From Exophiala sp. HKRS030 (Eukaryota > Ascomycota > Eurotiomycetes > Chaetothyriales > Herpotrichiellaceae), in contig JAHWDD010000006.1 of NCBI GenBank assembly GCA_023897205.1, positions 1,054,001-1,118,000 on the forward strand: 64,000 bases of DNA. Reading direction: 5' to 3'. The position numbers were made by a program, and so were the translations under genes. The notes under the pieces were generated by a model. It was not told the DNA's origin. It saw only the letters and a list, made by a program, of their open reading frames with translations, and ran no database searches. Positions 1 through 64,000 of the stretch are shown here, in pieces. Every line of letters starts with the position of its first letter. Position 1 is the stretch's first letter.

Positions 1-981
1 GGATGACCTGCTGGCGCAGTTGATGCAGGGTCATGAACGTGCCCCGGACAAGTTTAGCCTGACCGATGTATTCTCGGTCGCCCATGGAGCCATGTGAGTT
101 GGGAAATGCCCACACCATACCCTGTTACTTGCTCACCTACGCGGGGGCGGCGGCGGCAGCAGCAGTCATATCGTGAATAACTCTGTTGTGTGCACATCCC
201 AGACTAACTTACTGCCTCCTATCTTTTCTATATAGCGGTGCCGGCTCCGACTCAACCGCTTCGACCATGCAGTCCTTTTTTTATTTCTTGCTCAACTCTC
301 CACGCTCTTACGAAAAAGTCCTCGCTGAACTCGACAAGGCTCACGGCGCTGACAACCTCTCCGACCCCGTCACGTTCGCCGAAGCCCAAGAGCTGCAGTA
401 CTTCCAAGCCTGTCTGAGCGAAGCTATGCGTCTCCGTCCCGCCGTCGGCCTACCAATGTACCGCAAACTCCCGCCCGGAGGCATGCACATCAACGGACAA
501 CACTACCCTGGCGGTCTCGAGGTGGCTGTGAACGGCTGGGTCGTTCACCGAGATAAGTCTGTCTTTGGCCACGACGCGGATGAATACCGCCCCGAACGCT
601 GGCTCGAGCCAAACGCCAAAGAGATGCAGAGACACATGTACCAGGTGAGCAAGCAAAATCAGTTACTCCAAGTCGTCCGGGGGTATACGGTCCCCATCCA
701 ACAACTTAGGGCCTTGTCTCCTCCAACCGTCCCCCAAAGTCCTTGCACAGCGATAGAGTTATATATCAGAAGCTGACCTGTTGCACCAGTTTGGCGGAGG
801 AAGCCATTTATGCTTGGGTAGGAATCTGGCACTGTTGGAAATGAACAAGTTGCTTCCACGCTTACTGAGGAGATATCATTTCGAGCTTCTCCATCCTGGG
901 AGGCCGTTGAAGCACCACACGACCTTTTTCGTCGTCCAGTCGGGCTTGGAAGTTCGCATGTCGAGGAGAAAGGTTGACTGA
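1..981 (+). CDS. Cytochrome P450 monooxygenase, 5' truncated by window edge
   Basis: Heme-thiolate monooxygenase, C-terminal part only; the start lies left of the window. Exons by splice signals and phase are 1-93 (reading frame from base 2), 236-644 and 790-981. Joining exons 1 and 2 restores the I-helix oxygen-binding motif A/G-G-x-D-S-T (AIGAGSDST). The K-helix ExxR is EAMR, the PERF-like motif is YRPERW, and joining exons 2 and 3 places the heme-binding loop FGGGSHLCLGRN directly after MYQ. The axial cysteine is intact, so the enzyme looks functional. Fungal microsomal P450s use NADPH-P450 reductase and sit on the ER by an N-terminal anchor that is not visible here. The substrate cannot be inferred from this fragment. 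It converges with the oligosaccharyltransferase gene 244 bp away. Confidence 0.9.
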
Positions 982-1225
982 TCTCAACCAGGGATGGTGG
1001 TGATGCGACTCGATATCAGTCACGGTGTAAAGTTTACGTTAACGCAAAAGGCCTCCCATTTCAAGTTCATATTTTGCTCCTTGTGTAGGTTACTCATACT
1101 ATTGGCTCTCCCTGTGTTCTACTCGTGATCGCTCCCCTATTGCAGAACGAGGTGCTTTTTTCTATGGTGTAGTGTACAAAATCAAATCCTCGATGACTCT
1201 TAACAATGAAGAATCTAGAACGAAT

Positions 1226-2381
1226 CTAAAAAGGTGGCAGCCAGAAGGGGTAACCACCGTTCTTGATCCTGAATACGCTCATCAAGAAGCTGTACATGCC
1301 GAAAACGACGGTGGCCCAGATAATGACTGCAAGTTGTTGGGTACGAGCATCCTTGATCCGTGGAACCCTCAAAGCGAGATTGATGGCGGCGAATGCGAGT
1401 ATGGCGTCTAGTGTTGTGGTCTACGTTAGCGCGATTCGAAGAGGGGACATGGACCAAAAAATATGACAGACTTACACATCGCAGCGACAACTTGCGTCTC
1501 CATCCCGTATTGGTTCTGAAAACCACCTGCGAAATAACTGATGCCCCCGCGTCCGTTCCCGGCGACATAGGGAACCCTTCGGATGTGGTTGAACATGTGG
1601 CCACTCGTGAAGAGCAAGATCAAGATCAAACTTATGCCGGCCCACAGGTTGCGGTTTTGTATGACCGGCAAGACGTAGGGGTACGCCACCGTGAGGAAAG
1701 TGAAGGCTCCGAGAAGGAGGGTCACCGTGACGGCGATCCTGGTGTAGTTGATCGGCCTGCTGATCGTGGGGTATTGTCCTCCCGCCGGGAGGTGTCGTAG
1801 TAACCAATTGTGAACACCTTCTGCAGTCTGAGGGCCGAGGAAGTCGAGTCGTAGAGGTTGAGAATCTGGTTTGGCATTGGGGCCAACGGTAGGTGGGAAG
1901 AAGAGGAGGACCGGTGCAGTTTGTAGTTGAAGCTGGAGTGGTACCGTTCTTAGTCGCCTGATCCGATGGGCTATCGACGGAAACGAAACCCCTTCCTTGC
2001 TACTAGGCAAGGTAGGTAGGCAGGTTTACTTACCTTCATGAAAATGTTTCTCCCATTGTCAAAATCCACGGTGCTCAAGAGCAGTCTGTGGTCTCCGTGT
2101 TTGTCCCCCTTCTGCCAGCTGCGGCCCAAGATGTTCCATTCCGGGTCGAATTCCTTGCACAGTCCGCACGCGTATCTCGCGTCGCGGGCCGTGAGTAGGA
2201 CGGCGAGAGAATAGTCTCGTGGTGCGGTCGTCAGCTCATTGTAACCTTTCTCGTCGAGTTCGAACGGTGCTGAGCTGGCCTGCTTGGAGAAGTAGGTGTC
2301 GAACTTGGTCGTCGAGGCCTTTCTGGCCGAGACCGTGGCCAGGGAAAGCGCGGCGAGCGCCAGATATTTGAACAGGTACAT
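1226..2381 (-). CDS. ost3: Oligosaccharyltransferase subunit Ost3/Ost6 (MagT1/TUSC3 family)
   Basis: Thiol-oxidoreductase subunit of the ER oligosaccharyltransferase that transfers N-glycans to nascent proteins. Exons (transcript order) are 2381-2034, 1932-1476 and 1407-1226, giving 328 aa. The first exon holds a signal peptide (MYLFKYLALAALSLATVSA) and a lumenal thioredoxin-like domain with a CxxC active site (CGLC). The second carries the conserved start LQLQTAPVLLFFPPTVGP and two of the four transmembrane helices. The third begins after a CACTAG acceptor and ends in FWLPPF. The spliced junction QVVAAM-YAILAFAAINLAL fits the family well. Length is typical. The two introns (101 and 68 bp) have GTAAGT donors. 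Ost3 and Ost6 are paralogues in yeast, while many filamentous fungi have a single gene; I cannot tell which applies. Confidence 0.9.
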
Positions 2382-3567
2382 TGTTTAATGGGGGGCTGCA
2401 CGAGGTCTCCAGTGCGTTGTGATGCTGGTGAGACGTCTTGAGACTCTTGGTCTACTCCTGTAGGTCCACGCACTGCAATGATTGAGGACACGGAGCAACT
2501 TCCAACTCTCCAACTTCTTGGCGTGCAGCTCGTTATCCCCGTAATGTCCGCGTCTATCATGTCAGTTACAAACTCAACGATCTTCCACCTCTCAACGACC
2601 ATAAATCCTGCGTTGGTAAAGGGAGAAGACGCCAGGCTGATTCATGACAACTAAAATAGCTTTGACAGGGCAAGGCTGTTGGTTGGTATTGTCCCGGAAA
2701 TCATTCGTGGACTTTCCCTTGCAGGTCGTTCCCTGGGAATCGTGTTTTTACTCCTCAATGTGATATGCAACGACAGACCACAGAGTCGCCTTGTTCTTCA
2801 GTGCAACCTCACTAGCAAGATCCTTCGGAGGTATCCCGACCTGGGAATTGGCTCACTTGAAGCGAGTTGGGAGAAACAATTTTTGTCTTAGCATTCTTCC
2901 TCGCCCCGGGCTCAGCCTTGCGGTCAGAACGATCCCAACGCCGTGAAAACAAAGAGACAGGAAAACAGTCTCAACCCGTCGATGCCACATGACCTTGGCT
3001 TGGAGATAAAAACCCTCGATGGAGGTTGTATGTATCACTCTTACATTTGCTTTTTGATCATCCTAGAGTATTGATGGGCCGCAGATCGAGAGGAACAAAT
3101 CTACTCTCGTGACCTACTACAGGACAACCAAAAAAACAAAAACAAAACCTCAGTAATAGGAAGAATTGCTTTTGTTTTCCTCAGTTTAGAAAAAAATCGG
3201 GTTCATTTTTTGGAACATTTTTTTAGGAGAGAGTAATGAGGTGACATGTTTTTATTTTCCTGGGCAAGGGGGGGCTGAAGAAGGTGGAGGAGGACTCTTG
3301 GAGGAGGAGAAATTATCGTTTCTCGTTGAGATTCGAACCCAGCACCGTTTTCCTTGCTTGACTAGTGAATGGCCGTCCACCACATAAGGACATGTGGTTT
3401 ATCCTGAGCCATCACTAAAAGGTTTTGGTGATTGTGAAAGAAAAGTTCACTTGTTTGACTGATAGGAACTCAAAATTCTTACGCGTCTTGCGCGTCCAAG
3501 GCTGAGAAGAAGCCTTGTCGCCCGAGCAGTAGATTCAGGTGAATAGTACAAGTGCAAAACCACAATT
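2382..3567. other. Intergenic region, no gene seen
   Basis: About 1.2 kb between the 5' end of ost3 and the 3' end of the carboxylesterase. It should contain the ost3 promoter. Only short unconvincing open frames are present. A tRNA-like B-box on the minus strand near 3330 lacks a matching acceptor stem (see rejected items). Confidence 0.6.
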
Positions 3568-5512
3568 TCAATTCCTAATCTGCCAACCACGAGAATTGAA
3601 GAAATCACACTGAGCAGCAGCATCCGGATCTCTCATCGGCGTTATGCTGTTATACGTCACAGCCTGGACCGTGAATCCTACGCCTTCCCCTTCAGACTTT
3701 GACCCCTGCGCGCCCGACACATAACTCGGCCAGTACGGAGCTCTTGTATCCCTCAAGGGGTTTGGGTCATGAAAGACCGTGAAACTGACCCAGTAGCTCG
3801 TCATGATGTGTGCCAAGGTCAAATTGTTCGCGCTCGGATAGTTGGTTTGATTCGACGAGATGAAAGCGTTCGTCGCGCCGTGCAGTTCAGTTCCGGCAGC
3901 GAATGTGAGTTTGAACACGGCTGATTGGTTGGCGATGCTATCCACCATGGACGAAGCCATGTAGTACGTCGGGCAGTTGATGATGAAGTCTCCAAACCAG
4001 GTCTGTCGTTGGTAGAAGGTACTGTTGAATGAGCTTCGTGGATAAAGTGAGTACAGACGCGAGAAAAAGGATGGCCCTGCAGAGGGGAAGAGGTCTTCGG
4101 CCTAGAAGCGACACCAAACAATTAGTTGCCTCTGAAATTTGATCCATCACAGACAATGTTGGTGTCGAAATAACTTACATCTGTTGTTTCGGCGACCTGA
4201 GACGTCTGGCTCATATTGGAGAAAATATATCCCTCGTATGCATCGCGGTTGGTGATCAATGGAACATTGTAGAAGTTGCCCTTTGCGAATTCCTGATCAG
4301 GAAGGTCTCGAATGAATTTCCCATCGACCACAGGACCCCAGTAGTAGACGCCGTATGCGTTTCCAGGGCCCAGATAAGTTGCGTTTATGACGGCTTGATT
4401 GAGATTTCCGAGCGTTTCGGACGATAGCCCCCGAAGGCAGTTGATGTCCGAGCAACTTGACAGTCTCAGTGCAGTATTGTACTGCGTGTTCTGGGTGCTC
4501 CTGTTTGCCATGGGTTGCCACCAGGGATGATCTGCTATGGCCGCCGTGAATGGAGCAAAGTCGGAGCCGCCGTTCGCAATCAGCTGGCATGACACGCTAC
4601 CACCACCAGCCGACCCTCCCCATATCTATAGAAATGTCAGTCAGGGTTCGCAGCAAAGTGGTGATGACTATCGCTGCTGCCCTGGACGCAGTTTCTGCGG
4701 GAGGACAACTGACAGTCACTCGACCTGGATCACCGCCAAAGGCTCGAATGTTTCGCTGGACCCAATCGAGGGCAGCTCGTTGATCGAGCAAACCGGCATT
4801 CAAAGCTCCATTTTCTGCAATATTGTCTCCGCCCATAAAACCAAACATTCCCAGACGGTATTGAATACCGACGAAGAGAATATTACCATCAGACCGATTG
4901 ACAAGAGCGTCACCAGGGTAGGAAAATGGTGCGCTACCACCGACGTAACCTCCTCCATGGATTCTGTAAAGTATGCCCTCCTGGTCAGAATCTGTAAATC
5001 AGGCAATGGCAAGATGCCGGGCTATCAATAACAAGCATAAAAGCAGTTGATTACTTGTTTCGTGGCTGGAGAAAAAGGTAGCATAACTTATAAGACGAAA
5101 CCTACGTGAAGAGTACAGGCAAAGCTGTCGAGACAGGATTGGAAGGTACCAAGACATCAAGCAGCAGACAGTCCTCTGACTGGCCCTGTGGTGCAGATGG
5201 GGTTGAGTATGTCGATTTCGCAGCTGCTTGGTAACATGCAGGTCCTAGCGTAGAAGCATTGATTGTTCGACCGCTATAGTTGTTCATATACTCGATTGGC
5301 ACCGGTTTGTCCCAACGCAGGTCACCCGTCGGAGCAGCAGCATATCTAATACCGCGGTAGTAGTTGATGCCTGCAGTGGCATTTTGATACCCGCTGTACT
5401 TGACATATCCGAGATCAATCACAGGAACGGTCGGTGAAGGCGTTTGAGCGTCAACTTTGCCGCCGAGGGCAAGCAGGCAAACCAATGCTACTTCCAACAA
5501 CAGGGGTCTCAT
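3568..5512 (-). CDS. Secreted type-B carboxylesterase/lipase
   Basis: Alpha/beta-hydrolase of the carboxylesterase type-B family, hydrolysing ester bonds outside the cell. Exons (transcript order) are 5512-5106, 4963-4714, 4625-4179 and 4101-3568, giving 545 aa. The ATG at 5512 was preferred over an in-frame ATG at 5593 because it gives a signal peptide (MRPLLLEVALVCLLALGG, then VDAQ). Family signatures are EDCLLLDV, the oxyanion-hole HGGGYVGGS formed across intron 1, and the nucleophile elbow GGSAGG formed just after intron 2. The acidic residue is in DAYEG and the catalytic His in ELHGATNAF. Many N-glycosylation sequons agree with secretion. Intron 2 has a GTCAGT donor and introns 1 and 3 have GTAGGT and GTAAGT. 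Substrate unknown; the family also includes cholinesterase-like and feruloyl-type enzymes. Confidence 0.9.
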
Positions 5513-6206
5513 CTCGGAGTAGTTCGTGAAACGCGGCCGTGTGAGGCGTATTCGAAGAGTGAAGATACTGGGATCCGACAGACCCCGGCCCAAAGAGGCA
5601 CATATTTATGTTCTTTGCAGGAGAATCTACAACTTGCAGACGGATCATGGCGGAGAGAAGAGCTCAAAGGGAACCAACGGCCGTCCACGCTGAACGGGTC
5701 ATAATCGGTAACATTGTACGTCTCTGCCGTCTCCCCCGCCTTCTTCTACGTGGTTGTTCGTATCTTCTCGTGTAGAGGTGGAGAAACTCTGGGGACAAAT
5801 TTGAATATCCAGGCGGAGTATGGCCGGTAGACGATTCCTAAGCCTTGAAGAACTTGCGAAGACAGCCCGATGATTCATTGAATCATATTTGCCTAAATAT
5901 GATGTGAATCGCGGTGAACCAAATTGGTGGAAGCGAGCAAGAGTTAGTATGTATGCTTCACCAAAGAATACTCTATGGTGGAGTATTAAGTATGTATATG
6001 TTGGTTTCGAGTCCAGGGGTTTGAGAATGAGACATCGAATACGATATGTATCATCAAGTATGTCTTTGATGACAGGATTAGACTTATGAATAGAGGTCTT
6101 GCCTTAGGGTTGCTGGAAAAGGCTTTAACCTTTATTTCTAACCGGACTCTTTGCTGTATTTCTCCCTTCCCCATCACACCTTTTCCATATGTGTAACGGG
6201 TTCATT
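5513..6206. other. Intergenic region, no gene seen
   Basis: About 0.7 kb. It should hold the carboxylesterase promoter and the 3' end of the ketopantoate-reductase-like gene. No convincing coding potential. Confidence 0.5.
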
Positions 6207-7271
6207 TCAGCCTTGAGTCTTCTTCCTTTCCTCCATCAACTTCTGCGGATCTACAAGACCATTATACTCCTTAGTACGCCACTGGACTGCCTTGCAGAAA
6301 CCATAAATGCATCTTAAAGTTGGCATCGCAACCCCTGCGCCTTCGCCTGCTCTAAGCGCCTCGCCCACAAGGTACTCGTATTCAATAAACCTCTTCTTCC
6401 GCGTGTCTTGCATCATGCTGGGTGCACACCAAATTTCCAGCGGATCTGCATCAACCATAACTTCAACCAGTGATTCGGGCAATTCAACATCGGCTACAGC
6501 TTTGGCGGCGGCACGAACCTCATTCATTGCCGGTCGGACAAGCACATTAAGCGGGCTGGCAGGGTCATCGACTTCGGAAGCGAGTCTGAGACGTGTGGTG
6601 TCCATCCCGGTGATGGCGCAAATTGGGTTCCAGACGGCATTATACAGCAGCTTTCTCCAGCGAATGAACTGCACATCCCGATCATAAGAGCACTGGACTT
6701 TGCCGGTCGCAGAATATATCTTGACAAAATGCTCGGCTGCAGCTATTTGGGCTTCGATGTCGAGAGCTGGGTTGAAAAATGGTCCGACTGAAAGTCGATC
6801 GGTGTCGTTCTCGAGAACGTGGCCCGGCGACAATTCATCTGCTCCCATGAATGATACGCCCGACAGGACGATGTTAGTCGGGAACTCCTTGTGCAGAGGT
6901 TTCTCGATATTGAGACCATTCTGGATCAGCAAAATGACAGACTTGCCGGGAGTAACTGCTGGTCGGATGATGTCGACTAACACAGGCGGCACGTCGGGGA
7001 TATTTTTGGTCGTGCAGATAATGTAGTCGAAGGGCATCACGGACGGATCAGAGGCGACATCTGGAACTTTGTTAAGGATTTCGGCGGGCCTCCATCCGTC
7101 GAGTTTCCCATGGTCGCATGAGTCAATTGTGAACCCTTTCTCCTTCACTGCTGCATAGTTGGATCTCAGAACAGCCGACACAGCAGCATGACCGCCTTGT
7201 TCCAAGTTCAGGGCTGTCATCGTACCAATACCGCCGCTTCCGACGAGCAATACCCTTACTTTTTCTGCCAT
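6207..7271 (-). CDS. Ketopantoate reductase (ApbA/PanE)-like oxidoreductase
   Basis: NAD(P)H-dependent oxidoreductase of the 2-dehydropantoate 2-reductase family, 354 aa in one exon. The ATG at 7271 is chosen because the dinucleotide-binding fold starts at once (VRVLLVGSGGIGTMTAL, a GxGxxG-type motif); an in-frame ATG at 7361 would add 30 residues unlike the family. The central segment DYIICTTKNIPDVPPVL matches the family's NADPH-domain K-A turn. The C-terminal helical domain contains the conserved WRKLLYNAVWNPICAI substrate-site region. In pantothenate biosynthesis the enzyme reduces ketopantoate to pantoate, but fungi carry several paralogues of this fold with unknown substrates, so the specific reaction is not established. 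Confidence 0.85.
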   Translation of the reverse strand: MAEKVRVLLVGSGGIGTMTALNLEQGGHAAVSAVLRSNYAAVKEKGFTIDSCDHGKLDGWRPAEILNKVPDVASDPSVMPFDYIICTTKNIPDVPPVLVDIIRPAVTPGKSVILLIQNGLNIEKPLHKEFPTNIVLSGVSFMGADELSPGHVLENDTDRLSVGPFFNPALDIEAQIAAAEHFVKIYSATGKVQCSYDRDVQFIRWRKLLYNAVWNPICAITGMDTTRLRLASEVDDPASPLNVLVRPAMNEVRAAAKAVADVELPESLVEVMVDADPLEIWCAPSMMQDTRKKRFIEYEYLVGEALRAGEGAGVAMPTLRCIYGFCKAVQWRTKEYNGLVDPQKLMEERKKTQG

Positions 7272-7685
7272 ATTGTGGAATCGGTGTTCAACTCGCGTCG
7301 TTTGGAAGTTGAATATCATTACTCGTGAGCGAGAGGGAAAGGGTATATAACACTTCTTCATGCCATGTCTTTACAGTTCCAGCCAGAATCTTCGGAGAAG
7401 CGCGGGCAGTCCACGATCGGCGAATAGCGTTCACCAGAAAAGCTCTTGGTAGCTAACGGGAGGTCGAATTGGGAAGGTCTCTCCCGCGTTCGATGTTGAG
7501 GCCGGACTTGCGGTATCTTCCCCGAGTCCACAGCGTTCTAGGCTGCATCTAAGGCCTACAAACTACTATGACTACCTCTGGTCTCAAATATAGATGGGAC
7601 CGCCTGTTTCGAGACTGTTCCAGCCGTCACATTCGGAACGATTCCAGCATCTACCAAGTCATTGATCAAATCCAGCAGCATCAGA

Positions 7686-9140
7686 TCACATCCCTTGCGT
7701 GGCCATTATCCTGGTCGATACAAGGGGAGACTCCTCTTGCAAGGTCACACTGCTATTGTACGACACCTGTCCCAACGGTATAGCGAAGTCTAGATTTTCC
7801 ACCAATGAAGAACTGAAACCGGTCTTGAGACCCATCAGCGCACCATTTGTGCCCTGCTTCCAGATAGCGTAAGCTGGCACCGGGCTGGTGAACACGTACA
7901 GGAACAGGCTCTCGGAACATGAATCGGCATGGGTTGGCAACCTCGCTGTTGAACTACTCCGCGAAGACGGTCTGGTGCGAAACGGCCACATCAGGCATGT
8001 CAGGTGAAGCTGTGTCTCCATATGCCCAGGTGCCGTTGGTGGACGGGTTCACATAGGGGAACCGTCCGTGTATTTGGCAGAACACTTTTCAAAGAAGGGA
8101 TTTCGGACAAGGTTGATCTGTTCCAAGGTGCAAAGGGCCGCCCAGGTGCTGCCGACAGAGTCCTGCACAGCAGCTGGCGAATCGTCTGAATGGGTTCCTG
8201 TCCACTGCTTGGTGTAGTTTTTGGCTGATCAATGTGCAGAGAGGAAGCTGGCCAACTGCTGCCCGAAATCGGCACCCACTTGCTCGCCAAGAGTCAAATC
8301 GGATGAGTTTGCGGATGGCAGGTCATACGTGAGAATGTTCTTTGGGTAACGGGTATATTTCGTCGTCATGTTTGAGTACAGCACCTTCGAGGCGTTGATC
8401 CACAGCTTCGGATCCCGAACCAGAAACCCAACGCTGTCCAGTTCTGGAGCCAAGGGCACAACATTTTCAGCTCTACAAGACTGTAAGACCGTGATTTGGG
8501 CGATTGCAGAAGAGTCCGTTGCCTTCCGCCGGCACACGAATAAAATCACCAGTGTCCGATCCAAGAGCAATATCAATCCAACCGTGAGCAGCGACTTTAG
8601 TGCCGGGATCAACAGAAGAAGAACCGCATTCCTGGTATTCGTCGCCATGCGGAGTACAGGTTGCCTGGAATGTAGTCGTCGATAGCATCCCGTGTGTTCT
8701 CCCGAGCCGTGACTTGTGTTGTTTTCACCTTGCCGATCACTATGGCGCCGGCATCAGTTGTGCGGATATCGATGACCCAACTAGGACCCCACATGGAGGA
8801 TTTCCCAAGCTCCTTAGTTTTTCCCGTGGTCGATAAGAGTTTCGTACTATTACGAGAATTGAACGGTTGTCATGGCTTCCATCTTCTTCTGCAAGGGTTG
8901 TTTCCTCAAACTGACTGGCTGATGACTCAACTGGTCAAGACAAGGCTGAGCAGTCCACGCTTCCTTTTTTGTGTTCAAAGTGAAGACAGCATTCAAAGGC
9001 AACAACTTAGAGACTTGTCGCCACATTAGGTCGCTTGGAATACGTATGCAGCCCACGACACGTGTAAAGTACATGGTACTGGAGACTTCAACCCCCCCAG
9101 GACCTGTGGGCGCATTTGAGCACGAGTCATCACTTACCAT
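7686..9140 (-). pseudogene. Disrupted unrecognised gene, possibly a membrane protein
   Basis: The minus strand shows a chain of protein-like segments spread over different frames. From about 8648 to 8059 one frame reads through a hydrophobic stretch ([20 protein letters not shown]), then VGFLVRDPKLWINASKVLYS. It hits a TGA at 8229-8231, continues as SAKNYTKQWTGTHSDDSP and further, and ends at another TGA. Plausible coding continues in a shifted frame (YVNPSTNGTWAYGDTASPD) to a TAG. No pair of GT/AG sites that I found repairs all breaks. I infer a decayed gene, although a many-intron gene is not excluded. The family is not recognised. The outer boundaries are approximate, set by the outermost open segments. 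Confidence 0.4.
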
Positions 9141-9345
9141 AAGAAGCCTAGGAACGCCCGGTGCCGGCCTCAGACCGGCGTAGAGTAAGCCAATGAAGTA
9201 TCAACGATCGGGCCGGCCCCGGGAGACGTTCATTTCCTCCCCTCCCCTCTCACTTCTCTTAACTACCATGCCAACCCTCAATGTATGAGAACGCACACTC
9301 TTTAGAAACCATTGTTTCAAGTAGGGCGATACACATCTCACGACA

Positions 9346-9918
9346 ATGACAGCTTCAACTGTTCTTCTACTTCTCGACATCCAAAATGGAATCGTCGAAC
9401 GCGCCGGCATGACACAGAGTTATCTCGACGCCGTATCCCAAACACTCAAAGCGGCAAGAGCAGCACACGTCCAAGTCATACACGTCCTCACCGCGTTCCG
9501 ACCAGGCTACCCCGAAGCCTCTTCACGTAACGGTACCAAGGAGCGGATCGCGTCTTGGGGTGACGGGGTATTCATCGAGGGCCATCCGTCCACGCAACTT
9601 CACCCAGTGACGACTCCAGTGGAGGGTGAGATGGTGGTCACCAAGCGACGAGTGTCGGCGTTTCACGGCACGGACCTCGACCTGATCCTCCGCAGCATCG
9701 GGGCAGAGACGTTGGTCATCGCGGGCTTGATCACGAGCGGTGCTGTACTTTCGGCGGTTCGACAGGCCGCTGATCTCGACTACAAGCAGATTGTGCTGGA
9801 GGATCTGTGTGTGGACCCCGATGCGGAGGTTCATGACTTGTTGGTCAAGAAGGTCTTGTCCAAGCAGGCCACGGTCATGTCTTTATCGGAGTGGACCGCT
9901 GGGCTTGGAAAGGATTGA
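9346..9918 (+). CDS. Isochorismatase-like hydrolase lacking the usual cysteine
   Basis: Single-exon 190-aa protein with the isochorismatase-like Rossmann-type fold. The first strand TVLLLLDIQNGIV carries the conserved catalytic Asp. A central conserved Lys lies in VVTKRRVSAFHGTDLDLILR. The segment ETLVIAGLITSGAVLSAVR corresponds to the nucleophile loop, where cysteine hydrolases have a Cys; here the position is Gly/Ala. Classical nicotinamidase or N-carbamoylsarcosine amidase chemistry is therefore unlikely. The ATG at 9346 begins directly at the fold. It is followed on the same strand by a tartrate/isopropylmalate-type dehydrogenase, but a 590-bp gap makes independent transcription likely. 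True substrate unknown. Confidence 0.85.
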   Translation: MTASTVLLLLDIQNGIVERAGMTQSYLDAVSQTLKAARAAHVQVIHVLTAFRPGYPEASSRNGTKERIASWGDGVFIEGHPSTQLHPVTTPVEGEMVVTKRRVSAFHGTDLDLILRSIGAETLVIAGLITSGAVLSAVRQAADLDYKQIVLEDLCVDPDAEVHDLLVKKVLSKQATVMSLSEWTAGLGKD

Positions 9919-10508
9919 GTGTGATGTCCTGGACGAAAACAATTCGAATGAGGCACTTGACGCATTTATGGCTGGCGGTGGAAAGTAGGTATTACATTCC
10001 TCTGGGCCACTCTTCTCGCCTTGTCAGGGAGGATCGAGAAGGAAAGGTTCGACCGAGCAGCCTGGATGGCGAGATATTCTGCCCCAATAAAGACCAACAA
10101 AACCTGTCGTAATAATGTCAGACCTGATGAATCCTGGGGAGGGAAATGCAATAGTCAGTAAACATGAGGGACTTTTATCTGGTAGCAAGAGCCTAGAACA
10201 AATACAATGGTGTGTCTCCCTCCGCATGGCCATGAAGAGTCGGACTACATCCCCGGATCAACCACGGGGGACGACGGGACATGTGCCGATAGCCTAAAAG
10301 TTTGCCCGCATTTGAGATCGACATATAGACGACATCAATGACCTCGAGCACGATGGACTTTTTTCAGTCATAAGTTCAACCGACTTCGAATACTGTTTTG
10401 GGTTGCACTTGATTCTACAATTCTCATCACCGCTAAAGACATCAGGGTTTCAACACTGTGTAGGAAGCGCCTTTAAATCATATCAAAGTATCGACCGGTA
10501 AATCAATC
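9919..10508. other. Intergenic region, no gene seen
   Basis: 590 bp between two plus-strand genes. It holds the terminator of one and the promoter of the next. No supported reading frame. Confidence 0.5.
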
Positions 10509-11675
10509 ATGGGTTCCATAAGCGTCGACCAACACCCCCCGGTGGCTCCTCCGCCCTCGACGACGAAATACACCATCGCCTCGATCCCTGCCGACGGTAT
10601 CGGTCCCGAAGTGATCTCTTCTGGTATCAGCGCTTTGGAGACGTTGGCCTCCACGTTCTCCGGCTTCAGTTTTACCTTCACCCACTTTGACTGGTCGAGC
10701 GACACCTACCTCGAGACCGGCAAGTACATTCCCGACGGGGGCCTCGACGAACTTCGCAAACACCACGCCATCCTGTTCGGGGCGGTGGGTGACCTACGCG
10801 TCCCCGACCACATCTCGCTTTGGGGTCTGAGGCTGGCCATCTGCCAACCTCTCCAGCAGTACGCCAACGTACGACCGACGAGGATCTTGAAGGGGGTTAC
10901 CTCCCCTCTGTCGTCCTGCCAGGGTTCGGAAGCCGCCACGAAGAAACTCGACTGGGTCATCGTGCGTGAGAACAGTGAAGGAGAGTACGCCGGCCAGGGG
11001 GGCAGGTCGCACGTGGGTCAACCCTGGGAGATTGCGACCGAGGTGTCCGTCTTCACGCGGCACGGGGTCGAGAGGTTGATGAGGTTCGCCTACGAGACGG
11101 CCCGGTCGAGACCTCGCAAGAAATTGACCTTTGTCACGAAATCAAACGCCCAACGTAACGGCATGGTCCTGTGGGACGAAGTACAGAAGATCGTGGCACG
11201 CGACTACCCCGACGTCGAAACGGACAAGATGCTCGTCGACGCCATGACCTGCCGCATGACCTTGCAGCCAGAGACCGTGGACACCGTCGTCGCCACCAAC
11301 CTCCACGCCGACATCCTCTCGGACCTCGCGGCCGCCCTGGCGGGTAGCATCGGCATCGCGCCCACGAGCAACCTCGACCCGACCAGACGGAACCCCAGCA
11401 TGTTCGAACCCATCCACGGCTCGGCATGGGACATTGCGGGCAAAGGAGTGGCGAACCCCGTCGGCACCTTCTGGACTTGTGCCGAGATGGTCCGTTGGTT
11501 GGGACAACCGGAAGCCGCCGACTTGCTGATGGACGCTGTGGAGAACGTGCTCGACCAAAATATCAAGACGAGGGATCTGGGAGGGACGGCTGGCACGGAC
11601 GAAGTCACTGACAAGGTTTGCGAGGAGATTCAACGATTAGGAAAAGAAAGAGGGGTGGGTGCAAAAGGTAAGTAA
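10509..11675 (+). CDS. Tartrate/D-malate (isopropylmalate-type) dehydrogenase
   Basis: 388-aa, single-exon beta-decarboxylating dehydrogenase related to isopropylmalate and isocitrate dehydrogenases. These enzymes oxidise a 2-hydroxy acid with NAD and need a divalent metal. The N-terminal nucleotide site is IASIPADGIGPEVI, followed by the substrate-binding arginine stretch YANVRPTRIL and the loop VIVRENSEGEYAGQGG. The metal-binding aspartates lie in VDAMTCRMTL and NLHADILSDLAAAL, and the conserved C-terminal motif is FEPIHGSAWDIAGKGVANP. The YANVRPTR and ENSEGEYAG context resembles the tartrate dehydrogenase/D-malate dehydrogenase (TtuC/DmlA) branch more than leucine-pathway LeuB, so leucine biosynthesis is unlikely. 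Codon use is strongly GC-ending. The window gives no direct evidence of substrate. Confidence 0.88.
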   Translation: MGSISVDQHPPVAPPPSTTKYTIASIPADGIGPEVISSGISALETLASTFSGFSFTFTHFDWSSDTYLETGKYIPDGGLDELRKHHAILFGAVGDLRVPDHISLWGLRLAICQPLQQYANVRPTRILKGVTSPLSSCQGSEAATKKLDWVIVRENSEGEYAGQGGRSHVGQPWEIATEVSVFTRHGVERLMRFAYETARSRPRKKLTFVTKSNAQRNGMVLWDEVQKIVARDYPDVETDKMLVDAMTCRMTLQPETVDTVVATNLHADILSDLAAALAGSIGIAPTSNLDPTRRNPSMFEPIHGSAWDIAGKGVANPVGTFWTCAEMVRWLGQPEAADLLMDAVENVLDQNIKTRDLGGTAGTDEVTDKVCEEIQRLGKERGVGAKGK

Positions 11676-12079
11676 ATGAAGAATGAGGGTGGTTGGCTCA
11701 TTCTAGTCTTCATGGCTGTTTAACGATTGTAGAAGACACACACACACACACATAAGAAAAAAGCAAGACCAAGAAATTGTCGAATGCCGATCAATGTTTA
11801 TTTTACTGAGAAAAAAACCCCCCACCCACCATGTCCCAAGAACCTGCTCAAGACCAGTGACCATTAGTCGACTTTCTTTTCCTAAAACAAGAAACAAGTG
11901 GTATCATCTCATGATAAGCCCATACTAGCCAGCTTTTCTTTCCTGACGTGTGTCGATACCAGTCGAGACAAACTCCCTATGCATTCCCAGGATATTGCAA
12001 TATTCTCCAACCCAAACATCCAACCACAAGTCAACACTCGGAAGATCATGATGGTGATATCGCCCTGGTATTTTGTTTA
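11676..12079. other. Convergent 3' intergenic region with (CA)n run
   Basis: 404 bp between convergent genes. It contains an AC dinucleotide run at 11736-11752. Nothing else recognised. Confidence 0.5.
11736..11752. repeat. (AC)n microsatellite
   Basis: Uninterrupted AC/CA dinucleotide repeat of about 8 units in the 3' intergenic region. Confidence 0.9.
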
Positions 12080-13337
12080 TCAATGAGACCGATGGTAATC
12101 ACCATGACCAACAGCAGGCAGGTCAGTGCAACATCTCTGCAGATACCTCTTGCCGCACTCGCAGATCAGTGCACCATGTGGCCAGAGACCATGAGAGGAT
12201 TTGGCATCGGCCATGAAGAATCGTTCGTGGGGGCATTCGTTGTCGATAGGATCGGTCTGATAGGCTTTCGAGGTGGTGGTTGGCTCTGTTGCATCAGCGA
12301 CATTTTCTGGATCGGACTCGATTTGTTCTTGCTGGAATTCGTGTTGTTCACGTTCATCATCATTGTTGGGTGCGGCATTTTCGACTCGTCTCTTCTTGGT
12401 CGCTATGTTTTCTTCGTCCTCCTCATCTTCAAACGATCGTTTCGAGCTGCTCGGGCTGCACGATCTTGATCCACTGTTTTTGTCGACATCATCGGGGGTC
12501 ACATCTCGCGGTCGGGGTTCACTGATTTTCTGGGGACTGGGCTGTCCTTCGTCATCATCTGAATCTGTTAGTTCAGACAGGTCTGACTCACTTGTTTGGG
12601 ACAAGTCTTCCGCAGTTGGGGGGAAAATCCGGCTGCAATTTCGCAATTAGCTCAAAGTCGTTGAAAAAGCGGAACAAATGTATCACTTACGGCAGGAACT
12701 CGGTATATGCCTTCATGTCATGCTCTGTGAAGTTGCAAAAGATGACTCTCTCTATAGTCGATGCTTCCGGTGTCTTGAGGAATGCGAGGGTCTCTCGAAT
12801 AGCTGTACGGGCAGCATGTTTGCTGGGGTAACCATAGACTCCACAGGAGATGGCGGGGAAGGCTATCGACTTGCAGTCATTCTCGACTGCGAGACGAAAG
12901 GACGTACGATAGCAGGAACGAAGGAGAGGTTCCGACTTGGCGGGGTTTCTGTAGACGGGGCCAACAGCGTGCATGATCTTCTTGCATGGCAGGTTGTAGG
13001 CGTCAGTGATTTTTGCGGAGCCAGTTTCACACCCACCAAGGGTTTCGCATTCTGCCAGGAGACGCCGTCCAGCTGCACGGTGGATTGCACCGTCGACACC
13101 ACCTCCTCCAAGGAGTCTGGTATTTGCAGCATTGACAATGGCATCGACTTCCAATTTGGTGATGTCATGCTGGATCAGACTGATTTTGTCGTTGTATTGT
13201 TGGTTCGGAGATGGCAAATCTTCTTCATCAGATGGCGCGAGGATTTCCGAGCGATACAAATCGGACAGGGTAGGAATAGTCTTCAAAGACAAAGGTTTAG
13301 AAGATGCCATTGCAGCTGCTTGAAGACGAGTGAGCAT
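12080..13337 (-). CDS. Macrodomain (ADP-ribose-binding) protein with acidic tail
   Basis: Macrodomain protein predicted to bind or hydrolyse ADP-ribose derivatives. Exons are 13337-12691 and 12632-12080 (58-bp intron, GTAAGT donor), giving 399 aa. The domain occupies roughly residues 50-215: DITKLEVDAIVNAANTRLLG, GGGGVDGAIHRAAG and the second binding loop AFPAISCGVYGYP. These match the MACROD/O-acetyl-ADP-ribose deacetylase class, including the NAAN motif and GGGVDGAIH catalytic loop. The first ATG in frame is at 13337; another at 13310 (MASSKPLS) is possible, and the short N-terminus MLTRLQAAAM could be a weak mitochondrial presequence. The second exon encodes a low-complexity acidic Ser/Asp/Glu region, a KKRR patch and a final Cys-containing segment (ICECGKRY). 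It faces the GNAT gene across a 485-bp divergent promoter. Confidence 0.85.
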
Positions 13338-13822
13338 GTGTGCAACTTGGGTTTGACGATGAGTCAATGATACGAAGTAGAGAGAGGTTCAGGAAACTTG
13401 GGAAGGGACGAGTAATTCAGGAGGAGGCGAGACTAAACATATATACGGGTAGAAAAAAATATGCAAAAAAAAATCACCGTTCACGGGTCCATAGGTACGA
13501 GCGTGAATACAGGAATAGACGCGATTAATGAATAGACCGAGGTGCGGCAGCAAGAGTTTGTTATTGAAGGGGTTGAACAATGAAGTCACAGTGGAAATGA
13601 ATTGAATGCTCCAAATGCGGGGGATGAATTGATAACGATAAAAAATGCGCACGTGATTGCTCCGTGAATAGAAGTATCTCGGACTATTGTTTGTCCTCCC
13701 GGCAACGCTAAGCTGAATAGGCGCCAGACGACCTCAGAGTGAGAAAGCGAGATCACCAATATGATCATGGTCAGGATAAGCTTTTCTCGGGCTGATTGAT
13801 CTTTGAATGACTTTTCTTGACA
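13338..13822. promoter_or_regulatory. Divergent promoter region
   Basis: 485 bp between the 5' ends of the macrodomain gene (minus) and the GNAT gene (plus). It must contain both promoters. No specific element was identified. Confidence 0.5.
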
Positions 13823-14359
13823 ATGGATGTGACTGTTCGTGCCGCTGTAGAAACAGATCTGCCACAGGTGCGTCAGATATTCGAGTACTATGTGCTGAAC
13901 ACAGTGGTCTCTTTTCTCGTACAGCGGCCACCGCCGGACTATGTTGCTGCTCGTTTCCACAATGCAAGGGCTCGCCACTTGCCATATCTGGTTGCTGTTG
14001 ACGCAAATGGTGAGGTTGTGGGATACTCATATGCCTCAGCCTTTCGTGGCTTCATGTTGGGCTATGGACATTCTGTGGAAATCAGCCTTTTCTGTGACCC
14101 TAGGCACCAGAACAAGGGGATAGGCAGCAAGATGATCAAGCAGCTCCTCGAAATACTCCGACAGACCAAGCACATTTCCACAGAAGATGGTCACGAAGAC
14201 AACCCTGTTCAATTTGACATCAGAAAGGTCTTTGCGGTCATGGCGATAGATGAAGAGGCCCCTAGCCAGGGACTAGCACTGCGAGATTGGTACAAACGGT
14301 GGGGATTTGAAGAAGTGGGAAGACTCAAAGGTGTAGGATCCAAAAAGGGAAAGATGTGA
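13823..14359 (+). CDS. GNAT acetyltransferase, phosphinothricin-acetyltransferase-like
   Basis: 178-aa acetyl-CoA-dependent N-acetyltransferase in one exon, from ATG 13823. The start VTVRAAVETDLPQVRQIFEY and the segment FLVQRPPPDY resemble the PAT/bar branch. The central strand LPYLVAVDANGEVVGYSYAS leads to the acetyl-CoA loop: in DPRHQNKGIGSKMIKQLLE, the Q-x-x-G-x-G/S pattern of GNAT motif A is present as QNKGIGS. An acidic insert with EDGHEDN precedes the last motif, YKRWGFEEVGRLKGVG. Bacterial homologues acetylate phosphinothricin or methionine derivatives; the fungal substrate is unknown. Confidence 0.85.
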   Translation: MDVTVRAAVETDLPQVRQIFEYYVLNTVVSFLVQRPPPDYVAARFHNARARHLPYLVAVDANGEVVGYSYASAFRGFMLGYGHSVEISLFCDPRHQNKGIGSKMIKQLLEILRQTKHISTEDGHEDNPVQFDIRKVFAVMAIDEEAPSQGLALRDWYKRWGFEEVGRLKGVGSKKGKM

Positions 14360-15114
14360 GAGATTCCCGCAGCTGAAAGCGCCGTTGATGCTAAATAGGG
14401 TCCGTCAGGATTGACACAATGTACCTGGAGTTACATCTACAGTGATTAGGCGATCCTGGAGGCACTCGAAAGGTACTCTATGAGAATCAGTGGGTCGATC
14501 CTTTCTCTGAGAATTTGTCCTACCAGTTCTGCCGCCATGCTCCAGTTTGCAGGATAACATTGGGAAAGTCAGCAATCAGTCCATCCTAAGACCAATGGCA
14601 GATTTTGAAGAGAATTAATACAAACTTGGCAAATGCATTGGATCAAACGTTTCGAAGCCTCTCGCGGTTTGCATCTCGGAATGTCATTACTCAACATCTA
14701 ATTCAACATACTTGAAAAGCGGTGTTGGAGGGCGTCTTGGCGAATGCAGCCCGCGTTGAAATTTATCTGGAGCTTCAGTCTTGACTTTGGCGGGACAAAG
14801 AACAACGATTAAGAGATTTTGATGGCGTGACGGTTAATGAAACATTATGGCCGTTTCTTGGTTGTGTGTGCAAGGCTGAGTCCAACGTGACTGGAGCCTT
14901 GCATTTGTTCCGCAACATGATTGGCTGATCACCACTGCCCATTTCCCCTTTCGGAACCAGGCAATCAAGCCATACGGTTGCCTACATTCTCTTCCAACTA
15001 CTTAAACCCCCTTTGATTTCCTCACTTCCCGCACTACTCTCTCTTCCTCATCTATCACTACTACTACCATCACTACCGGGTAATTTACAGTATCCTCCCA
15101 TATTCAACCTAACC
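14360..15114. other. Intergenic region; weak spliced coding potential on minus strand
   Basis: 755 bp. On the minus strand, short segments such as ISTRAAFAKTPSNTAFQ and MQTARGFETFDPMHLP could be joined by small introns, but no complete gene could be assembled. The right part should be the promoter of the VIT/vWA gene, with a pyrimidine-rich leader before ATG 15115. Confidence 0.4.
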
Positions 15115-18100
15115 ATGTTCGGCTCACACCACCAGAGAACTCGCTTGTGTGGTTGTTGGTATGGATGCTCGCAGCCCAACAGTTCCTATCCACAGAAGCA
15201 ATACCTCCCACAGGTAGAGTTGTCGACGTCCACAAACATTCTGGCCATCACCTCACGAACCACGCTGAAACAAACATTCGTCAATGACCGGAACGAAAAG
15301 CTCGACGAGGTTCGATACACTTTTCCATTGTACGATGGAGTCAGTGTCGTTGAGTTCACCTGCACCGTTGGCTCCAAGACTTTAGTCGGAGTAGTCAAGG
15401 AGAAACAGCAAGCCAAGGTGGAATATGAAGAAGCAGTTGCTCGCGGTGAGACGGCTGGCTTGCTTCAACAACTGCCAGAGGCTTCTGACGTCTTCACCAC
15501 CACAATCGGCAATGTGCCACCTAACGAAAAGATCTACGTTCAGATTGTCTACCTCGGGGAACTCAAGTACGATGCCGAAACAGGAGGCTCACGTTTCACC
15601 ATACCGACTACGATCGCACCACGTTATGGCCCCATCTCGACGGAGTCGGCAGCAGCGTTGAGCAAACCCCTCGCAAACGCCAATAGCGGCATTTCCATCT
15701 TGGTGAATGTCACTCTCGAAAACGGTTCGATTGTACGAGGTCTTCAGTCACCCAGTCACCCAATCGCCGTTACCATGGGCCGTACTAGTCTCATGGAAGA
15801 GGATGCTTTCCAAACCAACAACGCCTCAGCGACCTTGACCCTTGGCACGACCGAGCTCGATAAGGACTTTATCATTGTCGTGCTTGCCAAAGACACCGAG
15901 ACCCCACGTGCACTGCTTGAGACACATCCACGGTTTCCCAATCAGCGTGCAATAATGACGAGCCTGGTGCCTAAATTCGCCCTGCCAAATATCTCCCCCG
16001 AGATTGTATTTGTGGTTGACAGAAGTGGCAGCATGTCCAGCAATATCCCACTCCTCATCTCCGCCTTGAAGATATTCTTACGCTCTCTCCCCGTCGGGGT
16101 CAAGTTCAACATCTGCTCCTTTGGCTCTTCTTTCTCCTTCCTCTTCGACAAGAGCAAAACCTACGACCAATCGAGCTTGAAGACAGCTCTCAAACACATC
16201 GAAGGTTTCAGTGCCAACCTTGGCGGCACGGAGATGTTGAAGCCCGTGGAGAAGACGGTCAAGAACCGATACCCCGATCTTCCTCTCGAAGTGATGGTTT
16301 TGACTGACGGTGAAATATGGAATCAGAACGAGCTATTCGATTTCGTCAACAATACCAAGAACGCTCGGTTCTTCTCCCTAGGTATTGGACACGGTGCGTC
16401 TTCTGCTCTCGTCGAAGGCATCGCACGTGCGGGCAACGGCTTTGCTCAGTTCGTGGGTGACAACGAGAAGATGGACAAGCGCGTCGTTCGTATGCTCAAA
16501 GGAGCCTTGACCCCTCACATTACAGACTACACTCTTGCCGTCACGTACGACCAAGACTCGATCTCTCAAGATGATGACTTTGAGATGGTCGAGGCCATTG
16601 ACAGCTCAACCAAAACTGTTGTTGTGACTGACTTGCAGAAACCCGCGGAGAAAAAGACGATCTCACTTTTCGATGCGAATGCATCGGAAGAACCCACCAA
16701 CCCTCCAACCAGTCGTTATAACGGTCTTCCTGAGGTCCCGGTTCCCAAAGTGTTGCAAGCACCCCATAAGATTCCGGCGTTGTTCCCCTTCAATCGTACC
16801 ACGGCTTATCTCCTGCTCGGTCCAGATGCTCCTCAGAAGATCCCAAAGGCAGTCACACTGCGAGGAACCAGTGAGCACGGACCGCTGGAGCTCGAGATCC
16901 CCGTCCAGGATGTTGGAGTTGGCGAAACAATCCACCAACTCGCCGCGAAGAAGGCAATTCAAGAACTCGAAGAGGATCGTGGCTGGATCACAGAAGTGCA
17001 TGACAGTCATGGTCAGCCTCTCAAGTCCGCCCACGAAGGTAAATGGGATCTCATAGTCGAACGCGAAGCCGTCAGACTAGGTGTCCAGTTCCAGGTCGGC
17101 GGAAAATGGTGCTCATTCATTGCTGTTGAGGCGAACACTGTTGCCGCTGACGATCCAAGTAAAGGTATTGTTGCGTCGCGCGACTCGTCGAGTAAGTCTC
17201 ATCCCATTGAACCCTCTTCGTCGGCGTTCCGGAATCCTGGAGAAGCTCAACTTACTGCCCGCGATTTGGATCTCCCCAATTTGCGCCGTTGCCAATTGCG
17301 TCAGTTGAGTGCCTTGTCGTATGGCACTTCGACATCAACAGTGCCCCCGGGGCGTCATTCCTCTCAGCAGTCGACAACTATACTCTTTAGTGGCGTGTCG
17401 GGAAATTCTGGCTCAAGCTCGTACTCTCCTGGTGTTGCTACACCGCCGGCCGCGTCCAATACAAGAGGAGGCGGTCTTTTTGGTTGTTCGACGGCTTCAG
17501 GGTTCGGTGCAGGCTCACAACCTTGCGTTCCCTCCGCTGGACTGTTTGGCAGCTCTCGCTCTTCGTATCCGACGGGTTCACAACCTGGATCTTTTACACA
17601 GCCTGGAGGACCTTGTTCCGTCACCCTCAGCAATGCATTGTCCGGCGCGAGCTCAGCCACCACCGCTGTAGCGGACGCGAAACCATACGCCGACGAAATG
17701 ATGGCGTCAGCGTCAATGCCTTTACCTGACGAATCGGACAAAGATGAGGACATCCACGAGGACAGCAGCAACCGCAGCGACTTTTCTTCCGGCCTCGATC
17801 ATGCTTCTTCTTTGTTCCCCCGTTCTCGTGCCCAAGACACTGACACAATGGACCCCACAGGTGGTCAAGCGTCTTCTTTCGAGACCATGACTAAGAAGAG
17901 AGCAGCAGGTGGACCCTTGGCCCCTCCTCCCCCGGCACCGCTTCAGCAACAGCAGCAGAGAGCTTCTTCCCCGGGCTCACCGTCACCAGATTTGCGCATG
18001 ACATATTTCTCCGCTTTCTCGCCGTCACCACCAGACACGTCGTCGTCGACACCGCCACCACCACCACCAGCACAAGGGCGCGATCGTGATGTCCGGGCCA

Positions 18101-18639
18101 GACAGACTGCACGCCGATCTACGGGCGGTAAAGCTCCACGAAAGCAACTCGCCTCCAAAGCATGTCGTAGATCCGCTCCGACGACAACCACCCACGATCG
18201 TGTGGCTGACGTCGGTGTCGACATGGATGGAGGAGAAGGAGAACCCGAGGAGACCAACGATGGCAACAACAACACCAAAGACGGCCCCACCTCCCTCGTC
18301 GATCTCGACGACAAGGAAAAGATGCACAAGATCATCGACCTTCAAGAGTTCGATGGATCGTGGACCCTTTCCGAGTCTCTCTTGGCCCTCGTCGGCGGTT
18401 TGACGGTTGACCAGGTCAAGAAGAGTGTGACAACCGTCACAGTCTCCTCCTCGCCAGCGGATGATACGTCCATCGCCACGGCGTTGGCTATCGCATGGCT
18501 CAAGTCAAAGGTCCCAGGAGAAGAGGACGTGTGGGAAATGGTCGTGGAAAAGGCCGAGGGTTGGCTCAAAACCATACTCGGCAGTGATGGAACGACGGAC
18601 AAGGCTCTCATGAGCGAGGTTGCAAAGTTGATCGGATGA
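15115..18639 (+). CDS. VIT and vWA domain protein with GLFG motifs and histone H3 tail-like segment
   Basis: Single-exon protein of 1174 aa starting at ATG 15115; the open frame upstream begins only with a TTG. Residues about 30-160 form a VIT domain and about 296-470 a von Willebrand A domain with an intact MIDAS motif (FVVDRSGSMS, Asp302). The second half is disordered and contains GLFG tetrapeptides at residues 787-790 and 809-812, acidic and proline-rich stretches, and at 995-1022 a segment nearly identical to the histone H3 N-terminal tail (core STGGKAPRKQLASKA). The last ~120 residues (WTLSESLLALVGGL, EDVWEMVVEKAEGWLK) resemble the C-terminal region of PARP4-like VIT/vWA proteins; no PARP domain is present. 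Function is unknown; such proteins are usually considered intracellular scaffolds. Confidence 0.9.
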   Translation: MFGSHHQRTRLCGCWYGCSQPNSSYPQKQYLPQVELSTSTNILAITSRTTLKQTFVNDRNEKLDEVRYTFPLYDGVSVVEFTCTVGSKTLVGVVKEKQQAKVEYEEAVARGETAGLLQQLPEASDVFTTTIGNVPPNEKIYVQIVYLGELKYDAETGGSRFTIPTTIAPRYGPISTESAAALSKPLANANSGISILVNVTLENGSIVRGLQSPSHPIAVTMGRTSLMEEDAFQTNNASATLTLGTTELDKDFIIVVLAKDTETPRALLETHPRFPNQRAIMTSLVPKFALPNISPEIVFVVDRSGSMSSNIPLLISALKIFLRSLPVGVKFNICSFGSSFSFLFDKSKTYDQSSLKTALKHIEGFSANLGGTEMLKPVEKTVKNRYPDLPLEVMVLTDGEIWNQNELFDFVNNTKNARFFSLGIGHGASSALVEGIARAGNGFAQFVGDNEKMDKRVVRMLKGALTPHITDYTLAVTYDQDSISQDDDFEMVEAIDSSTKTVVVTDLQKPAEKKTISLFDANASEEPTNPPTSRYNGLPEVPVPKVLQAPHKIPALFPFNRTTAYLLLGPDAPQKIPKAVTLRGTSEHGPLELEIPVQDVGVGETIHQLAAKKAIQELEEDRGWITEVHDSHGQPLKSAHEGKWDLIVEREAVRLGVQFQVGGKWCSFIAVEANTVAADDPSKGIVASRDSSSKSHPIEPSSSAFRNPGEAQLTARDLDLPNLRRCQLRQLSALSYGTSTSTVPPGRHSSQQSTTILFSGVSGNSGSSSYSPGVATPPAASNTRGGGLFGCSTASGFGAGSQPCVPSAGLFGSSRSSYPTGSQPGSFTQPGGPCSVTLSNALSGASSATTAVADAKPYADEMMASASMPLPDESDKDEDIHEDSSNRSDFSSGLDHASSLFPRSRAQDTDTMDPTGGQASSFETMTKKRAAGGPLAPPPPAPLQQQQQRASSPGSPSPDLRMTYFSAFSPSPPDTSSSTPPPPPPAQGRDRDVRARQTARRSTGGKAPRKQLASKACRRSAPTTTTHDRVADVGVDMDGGEGEPEETNDGNNNTKDGPTSLVDLDDKEKMHKIIDLQEFDGSWTLSESLLALVGGLTVDQVKKSVTTVTVSSSPADDTSIATALAIAWLKSKVPGEEDVWEMVVEKAEGWLKTILGSDGTTDKALMSEVAKLIG

Positions 18640-19306
18640 TTTTTGTCATTCTCGTGCCCATCACGATCAGATCAGATCACGGCTCACGTTTCACGCGTAC
18701 CACGCACCGCTTTAACGCGTAAAGGGTTTGCAAAAGGAGAAGAGCAAAAGAGCAAAAACAAGTTTCATATGATTATCACGAAAAAAAAAGAGTTACGAAT
18801 CACGAATCATTAAATGCACCAAAAATCAGTGTAGCTTTTCGGAGAGTCAGTTCATAGTTTAGTTGATCCATAGACAATGCAATGCAATCAAAATTTGAAG
18901 AAACAAAAAAGATTGTGATGTGGTCTCAATTCTTTCTTCTGTACATTTTCAATTCAAGAAGGCGTGAATCACTTCATCTAGGATCTGATCCAGAAAAACT
19001 CTGCATATCTCATCATGATTAACATCAACCATTACTCCGTATTAAGAATATTCGCTAAACCACTTCCTCAACCTTTTCATGTCCATTCCCCTTTCCGTCG
19101 TTGTTTGTCGCTGAGCCATGATCACAAACCTCGCCTAACAACCTCCATCCCAGGCCGTCGAGTTTAGTACCGAATATACACTGTATCCCAGTCTTGGGTT
19201 CATCACCATTATACGCCAGCCATGCTTAATCAAAGACCTCCCTCCAATTCATTTAGACATGATACATCCCGTTCGCTCCATGCCGATTCTTCTTTTTTTT
19301 CCTTCT
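18640..19306. other. Convergent 3' intergenic region
   Basis: 667 bp between the convergent VIT/vWA and Spo71-like genes. It contains a GATCA tandem (gatcagatcagatca near 18667) and one TACTCCGTA nonamer at 19033. No coding potential. Confidence 0.5.
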
Positions 19307-22300
19307 TCACCTATCAAACCTAAATTCCCCTTCATCGCCCAATTCTTCCACCTCTTGTTCAACGAGTCGTTCGATTTCACTTGCGACACTCAGGACCCAA
19401 CGGTCTCTCTCAGCCCGGCTTCGACACTTGAACACCATACCCCGACCAGGCACACCAAGCTGTCCGACGCGGCGCAATTTGGCTCGTGTTTTTCCGCGAG
19501 TCTTCGCATCGTCACTCGTTAGTTGTCCATCAGAAGAAGACTTGTTATCCTCGGCAGCTGCTGCTGTCCGAAACCAACCTTTCCGTCGGTTCTGCCACAC
19601 GACAAAGCATGTCATCACATCTACGTCGGCGCTTGTCCAACCATCTTCGAGGTAGACTCGTGGCAGACTTGCTATGCCGGGATGGTTGGCGTCAAACGTC
19701 TTGTTCTGGTAGAGCAAGTCATCTTCGACAATCAGGCCACTATAAACATAACAATCTGTCAGATCCACGACCTGTTGCTTCTCCTGGTGTATGTGGCGAA
19801 TCTGTTCACCGGTCCGTTTCCTCAACGAAGCCTGGTAGATCAGAAGCTTGCCACCAGTGAGAATGACATGGCTCCTATGAAAAGCCGCTCGACGTTTGGT
19901 CTTCAGGTATAGCGGACCAGCCATCGTGATGCTTCGGCATACACTGATGCCGCACATGTTGTACAGCTCTGGACTCGCCTGGCTTCGACTGACTTCCCAC
20001 TTCTTCGCAAATTGTCCGATAATTGCTTCGAGTTCTTCGTCGATATTGAGCTCTTCCAGATTAGCTCGTCGGATGGCCTTGTACGTGTCCATCTCAGCCG
20101 CAGCACGCAACTTCCAGTACTTGACCAATTTCTTGAGCCGCGAAATCCATTCATCTCGAGTTTGTTTCGAAAATGCTTGCAGGCGTATCACGAGCCCATT
20201 GTCGAGTAGAATTTCAAAGATACGGTCATCGTCAATCTGCTTAGTCGTACCGTCTTCAGCCCTGGTGTCTGAAACATCCTGATGGAAATCAACATCAGAG
20301 TCGGAACCGGCATCGAGCGTGTCATCAGCTGGGGAAGCGCCCCATTTGATTTTTCGTACTTTCTTCACGTAGCATAAATTGACAAAGCCGTCTGACTCAA
20401 GGATATTAGCGACATTGCGTCGAGCTTCTTCAAGAGCATCTCGGTCATGGCTCTGTATAGACAATCTATCGCCGGACGACAACCAGGAAACGGCACCATC
20501 TTTCAGTTTGTATGGGTCGACATCGAACATTAATGGTGTTTTATCAATAATCTCTTGGGAAGAAGGTATATTCTGACCCCCGATCGTTGCTAACCTAGGA
20601 GGATGTGGTGGTGTGGCCTTTGCAGGCCGATTGAACATCAAGAATTGATCGTGAGTGGAAAAGTACAACCGCTTGAAGAAGGCTTTGCCGAATCGTTGCT
20701 GGACGCCCTTCTGAGACGTGAGACGTATAAGAAATCCTTCGATCGGGCTAGGCTCATCATGAAGCTTGCCTTTTCGTCCGTGAGTGCGGGTAGGGTAATG
20801 CTGTTTGGGTCGTAATTCCAGATCGTGCGATCGTTGCATTGCCATAGAGCCATACATTTTCTGTTCGTTGGCACCATAAACCCACTCCAGTCGGTCGTAT
20901 CTCTTCCAAGCAAGGCCCATATGAGCTGATTCGCTCCAGACTTTTAGTACGCTGGACCATTCAGGGTCACGCTTCAGCATATCCAGGCACTTCGTTATGA
21001 TAGTGCCGGCGACAGCTTTCTCAGCCTCGATGGTCTTAGAGAACGCAGTCTGCTCATCGGTCGCATCAGCCCCAGCAGTCTCCAGACCTTCAAAAGGCCG
21101 CTCAAGCTTCAAGGTGACATCTAGGTCGGGCACATTGATGTGGAGAATGCTGGGTCTCCGCCAACCCAGAGCATCCCGAAGGAACGTGTACCATTCGACA
21201 GAATGTGCCGTCGAACTGGGTCTCATGACGAAAATTCGGGTTCCTTTTTTGTATGGATGCCAAATGACTACCGTTTTGTCCAGGGAGGAATACAGGTTCA
21301 CATTTGTTGTCTTGGGATCGAGCCTGATCTCGTGCGCAGGCTTCTTCTTTGTAGATTCATTGTCAATCTCAGGAATCACTCTAGTTTTGTAGAGTTGCAA
21401 TCTGAAATCATCCGCATCTTGCTTCTTGCTTTTCCTAGCCACAACCATATACTCTCGCCACTTCTCAAGGAGTCTCATCTCGATCTTCTGGCTCTCGTTC
21501 TCGTCAAAATCTTCTGGGGGTGGTTGCATAGTGAGATCACATCTCACCAGCATCCTCTCCATCTTGACGATGGTCCCTTCTTTCAAGGTATTGCGTCTTA
21601 GTCTGTGGTCGGCAACGCGATCTATAGCTCGCTCTGCCTTGCTCTCGATCCGACGTCGACGTTGCTGGACCCCTTCTGTAACCTTGAAGCGAACTCCTGT
21701 AGTGGCACGTTTGAGTTGGTACGAGGTGTCGTCTTTGATGGGTGCCGGCTCATGTTGTTGGAGCGCCTTAGGCCTTGAGGGTCCAGCTTGCGGCTCTAGG
21801 AGAGGTGTCCTAGAGCTCGTCCCCACGCTGGAAATCCGGTGAGACCCTTGTCCATCGGTCTCCTCCTGGTCGGTATCGTGTCTAGATCGACGATCATCTA
21901 GCAGGGACGGCTCTCCGTCAGATGGTGCCGACATCTGCTCCTTCGCGGTTGAAAACGATGTAGGACCTGGAGATGTCACAATCTTGGCAGACCCGTTCGT
22001 CGTCTCGTCTAAACCTTTGTCTTTTCGTACAGGTATAGCTTTCGGGGGTGCTACGTTATCCTCTGATTGTAGCCCATCACCGAGTTCACGTGGAGCTTCA
22101 CTTGTTGCAACGGGCTCGATGGTCGTTGTTTCGAGGACTTCCTCCTCTTCTGGGCTCTCTGGCTCGGCCTCCTCGCCTGCACTCGATGCCTCATCATAAA
22201 CGTCTTCTGGCTGTGGGAAGCCGAATGAAATCCTTGCGGCTGTCGACGGACCATCCAAGCCTGTCATAGATCTGTGAGTCCTATGATGAGGCCCGGTGTC

Positions 22301-22552
22301 GGCAGCGGCATTAAAACTTGCTTTTCTCGAGGAGTAGGTGCTCAATTCCAACCTTCGCCTGTACCATGATTTCCTGTTGCTGTTGAGCCAGCCTTCGGGT
22401 ATCGGTCCGATGAAAAACCTCTGAGAGGTGAGGTGTAGATGCTCAGGGGATGCATGCTTAAGACGATGGGCAGTGTAAGACTGGGGGTCCAAGGTATCGA
22501 AGTCGTGGGTTGTTGTCAAGCTGCCCGCAGGCATGACTCGGGAGGACGACAT
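19307..22552 (-). CDS. Spo71-like PH-domain protein
   Basis: Single-exon protein of 1081 aa. After a disordered N-terminal third rich in Glu, Ser and Pro there is a basic helix (QQRRRRIESKAERAIDRVADH). A conserved block EGTIVKMERMLVRCDLTMQ follows, typical of the fungal sporulation protein family that includes yeast Spo71 (Spo7_2_N-type region). A pleckstrin-homology domain starts at IEGFLIRLTSQKGVQQRFG and continues with KRLYFSTHDQFLMFN. A second PH-like domain near the C-terminus contains GPLYLKTKRRAAFHRSHVILTGGKLLIYQ and ends with ERDRWVLSVASEIERL. In yeast, Spo71 binds membrane lipids and helps size the prospore membrane. In filamentous fungi, where ascospores form differently, the role is not known. 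Assignment rests on domain order and motif resemblance. Confidence 0.75.
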   Translation of the reverse strand: MSSSRVMPAGSLTTTHDFDTLDPQSYTAHRLKHASPEHLHLTSQRFFIGPIPEGWLNSNRKSWYRRRLELSTYSSRKASFNAAADTGPHHRTHRSMTGLDGPSTAARISFGFPQPEDVYDEASSAGEEAEPESPEEEEVLETTTIEPVATSEAPRELGDGLQSEDNVAPPKAIPVRKDKGLDETTNGSAKIVTSPGPTSFSTAKEQMSAPSDGEPSLLDDRRSRHDTDQEETDGQGSHRISSVGTSSRTPLLEPQAGPSRPKALQQHEPAPIKDDTSYQLKRATTGVRFKVTEGVQQRRRRIESKAERAIDRVADHRLRRNTLKEGTIVKMERMLVRCDLTMQPPPEDFDENESQKIEMRLLEKWREYMVVARKSKKQDADDFRLQLYKTRVIPEIDNESTKKKPAHEIRLDPKTTNVNLYSSLDKTVVIWHPYKKGTRIFVMRPSSTAHSVEWYTFLRDALGWRRPSILHINVPDLDVTLKLERPFEGLETAGADATDEQTAFSKTIEAEKAVAGTIITKCLDMLKRDPEWSSVLKVWSESAHMGLAWKRYDRLEWVYGANEQKMYGSMAMQRSHDLELRPKQHYPTRTHGRKGKLHDEPSPIEGFLIRLTSQKGVQQRFGKAFFKRLYFSTHDQFLMFNRPAKATPPHPPRLATIGGQNIPSSQEIIDKTPLMFDVDPYKLKDGAVSWLSSGDRLSIQSHDRDALEEARRNVANILESDGFVNLCYVKKVRKIKWGASPADDTLDAGSDSDVDFHQDVSDTRAEDGTTKQIDDDRIFEILLDNGLVIRLQAFSKQTRDEWISRLKKLVKYWKLRAAAEMDTYKAIRRANLEELNIDEELEAIIGQFAKKWEVSRSQASPELYNMCGISVCRSITMAGPLYLKTKRRAAFHRSHVILTGGKLLIYQASLRKRTGEQIRHIHQEKQQVVDLTDCYVYSGLIVEDDLLYQNKTFDANHPGIASLPRVYLEDGWTSADVDVMTCFVVWQNRRKGWFRTAAAAEDNKSSSDGQLTSDDAKTRGKTRAKLRRVGQLGVPGRGMVFKCRSRAERDRWVLSVASEIERLVEQEVEELGDEGEFRFDR

Positions 22553-23856
22553 CGTCTCAGGGTGAAGAGAATCATATTATAAAGATTATAAAGGGATATA
22601 TGTGCATGATTGGGGATATCAAGACACTAAGCAGACTCTTGAACAATTAGAAATCGTAGGAAATGTCGATGGACATTTTGTTTGGTGCTGTAAATACTTG
22701 TTGCTTTTGCTTCGCCCACCAGAACTCAAAACATGTTCCAGGCTCCATCTTAGAAGTGACGTCAAACCAGGTACTCGTAAGCGCAGCCTTGTACTTGCAA
22801 TTTTTTTACTCATACTCACTGTCAAATGACAGCGACTGCAATTGTCGAATGGGCTTAAATCATTGAGCGGTACAGTACATTACAGTTCCCCCTCAGCTGG
22901 GAATCAAAGCGAGTTCAAACGATGTGAAAATTCTCGTGTAGATCTCAAGAACACCGGTATTATGAGGGGCAGCATCAGGGAACTATAGGGCTTGTTTAAC
23001 AGTCATGCGATGCGGAAGAAGTGTATTTTCCACGAGGGATATGTCTGTAACAACGACAGGTTGAATTGGGAAGGCCTTGTCTTGGTCCGATATGAGTACA
23101 TCACGAAGTTCGCATAAGTATAACTTTGGAAAGGGAAATCGTAAGGTGGAAAGCTTGCTATTCGATCAGTATTGTATTGTGAGCTGCGAAATCCAATGCC
23201 CTTTTTGTTTCCTTTCTTTTCGAGCCTTTCTTCCCAGTCATGGTGCCCAAGGATGTGCCAGAGTCTGCAGACTGACGAGCCACACCAACATACGAAGTGC
23301 CACCTGGTAAATCGTCTCCACCCCCCGACTTCCGACGCCAACTAGTAGATGATCAAGGGACAAGTTGATCAACCGTGTATATTGTTTCCTTGGAGCTTGG
23401 ATAGGGCGGTGGCTCGATACCTTCCGATGACTCGTGTCAGCCATGCTCACACTCCGATCGAAGCTATGTCGTCCAGTCCTACTCCTTATTCAATCCCTCA
23501 AGTGTCGCATTGTAGATATCGATGAATCGTAGCTCCAAATTAATCCCGCGCGCACACACCCTGACCAGCCTCGGACCTTGACGACCACGAGTAGGCAGAT
23601 CGCATTTCCCTGTGCTCGTGTCGACACCAAGGACGGGATCGTCCCCTGAGACGGTATTTCTTTTCCTTCAACCTGACGGTACTCGTAGCAGCCACACTAG
23701 CAACATTCCAACGGTGACTGGAATTGTCGGGCGTTCAACTTTTGTTCCAGGTCCGTAAAAGGCAATTTGAAATGGCACCTCGACTCGGAAATGCAGCTCG
23801 CTCGCTCCCACTCCTCAAAAGTCGTAGAGTTTCATCATCGACCCAGAGTTTGTACA
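22553..23856. other. Intergenic region with unresolved minus-strand coding potential
   Basis: 1.3 kb. Left part: promoter of the Spo71-like gene. Right part (about 23170-23850, minus strand): several protein-like open segments, for example GDDPVLGVDTSTGKCDLP followed by RLVRVCARGINLELRFIDIY ending at TAG 23481-23479. Another is GGTSYVGVARQSADSGTSLG running to a lysine-rich end. I could not join them into a consistent gene. Confidence 0.45.
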
Positions 23857-24109
23857 TCATTTTCCACGCTTCTGCTCCAGAAACAACACCTGCCGCTTTA
23901 CCACGGGGTCGTATTTGAGCATACTCAGAGGTCGGGATGCGCGAGGTCGGATCATCGTCCGATAGAAGCCAGTCATGGCCATACTGATGAGGCGGACTGC
24001 GACCGTACGAGACTTGACTGGGGAGAGAGTAAGCCTTTGGCGCAAACGGGTCCTTGAAAAGGATGAAGTCGATCAGAAGACATCATTTTTCCGTACCTTT
24101 TTTGGCCAT
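23857..24109 (-). CDS. mrpl39: Mitochondrial ribosomal protein bL33 (Mrpl39)
   Basis: Component of the mitochondrial large ribosomal subunit, 57 aa. Exon 1 is only 13 nt (24109-24097, encoding MAKK plus one base). Exon 2 is 24017-23857. The 79-bp intron has a GTACGG donor and CCCCAG acceptor. The spliced protein reads [20 protein letters not shown], then [20 protein letters not shown], then [17 protein letters not shown]. This is the typical fungal bL33m pattern: short, basic, with the MLKYDPVV motif and without the zinc-binding cysteines of some bacterial forms. The tiny first exon hides the gene from simple frame scans. The start is well supported because MAKK is the normal beginning of this family. 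Confidence 0.9.
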
Positions 24110-24811
24110 TGCGATATATGATTGTAGTACGCTTAGTAGTAGGTTTGAAGAAAATAAAACTTGGTGGTAGGATAATCGATGTGAGCTCTCAATTTTCTAA
24201 TTGCCCTTTGGGCACTTGGGTTGCCTGCGAGATCGGGTGGGATTGTCTATCGAAACAACGCTCCAAGACAAGTATGAAGCTCAAGAATCAAGCTGCAGCT
24301 CTGGGCATTTTTGATTGCATTTTGTGGCTGCTTGATCCGCCGTACGCATTTTCCCACATATTTCGACGGGCCATAATACGAAGTACGAGTACAAACATTG
24401 ATAGACAAGATAGTTCTACGAAAATCGAAAAGACAAAGATCTTCAGTGGGATCAGGTGCCTCCGTCAGGATACTCAAGGCGAATATTCACGAACGTAGTC
24501 CACCGCAAAAACGCTGCAAGTGACCAAACGATTTCGAGCACACAGATGTAGGTATAACTGCGTTCTAATAATATCGATTCTAAGTACGGAATTGCACAAG
24601 TTTGAATATCGGTTCGTCGATCACGTTTCGCAGTTGATAGAGCGACTAAGCCGCCTCTCCGAGTCCAGTTCTAACTATGATGATGGGTTTTTCTCTACCA
24701 TAGTCGTATGCCATAAACATGCTCGCTAAGCCAAGAAGTGAGAGAATGCCGCAAACAGAATCCTCCTGAACGACAACTGAGAGATTGCCGAGGACTCCTT
24801 TTTGAGAGCAT
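24110..24811. other. Intergenic region, no gene seen
   Basis: 702 bp between the bL33m 5' end and the rei1 3' end. Short open frames only. Confidence 0.5.
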
Positions 24812-26428
24812 TCACTGCAATAGTGGATCCTGAAAATGGTTAGCCAGCATCCTGCTGCAAGACAAAATGATGCAGATACTTACCCTGAAGTGTTTCTGGT
24901 GGTTGTTGGCCTTCTCCAGTTTCGCCTGGTACCTGTTCTGAGAACGCTGCTCTTTTTGCCTCGATCGAATCTCTTGAGATCGAACGTCCCGGCGTTGTTG
25001 GTTCGTGGTACCAACCATGCCCGCTTCACCTCGGCGCATTACGCTGTTACGAGGCGGTGTAGCCGGCAGATCTCCAACATCCTCCATGTCTGCGTCCGAG
25101 CTACCTTCTTCGATCAAGCGCTGTGCCCGCTCCATGCGCTCCGCGGCGGTGGGATAAGAGTGTAGGTTCTGGTTATAGTACTTTCGCAGATTTCTGTGGC
25201 CGGCTACTCTCCCACTGGGGAGGTGCATTTCGTATTCGTCATAGAAAACTGCATGGTTATGATTATGTGCGTGAGAGTGAAATCCGTCGATGTTTCTGTG
25301 AGGTCGAGGGTCGGTATTCGAGTGATGTCTATGCATAGGGAGGCGTTGGTAAGATGATGTTCGGTCGTCATTTGGGACAGATGCAAGCTCCTCGGTATCG
25401 AGTGACGAGAACGATGAATCTGTCTCCCACCCATCTTCCTCGTGGTTCTCACCATTTGCCAACTTGACTCCACCGTTCCGTGTTGATTTCGAGGCGTCCA
25501 TCTCCGTATCGGAATCGCCCGCACCATCATCCGAGTATGTGCTTGAGAAATCATAGAACTGACCAACTTCGATCATTTCCTCTTCGGTCTCGAAAGCAAT
25601 CTTGCAATGGCCCTTATCTCTCATATGTGTCTGAGCACCGTCTGCGTTCCCCCTAAGCCGGTGGCAGAATAGGCACTCATAGTTCTGATACACCTTTGCT
25701 TGCATGTAACGCAGAAGGCCTTCTGGATTGACCAAGTAGTTCTGCTCGGGAATGAACAGGCTGTGGATCTTGGTCATGTGTATGAGACTGAGTTTGACGC
25801 TGGGGGAGTCGTAGTTGCAAAACAAGCATCGTGACAGAGGAATAGAGGAGAGCTCCGGCTTCTCAGGTGACATGGGATGGTCTTCCCGTCGTTCAGTATC
25901 CGGGCCCGGAGCAGATGGTCTTCGTGTGATGGCCGGGAGATCTTGAATGGATGCGTCCTTGATACCCGCCACCACCTGTTCGAACTCTGCTTCTGCCTCT
26001 GGATCTCGGGCTTCTGAGTCTGCGGAGGAGACCACCCTGGATACAGCAGCGTCCGACGCACTAGTCCTCTCTCTTGAGATTTTGCCGTTGGTTGTTGAGC
26101 CCCTCATTCGGTGGGCTTTGCTTGCAAGATGGTTTTGGAAAGCATTCTCACTGTAGTATGTCTTCTGGCATTGTGTGCATATTTTGGCAAAGGCTGCTTG
26201 AGCAGCTGCTGCGTTGTTGCTCGCCTGTGCAGCGAGTACCTTCTCGTTGTAATCTTCCGAAGACACAGCGGGGAGTTCGGCTAATCTTCTCTTGAGGTTG
26301 TATCTATGCCAGTCACTCCTCATGTGTGTTCGTTGGGCATCGCTGTTACGAAAGGCAACTGCGCATGAATTGCAGGTATACGGGTGAGTCTGTGAAACAT
26401 CGTCGCGCGCAGGCGCTATGGCCGCCAT
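24812..26428 (-). CDS. rei1: Rei1-type 60S ribosomal subunit maturation factor (C2H2 zinc fingers)
   Basis: Cytoplasmic zinc-finger protein that acts late in 60S subunit maturation (ZNF622/Rei1 family), releasing shuttling factors such as Arx1. Exons are 26428-24884 and 24829-24812, giving 520 aa. Four zinc fingers are visible: CNSCAVAFRNSDAQRTHMRS, CTQCQKTYYSENAFQNHLAS, CLFCNYDSPSVKLSLIHMTK and CLFCHRLRGNADGAQTHMRD, each followed by the second His. A low-complexity His/Asn-rich stretch and a basic helix (RQKEQRSQNRYQAKLEKANN) follow. The last exon has only six codons and restores the conserved C-terminus HFRDPLLQ. Its intron (24830-24883, GTAAGT...TTTCAG) is 54 bp, a multiple of three, and has no in-frame stop, so retention would insert 18 residues rather than truncate. 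Single-copy and essential-like in fungi. Confidence 0.92.
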   Translation of the reverse strand: MAAIAPARDDVSQTHPYTCNSCAVAFRNSDAQRTHMRSDWHRYNLKRRLAELPAVSSEDYNEKVLAAQASNNAAAAQAAFAKICTQCQKTYYSENAFQNHLASKAHRMRGSTTNGKISRERTSASDAAVSRVVSSADSEARDPEAEAEFEQVVAGIKDASIQDLPAITRRPSAPGPDTERREDHPMSPEKPELSSIPLSRCLFCNYDSPSVKLSLIHMTKIHSLFIPEQNYLVNPEGLLRYMQAKVYQNYECLFCHRLRGNADGAQTHMRDKGHCKIAFETEEEMIEVGQFYDFSSTYSDDGAGDSDTEMDASKSTRNGGVKLANGENHEEDGWETDSSFSSLDTEELASVPNDDRTSSYQRLPMHRHHSNTDPRPHRNIDGFHSHAHNHNHAVFYDEYEMHLPSGRVAGHRNLRKYYNQNLHSYPTAAERMERAQRLIEEGSSDADMEDVGDLPATPPRNSVMRRGEAGMVGTTNQQRRDVRSQEIRSRQKEQRSQNRYQAKLEKANNHQKHFRVSICIILSCSRMLANHFQDPLLQ

Positions 26429-27146
26429 AGTGAGAGACTGTCGAAAGAGTCTTTGCGGGTTTGTGGTGGTGCAAATGCGAGGAGGGGAGATGTGCGGGAG
26501 TTACAGTAGTTGACTGAGAGCGCAACGAGGATATTCAAAGTGGGATAAAGTGTTTAGAGATCGCTTGTGGCGTTTTTACCGCCTCTTGAGCCTTTGACGG
26601 ACGAAACGGAAAGGAATCGAAGTTGTGGTTGTCTCCAACGACAAAATGACGTGGACCGGCGGATATTCGAAATTTATCGACATCCATGCCCTCTCGGTGC
26701 GAATATGAGGGTCCATAAAATCGATGTACCAATACGGATATTCCCAGGCCCAAAAGGTGGCGACCCTGGCATATCCCGCTGTCGATGATTCTCCTTCCTA
26801 GTGCTTCCTCTGTGTATTACGAAATACTCGCCTTCCTACTGAGATATTGTTCATAGTATTCAAGTCGTGCAAAAAGAGGTATTAAATCCGGTCGGAAGGG
26901 CAGCCTCTTTATCAACCACCAACTAAGTTATCGATTCGTATCGTGAGACTCGATAAGAGCCCGTTCATTCTATTTGGGTATCATATGTATTTCCGTATTC
27001 ATCGCTTATCACAGCCTTGCATCCCTGTACATCACAATCCTCTTGGCCTTCTAAAATCATTCCGTATTAACGCCACCCGCCAGGTCCATTACTAAAACTC
27101 GTGCTGACAAATGCCGCCCATACTTACTGTTGTTGTACCCCCGGAC
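26429..27146. other. Intergenic region, no gene seen
   Basis: 718 bp containing the rei1 promoter and the 3' flank of the Crh gene. Nothing further recognised. Confidence 0.5.
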
Positions 27147-28861
27147 TCAGAAGAGGAGACACATTATACCAACGCTCAAAATGATCCAAGAATCATAACC
27201 AAGATTCTGAAATGCATTGTTCGGCGCTGGTGGCGTTCCTGTCTGTGTCGGGGATGCTGATTGTATACTACCAGAGCGGGTAGAGGTCAGCATTGTCGTA
27301 CTGGCCATTTGTGTCGTCGCGCTCGTGGAGGTTGATCTGCTCGGTATGGTGGAAGTTAGGCTGCGTGTGATGGTCCCTGTTGTGCTGGGGGAGGCAGTAG
27401 ATGTGCTGCTGGGCTGTGCAGAAGCTGGCCCCGTCGTTGTTGATGTTGATGTTCCTAGGGATTGGTTTCCCGATGTTCTGGTAGTAGTTGTTGTGCTCGA
27501 GGGCTGAGCTCCACTTGACGTATTAGATGACTGTGATGCGCTGCCCGACTGGGTTGTGTCCGATGCAGAACCAGACGTGGTCGAGCCGGTCACGGTTCCA
27601 GAACTTACGTTGGCAGACTGGGTCGCAGCGGGAGATACATCAGAGCGTGATGATCCGGAGATCTCAATGGATGAAGCCGACGCTAAGCCCGACCGTGAGG
27701 GCTGCAATGAGGACGACGAAGGGGTAGGTATCTATCATCTGGTCAGCGACAGTACGATAGCTGAGCTGGAGCTAAGGAAGAACTCACTCGTCAGCCCAGA
27801 GATTGATTCGCTTACCACGGTGACCGCTGGTGTAGTTGCTGATGTAGTGGCTGTTCCCGACCAAGGCCAGCCGGTTCGGGTCACAGTACTGGAATCACCA
27901 TTGTTGCCAAAAGCCAAAGGAGCACTTCCTGTTGTTACTTGAGAGGTGACTGCAGGAGCTGAACTGGAAACAGGTGTCCCGTCACCTTGGCTATTTATCT
28001 TGCCACCAGAAGAGACGATCGACTGCCAGGTGCCGCTGGTGCCACTGTACGAGTATTCAGAGCCAGTCGAATAGTCCGTGACATGTATGGACTTGAGGTA
28101 CATGGTGAATGGACCAGCGGAGTAATCTGTAGGACCACCGGCCCATTCGATTGTGCCCTGGGGGTTCGATGGATCGCCTCCTGCCCAAGCACCGACCTTG
28201 ACATACATGGGCGTTTGAGGGTATTGGCCGGCCTCAGCTTGAGCTTGGGTCATGACCCTCACAGTGGTACCATCAATCGACCAAACAATCTGATCAGCAG
28301 TCCAGTCGATGCTGTAGGTGTGAAATTCGTCGTGATTATTTGGAGCACTGTGGAAAGCCCCTCGGTTGTAACCGGTAGTCGTTTGCCCTTTGCCAAAGTA
28401 GTTGCTCTGGGCCTGGGTGTCGTCGCCGCCTAGCCATTCCCAATCGATTTCATCCAAGCAGTCGGACTGAAGGATAGCCGCACTGACTATGCCGGTTCCG
28501 GGGGCTGCCTTGACAACATAGTCGACGTGTCCGAACATAATGTACCATTTTGAAGAAATGGACGGCGAGTCACCGGATTTCGCTATCGTAAATGCAGCCC
28601 CATTCGAGTCGTATGTAGGAGCACCGGACTCTGTGAACTCGCTGGAGGCACCCGATGTAAAATCAATATCGACACTCTTCCCCAGAGCCGGATCTGCTGG
28701 GCAATTACCTGCTTCTGGTCAGTTTGATTCAATTTGAATAAAAACATTGACTTACTCTGTTGTAACGGATTACAGGAGGTGTAAGTTTGCGCGATAATTG
28801 TTGGAAGCAAGGACGAGACAGCAAGTGCCGTGAGGACTGAGCTGAGAAGGGAGGAGTGCAT
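27147..28861 (-). CDS. Crh-type GPI-anchored chitin-glucan transglycosylase (GH16)
   Basis: Cell-wall enzyme of the Crh1/Utr2 (Crf) family that links chitin to beta-glucan. Exons are 28861-28756, 28708-27816 and 27731-27147, giving 527 aa. Exon 1 encodes a signal peptide (MHSSLLSSVLTALAVSSLLP) and TYTSCNPL. Exon 2 begins NCPADPALGKSVDIDFTSG and carries the catalytic motif DEIDWEW (two glutamates and an aspartate of GH16), then the conserved WSIDGTTVR and GAWAGGDPSNPQGTIEWAGG segments. Exon 3 is a Ser/Thr-rich stalk of about 170 residues ending in a short hydrophobic tail (WIILSVGIMCLLF) preceded by small residues, consistent with a GPI attachment signal. The second intron donor (GTAAGC after PAVTV) was chosen because it keeps phase with the stalk. 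Extracellular, at the plasma membrane or wall. Confidence 0.9.
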
Positions 28862-29752
28862 ATTGTACAGGGAAAACTGATATCCAAACGCCCAAACAAT
28901 GCAAGGTAACGACGGGTGGCTGACTGAAGTGGCCTAGGATTGTGGTCCTTTGGTTGAGACGTAAAAGACTGCTGGAAAGACGCGATATGTGCAAATCAAA
29001 GGTGTAAGTTTGAGTAGATTAGCAGAAGAATGTTCATTGTGAGCAGAAAAGTATGGATCAGATGGTTAGTGAATGCTGGAAATACTTAGGTACCGATAGT
29101 GTAGGAGGAGGTTGGTAAAGACGCAAACGTCAGCACCTGACGATTGCATGACAGCACAGATTCTGCTTGGCCGAAGCGAGCACAATAACGAAGGGGTCCC
29201 ATTGGCGATTAGATCGCTATTCACAGTGACCATTGTGATCCGAGTCTTGCATTGGAGGGAATCAAGAAGGCTGGAAGCCGTGATATTTTGCTCTACTTCC
29301 TTGCGAAAGACCCTCAGGATTCGTATTATGGTGGCTGGTTGCCGCTAAAGCACTTTAGTGCGGCACTAAATGAAGATAGCATTGTCTTAAACCCGCAAAG
29401 CCACCGTGGCTGAGGCGCTACAGCCAATCGGCAATTTGATTTTCCGGCTACTTCTTGCTCGGCGTCCCCTGCCATCCTCCACACATTTCTGGAACATTTC
29501 CACACAGGTCCATGTTCATCGACCCAGAACCATGTCTCAAGAACCAGTTTTCCTTCCATTCGACTTTGTATCTCTCGTGCTTCGGAGAAGACGCAGTGTC
29601 ACTTGTCCTTTGTTCCACAGCCATGATGTGGACAGATACGGGCGTCATACGAGTCCTGACACATAACGGTCTCATCGTTGGGCCAGGGTATGGAGTACAG
29701 AGTACTGTACTCGAAAGATCTCGAAGACTCGGTTCAGATGGCTCATCCTTCG
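28862..29752. other. Intergenic region, no gene seen
   Basis: 891 bp holding the Crh promoter and the 3' flank of the E1-alpha gene. Only short overlapping frames on both strands, none convincing. Confidence 0.5.
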
Positions 29753-31170
29753 TTATTCCAAGGTCTTTACACCTCCCTCATGTACAGACACATCATACTC
29801 TTTGGGATACTTCTCGATGATCTCCTTCAACTGCTTCATCTGATTTCGAGCCTCTGGAGTTAGTTCCTCGTACATGTCGGTGAACATTTCTCGTATCGCT
29901 GGCTTCTTGACCTTTTCAGCAGCCGAAAACTCCCTCAGAACCTCCTTTCGTATTGATGCTCTGGCTTCTCTCTCCTTGTCCTCGTCCCAGATTCCCTTAT
30001 TCTCCATCCATTTCCTCAACCGCGTGATCGGGTTGTCTCTCCTCTTCCATTCTTCCACCTCTCTCTTTGCCCTGTATGCAAAGCTGTCGTCGCTAGTGCT
30101 ATGATGACTAACACGGTAGCTCATTGCCTCCACAAGTATAGGTTTGCAATTGCCTTCAAGGGCGCGCTTTCTTGCCTCTATCATGACTTCTCTTACCGCA
30201 AATATGTCATTGCCATCCACTCGAATAGTATCAATGCCATATCCCATGCCGCGACTGGCAATACCATCACCCTTGTACTGCTCGATACTGGCGGTTGAAA
30301 TTGCAAAGCCGTTGTTGCGGCATACAAAGACGATGGGACATGATTTCGTAGCTGCAATGTTTAATGCCGCGTGGAAATCGCCCTCGCTTGCTGCACCTTC
30401 ACCAAAATAGCAGGCAACAATCCTTGGTGGAATATTGGGATTGATCAGTCGTTGCATTTTCAAGGCGTATGCTGCTCCAGAAGCTTGGGGTATTTGTGTA
30501 GCTAATGGACTTGAAATCGTGTGCACATTGAGTTTCCCGCTGCCATAGTGAACGGGCATATTTCGACCTTTGCCATGATCATCTTTATTGGCGAACAATT
30601 GGCTCATCATCTCTTTTAACGTGAACCCACGTTGTATGAGCACGCCTTGTTCACGATACTGCAGAAAACAAACGTCTTCCGGGATCAGAGCAGATGCGGA
30701 GCCAACAGCTATACCTTCCTCTCCGGCAGAAACCATGTAAAAGCTTGTCCGACCTTGCCGTTGAGCGTCGAACATGATCAGGTCCATGATGCTGACCGTC
30801 AGCATATTCTTATACCATCGAATAACGTCCTCGTCTGATGCCGATTGAGGATCTCGGGTGTTGTCGACAATGTTGCCGTCAGCATCCATTATTCTATATG
30901 TTGGCATGGCTGTAGCCTCGGCAGGGTTATGAAACTTCATCGTAGCCGTAAAGCTGCTGTTTAAAGCCCCTGGAAAGTTGACACTTTTGGGTCGAGTTAG
31001 AGAGTATAGGCTCTGTGTGTGAAAGGCACCTACGATTCTGCTCCAGCCTTTTGCGCCGGCCCCGAGGCCCATGTATCACTTGCCCATCGTAGCCCTTGTC
31101 TTCGGAGGAGAACCCCCTCTCTATATCGACATCCTCGCAAAAGAGGCCTGATTATGGCCCGAGTTTTCAT
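29753..31170 (-). CDS. Branched-chain 2-oxoacid dehydrogenase E1 alpha subunit, mitochondrial
   Basis: Thiamine-diphosphate-dependent decarboxylase subunit of the mitochondrial complex that degrades the keto acids of valine, leucine and isoleucine. Proposed exons are 31170-31034 and 30983-29753, 455 aa. Exon 1 encodes a basic amphipathic presequence (MKTRAIIRPLLRGCRYREGV). The 50-bp intron has a GTAGGT donor, a CTAAC branch point and an AAAAG acceptor, and it joins to VNFPGALNSSF, the usual start of the mature region. An intronless alternative from ATG 31072 is open but gives a poor N-terminus. Motifs include QYREQGVLIQRGF, the thiamine-diphosphate site (CYFGEGAASEGDFHAALNIA, then CRNNGFAISTA) and the phosphorylation-loop region YRVSHHSTSDDSFAYR. 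These separate it from pyruvate dehydrogenase E1 alpha. It shares a divergent promoter with coq5. Confidence 0.9.
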
Positions 31171-31449
31171 GCTTGTGAATCAACTGGTTGATACAGTGAT
31201 TTCTTCTCGATTCAATGAGGGCAAAAAGACATGACAGGTGTGTGAGCCGGACGTGTTGATGGACAAGGGAGTCTCGGTTATTCACGGCACCCGATACATC
31301 GAGTCTCTTCCCCTCGGATACGGAATAACCATTCGAGACAGCCGAAACGCTAAACTGCTTCTGGAGGAAGAGATATCTGCGCCAAAAGTTTGGAGGATGT
31401 CGATGGAAAGTACGATTTCCGTTAGGACTTGGGCGGTATCTTCGTAAAC
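31171..31449. promoter_or_regulatory. Divergent promoter between E1 alpha and coq5
   Basis: 279 bp separate the start codons of two genes for predicted mitochondrial proteins on opposite strands. It must contain both promoters and 5' leaders, which favours shared control. No defined element was identified. Confidence 0.6.
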
Positions 31450-32408
31450 ATGCTGCGCTTTATCCCTCGCCGAGTTACTACCTGTAGAAGCTGTAGGCTA
31501 GCATCCAGTACCCCTAATCGCCTCTTTTCGACGATCCAGCCGCTGTCACAGCGGCTTCCAGGCGAGGATGGCCGAACCACGCACTTCGGCTTCGAGACCA
31601 TCTCCGAAGCTCAAAAAGAGGCCAGAGGTATTATTTCCCCTGTCAAGCAGCTAAAGCACTCGCTAATCATGTTGCAGTGGGAGCTGTTTTCTCCTCAGTA
31701 GCATCTTCGTACGATACAATGAACGACTTGATGTCCCTGGGCATCCACCGATTATGGAAAGATTACTTTGTCCGCAGTCTCAATCCCGGAAGCAGGACAG
31801 ACGATAAAGGCTGGAGCATCCTCGATGTTGCAGGCGGAACAGGGGATATTGCCTTCCGGATGCTCGACCATGCGACGAATGTCAACCTCGATCTGACCAC
31901 CAAGGTGACGATCGCTGACATCAACCCGGACATGCTTGCTGAAGGCCAGAAGAGAGCTCTTGAAACACCATATGGAAAATCTGGAAGGTTGTCATTCATG
32001 CGAGGAAACGCAGAGTCTATGCCTTCGATCCCGTCGGATAGTATCGACCTCTATACGGTGGCGTTCGGCATCCGCAACTTTACGAACAAGGACGCTGCAC
32101 TTCGCGAGGCGTTCCGAGTACTCAAGCCGGGAGGTGTCTTTGCTTGTATGGAATTCAGTCATGTCAACAGCTCTATTTTCAATGCTTTATATAAGAGATG
32201 GAGCTTTGGAGCTATTCCCCTCATTGGACAACTGGTGGCAGGCGACCGAGACAGCTATCAATATCTTGTCGAGAGTATCGAACGATTCCCGACCCAAGAG
32301 GAGTTTAAAACCATGATTCAAGACGCCGGATTCATCACGTCTGGTGCTGGATATGAAAATCTGACAGGAGGCATTGCCAGTATTCACCGAGGCATCAAAC
32401 CGCTCTGA
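31450..32408 (+). CDS. coq5: Coq5 ubiquinone-biosynthesis C-methyltransferase, mitochondrial
   Basis: SAM-dependent C-methyltransferase of the UbiE/COQ5 family, making the C-methyl group of the ubiquinone ring in the mitochondrial matrix. Exons are 31450-31627 and 31678-32408 (50-bp intron ending TTGCAG), giving 302 aa. The N-terminus MLRFIPRRVTTCRSCRLASS is a plausible presequence. The mature start THFGFETISEAQKEARVGAV and FSSVASSYDTMNDLMSLGIH is a hallmark of the family and is only complete after splicing. SAM-binding motif I is LDVAGGTGDIAF. The UbiE signatures are seen as DLYTVAFGIRNFTNKDAALR and GGVFACMEFSHV. Its 3' end lies 51 bp from the end of the convergent SDR gene. Confidence 0.95.
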
Positions 32409-32459
32409 TCGACTCATGGGCAAATGCCATGAAAGAGGACATACAGTTTGATTCGAACA

Positions 32460-33524
32460 TCAAGTCCAAATTCTGCCAGCATGCAACCCTCCAGTAACTG
32501 TGATGTCAGCACCTGTGGTGTACGAAGAGGCATCACTCAGCAAATATACGGCGGCACCGAGCAGGTCGTTGCGGTTACCGATTCTCTTCAACGGTGGCGA
32601 AGAATGCATAATGTCCACCAAATGCGGACGTTGTTCCCGCAAGGTCTTGCTCATGTCGGTATTGATGAAGCCGGGTGAGATTGCATTGCAGCGAATGCCT
32701 TGCGGGGCCAATTCAACACTCAAGGCCGTATTGAGCATCCTCACTGCACCTTTCGAGGCGTAGTATGCCGATAGCAACTGCCCGGGAATGGCGCAGTGCG
32801 CGCATACAGAAGCGATGAGGAGAAGGCTTCCGCCGGTGCCTTGCTTCTCCATCTGTTTCGCGGCCATTTGAGCCGCGAAGAATGTACCGGTAACCTGTAA
32901 AAAATATCAATCATCAAGATCGGATGGCAACAGATTTCCAGCCACTTAGCTTACATTGATGTCCATGATTTTCCGGACCTCTTCCCACGACCACTCTCCA
33001 AATGGTTTGTCAATGCAGATGCCAGCAGCTGTCACACTTTTGTCCGGAATTAGAATTAGTCGTGCGTCCGGGTCTGACAACGATATACATATATTGGGGC
33101 CTTCTCCTTACCATCCTTCAAGACTTCCAAATTCCGAGACAGTCTGGTCGAATGCTTTTGTCAGACTCTCACCGCTCGTCACATCGGCATGGATGTATCT
33201 GGCCTTGACTCCAAAGTCACCCTCCAAGGTACCAAAGTCTTTGACCGGAGAGGGCAGCACGTCCAGGACAGCCACGTTGCCTCCCATCTCTGCCACGGCA
33301 CGAGTGATTGCGTATCCGATTCCACGCCCACCTCCCGTGATGATGTAGTTTCGACCTTTCAGGTCAAACATTGGCCGTACGCTGTTCAAGTCTCCATCGT
33401 GAAGTTCGTTCCGTCTCACCGAAGTGGTTGATATATTCTTCTTGGTGACCAACGTGGCAGGGCGGTAAAGCCTGCTGAGGTTCCGCCGCAACGGTAAGGA
33501 TATACGACTTGTTGGTGTTAACAT
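32460..33524 (-). CDS. Short-chain dehydrogenase/reductase, predicted mitochondrial
   Basis: NAD(P)-dependent oxidoreductase of the classical SDR family. Exons are 33524-33112, 33036-32955 and 32894-32460, giving 309 aa. The N-terminus MLTPTSRISLPLRRNLSRLY is basic and resembles a mitochondrial presequence. The cofactor motif is ITGGGRGIGYAI, the acidic-residue strand ends in VAVLDV, and the NAAG-like strand is formed across intron 1 (CVTAAGICID). The active site is the Ser in LLIASVCAH with YYASK (YxxxK), and the C-terminal ISPGFINTDM and ADITVTGG elements are intact. It resembles sorbose/xylulose-reductase-type SDRs, but the substrate is not inferable. Its neighbours coq5 and E1 alpha are also mitochondrial. 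Confidence 0.88.
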
Positions 33525-34813
33525 GGTTTGAGATGCAGGGGACCTTTTCTTATGGATTTGTGTGTTGTCGACAATAGTCAGACCCGAGCATCTCTTCCTC
33601 TTCTAAGAGGTACTTTGCAAGAATCGTAAGCGGTTTCTTGTCTATCTTTGAACTTGGTGAGTCCCCTTATTGTGTACTCCAGTACGGAGTACTTCCCCAA
33701 CTTTTCTGACTAGCCGACACCGAGGGTTTCTCCCCCGAATCTACGGGGTATGTAATGTTTGGGCTTATACGGAGTACGGAGTATTGGGAGACACGTACGA
33801 ATACGAACTCATCCGATTCCCTACCTCCGTAGATTAGTGCTTCTGCAGGGTCTTTGATCCATTTCAAGGGCCTTGTATACCTCGTATAGCTACTCCGTCT
33901 TCCATCCCGATACCAAATACTGGTGGTTCTTTTTAATGATGCAAAGCTACTCCGTACCCTCTTACCATTTGTACTCTGCAGGTACCGTAGGGAGGACACA
34001 TGTACCTCAGGTGCCTACCTGGGTAGGTGCTCTCCCCCCAGGGATGAAGTGCGGGGTACGGTAGGCCTCAAAGTAAGAATCAAGTTCAGGGCACATATTA
34101 AGAGCGCGAAGTACAGTAGGGCATTACTATCTCGCCATGAACAAATCACGTCGTGATAACTCAGGGAAGCCCGTCATCGCCACGCGTCCGGTATCACTGC
34201 AACATCAGAGTAAGTCATAAGATCCTCGGTACGAGAATGCCGATGATGTCTTCTTTGCTGGTATCGTAGGTAGGATATCCTCAGAACCCGTGCACGGGCT
34301 GTGACCCTCTTTCTGGGGTACGAGGGTGGCTTGGTCACACCCTAGGAAAAACCCATCCACCCCAGTCGAACTACCTACCCACCTAAGCTACCTAGTGGCC
34401 CTCCTGTCTCTCTGTGCCTGTGTGTCGCTGGTGACGCTATTCTTGGGGTCATGGTCCTACGACTACGGTAGAAATGCCGGGCGGGCCGGGGCTGGGATGC
34501 CTCATGACTACTTACTTACTACGTACACACAAGCTCCCTCTTGCTTTTTATTACTTGCCCGTGTATAAGCCTGAGGCCCTCAACATTACCTAGGCATAGG
34601 ACATTCATCGAAAACATCGACTTCATCGAAGTGTGCGCTACAGCGCAATTGCAATTTGTCAAGAATCGAACCGCAAAGCTCCAGCTCAGCTCGTACGAGT
34701 CCTGGTGGAACTCGTCTCACCCGACAACCCAGGTCGGCAGCTGGACCTCGAATTCACAATTCCTCCAAGTTATCTTGTCATTCATTTCGAATATCAAAAA
34801 TCAACAAAAGATC
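33525..34813. other. Intergenic region with TACGGAGTA nonamers
   Basis: 1.29 kb without a supported gene. It contains TACGGAGTA or its complement at 33683, 33768 (two overlapping copies) and 33948, and many short CTACCTACC-like stretches. The right end should be the promoter and leader of the myristoylated-protein gene. Confidence 0.55.
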
Positions 34814-35686
34814 ATGGGTTGTGGTCAATCCAGCCTCAAAGGCGACGATTTACCGGATCTCAACAGCCAACCTGTCGAGAGACCGATCAAAAAAGTCCAA
34901 ACAAACTTTTCAGACGTCAATTACGATCAGGATTCCCAACAGAGGCGTATGACGGAGTACGCGCCGAACGAGACGCCTCGACAATACCCGCCGGTGCAGG
35001 AACAGGACGGTGAAGATGCGAATCAGGATCTCGATCCCACAGCCGGATCGTCTCGACCACTAGGTTCTGGAGCTTTCGGTGGCGGTAGTAGCGGGATTGA
35101 TGACGGGCTCGCCGCAGGTCTGGGGGTCAGAGATGCGTCCTATCCCCATCAAACGTCAGGAATGGACCTGATCAATCCGAACAACAATCATGCTGGAGGA
35201 TCCGGTCATGATCCAGCCGACCAAAACGCACTAAAGCCATATCAAACGTTTGACGGGACTGATTGGGACAATGATAATTTTCAAAATCAGATCCCAAACC
35301 AACACCAAAACCATGGCAATCACGATCATCACGATCAGACAAGCAACCTAAATGGCTACGACCCTACTTCGCGTCAAGCCAAACGTGACTTTGCCAAAGA
35401 AAATGATCCTGCGAGACATGACCATTTTCAGGGAGGCAGCCACGGGATCGGCGAAGACGCCGCCCAAGACCAACAACAGCAAAAAGGTTCGTGGTTGGGC
35501 CAGAAATACGCTAACTACCAGGCCTCCAAGGCAGGGCCCGGGGTCAACGACGAGGATCTGAGACGGTACACTGGCAAAGACCGCGCCGAGTTCGACGAAT
35601 GGGCCGAAACGCAACCCGGAGTTGGCGCGCGACAACCGGCGAACGATGCCGGATACGCAGGTGCTGGAGGGGGCTTCGTCAGTTAA
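34814..35686 (+). CDS. Hypothetical protein with N-myristoylation/palmitoylation start
   Basis: 290-aa single-exon protein. The ATG at 34814 gives the N-terminus MGCGQSSLKG, a strong N-myristoylation consensus (Gly2, Ser6) with an adjacent Cys3 suitable for palmitoylation, as in many membrane-anchored signalling proteins. The open frame extends upstream, but that part has no family-like features and lies in the leader. The rest is hydrophilic and mostly disordered: Asp-, Asn-, Gln- and His-rich with a cluster HQNHGNHDHHDQ, a Gly-rich patch (GSGAFGGGSSG) and a more ordered C-terminus (WLGQKYANYQASKAGPG, DEDLRRYTGKDRAEFDEW). I do not recognise the family. Predicted location is the cytosolic face of the plasma or vacuolar membrane. 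Confidence 0.75.
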   Translation: MGCGQSSLKGDDLPDLNSQPVERPIKKVQTNFSDVNYDQDSQQRRMTEYAPNETPRQYPPVQEQDGEDANQDLDPTAGSSRPLGSGAFGGGSSGIDDGLAAGLGVRDASYPHQTSGMDLINPNNNHAGGSGHDPADQNALKPYQTFDGTDWDNDNFQNQIPNQHQNHGNHDHHDQTSNLNGYDPTSRQAKRDFAKENDPARHDHFQGGSHGIGEDAAQDQQQQKGSWLGQKYANYQASKAGPGVNDEDLRRYTGKDRAEFDEWAETQPGVGARQPANDAGYAGAGGGFVS

Positions 35687-37088
35687 AGAGCCCTTGAATT
35701 ATCGATTGGAACTCGTGCGGCCCCCCTTGGTTCAAAGTTCACCTGGGACGGACTGCTTTGCCTCGGGGGCTGGGTCTGCCTGAGTGCGTGTTACCGACTG
35801 CTGTATCATTTTGATCCGTTGTTGTTCGATCTGTTCGGGTCAGATCAGGTCAGATCAGGTATAGCCAACGCATAAAGGGCAAACGGTGTGATAGATGAAA
35901 GCGAGGGCTTCGCCTGCCCTCGTCATTTCTCACTGCTGCAGCAAGAGCTGTCAGTTTGGTGGGTAAGAAAAAATTGTTTGCGCTGGAACCGAAATGGAAC
36001 ATGTCACCGAGGGTTGGGCAAGAAATAGTAAAAATCAGGAGAAAAAGAACGAAAATACCGCAAGCCGAGAATGGAACAAGGTCATCTAAATCGAGGAGAG
36101 AGGACTCACACAACAAACTTACACGGGGCCCTTCCGTCGGTCGGCACAACAGATCACGATACCCTCTACACACTCGAGGTCTGATCGTGAGGTGCTACAC
36201 AGGGGTTGGTAATAATTCGATCGTGCCCTGTGGTTGTTACCATGTTGGAAGGACGAAAGATGCAAGGGATAGGGTCTCTGAGGCCATTCCGAGTGTCACA
36301 CTTTGGAAGATGGGAGAAATCGCAAAATCTTGGGAAAAAGGTATGGAGTACAGCGTACGGAGATCGCAGTATTCGTAGGGACAGGCTCACAAACACCACA
36401 AACCAACATCAATTCTTCCTGTATAGCATGCATGTCGGGTCATCTGAGATATTCATATGGAACAGTCGGGTTGGATGTAAACGTGCATGGATACTGTATT
36501 CAATCATCTTTAAACTTATATTCATGTTCTAACTTTTTCATGGCACAGCTTCATCAAAGAACGACCAGGTGTGATCATTCTGGTCCACTTCCGAATTGAA
36601 AATCAAACATTCCTCAAATGCTCCTCAACCACTTCAGGTCATATCATAATACTCGTATACCGACTAAGCACCCGGAAGCTTGTCCACAGGTATCTTCGTG
36701 GGAATTCTTTTGCCCTCCTCGAGGCTTCGGATCCACCGATCCGATATACCCGGCACCACCACTTTCAACTGAAATCATCACAGAACTCCCGACTCCACGC
36801 AGCGGTAGCACTTTGGTATATAGAACCCATGTTTCTTGCTTGCCGCGCCAAAGTTCAAACCATTGATCGTCCAATCCGACCGACAAGAAGCGACGCCGGA
36901 AGGGCCTCCCCGTCGACACTGTAGGGAGTTTTTCTGGCAAGTGTCTGGTCGTGATTTCTTCATCGGTGGGTTCTAGTTCCAGTTCACTTGACATGTTTGT
37001 CTGGGAATTCGAGAATTCGAAGCCAAGCTCAGTCAGGCTGTGGCGGTATGATTGTTGTGCACAAGTTGCTGCCTTTGTGGCAGAGGTT
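35687..37088. other. Intergenic region; possible small minus-strand gene at 36660-36994
   Basis: 1.4 kb. The tandem agatcaggtc at about 35838-35860 lies just downstream of the preceding gene. On the minus strand a frame from ATG 36994 (MSSELELEPTDEEITTRHLP, then RRRFLSVGLDDQWFELW) and a separate frame after a TTTCAG acceptor (LKVVVPGISDRWIRSLEEGK, ending KLPGA and TAG) look protein-like. The donor joining them is uncertain, so no gene is called. Confidence 0.4.
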
Positions 37089-38253
37089 TCAACTTGCGGA
37101 GGCGGTGATTTCTTTGCTCTTGCCTTTCTCATTGTCTTGAGGCTGTGAAAGGGATGTACTCGAACCTCGGTGATCATCGGCATAGAGATGATTCTGCTCA
37201 ATATATTCGACGACCGGTGCGGGAATGAGATATTGTACGCTCATGCCTCGCTTCAGGAATAGTCTGATCTTGGTGCTACTTACGTCGTTTTGGATGAGCT
37301 GTTGAATAACATGAATATTGTCGCGATAGTTCTGTAAACTGGCCAAGGCCTCATCGATGTCTGTTCCAGATCGTTCGATGATGAATGTTCCGTAGCGTCC
37401 GAGGATGTGGTCCAAGTCCTGCTCGCTCCAGACTCCCGGAGTAGACATGGTTTGTATAAGATCGGCTCCAGCAAGCAGAGCTATCCGTACAGGCTTGCGA
37501 ATACCGTCTCCTGCGTCGATGCCCTTTCGAGCAATGTTTATTTCCTGCTCAAAGTGATCCAAAACTTTGGCAGTGGGTTGATATTCCTTCTGTTCGGCTT
37601 CCCAGGTATCGACCATGAGCCACGTGGAGGCCTTATCGATGGCGAGTTGACACATCGCGACTCTGTATCCAATTAGCCACATGATTTTTCTGGTCATTGA
37701 TATATGGAACTCACCGGTGCTCGGCAGGCGCAAGGCCTTGTTTCTTATATGCGTCAGATACAGGCGACAGATAGCCACCAATCATTTCAAATTCGGTGTT
37801 ATGTTTGACATAATCTGCAGCCATGACGAACATGCGAAGGTGTAAAAATGTGATGGGCGAAAAAGAACCGCAGGCGACAAGAAGAAGAGGGGTTTTGGAT
37901 GGGTCATCCATCTTCTTCTTGAGGCGAGAGTCTGGAAAGCGGTACTCGTCCATTTTGTCGCCGTCGCCGATGATGGCTTGGAGGGCAGTCGCTCTTCTTT
38001 GGGGTGGCGTAATTATATTCTTTTTCGGCCACCAGCGAGGTGGTGAAGAGGTAGATGGCGGGATGAGAGGAGGACGGTTTGGTGTGGATTTGTCAGAGAA
38101 GGCTCTTGTACGGATTATGAGGGTGGATGAACCGGCAGGCGGGGCACCTGAGGCTGACCAAGTGAGGCTATGGCACCTCACAAATGGTCGCTGAGTCAAG
38201 GACACAATCGTGGAAGGTGTCGAATAGAGAAAATGTGAAGGACGAGTCAGCAT
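37089..38253 (-). CDS. nma1: Nicotinamide/nicotinate mononucleotide adenylyltransferase
   Basis: Makes NAD or deamido-NAD from the mononucleotide and ATP. Exons are 38253-37715 and 37662-37089, giving 370 aa from ATG 38253. The nucleotidyltransferase signature GSFSPITFLHLRMF corresponds to GxxxPxTxxH. Other conserved parts are SPVSDAYKKQGLAPAEHR-VAMCQLAIDKAS (across the intron), LLAGADLIQTMSTPGVWSEQ and the ATP-site SSTKIRLFLKRGMSVQYLIP. The core begins at DEYRFPDSRLKKKMDDPSKT; an internal ATG at 37953 would give a 270-aa form close to the usual start. The 100-residue extension before it is Pro/Ser/Arg-rich (MLTRPSHFLYSTPSTIVSLT) and might be an organelle signal, and the frame stays open upstream to a GTG at 38478. 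Which start is used is unresolved. Confidence 0.9.
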
Positions 38254-40242
38254 CTCATGGCTTCGTAGCCCGAGAGTTTTGTAGAGAAGTTGGGGGGGTG
38301 GCAGGGTTTGCCGGGCAGGTGGAGGGAACAACCGATCGAGACTGCGGTTTTCTTTCTGACGGACAGAAGGCCCCGGCGAGGACTTGTCAATTGTCAGATT
38401 CCCCAGTGGGTGTTGGAGAGAGCGATCTCGGGGGCGCGCAGGTTCTTTGACTTTTTCAGCACAGCGACCGGGCGTCACTTGGTTCGAGATGGAGGCTTTC
38501 CCGCGGGCAATAATGTCAGGCTAGAAACTACGCCATCGCTTAGTGCGGCCGCGAGTTGAGGGGGGATATAACGGACAAGAAGGTGGGGTTGTGAAGACAA
38601 AGACAACAATTGGTGGTGTTAGGGTAAAGCGATGCAATGAGGACTGATGGTTATTGCAAAACTCGTTGAGCGGATGTGAGTGCTGGATCTGGTGGGATAT
38701 AAAAGGCATATATGGAGTAAGACTGGATTGCTACTCCGTAATGCAGGGCCTCAATTATGATGTATTTTACCATCGTAAGTGTGCGACAATGTGGCATGGG
38801 TGCCCTATCATCGAAGACAAGATCAAAGACTGTACCTAGGTATTCTCTTCTGAAGGTATTCGTACACCTATCTCATTAGGCCTATTATATTCATACAGAG
38901 TGCTCCTACGGAGTACCTCAATCACCTCCAGAACCTAAGAAATGTCCTAGGTGCACTTCTGTAGCAATCACACTCGCAACGAGCGTCTACCGTTGATAAA
39001 GCACAGATACGTGAAGTAACGAGGTACCTCAGTACCTTGGTAGATACTTACGGAGTGTTTGTTCTCCTATGATTTAATCCAAGACCTCTCATCTCATCAA
39101 GAATTATCTCCTCGAAAGCTATCCGTACTCGTATTTTTATAAACCGAGAGCAACTACGAAGCAGACCTGACCGCTATCACCTCTGGCTGATAACCAAGAG
39201 GCCATGCACTCAAGTCTAGGCGCCATGGTAGGTACATTCCCTCCGATCTAGAGCAAGGCTGAGTGATTTCTCGAGCCTCGTCGAGACGATGTCGCGCCTG
39301 GTGTTGTAAGGGGGCTCCTTGGTAATGGAAAAATCCCGGCATTTGTCTTGAAACGAGTCACCGCAATCCGCCTTACTCACAGAGCAATACGGAGTACTTT
39401 TCATTGAATCCCGAGGCTTTTATCGAGTCCGACGGGGCCGACTTGAGGCTGATAGAGACTTCCACGTAGTTGCGAATGCGCGAGTACAGTCCGTCCTCAA
39501 TCGCCGTACCTGCGGTAGGATCTGCAAATCAACGGATGGAAGAGTGTGTCTCGCAAAACAACGCCACAGGATCCTGAGTATGGAAGCCTGAATTACTCAG
39601 GGACAGTGGCTACGTGGGCGAAAATAGCTTAGCAATACTCGTTGCTCCGTAGTCCGTAGAAATCTCATGGTTCTCCGCCTGTCATATAACGATCCAGTCA
39701 TGATGTGTTTCGTTGAGCGCCAACGGATGGTTTGCCGACGTCGACTCTGTAATTCATTCTCGTCCTCATATCGTCCTCATATTTGTTGTTGATGATCCCT
39801 ACTTGCATTCATTCCTTCGGATCCCAGCCTGCCATATCAATCACTTCATCTCTGATTTCTTGATCAATCAACACGACGACCGCCTTTCGATGGCGGGTTA
39901 AGCATGGCAAATTTGCCCGCCCGATCTACCACCTCAACCAACGGACGAAACGCAGGCACATCACTTGCTCCAGACCACCAACTCGCAACTTCCCACACAG
40001 CACCTTCTCCCCACAGAAACAGGTACTGCTCGCTATTCACTCTCCTTTTATTCACCGGCCTGCGTTGAAACCCTTATTGCGTTGCTGCAGATTAGTCTGT
40101 CTACACTGCCTTCTCTACCGGCCTTTGACATCCAGACCAGACATCAAACTGCCTGCCTGTCCACTCCTTTTTATTTCTGCATTTTTGTTCATCTCTGCTT
40201 TTTTACATCCATCTCCATCGTTCTTGATGGGACTGATCACTC
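38254..40242. other. Large intergenic region with TACGGAGTA nonamers
   Basis: About 2 kb with no supported gene. TACGGAGTA-type nonamers occur at 38732, 38907 and 39388, with related near-copies around 39049. The right end is the pyrimidine-rich leader of the HECT ligase gene. Confidence 0.55.
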
Positions 40243-43200
40243 ATGTCTCGCAGAGTTACTCGCTCTTCTGTGAGGCTCGCAGCAGAGGCTGCCGCTCCCG
40301 ATTCTTCCATCGATCAACCCACCCATCCACCTCCTTCCGCCTCCCGAAAACGAAAAGCATCGAGCCGTCGGACATCTGACCCTGTTGAGCAACCTGACGA
40401 AACAAGTCCTTCATCCACTCGACGAGGTGGCAAGAGACAAAAGTTGACGGAATCTGAGAGCACGGTTGCCCAACCCAGCTCTAAAAGCAGTCGGAGGAGG
40501 GGGCCAGCGAACGAGCCGGAAATGTCTAACAATGGGTTCGTGAACAGCCGAACGATGGACATGAACAAGTTGGCTGATAGGTTTAGTTCATCTTCAAAAT
40601 ATACCGACGAATCGATTAAACAGACTTCCTCCAAATCAGCCTCTAGACGTCCGTCCAGTCGAGGCAACAAGAAGAGCCCACCAGGTATCGTCGCATCAAT
40701 TAGTAATAGCGGACCCCTTCTAACAACATCTACAGACGCTTCGCCTCCAGGGTCTGTGCCTGCACCTCGCCGACAGAAGAAACGCTTGGCCAAGAAAGAC
40801 CAGGATGTTGCCATGAAAGACGACGAGGAAGAGAATGAGAAGACTGGAAGAGACACAACCCCACCACCCCATCGACCCAACGACGATAGTATCGACGAGG
40901 ACGATCAGAGCGGTATGGATGACGATGATGGCCCCGACCCATTTTCTGCCGCCTTATTTGGCTCGGGTCGAGGCCCTTCAGGCCTATCGAATACGCTAAG
41001 AGCATTGAGCGGGATGATGAGCGGCATGTCATCAAGACTTAGAGACATATTGAACAATCTCCGACAAGTTGATAATCCGACCATGCAGATGGTGGCTTTG
41101 GAAGAACTGTCGAATCTCTTGCTCGTTTCAAATGAAGACAACCTATCTGGTCAATTCTCGCCAGATCCGTATGTCAAGGAATTGGTGGCTCTGATGCAAC
41201 CAAATCCTCTTACAGGCGAAGAAAATCCGGAAATGATGCTGTTGGCCTGCCGTTGTATCGCCAACTTGATGGAGGCTATGAGAGGGTCTGTGGCCAACGT
41301 GGTGTATGGCGGCGCCGTCCCTGTTCTGTGCCAAAAGCTGCTTGATATCCAGTACATCGATGTTGCCGAGCAGGCCTTGAGCACATTATCCAAGATCTCC
41401 GTCGACTTTCCTGCATCGATCGTTCGCGAAGGTGGCCTAACTGCCTGCCTACAATTTCTTGACTTCTTCGCCACTGGCACACAGCGAACAGCTGTCACAA
41501 CAGCAGCAAACTGCTGTCGAAACATCCCACATGATTCCTTTCCTGTTATACGAGATGTCATGCCAATTCTCCTCAATGTCTTGTCTAGCCACGACCAAAA
41601 GGTCGTCGAGCAGGGCTGTCTTTGTGTCACAAGAGTCATCGATAGTTTCAAACGAAGCCCAGACAAGCTCGAGCAACTGGTCGATCCACCGCTGCTTCGA
41701 GCTATTCTTGGGCTTCTCCTTCCAGGCACCACGAACTTGATCGGGGCCAATATCCATACAGAATTCCTCCGGGTGCTTGCAATCGTCGCTCGGGCAAGTC
41801 CACGCCTGTCCACAGAACTTCTGAAGATGAATGTGGTCGACACATTGTATCAAATTCTCACAGGAGTTTCGCCTCCGTCTGAAACTGCTGATGCTGCCTC
41901 GAAGATCGACAGCGTTGTCATCATGCAAGCTCTCATCCATAGACCTCGAGAACAGATATTCGAGACCCTCAACGTTATCTGCGAGCTCCTCCCACTTCCC
42001 AAGTTCGAGGATGACTCTGCATTTGACGGGTATGACGATATGGAAGGTGACTTTTCTGGCGACGATGAGACACCAACAGAATCTTCTCGGACGGAGCAAA
42101 GAATCAGGTTGCTCGAAGGCTGCAAAGATGAAACCCGTAGATTCGCTATGATTCTACTTCCCACATTGACCGATGCCTACTCAAGCACCGTCAACCTGAC
42201 CGTTCGACAAAAGGTTCTCGTCGCTCAGCTGAAAATCCTCTGCAATCTCGAAACTTCTGTTATTGAGGATGCCCTTCGACCAGTGCCCTATGCATCCTTC
42301 CTCGCCTCAATCTTGTCCCAGGAGGATCACCCGAGCTTGGTCATGTTCGCACTGCAAGCATCTGTTCTCCTCTTTGACAAACTTGAAGGAATTTACCAGT
42401 ATCAGTTCCATCGCGAGGGTGTCATTAGTGAGATTAAGAAACTTGCCAGCAGAACCCTCGAAAAGGATAGAAAACTCTCACACGGTTCGACAACGGAACC
42501 AAGTGGCGAGGCTGAGGGCAGTTCAGAATCGAAAACTGCCTCGAGTGCACAGAATTACAAGGGCGACGAGGCTAACCGTGAGCTCGAAGACGACGAAGAC
42601 GAAGACCTAGACCAAGATGTCGAGGAACATGGAGACGATGAGGACGAGGACGAGGACGAGGACGGAGATGAAGATGACAATGATGAAGATCAAGACGAAG
42701 ACGATATGGCCGCCAGACATGACCACGATATGGACGATTCTCAGAGCTCAGATTCCTCAGATGATAATGAACTGACCTCTCCTCTCACAGCGTCCGGACT
42801 CTCGGACTTGGTCATTACGAGAGCGAAGAATTTCTTGGAAAAGTACGATACAGCCAAGGGGAAAGAAATGAAGGAGAAGGCATCCAAGATACGGGAGGAT
42901 CTCCATAAGTTGGCGACTGACATCGACTCTTACTATCAGCAAAACCCCCAGGTTGAATCGAGCAATCAGCTGTTCAAACGTCTTGCCAGCTATTTCGACG
43001 GCGATGCTCTCGAGAGTATCACAAGCTCAGAGTTATTAGACTCTGGTGTAATTCGTGCTCTTGTGGAAGCATTGTCCGGAGATGCGCCAGGAAGCCCCAG
43101 TGCTGCCAGAACACACTTCATCTCGGCATTCATGGAGTCTATCAACGAAGCGAAGATCAAGACGACTGCTGCCTCGTCCAACCCAACAGCGTTTAGTGTT

Positions 43201-45924
43201 TTGATCCAGAAACTGCAGGATTTGCTTAGCCGTGCTGAACATTTCGAGGTATTGACGGTCAACAACAATGCTTCAGAAAATAGCAGGAGTAGCTCGACGT
43301 CCATGCTTTCTCGCCAGCTACGGTTAAGACTCTCTGCAGACGCTAACAGCGACATACCCCCTACATATCGCGAGATGATTGTCTCTATACATGCTATTGC
43401 GACCTTCAAAGCTTTGGACGACTATTTGCGTCCACGTTTCAGCATCTCTGATCGACCCGCTTCGGCCCAACGACGCAGAGATATGCTACAGCAATTGGCC
43501 AAGGCCCGTCTTGCACATCTGTCCGGGGCTGCAGAATCAGGATTACTGTCTCCTTTTGGGCAAGAATTGGGTTCTCCGTTACCTCCAAGCGAGGCTCGAT
43601 CTGCTTCTCGTCTGTCTTCCCGGACCAAGCAGCATGCTGACGACAACGAGAAGCCGGCGGAGGAAAAGGCAGCAGAGCAACCAAAGAATCAGCGCTCTGG
43701 TCGACGGAGTCAAGCGTCCTCGTCCAAGCAACAACCTCATATTCCAGAGCCGAGTACCGAAGAAGAGACTGCAAAACTGGAATGCGCGGACGAGAGAGTT
43801 CTCGATGATGAAGACACTGCTGGAGGTGAAGACGAAAATGCTCTGGAGGCCTTCGTTGATGGTTTGGAAGAGGATATGTCTGAAGAGGATATGCCTGAAC
43901 CCGGTGCTGTCAACATGGAAGTCGGGTCTACCGGAAAGGTTACAGCTCGTCAAGAAGATGGGACACGGGTCTATACTCCACAGCCAGGAACCCCAGTTCC
44001 AGGAACAACCCGCCCTCCTTCTTCAGGACAGTCGCCAGGACCATTGCCAGCTGCGGGCACACGTCAGTCGTATGCGGCAGCACTTGCTGCAACCCCGCAA
44101 GATTGGCACATTGAATTCAGCATTGATGGAAAAGCAATTCCCAACAACACAACAATCTATCGAGCGGTCCACCACAATCGTGACCAACCACGAGATCCTT
44201 CATCTCGCAGCGTCTGGTCTGGAATACATACTGTGAAATTCAGAAAGGTTCGGGGTCCTCCTCCTGACACATCCAATCTCTCTTCGCCAAATGAAACGGA
44301 AAAGCAGGGCAGTGACGGCCTACCAGCATCACTTGATGGGCATCCTGTTACGTCGTCGATCCTTGCTTTGCTCCGAATCCTGCACGAGCTGAACGCAAAC
44401 CTGGACGAAATCAAGGAAGACATGAGTCAGACTGGCATTGAAGTCTACAAAGAGCCGCTTGCATCATTCATCAACACCAAGCTCACCGCTAAGATGAACA
44501 GACAACTCGAAGAACCACTAATCGTCGCTAGCAACTGTCTGCCTGACTGGAGTGAAGATCTTGCGAGATCATTCCCATTTTTGTTCCCTTTCGAAACTCG
44601 ACATCTCTTTTTGCAGTCAACCTCATTTGGGTACTCACGCTCAATGATTCGATGGCAGAACAATCAATCCGAGAACGATGAACGTCAAGATCGCCGTCGG
44701 GATGACCGTCCTATTTTGGGTCGACCTCAGCGCCAGAAGGTTCGCATATCCCGCCATCGTATCTTGGAGTCTGCCATGAAGGTTATGGACATGTATGGCG
44801 CCTCTCCAAGCGTCCTGGAAGTCGAATATTTCGAAGAGGTTGGTACTGGTCTCGGCCCAACACTTGAGTTCTATTCGACTGTGTCTAAAGAGTTCTCCAA
44901 AAAGAAGTTGAAGATGTGGAGAGAGAACGATTCAGCGGCTACGGACCAGTTTGCTTTCGGAAAGAATGGCCTCTTCCCAGCGCCTATGAGCGAGGCAGAT
45001 ACTCACACAGACGCGGGCAAGAAGCTGTTGTTGCTCTTCAAAACTCTCGGAAAATTTGTGGCCCGGTCGATGCTCGATTCCAGAATCATCGATATCTCTT
45101 TCAGCCCGACATTCTTTCGAGTGGGAGGCATATCCAACGTAGCTCCATCGATTGGTCTGCTGCGTACTGTCGACCAGGATCTTGCAAATTCCCTCGCGCA
45201 ATTACAACAATATGTGAAGGCTAAGACCAAGATCGAACTCGATGCATCTTTGACAGAGTTGGAAAAGGCAAATAACATAGAGAACCTTACCATTCGAGGA
45301 GCAAAGGTTGAAGATATGATGCTCGACTTCACTCTCCCTGGGTACCCAAGCATTGATCTGCGTGAGAAAGGCTCTGATATCAGTGTCACCACGGAAAATG
45401 TACAAGACTACATCGACCAGGTATTGGACATGAGTCTTGGACGAGGAGTACGATCACAAATCGAGGCATTCCAGACAGGGTTCTCGCAAGTGTTCTCGTT
45501 CACCACCCTCAAAGCTTTCACGCCGGACGAACTGGTCATGCTATTTGGGCGTGTCGAAGAGGACTGGTCGATGGAGACTCTGACGGACTCAGTCAAAGCA
45601 GACCACGGCTTCAACATGGATAGCAAGAGTGTCAAGAATCTCTTGCAGACAATGTCGGAACTCAATCCGGCTCAACGACGAGATTTCTTACAGTTTGTCA
45701 CCGGTAGTCCCAAGCTTCCTATCGGCGGATTTAAGAGTCTTACACCAATGTTCACCGTCGTGTGCAAGCCAAGTGAGGCGCCCTACACATCAGACGACTA
45801 TTTGCCCAGTGTCATGACTTGTGTCAACTATTTGAAATTGCCCGACTACAGCAGTCAGGCCGTGCTAAAGAAAAGATTATTTGTTGCTATCCGAGAAGGA
45901 CAGGGTGCTTTCCACTTATCCTAG
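40243..45924 (+). CDS. ufd4: HECT E3 ubiquitin ligase, Ufd4/TRIP12 type
   Basis: 1893-aa ubiquitin ligase in one exon. The N-terminal ~230 residues are basic and disordered (MSRRVTRSSVRLAAEA). Residues about 250-640 are armadillo-like repeats (for example MQMVALEELSNLLLVSNEDN and VVEQGCLCVTRVIDSFKRSP). A long Asp/Glu run lies near residues 783-830 (nt 42589-42720). The HECT domain fills the C-terminus: LEVEYFEEVGTGLGPTLEFY opens it, FQTGFSQVFSFTTLKAFTPD and ELVMLFG follow, and the catalytic Cys is Cys1860 in PSVMTCVNYLKLPDYSS. The Arm-repeat plus HECT layout is that of Ufd4 in yeast and TRIP12 in animals, which act in the ubiquitin-fusion degradation pathway. Nuclear or cytoplasmic. Start ATG 40243 precedes a continuous frame and has good context. 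Confidence 0.95.
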   Translation: MSRRVTRSSVRLAAEAAAPDSSIDQPTHPPPSASRKRKASSRRTSDPVEQPDETSPSSTRRGGKRQKLTESESTVAQPSSKSSRRRGPANEPEMSNNGFVNSRTMDMNKLADRFSSSSKYTDESIKQTSSKSASRRPSSRGNKKSPPGIVASISNSGPLLTTSTDASPPGSVPAPRRQKKRLAKKDQDVAMKDDEEENEKTGRDTTPPPHRPNDDSIDEDDQSGMDDDDGPDPFSAALFGSGRGPSGLSNTLRALSGMMSGMSSRLRDILNNLRQVDNPTMQMVALEELSNLLLVSNEDNLSGQFSPDPYVKELVALMQPNPLTGEENPEMMLLACRCIANLMEAMRGSVANVVYGGAVPVLCQKLLDIQYIDVAEQALSTLSKISVDFPASIVREGGLTACLQFLDFFATGTQRTAVTTAANCCRNIPHDSFPVIRDVMPILLNVLSSHDQKVVEQGCLCVTRVIDSFKRSPDKLEQLVDPPLLRAILGLLLPGTTNLIGANIHTEFLRVLAIVARASPRLSTELLKMNVVDTLYQILTGVSPPSETADAASKIDSVVIMQALIHRPREQIFETLNVICELLPLPKFEDDSAFDGYDDMEGDFSGDDETPTESSRTEQRIRLLEGCKDETRRFAMILLPTLTDAYSSTVNLTVRQKVLVAQLKILCNLETSVIEDALRPVPYASFLASILSQEDHPSLVMFALQASVLLFDKLEGIYQYQFHREGVISEIKKLASRTLEKDRKLSHGSTTEPSGEAEGSSESKTASSAQNYKGDEANRELEDDEDEDLDQDVEEHGDDEDEDEDEDGDEDDNDEDQDEDDMAARHDHDMDDSQSSDSSDDNELTSPLTASGLSDLVITRAKNFLEKYDTAKGKEMKEKASKIREDLHKLATDIDSYYQQNPQVESSNQLFKRLASYFDGDALESITSSELLDSGVIRALVEALSGDAPGSPSAARTHFISAFMESINEAKIKTTAASSNPTAFSVLIQKLQDLLSRAEHFEVLTVNNNASENSRSSSTSMLSRQLRLRLSADANSDIPPTYREMIVSIHAIATFKALDDYLRPRFSISDRPASAQRRRDMLQQLAKARLAHLSGAAESGLLSPFGQELGSPLPPSEARSASRLSSRTKQHADDNEKPAEEKAAEQPKNQRSGRRSQASSSKQQPHIPEPSTEEETAKLECADERVLDDEDTAGGEDENALEAFVDGLEEDMSEEDMPEPGAVNMEVGSTGKVTARQEDGTRVYTPQPGTPVPGTTRPPSSGQSPGPLPAAGTRQSYAAALAATPQDWHIEFSIDGKAIPNNTTIYRAVHHNRDQPRDPSSRSVWSGIHTVKFRKVRGPPPDTSNLSSPNETEKQGSDGLPASLDGHPVTSSILALLRILHELNANLDEIKEDMSQTGIEVYKEPLASFINTKLTAKMNRQLEEPLIVASNCLPDWSEDLARSFPFLFPFETRHLFLQSTSFGYSRSMIRWQNNQSENDERQDRRRDDRPILGRPQRQKVRISRHRILESAMKVMDMYGASPSVLEVEYFEEVGTGLGPTLEFYSTVSKEFSKKKLKMWRENDSAATDQFAFGKNGLFPAPMSEADTHTDAGKKLLLLFKTLGKFVARSMLDSRIIDISFSPTFFRVGGISNVAPSIGLLRTVDQDLANSLAQLQQYVKAKTKIELDASLTELEKANNIENLTIRGAKVEDMMLDFTLPGYPSIDLREKGSDISVTTENVQDYIDQVLDMSLGRGVRSQIEAFQTGFSQVFSFTTLKAFTPDELVMLFGRVEEDWSMETLTDSVKADHGFNMDSKSVKNLLQTMSELNPAQRRDFLQFVTGSPKLPIGGFKSLTPMFTVVCKPSEAPYTSDDYLPSVMTCVNYLKLPDYSSQAVLKKRLFVAIREGQGAFHLS

Positions 45925-46847
45925 TGGCGACAAAAACATATTCTAGCCGCTGACAAAAGCGCCCCATGCTTGGAGAATTCGGTTGCAGCAGGGCTAGAAC
46001 AGCGTGGGGGTGCTTGTGATTTGCCTGATGGCGTGAGGGGCTCAGCGAGCTGGTGAGACGAGGTCGAGATGAAGAAGTTGCGTCGCAGTAATTGAAATAC
46101 TGCTTTTTGATAAATTGCACGAAGGATTCAAATGGGACAAGGCGTTTGAGACCAGTGCATTGATTGCATTAGGCACGGAGTTTTCGGGTCACTAATTCCA
46201 TTCCCTCCTAAAGCAAAGGGTTGGACGTTTGTTAGGACTGGGGCAACAGATGACGAGCGGAAGGTCTCGACGATGGTCAATAGGATCGTGTGTGTCCTGT
46301 TTTTTTCTATTTTGCCCCCAATTCCCCAATGATCATGAGAAAACCAGCACAGAGAAAGTATGAATATTCCCCTTCATAGCAGTCATAGTACCCTCACTAT
46401 GTAACTATTCAATGACCCCCAAATGATGAACACGAACGTCAAAACATGAAATCCTTTCTTCTTTCGTGTCCAGTTCGTTGAATTGTAAAGACATGCCAAG
46501 TACGGAGTAGGTGGACGATGATATGTAATCAGCAATGTGCCACGTATCGCATAAAAGAAGGGCGAGCTTAAGCTAATCTAGTGTAGAGAGGTAACAGCGC
46601 ATATTTGTCTAGTTCCCAACGCCCGCCCTCTTTTTTCTTATACCATGTTGAGTGAGTGAACCCCGACCAACCAAAATCCGGAGGGAGGAGGGAGGCTTGC
46701 ATGCAGGCAGACCTTGGTTGTTGTGGGGGAAGTCGGGTCCTACTACTCGCCAGAGAAGGGAAACTTGCAACTATGGGGGGGGGAAGTTTTCTTCTTCTGG
46801 GTTGGTCCGCTCTCTTTTTTTTTCATTTTTCTTCTCGCAAGGTCATT
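45925..46847. other. Convergent intergenic region, no gene seen
   Basis: 923 bp between the 3' ends of the HECT ligase and MARVEL-like genes. One TACGGAGTA nonamer at 46501. Confidence 0.5.
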
Positions 46848-47873
46848 TCAAGAGTAGCGAGACGAAACAGGTGGGAGAGTCTGGGTCGGTCTCTGGATGT
46901 CGACATCACTACCACCACCACCACCACCAGCAACGTCGTACCAACCCTGAGTCCGGCCCGGACCTTGTTGTTGTTGTTGGTGGTGGTGGTGCCAATTGCC
47001 ATCCGTGACGGCGGTGCCCGAACCAGAACCTGTCCTTGTCCTCTCACCTCTACGACCGCCGTGGTGACTTGGTTTCTGCCGTGCCTTCATCGACAGGGAT
47101 CTGCCTAGACTCATGGCTCTGGTGGTGTTGGAGCGTGCCCGTCCGGGCGGCACGGTCGGTGCCGAGTCGGACGACAATGATCGCGGGAGAGAAAACTGAG
47201 CCAGTTTCTCCGACTGTACGCGCCTGATGATGCTGTGGCGCCTGAGGTTGCGCAGGGCGATGAGAAACAGGGCAAAGTGGCACAGCCAGACGGCGGCGCC
47301 AAAGACGATCCCGGCCAGCTGCAGGCGGCCCACGCTGTACAAGACGGGCTGGCACTCTCGGGCGAAGACGTTGAGCATGGTGTCGCAAGGCACGCCGCCC
47401 GACTGGGTGCGCGTGGCGGGGCGCCAGAAGCGGAACAGCGAGCCGTATGCGGCCAGGATGAGGGAGGCGAACAGGGTGGCCAGGATCAGCGCGGACGACA
47501 GCGCGTGGAGGATGAGCGGCAAGGGTCTGCCGCCGGCGGTGACTGCCTCCGCGGGTCCTCGTTGCCGACGGGTGGTGCGGTTGTGGACGAGCGTGGCGGC
47601 GTGGTAGACCAAGGCAAAGACAAGAGGGCCCAGGGGCATGCCGTCCGTCCAGTCGCCTCGATTGGGGCCGGTGTTATGGAAGAAATTGCTGTTCCAGTGT
47701 GGGATGGCGGCCGCGAAGAGAGAGGTGGCGAGGAGGCTGGCCACGAGACTCGCCATGTGGAGCGTGCTGGTGAGGTGTTTGCGAAACATGCGTGTTCCGG
47801 GTCGAGGACGCTCTTCAAACATGTCGTAGGAGGAGGGGTAGGTTGCAACGGGAATGCGTTCCTTCGTGAGCAT
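46848..47873 (-). CDS. Four-TM MARVEL-like membrane protein
   Basis: 341-aa single-exon membrane protein. Four hydrophobic segments are visible: about residues 38-57 (TLHMASLVASLLATSLFAAA), 80-97 (LGPLVFALVYHAATLV), 118-143 (LILHALSSALILATLFASLI and following) and 180-205 (GRLQLAGIVFGAAVWLCHFA and following). This is the layout of fungal MARVEL-domain proteins. A Cys pair in the third loop (VPCDTMLNVFARECQPV) is also typical of this group. The cytosolic tail is Ser/Arg-rich, then has a HHHHQQQQQ run and a GGGGGG run, encoded by trinucleotide repeats that probably vary in length. The coding sequence is strongly GC-rich. Family members are small multispanning proteins of the plasma membrane or vesicles; no specific role is inferable. 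Confidence 0.75.
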   Translation of the reverse strand: MLTKERIPVATYPSSYDMFEERPRPGTRMFRKHLTSTLHMASLVASLLATSLFAAAIPHWNSNFFHNTGPNRGDWTDGMPLGPLVFALVYHAATLVHNRTTRRQRGPAEAVTAGGRPLPLILHALSSALILATLFASLILAAYGSLFRFWRPATRTQSGGVPCDTMLNVFARECQPVLYSVGRLQLAGIVFGAAVWLCHFALFLIALRNLRRHSIIRRVQSEKLAQFSLPRSLSSDSAPTVPPGRARSNTTRAMSLGRSLSMKARQKPSHHGGRRGERTRTGSGSGTAVTDGNWHHHHQQQQQGPGRTQGWYDVAGGGGGGSDVDIQRPTQTLPPVSSRYS

Positions 47874-49937
47874 CTTTGCGTCGTGCGTCGTGGATCAAGA
47901 ATAGATGCCCAGATTTTTGATGAGTAAGGGGTTCAAGATGTACGGTTCGAATGGGCGGGTCGACAGTTGCGTGACAATGTTGATGGGCAAGACAGTGATG
48001 ATCCCCCACAACAAGGTTCAAGGTCCGGAAGATTAGAGAGGTCTGAACGGCGAAGACACCAAATATAGGTAGCGCGCGCGGGACGTTACAGTTGGCAGGG
48101 GGTTTGGGATGAGGCTCTGAGACAGATACAGAGACTTGCGGTGTAGAGGAAGTAGTAGCCGTTGGTGGTGTATGGTGTGTGGTAATGGCCTGAGAGGGAT
48201 GGATATAGTTCGGTCACCACCTATTTACCTGCATACATATGCGGGATCGGTCGGGGCCAGAGGGGCTATGCCTGGATTGTCGTTATTGGATATCCGTCGT
48301 CGTGAGATGCGTGCGCCAAAATGCAATGCGAGGCGAGACGTAGTTGTTGATCCTGATGGTCAAAAAAAGAGTGAGGCGAGTAGGCGAGGGCGATTGTCCT
48401 TCAGGGTCTCGACGATCGATCAGTCAACCTTGTCCTGCAAGTAATAATCCCTTCGCCAGGAAGGATTGATAAGAATAAAAGACGAAGTACAAAGTAGAAG
48501 GAGTGGAAGAAGAAAAGAAACAAACACAGAAGATGCACTGCAAACCTGTAGTCGTAGAGAAGAGAGTGAGTGAGATTAAAGGAAAGGAAAAGAAAGACTG
48601 AAGAGATCCAGAGTAGAAAGGAATTCTACCAGTTGCAAGGACAAGAAAGAGAGGTACGTGTGTGTCGTGGCTCTGGCCTCGGTTCTTGTGGTTGATCACC
48701 TACTCACACTCACAGCGATAGGCTCATGAAAGAGGCGTATTCGTAATTGCCATTGCGGATGTGCGAGAGCCGTGGAAAACCTGAGACGGTTGATGAAAGA
48801 AAGAGGAGCCATCTGTAACGAGGGTCGAATCATGCGCGAAGTCCTCGCGAGAAGCTGAAACACCAAAGTGTTGGAAATCGTCAATCCATGTCTGCCTTTG
48901 ATACAAGCGAGATGGCCGTTGATTGGCCATTTCCCCCTGTGATCAGTTCAATTTGTACATGCTGGGATTACGAATAACTGTCTTGGGTGAAGAATACGGA
49001 GCATTGGGACAGGTTACGAGAACTCACCTGTCTGTCTCTGGGATGGTGAGGCTCTCTCTCTCAACTACGATAGCCACCCCCTTCGCATATGGAAACCCTC
49101 AATACTCCGTAGTCACCTAATACTTGTCCTATTGTTGGCCCTTCGCATTCCCCGAACCATGACCGGTGAGCTAAACAGGTTCCTCAGACCCTAGTTACAC
49201 AACAAGTAACAAACTGCCAATGAATCCCTCTGGACACCCCAGTCAAATAGCATCGTCAACCCCCCCCCGTAAGCATGCCTCAAGCGACCTTGCATTGCCT
49301 TGGAAAGATCAGTCTCGTCGTAAAAGACTCGGTAAAGCCCTTTACACCCTAGCAGTCGCAACTAGGCCTTCCCTAGAACCTAGTCACACTCCAGACAAGC
49401 CTCCATGCTCCGCTCTTAGGTTCCGGTCGATCCTTAACAAGGCTTATCCTCCTCCGTGTTCCTAATCATGGGCTGGACTCTGTCGGGCAGCAAACACCCT
49501 AGTCGTCTGGCGCCTTGTCCAGGCTGGAAGGCACAAATTATAATCCCACCACCAGGGTAGATTAACCGCGAACAAGGGTATCGCTTAACCACTCTTTCGC
49601 ACGCTGTTCCTTGCCGCTTGGCAGCTGGCAGTGGGGGTGGACTGCCCCCCCGTGGCACACACCGGTATTGACGCATCAGAGACTTCTTCACACCCGACAT
49701 GAGCTGTGGATGATTGCCGCCGCTGCAAGGTTGTAAAAGCGAAATGCAGGACTTTTGGTCACAGGTCCCAGGAAAAATGCCCCTCCCATTCCCCGGTTCG
49801 AGTCAGGCGGCGCAGAGGTATCCGCAATACGCTGTTGGGTCGATATCATATGCTTGGGAAACTCTCGTCCTTCATCTATTAAACTTTGTTGTTCTGTTGC
49901 ATTAGTAGACCAACTGCCGACCTGAGATCGATTCCAG
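47874..49937. other. Large intergenic region, no gene seen
   Basis: About 2.1 kb. It contains the MARVEL-like gene promoter, a purine-rich tract around 48470-48660, a TACTCCGTA nonamer at 49103, and a short frame around 49706 with a C-x2-C-x6-C pattern that I rejected as a gene. The right end is the leader of the following small gene. Confidence 0.5.
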
Positions 49938-50389
49938 ATGGCGCCTGCTACCATTAAACTTCGAGATCCTCCCGAAGAGGTTCGGCAGAAGCTGGGCTTG
50001 AGTAAACAACAGTTCGACAATTTCAAGACGTTCGTCCCGACTCTGCTCGTGGACTCTCAGCCTCACCTCTCTAACCTTGTTGTAGTTATGCCCTGAACGT
50101 GCATCGAGAGTACTGTGCAGGCCATCCACATTCCAGCTGGGCTAACCAAGAGACCGTGTGGTCATCCATTCCCGAGTCCGAGAAGCAGCAAGTCATTCAG
50201 ATGCTGAAAACCATGTGCATCGACAGAAGACTTTTTCCGCCGGGATTTGATAGAACCCTTTTCGAATCCGGTTGTGAGCAGAGACTGCATCAATGCCGTA
50301 GAACCTGGCAGCAGACGGGAAGAACACGAGGCAGGGGTGCAAGAGCAGGTGCTGAGGACGATGACCCTCGAGAGGGCTCTTCTCGATAG
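49938..50389 (+). CDS. Small hypothetical protein, two exons
   Basis: Proposed 131-aa protein from exons 49938-50029 and 50086-50389. The 56-bp intron has a weak GTTCGT donor but a CTAAC branch point and TTGTAG acceptor, and the phase joins NFKT to YALNVHREYCAG. The N-terminus MAPATIKLRDPPEEVRQKLG reads like coding sequence. The middle WANQETVWSSIPESEKQQVI, then QMLKTMCIDRRLFPPGFDR, is helical and charged. The C-terminus is Arg/Gly-rich. I do not recognise the family. The absence of a signal peptide or TM segment suggests a soluble intracellular protein. The model could be wrong at the donor, or the gene may extend by another exon. Confidence 0.5.
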
Positions 50390-52733
50390 AAGCCAGGTAA
50401 ACCGCAGCTTGTGCCGACAACAGCCGAATCCTTTCGTCGAACCTTGGTCAACACTTACCATTGCCTAGCCTTATATCAAGATACATGAAAGGTGCCAAAC
50501 TGCCGCAGCCGATTGTCAGAAACACTTGAAGTTTGAGAAGTGATCACCATCACTTGGCTCGAGCTACTGGGGAGCTGAAATAGATGTTGCGTGGTGAAGA
50601 TTGGAGAGAGAGGAGAAGAAAGGAAGAGAAAAGAGTGCATAACCGGCCATCTTATATACCAACCGAACGTTGTAAAAGAAAAGAACCCCGGTCTCACGGC
50701 GTAACAAATCAGGATGGGAGAGCCATGTTAGCCGTGGGTGATGCATGGGGGTTGAAGATCATGGGAGGAGATAGGAGACGTGAGGTGCAAGGGACCGACA
50801 TACGGCTACACCCAAGAAGGCCCTGCAGAAGCGATGGTGACTGGATGACTGCATGGGAACGCAAGAGGAAAGTACGACATGGTGGGATCGTTTGGCCAGC
50901 ATCCGTGGCCCGCTTAACCACCGCTTGCAGCCGTGTGTGGCACTTTTTGGACTTGACGGGCGAGGTGCATGTCATGCTGGCTCTCCAATTTAGAGCGCCC
51001 GGGCTTGCTGGGCTCTACCGGGATCTTCCTGTCTGGGCTGTCGGTGTTGAGGAGGCTTGGTTTCGGCCACTGCTAAATGATTAGCGGGACAGCTGTGGTG
51101 CGGACTTGAGGAGGATTGTTCATACGCACACACACACACACTTACACATACATCCATGGTCATCGTGAGATAGTCTTCAACGAGGACCCGGTTGACGAAT
51201 CAATGACCCTTAATCATGATGGGTAAAGGGTGAGCAGTGCAACAGTTGGACTCTATCTAGTCGAGACAAATCTGCCGATTTAATTTTTGCTTCTGCCAGC
51301 GCCATGCACAGTACTCAGCATGGTGCACCTCGTTCGGCAACTGGAGCTGCCGGCGCCATGCTGCAGAATACATGGGATTTGTCTGAAACGAATCCGTTTG
51401 AGAGCGCGCAAAACAAAAGCTGATGCTCCTAAAAGGGTGATCTTTGCAAAGTATTGACGAGCCCTGAGATCGAAAATGCAACGGCAATCTCGTGTCTGAC
51501 GCTGGTTTGGCCGAATGCTATTCAATAACCTTGGAGCCCCGATCTGCCGATGAAATTCAAACATAGAGGCCTCAATGAGGACAGTGTTTATGTTGAGAGC
51601 AGCCAAATCAGGTGCGCCGTTTGGTTTCCGGGGCACCTCTGTATCAAAATGGATAGGTTACGCAGCCTTTCCAATGTACAGTAGTGTTTGCTCAGCCCCA
51701 GGCCCAGCAACAGGCCTAAAGCTGCCGACGGAATACTGTCTTGTGTGTTCCCGGATTATAGTCCAATTCTCCGTACTGTGTTGACTGGCCAGCACTCAGT
51801 CGGCGCACCAGGCTAACAGCAAATAGCTCCAGGCGGGAAAGCTAGCACTTTCTCGGCGATTGGACACCTGGAAGATCTTCAAGACCCCTGCTAGGAACAC
51901 CTGTAATCGACAAGATGCCGTACAACTCTGCTAACTTAGTCTTGAGACCAGGTTCAATGGTTGCCGCCACGTCCGGATGGGTGTCGATTAGCGCATTCTT
52001 GTACTCCCACACTGTGTACCTGTATCGATGAGATAAGAGCAGGGCACATGAAGGATAAGCAAGCACCCGGCAAAAGATGACCCTGTAATCGATCAGACTG
52101 ATCCAAAGGTGAACAATCGAAGAACCTGCCGGGACATGATTAAGCTTGGAGATGAACCAGGTACAGCGACGGAGAACTGTATGTATTGTGACTGCAGAGT
52201 CAGTCAGCAACATTTACCCAGCAGAAGGGTAACGACGGGGACATACCGAAGAATATCGCTCCGTATATCTCTAGCAACGCGAATAGCAGTTCCATATACG
52301 GAGTAGTCGCAGGTAGGTAGTGCAGACACTTCGATTGATTTACCCCCGTCCATCCGTACGTAGTGCGTAGGTGAGGGCAGTACTCGTACTCGTATAGTTC
52401 CATTCGGCGGCCCGGAGTAAAATGACGCCGCGGCCAGTGACGCAACTGCGATTTTCATCTCATCCTCATAGTTTTCCCACTCAAAGGCACATGCCCATCC
52501 ACTTACCACCCAAGATTTTGTCTCATTCTACGCAGGCATTGTTTATGAAACAGCGCACAGCAGTAATATTAATATTTCATCCGTTTTGTCAACTAATGTC
52601 AATTACACCTAAAGTCTGCTTGTTCCCAGCCGCCGGCCACCAACTGCGACCGAGAGCCTCTTCCGCTTCCCCCGAGTCTACCTCACCTTCTGCGCTGCAT
52701 TGTATCCGAGTATCATGAACCCTGCCAACTGCC
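50390..52733. other. Large intergenic region, no gene supported
   Basis: About 2.3 kb. It contains an AC run at 51127-51141 and a TACGGAGTA nonamer at 52297. Minus-strand frames at 51842-52213 and 52204-52509 lack a good start and were not accepted. The right end carries the promoter and leader of the glucosyltransferase gene. Confidence 0.5.
51127..51141. repeat. (CA)n microsatellite
   Basis: Short uninterrupted CA dinucleotide run in intergenic DNA. Confidence 0.85.
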
Positions 52734-55700
52734 ATGGCCGACACTCTTGCTCCGGTGGTCACGACCGCCATCGACTATCAGGACAGCCCGATTGACAAAC
52801 CACCTGCCATAACCTTTCCCTACCCAGAGAGACATGATTCTGTTGGCTCCCATTCGCAGGTCGATTCGGAAACCACACTCTACGAAGCACCACGTCGCCG
52901 GAAAGACTCAAAGAAGAGGTACTCGGACACAGTAGTCGACGAGAACGATAGGTTTCAAAGACCAATCTTAGCTGCCCACAAATTTGAGACCGAGATATCG
53001 TATCCTGTCGCACCAAGACCTCCCGCTCCACTGATGCAGCATCGTTCCACCATAAACCAGCGAATCGCTCGAGCCTCCGAAGACGCCGCAGTCTTCAGTG
53101 AGTCCGACGGATGGTCTTCTGATGATGACGAGGGACCCACGGAACTACAGAAGTCACACACTGCGCCAGGCGACAGTGCACTGGCAAAGTCTCATCTCAA
53201 TCGTTCCCGCGTGACACCGAGGCGCTCAAACCTCAAAGTCGGTAATGAGTTTTTCCAGTCAAGAGGACGAGTTGCAAAAGATGGCAGGCTGAATATCTCT
53301 GTTAGTGAAAAGGCAGAGACTGGTTACCTTGCGAAAGCTCTTGGGGCGACAATTAAGCGCCAACTGGGCACTCACCATGCCCAAGATCTCGAGGACGCGG
53401 AACAGGCAAAAAGGGATTTCCTGCACGCGAAGCCTCAGATTCCACGGCTCCACATTGTCATCATGGTCATTGGCAGTCGCGGTGACATACAACCTTTCCT
53501 TAGAATCGGCAAGATCTTACAAGACAAATACAACCATAGAGTCAGGATCGCCTCTCATCCAGCGTTCAAAAAGTTTGTTGAAGAAGAAGTTGGACTAGAG
53601 TTCTTCTCTGTCGGTGGAGATCCTGCAGAATTGATGGCCTTCATGGTCAAAAATCCTGGCTTGATCCCGTCATTCGAAACAGTCAAGACCGGCGAAGTCG
53701 GCCGGAGAAGGGAGTCCATGTACCATATGTTCCAAGGCTTCTGGAGAGCTTGCATAAACGCCACTGACGACGAGACGGATACCGCAAACTTGAAGATGAT
53801 GGGAAGCAAGCCTCCTTTTGTGGCCGATGCAATCATTGCCAATCCGCCCTCGTTTGCTCACTATCATTGTGCTGAGAGACTCAGTATCCCTCTGCACCTG
53901 GTGTTTACGTTTCCCTACTCACCTACCCAGGCCTTTCCGCATCCTCTGGCCAATATCAAGTCCACCAATGTTGACCAGAGCTATGTCAACTACATGTCAT
54001 ACCCTTTGGTCGACTTGATGACCTGGCAGGGCTTAGGAGATCTTGTCAATCGATTCAGAGTGAAGACTCTAGGTTTAGAGCCTGTCTCGACGTTGTGGGC
54101 TCCTGGTCAACTATCTCGACTGAAGGTGCCGATGACGTACCTCTGGAGTCCCAAACTCGTCCCCAAACCTGCAGATTGGGGGCCGGAGATCGACATTGCT
54201 GGCTATGTATTTCTTGATCTTGCGTCGTCCTACAAGCCACCTACCGACTTGGCCAACTTTCTCGATCGGTCAGGAGAAGATAAACGATCTATAATTTACA
54301 TCGGGTTCGGGTCGATATCAGGGATTGATGACCCGACGGCCTTCTGTCAGATGATATTCGATGCGGTTGAAAAAGCGAAAGTCCGTGCGATAGTTAGTCG
54401 AGGCTGGGGCGGTATGGGTGATGGTATGGACAAACCAGATGGAGTCTTTCTGGTTGACAACGTACCACATGACTGGCTTTTCCCCAGAGTTGACGCAGTG
54501 GTTCATCACGGTGGCGCAGGCACCACTGCGGCAGGTTTGAGATTTGGGAAGCCAACAATGATTGTCCCTTTCTTTGGCGACCAGCCATTCTGGAGTGCCA
54601 TGGTTGTTCGAGCCAGAGCCGGGGCAAAGGAAGCCCTACCACTGAAGAAACTCGACAGCGACAAGTTTGCTCAAGGCATCAAAGAGTGTCTTGAGCCAGA
54701 AGCACGAGCAAAGGCTGAAGAGATTGCCAAAGGTATTCAGGAAGAGGGGGATGGAGCTGAGAATGCCGTGGACTCTTTTCACCGAGCCTTGCCCCTGGAC
54801 GGTCCTCATTCGATGCGTTGCGATATAATGCCTGACCGTGTTGCCGTCTGGAAGACCAAGCACACTTCTGTCCAGCTATCACCTCTTGCGGCGGATGTCT
54901 TGGTGGAAAACAGGGAACTTTTATATTCGGATCTGCAGTTGCAGAAAATCCGTGAGTGGAACGACTTTCAGGGACCCGGTGAACCTATCACTGGTGCTGG
55001 CGGTGCAATTGTGCAGGCTTTTCAAGAAGCATTGCATGGACTGAGCGACATGCACGAAGAGACCAAAAAAGATATTCAAAGATTTGAAAAACACAGGCGG
55101 AAACACCAAGGAAAATCGGCCATCGATGGACTTATCCTGCCGGGGAAAATCGCTTATGCTACAAGAGGGACCAGTGTGGAGGAACAGAGAAAGGAGCATG
55201 CCCAGATAGAGCGAAACCTCAACCTTCGGGGCGATGCAGAGCCTTTCCGACTCCCGGTCATCCTTTCACGACAGGGCTCGGATGAGGCTGTCATTTTGAG
55301 CCGTTCCACAACACAGTCGTCTGTTAGAGGTCCTTCTCAAGCGGTGGTCATGATGAAACATATTGGTGGAGGTATCGGGCGATCAAGTCATGCGATATTG
55401 TCATTACCATTCAGAATGTTGAACGCGACGGCCCTTGGTTTCCACAATGCACCCAGACTGTATGGAGACAAGACCGTGCGACCAGCGCCAAGCAAAAAGA
55501 TCACCGGTCTAAGAAGTGGTATGAAGGTCGCTGTTACCGAGTGCTGGTTAGGTAATTATGATGGTGTCCTGGGATTGGTGCGCCTGCCACTGCTAGAAGT
55601 TCGCGAAACAGGGTGGCAAGGGCTTCCCAAGGGTATGGCGAAGGGCTTTGGCGGTCTTGTATTGAAACCGATCGCCGGCACGCTTGGGTTGGGGGCATAT

Positions 55701-56078
55701 ACTTGCAAAGGCATTCGTCACGGAGTGAAAAAAAGAATACGCGACACTGAGAGAACGGATCGATGGATCTGTAGAGCACGAATCGCACAGGGACAAAGAG
55801 ATGCCGCCATTCTCAAGAACGAGAATAAGATGAACACCAATACACCAATGTACGAATATTCCCGGAGACAGGCTGAGATTGATGAGATTCGTGATCAAGC
55901 TCTGCGAAAATGGACTACGTATGACAAAGACAAGGTGAACGAAGGTAGAGAGAAGGAGAATCGAAAGGCAAAGTTGAGGTTGAGTCTAGGCTCAGGTGTT
56001 GAAAGTAAGGGAGTGAAGAAGGGGAAGGAGAAGGACAAAGAGAAAAACAACAAGATACCCCGATCACGGACAAGATGA
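52734..56078 (+). CDS. Sterol-glucosyltransferase-like UDP-glycosyltransferase
   Basis: 1114-aa single-exon protein. Residues about 240-680 form a GT-B glycosyltransferase of the sterol 3-beta-glucosyltransferase (Atg26/UGT80) type. The N-terminal domain starts LHIVIMVIGSRGDIQPFLRI and contains FVEEEVGLEFFSVGGDPAEL. The nucleotide-sugar domain carries YIGFGSISGI and the signature VHHGGAGTTAAGLRFGKPTM followed by IVPFFGDQPFW. Unlike Atg26 there are no recognisable GRAM or PH domains in front, only a disordered Ser/Arg-rich region. The C-terminal third has a coiled charged segment, a glycine-rich part (AKGFGGLVLKPIAGTLGLGA, resembling the C-terminal region of Vps13-like and related lipid proteins) and a Lys/Glu-rich tail. 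Expected to transfer glucose to a sterol or other lipid at membranes; acceptor unproven. Confidence 0.85.
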   Translation: MADTLAPVVTTAIDYQDSPIDKPPAITFPYPERHDSVGSHSQVDSETTLYEAPRRRKDSKKRYSDTVVDENDRFQRPILAAHKFETEISYPVAPRPPAPLMQHRSTINQRIARASEDAAVFSESDGWSSDDDEGPTELQKSHTAPGDSALAKSHLNRSRVTPRRSNLKVGNEFFQSRGRVAKDGRLNISVSEKAETGYLAKALGATIKRQLGTHHAQDLEDAEQAKRDFLHAKPQIPRLHIVIMVIGSRGDIQPFLRIGKILQDKYNHRVRIASHPAFKKFVEEEVGLEFFSVGGDPAELMAFMVKNPGLIPSFETVKTGEVGRRRESMYHMFQGFWRACINATDDETDTANLKMMGSKPPFVADAIIANPPSFAHYHCAERLSIPLHLVFTFPYSPTQAFPHPLANIKSTNVDQSYVNYMSYPLVDLMTWQGLGDLVNRFRVKTLGLEPVSTLWAPGQLSRLKVPMTYLWSPKLVPKPADWGPEIDIAGYVFLDLASSYKPPTDLANFLDRSGEDKRSIIYIGFGSISGIDDPTAFCQMIFDAVEKAKVRAIVSRGWGGMGDGMDKPDGVFLVDNVPHDWLFPRVDAVVHHGGAGTTAAGLRFGKPTMIVPFFGDQPFWSAMVVRARAGAKEALPLKKLDSDKFAQGIKECLEPEARAKAEEIAKGIQEEGDGAENAVDSFHRALPLDGPHSMRCDIMPDRVAVWKTKHTSVQLSPLAADVLVENRELLYSDLQLQKIREWNDFQGPGEPITGAGGAIVQAFQEALHGLSDMHEETKKDIQRFEKHRRKHQGKSAIDGLILPGKIAYATRGTSVEEQRKEHAQIERNLNLRGDAEPFRLPVILSRQGSDEAVILSRSTTQSSVRGPSQAVVMMKHIGGGIGRSSHAILSLPFRMLNATALGFHNAPRLYGDKTVRPAPSKKITGLRSGMKVAVTECWLGNYDGVLGLVRLPLLEVRETGWQGLPKGMAKGFGGLVLKPIAGTLGLGAYTCKGIRHGVKKRIRDTERTDRWICRARIAQGQRDAAILKNENKMNTNTPMYEYSRRQAEIDEIRDQALRKWTTYDKDKVNEGREKENRKAKLRLSLGSGVESKGVKKGKEKDKEKNNKIPRSRTR

Positions 56079-56346
56079 TCATGACCTTGACGATGGCGTT
56101 GAGCTTTGACTTGTGGATATTGATTGGTTATATTATATTATACGGAGTCCGTATCTAGATACCACGAATAGATCAAGCGAAGGTGTTGAGGTGTTGATAT
56201 TATTACGTCTCGGAGAGTATTGTGGCAATTTGATCTGAAGCAAATAAATTGACATGAGAGATATCCTTTTACATGCACATGGTTTTGCTCGTCTCGGAGT
56301 CCTCATCCTCCCCGTTCCCTCATGAATGAAAACCGGCCCGACTTTT
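56079..56346. other. Convergent intergenic region
   Basis: 268 bp between the glucosyltransferase and secreted-protein genes. It contains the palindrome-like TACGGAGTCCGTA at 56141-56153. Confidence 0.5.
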
Positions 56347-56883
56347 TCAACTCTGGGTCCAGGCCCAGACATGATCTGAGAATCCATCGGGGTCGGCGCC
56401 GAACAAGGACGGATCTGAGTTGTTGTCGAGAGAGAGGCGGCAGAACCAGGGAGTGTCGCCCCGGTCGAAGGGGTCACCGGGCTCCTTCCAGATGATCGTG
56501 GCCTGTTGGAGGCCATAGGACGTGGCAAACGCCGTGCAAGACCGTTCGATGTCGTTCGCGACGGCACAAACGTCGGAAGGATCCGTCCCCAGGGACGCCC
56601 GGAGGGGAACCTGGGCCAGTACCATGCTGTCGAAACGCAGTTGGCCGTGGCCGGCATAGTAAAGGTTCCACGCCTTTCCGGCCGTCTTCTTCTTCAGAGT
56701 CGTGCACGACTGTGCCCAACCACCTTCGGGTTGACCGATGGCCGTGCTGCCTGCGCGTGGAAAGACCGAGAGCGCATGATTCTCGGCGGAAGACCCGGTG
56801 GACGGTGCCTGGTGGACGGGTGTTGCGGTTGCGGCTGCGGCAACAAGAATCACTCGAAGGAGGTTTGACGGCAGATGTACCAT
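56347..56883 (-). CDS. Small secreted protein, four cysteines
   Basis: 178-aa protein in one exon. The first ATG in the frame is at 56883 and gives a signal peptide (MVHLPSNLLRVILVAAAATA, then TPVHQAP). The mature part has a tryptophan- and glycine-containing core (GGWAQSCTTLKKKTAGKAWN, LYYAGHGQLRFDSMVL) and four cysteines in SC, VCAVANDIERSC and WFCRL, compatible with two disulphides. The C-terminus is GADPDGFSDHVWAWTQS. No catalytic motif is recognised. GC-rich, like the neighbouring coding sequences. Candidate secreted or effector-like protein; family unknown. Confidence 0.75.
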   Translation of the reverse strand: MVHLPSNLLRVILVAAAATATPVHQAPSTGSSAENHALSVFPRAGSTAIGQPEGGWAQSCTTLKKKTAGKAWNLYYAGHGQLRFDSMVLAQVPLRASLGTDPSDVCAVANDIERSCTAFATSYGLQQATIIWKEPGDPFDRGDTPWFCRLSLDNNSDPSLFGADPDGFSDHVWAWTQS

Positions 56884-59168
56884 GTTGGACAGGGTCGTGA
56901 GGGACACGTTACGCGTAGATTGGCTTGCATCGTTGCTGTTTCGCGGCGGAACCTCCTTGTATACATATTATTGCAAGTTCGGCGCCCGTCCGGTCTGACC
57001 TCAGGAACTTCTCGCCAGGTCGCGAATTCCTCCTCGAGGATTCTAAGTTTATCGTTATTTTACCTGTGCTTCGCATTACTGAAAAAGCTCGGTGAGCCCA
57101 TTCATGACTCTTTTGGATGTTAACCACTCGTAGACTTGGGCCATGCACGGACAACGCTTGGCTGGTTCTAGAACCCTCAGAGAACTATTGTCCTTTTTCG
57201 GTCTAGCCCTGAGCAGCGGGGTCCACCTTTGGAATAACTGTCATTCCGCCAAGGACTATAAGACGACATGTCTGTAACAAGGGGAGGGAGAAGGACCTTT
57301 TACTTGCAGATGACCTACAAAGGTATACCAACCACCCGTCATGACCACATAGTACAGGCCAATCCCGTCACGGTGGACGGTGGACCCAGGTGCCGTGACG
57401 AGGCTGCGTACAGAGATACACCGGCTCAGCGGGGAGCCACGACTGGTCCAGCAGATACGCTCTTCCAGGCACAGGCGACGATTAGAATCCAGCCAAAGGT
57501 TGAGACCATCATGGTCAGGTTCATAGACGTGGTGAGTGAGATTGAAGGCTTCTAACAAAACACAACTATACCCAGCAACAGAAGTTCCGGGTTTCATCTT
57601 TTGTTTTCATTGGCCATGTTCTATAAATTTTGTGCGGCTAAGAATTTCACCATATGGTGATCCAGAATGGAGGGTTATCTTAGCCATGAGCTAATGTATA
57701 TTTTTAACTATCCAAGGTATTGTACCCTCGGCGGATCGTTGACGCACGGCTCTTCCTTGAGATCGGATTTATCGAAGTATCAAGGGCACATGGACCTTGA
57801 TATAATAATCTTCTTTCTTCCTGAAATCTCTTGGCATACCAGCGTTACCCCAGGCTATGCTTCTTGTATTCCCCGTCACCGTTACATTGTCTTCTCTTGA
57901 TTCAAGCCTCAATCTATGTTGAGCCGCCTTTACACTCTTTCCCACCAGCAACAGGACTCCTTCCCAAGATATCTTGGCTCAGCTGCTGCGGCGGTGCAAG
58001 GCCTTCCGAATAACTCCTTGTCAATTCGCCGGTCGCCACCATTGACAAAAGCCTGTCCAACATACTATGAATGAAGTCGGCTGCCCACCCACGCATCTTT
58101 GTTAACCGCGCGAAAGGAATAATGCAACTGGAATTGTTTTCGGGCAGAGATACTGAATGGCTCCATGTATCTTTGTAGATGGTAGCAACTCTCTTTCAAA
58201 GCGACGTCACAAGAAGCTGAAATCATTGGATACCTCTTGCAGGCGACTTCTGTAATGTCATCCCACTGTACACCTTTGTCCTGATCTTTACACTGTCTTA
58301 ATCGAGCCGGAAAGCAACTATGGAATTTTTTTTTTAAGTTACGAGTGAGTAGGGAAGCCTAGACTTTACCGTGACAAACGTCCATACGGGTATCACTTTA
58401 TTGTTTCTAGACTGGGTTGCTGTCCTTGATACAAGACCCTAAAGGACTCCATTTAGTTGCAAGGCCTGTTTTAAAGCACAAAGAGCTTATTCGCCAATGG
58501 TGTACAACAATGTCGTATAATTGTGCAGCTTTTCTTTCTCCGCGGTTGGCCAGACTAATGCCCATGACTGGTCATAGCTTTTCACAGGCAACGGAGGAGA
58601 AACAGAACCATGTAACAAGGTATCTACTGTGGAAATCGTAAATCTTCAGCACAGGCTCCCGGACTGCGACAAACGGCTCGACTGATACCAACACCTCAAG
58701 TAGGAATAAATGCCAGATGAGGAGTGCGCCTCCATCAAGCCAAGACGATTACGTCTCGAGTTTCTCGAGGGATTGCCTTGATCAGTTCTCAGATAGCCTA
58801 CCTCGGTCTATACAGAGAATAACCAAGATATACCCGCACATTGTCTGGACCACTGTTCTACCAACTTGGCGTGAACGATCCTACCTCGAGTTCCAGCAGA
58901 ATGATCCTACTTCGCACGCAATGTTGATTTTATACTTTTGTAGGTAGGGTGTAAAGTGCTTTCGTCTATACTACTGTAACCTCGACCTGATTTGTCCTGG
59001 TAGTGATTCTCATACGTATTTAAATACCTCTTGAGACCGTCTCGCCTACATGGTTGATCAACAATTCGTCTACAACCTTTTTTTCCAGGTCATCTAGAGC
59101 TCACTCACTTCTTGCGTATCCTCGATCATCAAAAAAACAACAACAACAACAGCAACAACAACTCCAAC
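56884..59168. other. Large intergenic region, no gene seen
   Basis: About 2.3 kb of relatively AT-rich sequence without convincing frames. The right end carries a CAA-repeat leader (59136-59162) directly before the cysteine-rich secreted-protein gene. Confidence 0.5.
59136..59162 (+). repeat. (CAA)n run in 5' leader
   Basis: About nine CAA/AAC units with one CAG interruption, ending 6 bp before the ATG at 59169. It is probably part of the 5' untranslated leader. Confidence 0.8.
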
Positions 59169-59680
59169 ATGAAGACCTTTACCCTCTCTGCCATTTGGGC
59201 ACTGTACGTGACAGGGTACGTCAAGACCTTGAACCTCTTGCGTTGGGGCTTGCCTTTTTTCCCCCTCTAACCGAAGAAATTTCAACAGGACATTCGCGGC
59301 CTTCTCCTGTCGATGCGAGGGCAATCTGTCCCCCAAGGAACTTGGAGCGGCGACCAATGCAATCTGTCGTTCTCCCGCGGGCAGCTGCGGTGGTTTCACG
59401 GGAGGAGATTATGGAATTGTACGTCCGGTTGATCAAGAGCATTCTTGGTCGCAGTTGTTTATCCTGAGAAACCCTGCGTATACCTAGGTATATATACATT
59501 TAGGTTCACGACCGCTAACGTTGAGAGTTTTGAGTCACACAGTGTCGACAGCTCGTGCTTGGGGTCTACAAGGGCAATTGTATTGATGCAGGCGCTTTCG
59601 AGCAAGGCTGCATTGAGGCAGGAGCCCAAGGAGCTTCTTGTGACTATTCGAGCTACTATCATCCTCCCACCTCGGAATAA
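59169..59680 (+). CDS. Cysteine-rich small secreted protein, three exons
   Basis: Proposed 97-aa secreted protein assembled from three short exons: 59169-59203, 59289-59418 and 59552-59680. Both donors are GTACGT, and the acceptors are TCAACAG and TCGACAG. Intron 2 carries a CTAAC branch-point sequence. The N-terminus MKTFTLSAIWALTFAAFSCR is a typical signal peptide that only exists after splicing intron 1. The full precursor has seven cysteines (residues 19, 21, 38, 45, 65, 75 and 85), with CEGNLSPKELGAATNAICRS, SCGGFTGGDYGI and NCIDAGAFEQGCIEAG as the main segments. The spacing suggests three disulphides in the mature protein. I do not recognise a named family. Such proteins are often effectors or surface proteins, which is inference only. 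Agreement of signal peptide, phase and cysteine pattern makes chance unlikely. Confidence 0.65.
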
Positions 59681-60640
59681 AAAGAGGAGGGGGGGAAATG
59701 TGTACGGAGAACGTCATGAAGGAGCAACCGAAGGAGCAATAGGTATTCTCCATCTATCAAAATATGACGGGAACAGCTTTCAAGTATATATATATATATA
59801 TATATATACCACAGATCATCATTTCAATTGTAGATATTTTTAAGCATAAGGATATTTTTCTTACGGATACTTGAAAACGAATGCCTCGTATGATCTATCG
59901 TAGTGCTCGGCTCTAGTTTCATCGAAGAGTGTTTTCAACGGGCATAGTCTACTGGCAGCGGAAGGTAGCAATCAGAGTGATGACAAGAATCGGTTCAGAG
60001 ACTGTGAACAAAACAGGATATCAAATTGATAGCCTGGATCCTACGGTACATGGTGGATCCTTGAATGAAAGACCAAGAACGATTTGACCATGAATATCTC
60101 CCTCTCCAGGGCCCCGATTGTTCTAAACCAAGGGTAGAGCAACATGATACCTGGTTCTTCGAAGCCCCCGTCTTGCAAAATCTCTCGCTCGATAAAGGAC
60201 AGTTTGCCCAACCAGAGGTAAGACGACAATTCGTCTCCGTCGAGAAATGACCGTTCTTGTGGTGTGTTTCAGAACCCCCATTGCTATGGGAGTAGGAAAT
60301 GTGAGGCCAGGACGCCGCTGATGTAATCTACATAGTTCTCGGCACTCTTTTCCTCTTTGGGGTCACCGCCAAACCGCCTGGTCTGGCCCACCCGTCTCAG
60401 ATTTTGGGGTGGCCCGGGAACCCCGGGCATAGATTAATTCCTGGCCGCAACTCGCTTACCTCAACAATACAAAGTAGCAACTCGCTAAGAGACGCGAAAG
60501 CTGTGGGGTATCTGGGGCTTTGGTTGACAAACAAAGCTTTGCGACGAAGAAGATTGTTCAGCACCGTTCCTGTCATTAATTTTCCCTTTCTGTTGTTGCT
60601 CTGACGGGGGCAACAGCTAAGAAAGTGCCTGGCCCTCGGT
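59681..60640. other. Intergenic region with (TA)n run
   Basis: 960 bp. It contains a TA dinucleotide run (59785-59808) and the promoter of the glutaminase gene. A plus-strand frame at 60065-60250 is not convincing. Confidence 0.5.
59785..59808. repeat. (TA)12 microsatellite
   Basis: Twelve uninterrupted TA units downstream of the cysteine-rich secreted-protein gene. Confidence 0.9.
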
Positions 60641-62038
60641 ATGAAGTCACCGATCCCGGACTACCTGAATGTTTTGCTGGAGAAGGTCCGGCCGATCGAA
60701 GATGGCGTGCCCGCTCAGTACATCAAGACGTTGGCCAACGCGGACACGTCCAAGCTGGCCGTGGCGATCGTCATGGTGGACGGCAATGTCTACTCGGCCG
60801 GTGACGACCAGGTCGAGTTTTCCATCCAGTCCATCTCGAAAGCCTTTGTCTACGCCATCGCCATCGAGGACGCCGGGCTGGAGCGCGTCCTGGAAAAGAT
60901 CGGCGTGGAGCCGTCCGGCGACGCCTTCAACAAGCTGTCGCTGGAAAGGGGCAACAACCGACCGATGAACCCCATGATCAACGCCGGTGCCATCGCGGCG
61001 CACTCGCTCGTGGTCCACCCCGACGCCACGGCGGAGGAGAGGACCGACCGCATCCTCAAGACCATGTCCCGACTGGCCGGGCGGGAGCTCCACGTGGACG
61101 AGGAGGTGTACGAGGCCGAGCTCGAGGACGCCGACCGCAACATGGGGATCGGGTACATGCTCAAGGCGGCCGGCATCATCTCGTGCAGGCCGGCCGAGGT
61201 CGTCAAGGGCTACATCCGCCAGTGCTCCGTCAACGTCAACGTCCGTGACCTGGCCATGATGGCGGCGACCCTCTGCAACGCCGGCGTGAATCCCGTGACG
61301 GGCGAGGCCATCATGCCGCCGGAAAGTGTCCGCCAGGTGCTCTCCGTCATGACCACGTGCGGCATGTACGACGCCGCGGGCGACTGGGTCTCCCGGGTCG
61401 GCATCCCGGCCAAGAGCGGTGTCGCCGGCGGGGTCATCGGCACCCTGCCGGGGCAGGTCGGTATCGCCGCCTTCTCGCCCAGGCTGAACGACCGGGGCAA
61501 CAGCGTGCGCGCCGTGGCGCTGTTTGAGCAGCTGTCGCGCGACATGGGTTTCCACATGATGGACGCCAGCCAGATCGCCAGGGCCAGCGTGAGTACCTCG
61601 GTGGCGAAGATCGTCGCGGGCAAACAAGATCCTCACCACCCCAACTGCGACCGGCAGGTCGTCATCTTCGCCCTTCGTGGCGCCGTCCGCTTCTCCGGCT
61701 CGGAGCGCCTCACGCGTGCGATCGTCCACGAACTCGGCGAGCCGGACCCCAAGGACCCCGGCTCCGGGGGCCACCGGGACGCTTGCGCCATAGTGATCTC
61801 GCTCCGGGACGCGTTTTCCCTCAACCTCATCGCCCGGCGGGTGATCCACGAGAACATAAAACGTTTGCTGGCGGAGGGAAAAACAGTCGTGGTGATTGAT
61901 CCCAACGGTGTCTTGCAGATGGATTTGGGCAGCCTCCCGACGTGTCAACACCCGCAGATTGTTGAGAATGAAAAGGAGGCGAGAGAGTTCATCGGAGGGA
62001 CAGGTTGTTCGGCCATTACTCAGTCTGACAATTGGTAG
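60641..62038 (+). CDS. Glutaminase (GlsA type) fused to a STAS domain
   Basis: 465-aa single-exon protein. Residues 1-~305 are a serine-dependent glutaminase with a beta-lactamase-like fold, converting glutamine to glutamate and ammonia. The nucleophile motif SIQSISKAF has Ser64 and Lys67 (SxxK). Further signatures are NKLSLERGNNRPMNPMINAG, AMMAATLCNAGVNPVTGE and KSGVAGGVIGTLPGQVGIAA. Residues about 340-440 form a STAS-type regulatory domain (RQVVIFALRGAVRFSGSERL; VVVIDPNGVLQMDLG). GlsA plus STAS is an arrangement known in bacteria, especially actinobacteria, and is uncommon in fungi. The reading frame is intronless and very GC-rich (mostly C or G in third positions over 60.65-61.8 kb), unlike the flanking DNA. 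Horizontal acquisition is a reasonable inference. No signal peptide, so probably cytosolic. Confidence 0.9.
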   Translation: MKSPIPDYLNVLLEKVRPIEDGVPAQYIKTLANADTSKLAVAIVMVDGNVYSAGDDQVEFSIQSISKAFVYAIAIEDAGLERVLEKIGVEPSGDAFNKLSLERGNNRPMNPMINAGAIAAHSLVVHPDATAEERTDRILKTMSRLAGRELHVDEEVYEAELEDADRNMGIGYMLKAAGIISCRPAEVVKGYIRQCSVNVNVRDLAMMAATLCNAGVNPVTGEAIMPPESVRQVLSVMTTCGMYDAAGDWVSRVGIPAKSGVAGGVIGTLPGQVGIAAFSPRLNDRGNSVRAVALFEQLSRDMGFHMMDASQIARASVSTSVAKIVAGKQDPHHPNCDRQVVIFALRGAVRFSGSERLTRAIVHELGEPDPKDPGSGGHRDACAIVISLRDAFSLNLIARRVIHENIKRLLAEGKTVVVIDPNGVLQMDLGSLPTCQHPQIVENEKEAREFIGGTGCSAITQSDNW

Positions 62039-63841
62039 TAGGACACAATCCATGGTAATCAGTCTCAAGTACAGATCAAAGATCCGTACTACCTACTGTG
62101 AAATTGAGGCTGAGTTGGCCCTGATGTGTGACGCACCATCTGATCCTTTTAGAGCAGAAAAGCGGTTATCGATACAAGTCCCACCTTACAGTCTTCTTCT
62201 CCCATGGAATTCGAGCAATTCCAGCCATAAGAAATTTGTAGTACGTAGTGCAGAAAAGAAAAAAGACTGCAACCGGGGGAGAATTGGTATCAGACCCAGT
62301 TTTGATCCCCTGCCCGAAGAGTATTGTCAGGGGTGCCCCCAAAGGAACTGCCTTGAGTGAACCCATCTTTACCAGTCGGCAGATGCACACCTCAATTCGC
62401 ATGGCATTCCCGGGGAAAAGAGTGTCTTTCCTGCCATGTGCAGGACGCGTGTTGACCCCTTGTCTTTCTTTCGGGTCCCCCGTTCTCGTCCAAGGTGACC
62501 TTTGATCCTCGTCAATCCCCCCAAAAGATGTGTGAGGATGTGGTGTGATCGAGAAAATGAAACGATGTGAAAAAGACAAACCTCACACAAACAAATATTG
62601 CCGTGTTTGCACAAAAATATACCGGCCTCGGTAGCCCATGTGTTGTTCCACTTTTGCAGCTCGAGAGCACGGTGAGCAACAACAATCAGACACTTTGAGG
62701 TGTGTTCGTCTGCGAGAGCCGTTTTGTCAAAATCCATTTGCATCAAAATCTTCCTGATCTCAATATGTTTCCTTCTAGACAGAAAAAAAGCATCGAAGTG
62801 AAGAGGGCGATGAAAATGATCGTACATAGGTAGGTGCCAGGTTTGATAGAGGAGCGAGAGACGGAATGATTTTTGAACCTTGGCTACCTACTTCTGCTCA
62901 AGATGCCCGTCAGAGTCGAACGTTTTCCCACCGACCCGTCGAAGAGTTGTTCACCATGGCCTACAGGCAGGTAAGTACGCATCTGTCTATTCGTATGGTC
63001 CTGCGTTTGAAACTGAAACAGAGAGAGTGACCGGCAACAACGAAAGGGACAGACGACCTGTGTTCTCGAGTTGAGCTCGTCATTGGCTTTTTGTCCAAGG
63101 CCCCCTCTCTAGGTAGATGACCTGTTCACGTTGAACTCTCACGGATGACGAGTTGATATTTACTCAAGATACCCAAGGTTATATACATCGCAGTAGCAGC
63201 GGTAAGATGGATCAGGTAAATTGCGTATCAAATCTTGCTTACTTGACGGAATTACGGAGTACAAATCTCCAAGCCACAGAAACACTTTGATTTGTGTGGC
63301 CCTAGAGAGAATAGTGAGGGCTGTGGCTTTGCTTTTGCAATGACCTACTCCGTATCATTCATTACGCTCGGGATTATGGATTCGCCGCGAAATTCCCCTC
63401 GTTGAGAACGTTCACCCGTCGAGAACAAAAATGTACTGAAAAAGTGTTTGCAGCAAAAAAGATGCTGGGGGAGACAAGGGTTCATTCACCAGGTTTTCTT
63501 GTTGACTTTGTCAAATCTAGATCAAAAGACCCAACAAATCTATTCAAGAGCCAAAAACCCATTCAAGGATTCTATTTTTGTACCACCTCCCGACACCTTT
63601 CGTTTTCCTCTATCGATCAAATCAAGACCCGAATCCAAAACCACCGGGTACTCTAGACAACACATGAATCGGTGTATTTCCAAAAGGCAAAAAAAAAGTA
63701 TTTCATACTCGCTCGCTCAGTGATATTCTAAAAACCAAAATTCAAGTCGTAATCACATCAGACCACAACAACCACAACCACAAGTTATACCCGTATATAG
63801 ATTACAAGGCAAAGAATCACCCATAAAAAAGGTCAATAAAA
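62039..63841. other. Large intergenic region, no gene supported
   Basis: 1.8 kb. A 152-codon minus-strand frame from ATG 62827 has no recognisable features and was not accepted. TACGGAGTA-type nonamers occur at 63253 and 63346. Confidence 0.5.
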
Positions 63842-64000
63842 TCAACTTGGCCTTTCTACCGGTACATCTTGTTCTTGTTTCTCATTTTCTGCCAAATTCT
63901 TGGCCTTTTCTCGCTCTTCCATGGCGACGGCATGACGATCACCTTGTGCCGGTAACTCGCCGTGGGTAGTGGTGGGTGGGAAATGTGATCCGGATCCGGA
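63842..64000 (-). CDS. 3' end of an unidentified gene, cut by window edge
   Basis: The minus strand is open from the right edge to a TGA at 63844-63842, giving 52 residues: SGSGSHFPPTTTHGELPAQG, then DRHAVAMEEREKAKNLAENE and KQEQDVPVERPS. The charged Glu/Lys helix and frame-long openness up to the edge suggest the C-terminus of a larger protein. The family cannot be named from this fragment, and an upstream intron cannot be excluded. Confidence 0.5.
   Translation of the reverse strand, partial: SGSGSHFPPTTTHGELPAQGDRHAVAMEEREKAKNLAENEKQEQDVPVERPS

Follow-up and report, generated by a model that had tools for sequence, protein, structure and literature searches.

A segment of 28 codons in the gene for a VIT/vWA protein encodes a nearly whole N-terminal tail of histone H3, lacking residues T3-K4. 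The gene is situated in a 64,000-nt window, i.e. the whole stretch of DNA that was analysed. The data support descent of the segment from H3, and it is most likely an old H3-derived peptide maintained by selection. The overall reading favoured here, to which a probability of about 0.36 is assigned, is that of a captured H3 tail kept by selection as a karyopherin ligand. Disorder of the region, expression of the gene, karyopherin binding and a nuclear role are all predictions from sequence.

Position and composition of the H3-tail segment

The segment sits within a single open frame (15013-18639), and translation of positions 18097-18180 on the plus strand yields ARQTARRSTGGKAPRKQLASKACRRSAP. 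Counted from the ATG at 15115, which was picked by eye as the start, it comprises residues 995-1022 of a protein of 1174 residues. The features identified are listed in Table 1.

Table 1. Coordinates in the window of the VIT/vWA gene, its parts and its neighbours
Feature	Position	Strand	Evidence
GNAT acetyltransferase gene, neighbour	13817..14359	+	PF00583, E 3e-11; colinear on C8, 58% identity
VIT/vWA protein gene, 1174 codons, one open frame	15115..18639	+	Open frame; VIT E 9.4e-35, VWA_3 E 7.1e-28
VIT domain PF08487	15217..15552	+	Pfam, residues 69-180 of the 15013 frame
vWA domain PF13768	16000..16452	+	Pfam; motifs DRSGS, GGTEM, LTDGE
Low-complexity linker, poorly alignable with duplicate gene	17137..18294	+	Limits by eye
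GGGLFG, FG motif	17467..17484	+	Linker motif scan
TASGFG, FG motif	17491..17508	+	Linker motif scan
SAGLFG, FG motif	17533..17550	+	Linker motif scan
Ran GTPase C-terminal-tail-like stretch YADEMMASASMPLPDESDKD	17686..17745	+	12/20 residues; score 64, 0/20,000 linker shuffles
Histone H3 N-terminal tail segment (H3 residues 1-30 minus T3-K4)	18097..18180	+	Translation, alignment, phmmer, codon comparison
C-terminal region common to duplicate gene	18319..18636	+	48/95 aligned residues identical to C8 (residues 1061-1174)
SPO71-type PH-domain protein gene, neighbour	19307..22552	-	PF15404, PF23207; colinear on C8

The VIT/vWA architecture is apparent from Pfam, in which PF08487 is followed by PF13768, both above the curated cut-offs; the three vWA motifs are presumably those expected of a metal site. 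VIT and vWA were the only families that Pfam detected in the whole protein. No histone fold (PF00125) was found in it at E<=1, and no receptor NTPase, NACHT/NB-ARC-type architecture or effector domain. The C-terminal region gave a sole PDB match, at E 1.6, and thus no known fold by sequence. Rfam searches over 14000-19500 gave no match, a tRNA scan with bacterial settings found none, and no relative of the whole protein was observed in viral_contigs. Residues 670-1086 have no listed element in a single-sequence AlphaFold model, but its mean pLDDT of 33 makes the model too poor to count.

The alignment agrees with the preliminary description, in which residues 995-1022 had been matched to H3 residues 1-30 with few changes. 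The residue is the same at 25 of the 28 codons aligned with H3 of the same genome; the three replacements are K9R, A25C and K27R, and a single 2-residue deletion removes T3-K4, the very changes that had been described. Position 22 is a serine, as it is in both H3 genes of this genome. K14, K18 and K23 are retained together with four arginines (R2, R8, R17 and R26), as are S10, T11 and S28 with basic residues preceding them, and the surroundings of K14-K18-K23 form an exact core, STGGKAPRKQLASKA. The likeness to H3 ends at both borders of the segment. A nonspecific basic patch that binds DNA or RNA, for which H3 was merely a source of charge, would account for the net charge of +9 of the segment and the -8 of the stretch behind it; the uncharged STGG, QLA and SAP, however, have been kept as well as the charged residues, and this explanation is considered very unlikely.

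Descent, age and retention of the segment

The contention that the match is not due to chance was borne out. When the linker (345 residues) was shuffled, none of 20,000 shuffles reached the segment's score of 129, the best scoring 60. A phmmer search of PDB chains with the 28-mer gave E = 7.3e-10, and a search with all 1174 residues of the protein also recovered H3 chains, the best at E 3e-7. A degenerate pattern for GGKAPRKQLA identified eight stretches in genome_contigs, these being from metagenome-assembled genomes, and all eight encode the core in eukaryote-type H3 frames. Seven of them continue as H3, some up to an intron or contig edge, and one (L029) departs from H3 directly after the core. 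The same pattern was absent from viral_contigs. Chance similarity is ruled out by the shuffles, the PDB match and the restriction of the core to H3-type frames in genome_contigs; a tail-like sequence beyond chance in a non-histone protein is, therefore, present here, and descent of the segment from H3 is supported.

The preliminary description had called for a comparison of codons with the H3 genes of the same genome, and this was made. Against one of these (C2), the segment is identical at 24/28 first, 25/28 second and 9/28 third codon positions; the differences from the two genes are mostly at synonymous sites, and only 7 and 6 of the 25 residue-identical codons are themselves identical. This divergence is comparable to that between the duplicate genes (9.4 identical codons of 25 expected, P 0.21). 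Both H3 genes, moreover, contain an intron inside the matching stretch, and the segment has none. The segment is thus neither an assembly chimera, an outcome that had been named as fatal to the observation, nor a copy of a present H3 gene, because of the synonymous differences and the absent intron; its single-copy DNA context likewise excludes both. That the segment is hidden in an intron was also rejected: a scan of 17801-18400 for GTRNGY donors found none, hence no consensus intron overlaps it (a non-consensus donor would escape such a scan), and conservation at the residue level argues for translation.

The preliminary description had offered a histone mimic and a captured H3 fragment as alternatives. 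The former is the best class for the segment, and a raw captured fragment is unlikely because synonymous sites have been randomised while residues were kept. In neutral simulations, which presuppose an ancestral H3 with codons like those of the genome's own H3 genes, 25 residues were kept in none of 3,000 runs at every tested d >= 0.3, which suggests that selection was the cause of their retention.

At d = 0.1, 25 of the 28 residues were kept in 19% of runs, and it is here that a functionless remnant must be weighed, namely part of the H3 gene of another ascomycete, with codons already different, that was inserted recently. Had such a donor supplied the silent differences, as few as about five non-silent changes and the loss of 6 bases (counted by eye) would need to have followed capture. 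Codon usage in the segment, however, suits the host gene (log-likelihood ratio +4.7, where the 5-95% range for the gene runs from -2.0 to 17.6, as against -8.9 for the tail of an H3 gene), and includes CGA, ACG and CCG, which would be odd codons for a highly expressed histone gene. The lack of an intron and the sharp borders also count against a remnant, and this origin is regarded as improbable.

The duplicate gene and the variable linker

A duplicate of the VIT/vWA gene is present on C8. It lacks the H3 segment, and the same slot of its linker is occupied by another motif, which is conserved, does not come from a known transport protein and is common to four other genes, including that of an ankyrin-repeat protein. 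Another gene with this motif, on C3, may be SomA/Flo8; LisH was not confirmed by Pfam in the piece of it that was tested. The VIT/vWA half of the duplicate and the half containing the Ran-like stretch, slot and C-terminal region lie in two different open frames that overlap by 43 nt. Five GT..AG stretches of fitting length were found, none with a consensus donor or branch site, and a 63-base intron was ruled out, as 63 bases leave the frame unchanged. From its sequence, the C8 copy may be defective, misassembled or interrupted by an odd intron, and it counts less as family evidence because its halves lie in different frames.

That the slot holds one borrowed motif in the window copy and a different one in its duplicate, the latter found in an ankyrin-repeat protein too, would be expected of an integrated bait, in which the slot shows pieces of essential nuclear proteins (H3, the conserved motif of C8, the Ran tail) to intruders that attack them. 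The protein has no receptor NTPase or effector domain by Pfam, however, the attacker is hypothetical, and the strong conservation is unlike that of a fast-changing bait; little credence can be given to this idea.

The linker also contains FG motifs and a stretch resembling the Ran tail, neither of which, like the exchanged motif of the duplicate, had featured in the preliminary description. FG occurs three times in the linker of the window copy and five times in the whole protein, fewer than the many repeats of FG nucleoporins, and nine times in C8. A genome search with the 36-residue Ran-like piece of the window copy recovered no Ran gene at E<=10, and its C8 counterpart matched Ran at E 9.5e-6 and 1.8e-4 (2.8e-4 in the reverse search). 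With the C8 linker as query against PDB chains, Gsp1 (E 0.082) did not stand out from a RING protein unrelated to it (E 0.097). On these search results, the likeness to the Ran tail is significant in the C8 copy and weaker in the window copy.

Putative function and comparison with known systems

The favoured role of the segment, predicted from its sequence, is that of a nuclear-transport or chromatin ligand, and in the first place an H3-type import signal. In H3, K14 and K23 are the residues by which karyopherins of the Kap123/importin-4 type recognise an import signal, and the context of both lysines is present in the segment. The PDB matches of the 28-mer include an H3 peptide chain, 5ve8_C, which we take to be that of the Kap123 complex. 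According to this proposal, DNA encoding H3 residues 1-30 would have entered the variable slot of the linker long ago, and the peptide would then have been retained by selection. As an imitation of the H3 tail, the segment would serve nuclear machinery that can do without K4, K9, K27 and a free N-terminus, its most likely partner being a karyopherin of the Kap123/importin-4 kind, bound via K14 and K23. Along with the FG motifs and the stretch that resembles the Ran tail, it might give the protein entry to the nuclear transport system or let it dock there. Against import it can be said that a plain import signal would not require an exact 15-residue core, that the C8 duplicate manages without the segment, that three linker FG motifs are far below the number in nucleoporins, and that the Ran-like stretch of the window copy is weak.

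The segment might instead be a decoy or scaffold for H3 acetylation, modified by Gcn5/SAGA or NuA3-type enzymes on K14, K18 or K23 and then bound by bromodomains or, at S10/S28, by 14-3-3 proteins. The exact core, the retained S10, T11 and S28 with their preceding basic residues, and the preservation of charge by K9R and K27R are consistent with this, and the internal position of the segment excludes readers that require a free N-terminus. The pattern of lysines stressed in the preliminary description is real, in that acetylation sites are kept and methylation sites lost, but it is weak, since exactly K4, K9 and K27 would be lost among six lysines by chance in 1 of 20 cases. Nor is there support for the neighbouring GNAT gene as the writer of the segment; since it also adjoins the C8 copy, from which the H3 segment is absent, the neighbourhood lends none. 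An acetylation decoy is, on balance, somewhat unlikely.

A broader proposal, more tentative than the karyopherin ligand and rather unlikely, is that the linkers of fungal VIT/vWA proteins carry changeable peptides taken from core nuclear proteins (Ran tail, FG motifs and, in one slot, H3 tail or shared motif), which are kept by selection. Such proteins would make up a class of mimics produced by the cell itself and acting on nuclear transport or chromatin, the H3 copy being without the main methylation sites so that only the acetylation and import face is kept.

By its VIT and vWA domains the protein resembles PARP4 (its best solved relative, E 2.5e-30) and the inter-alpha-trypsin inhibitor heavy chains, from both of which it differs in its linker and C-terminal region; the ADP-ribosyltransferase and BRCT domains of PARP4 are absent, Pfam having found only VIT and vWA. 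Similarity to Ran (Gsp1) is confined to the tail, where ALLPP--PVDQDLLATYEKEMAEAACMALPDEDEDD of the C8 copy aligns with Ran of the same genome; there is no G domain, and the likeness is weaker in the window copy. GLFG-like motifs in a P/S/G-rich linker recall FG nucleoporins, but only three FG motifs are present in the linker of the window copy and no nucleoporin domain was detected by Pfam. Some plant immune receptors carry integrated decoys, and the resemblance to these lies in a slot that takes up pieces of other proteins and whose content varies from one duplicate to the next; the fungal protein, however, has no receptor architecture by Pfam.

With the H3 tail itself (residues 1-30) the segment has 25 of 28 aligned positions in common, and it shares with the genome's own H3 genes the serine at position 22; it differs in being internal in a protein of 1174 residues and in lacking the histone fold, T3-K4, K9, K27 and the intron. 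Histone mimics are short H3-like peptides in non-histone proteins, such as influenza NS1, SARS-CoV-2 ORF8 and the G9a methylation motif; most of those known comprise only a few residues, and most come from pathogens. The segment is like them in presenting H3-tail sequence in a non-histone protein, and unlike them in its length of some 28 residues, its location in a cellular fungal protein and the removal of the main methylation sites. From its sequence, the protein that bears it may be a cell-made histone mimic. The different motif in the slot of the duplicate suggests that linkers can swap one ligand peptide for another by acquiring parts of conserved proteins, and a nearly whole H3 tail in a non-histone protein of the cell's own constitutes a natural experiment, in which the roles of K14, K18 and K23 stand apart from those of K4, K9 and K27.

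The H3-like segment and its host gene

The host gene is one open frame; counted from the first start listed it has 1208 codons, and 1174 remain if the ATG at 15115 is taken. Two domains were recognized in its product, VIT at E 9.4e-35 and vWA at E 7.1e-28, and PARP4 is its best solved relative (E 2.5e-30). The 28 residues cited in the preliminary description lie inside this single open frame. When they were searched against the genome, taken from its genes to be fungal (59.8 Mb, 50 contigs), the segment itself and two H3 genes were recovered. H3 was also the top match among PDB chains (E 7.3e-10), with the H3 peptide chain 5ve8_C among the matches, and H3 chains were still recovered with the whole protein as query (best 3e-7). 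The alignment score was 129, as against a maximum of 60 in 20,000 shuffles of the linker.

The coding pattern for the core, GGKAPRKQLA, was found in eight stretches of genome_contigs and in no stretch of viral_contigs. All eight come from metagenome-assembled genomes, where they presumably represent contamination, and sit in H3 reading frames of eukaryote type. Seven continue as H3, some just until the contig ends or an apparent intron intervenes; in the stretch L029 the likeness ends directly after the core. It is apparent from the PDB match, the shuffles and this confinement to H3-type frames that the resemblance exceeds chance, as had been proposed.

More frames of H3 type were observed in the same genome. 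In addition to a divergent variant on C4 (see table), H3-fold-like frames were seen in L013 and L016 on contig C1 and L015 on C18; by eye, two are like a CENP-A pair and one is like a divergent H3 variant.

Codon comparison with the H3 genes of the genome

The two H3 genes, on C2 and C5, encode identical first 61 residues, and in both the frame continues only if codon G12 is split by an intron behind its first base, as read from the DNA alone, without transcripts; the segment is continuous across this place. Comparison of codons, as suggested previously, showed that the residues are kept but the codons mostly differ, only 7 (C2) and 6 (C5) of the 25 residue-identical positions having the same codon. 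These values are close to the 8.4 expected from independent draws on host gene codon usage. Identity to the C2 gene was 24/28, 25/28 and 9/28 at codon positions 1, 2 and 3, respectively. In neutral simulations, 25 residues were kept in a share of 0.19 of runs at distance 0.1, 0.0067 at 0.2, and in none of 3,000 runs at each distance of 0.3 or more.

The case for selection on the segment would be weaker with a donor H3 from a foreign ascomycete whose codons were quite different, since some of the silent differences would then have been inherited. Against such a donor stand the unusual codons CGA, ACG and CCG in the segment and the fit of its codons to host gene usage. Had the segment diverged from H3 as far as the C6 and C8 duplicates have from each other, 9.4 of the 25 codons would be expected to agree. 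The 7 observed are not significantly fewer (P 0.21), so the separation from H3 is roughly as deep as that duplication, or deeper; saturation precludes an upper limit on its age.

The duplicate on contig C8 and the linker

The VIT family occupies at least two places in the genome (family counts being lower bounds), the window gene and one gene on C8. Relatives of five window open frames, including a GNAT gene, the VIT/vWA gene and a SPO71-type gene, occur in the same order within 29 kb fetched from C8. Diverged pairs of core genes (H3, Ran, CENP-A-like, SomA-like and the VIT/vWA block) were observed on C6, C8 and other contigs, as after whole-genome duplication or hybridisation. Residues 30-705 of the VIT/vWA duplicates are identical at 468 of 675 positions; their linkers are hardly alignable. 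The H3 segment is absent from the C8 copy, whose corresponding slot, flanked by a proline-rich stretch on one side and by the C-terminal region on the other, holds ALQDYQMQLMLLEQQNKKRFMMRR.

This slot motif is present at no fewer than five genome places: the C8 copy, a pair and an ankyrin-repeat protein on C3, and one gene on C1. About 27 residues (ALQDYQMQLMLLEQQNKKR...) are common to the five genes (L010, L020, L021, L022 and L023), agreeing pairwise at 18 to 27 of 27 residues but at just 10 to 18 of 27 third codon positions. By eye, the C1 gene and both members of the C3 pair have a common C-terminal end, and the three look related to each other; we take them to resemble SomA/Flo8, and no LisH domain (Pfam) was found in the piece of a motif-bearing gene examined.

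With the C8 linker as query, two further genes were retrieved (E 9.5e-6 and 1.8e-4). Both are Ran genes, aligned over the C-terminal tail; an exon of the one on C4 matches yeast Gsp1 at E 1.1e-62, and the one on C7 has the same tail (91%). The match has P ~3e-11 by shuffles. The score of the window's stretch was reached in 0 of 20,000 shuffles (P ~2e-6 by extrapolation).

Features of the linkers and a further H3-type gene
Feature	Location	Strand	Remark
H3-like segment	18097-18180	+	window's copy
Ran-tail-like stretch YADEMMASASMPLPDESDKD	17686-17745		window's copy; score 64, weaker than C8
Ran-tail-like stretch	G000 C8:2229640-2233136 (L010), linker		C8 copy; E 9.5e-6 to own Ran
Divergent H3 variant gene, tail TGKSTGGVAPRRNLRSLAKD	G000 C4:4806800-4810300 (L045)	-	histone family by Pfam

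As genome queries, neither the window's 36-residue stretch (threshold E 10) nor its 289-residue linker (threshold E 0.1) retrieved a Ran gene. Against PDB chains, pieces of the window linker gave either nothing or an unrelated plastid protein, matched by two of its chains (E 4.4 and 8.1); the C8 linker had Gsp1 on top, but its E was only 0.082, and an unrelated RING protein followed at 0.097. FG motifs number nine in the C8 linker and three in the window's. The linker thus seems, from these alignments, to gather nuclear-protein peptides, significantly in C8 and, H3 aside, weakly in the window's copy. In the C8 copy the VIT/vWA part is open in one frame and the Ran-like/slot/C-terminal part in another. 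The two frames overlap by 43 nt, and a consensus intron to join them was not found, a result that argues against leaning on C8; this copy may be broken, misassembled at the frame change, or in possession of an unusual intron.

Candidate binders of the segment

The lysine pattern noted previously, with K4, K9 and K27 gone and K14, K18 and K23 kept, is present, but as evidence it is weak (1 in 20). Readers dependent on a free H3 N-terminus are excluded by the internal position of the segment, and the loss of K4, K9 and K27 puts chromodomain-type reading out as well. The face that is left comprises K14, K18, K23 and arginines, with a net charge of +9, as against -1 in the preceding 114 residues and -8 in the following 38.

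Two kinds of candidate binder fit this face. One is acetyltransferases with bromodomains; the best argument for them is that 15 residues are exactly conserved, beyond the expected need of an import signal, and they are considered somewhat less likely than the other kind. A transport role is preferred by a small margin (rough probability 0.36), because FG and Ran-like stretches occur in the linker. The segment would then be bound, through K14 and K23, by a karyopherin of the Kap123/importin-4 type, the karyopherins that recognize these same two lysines in H3.
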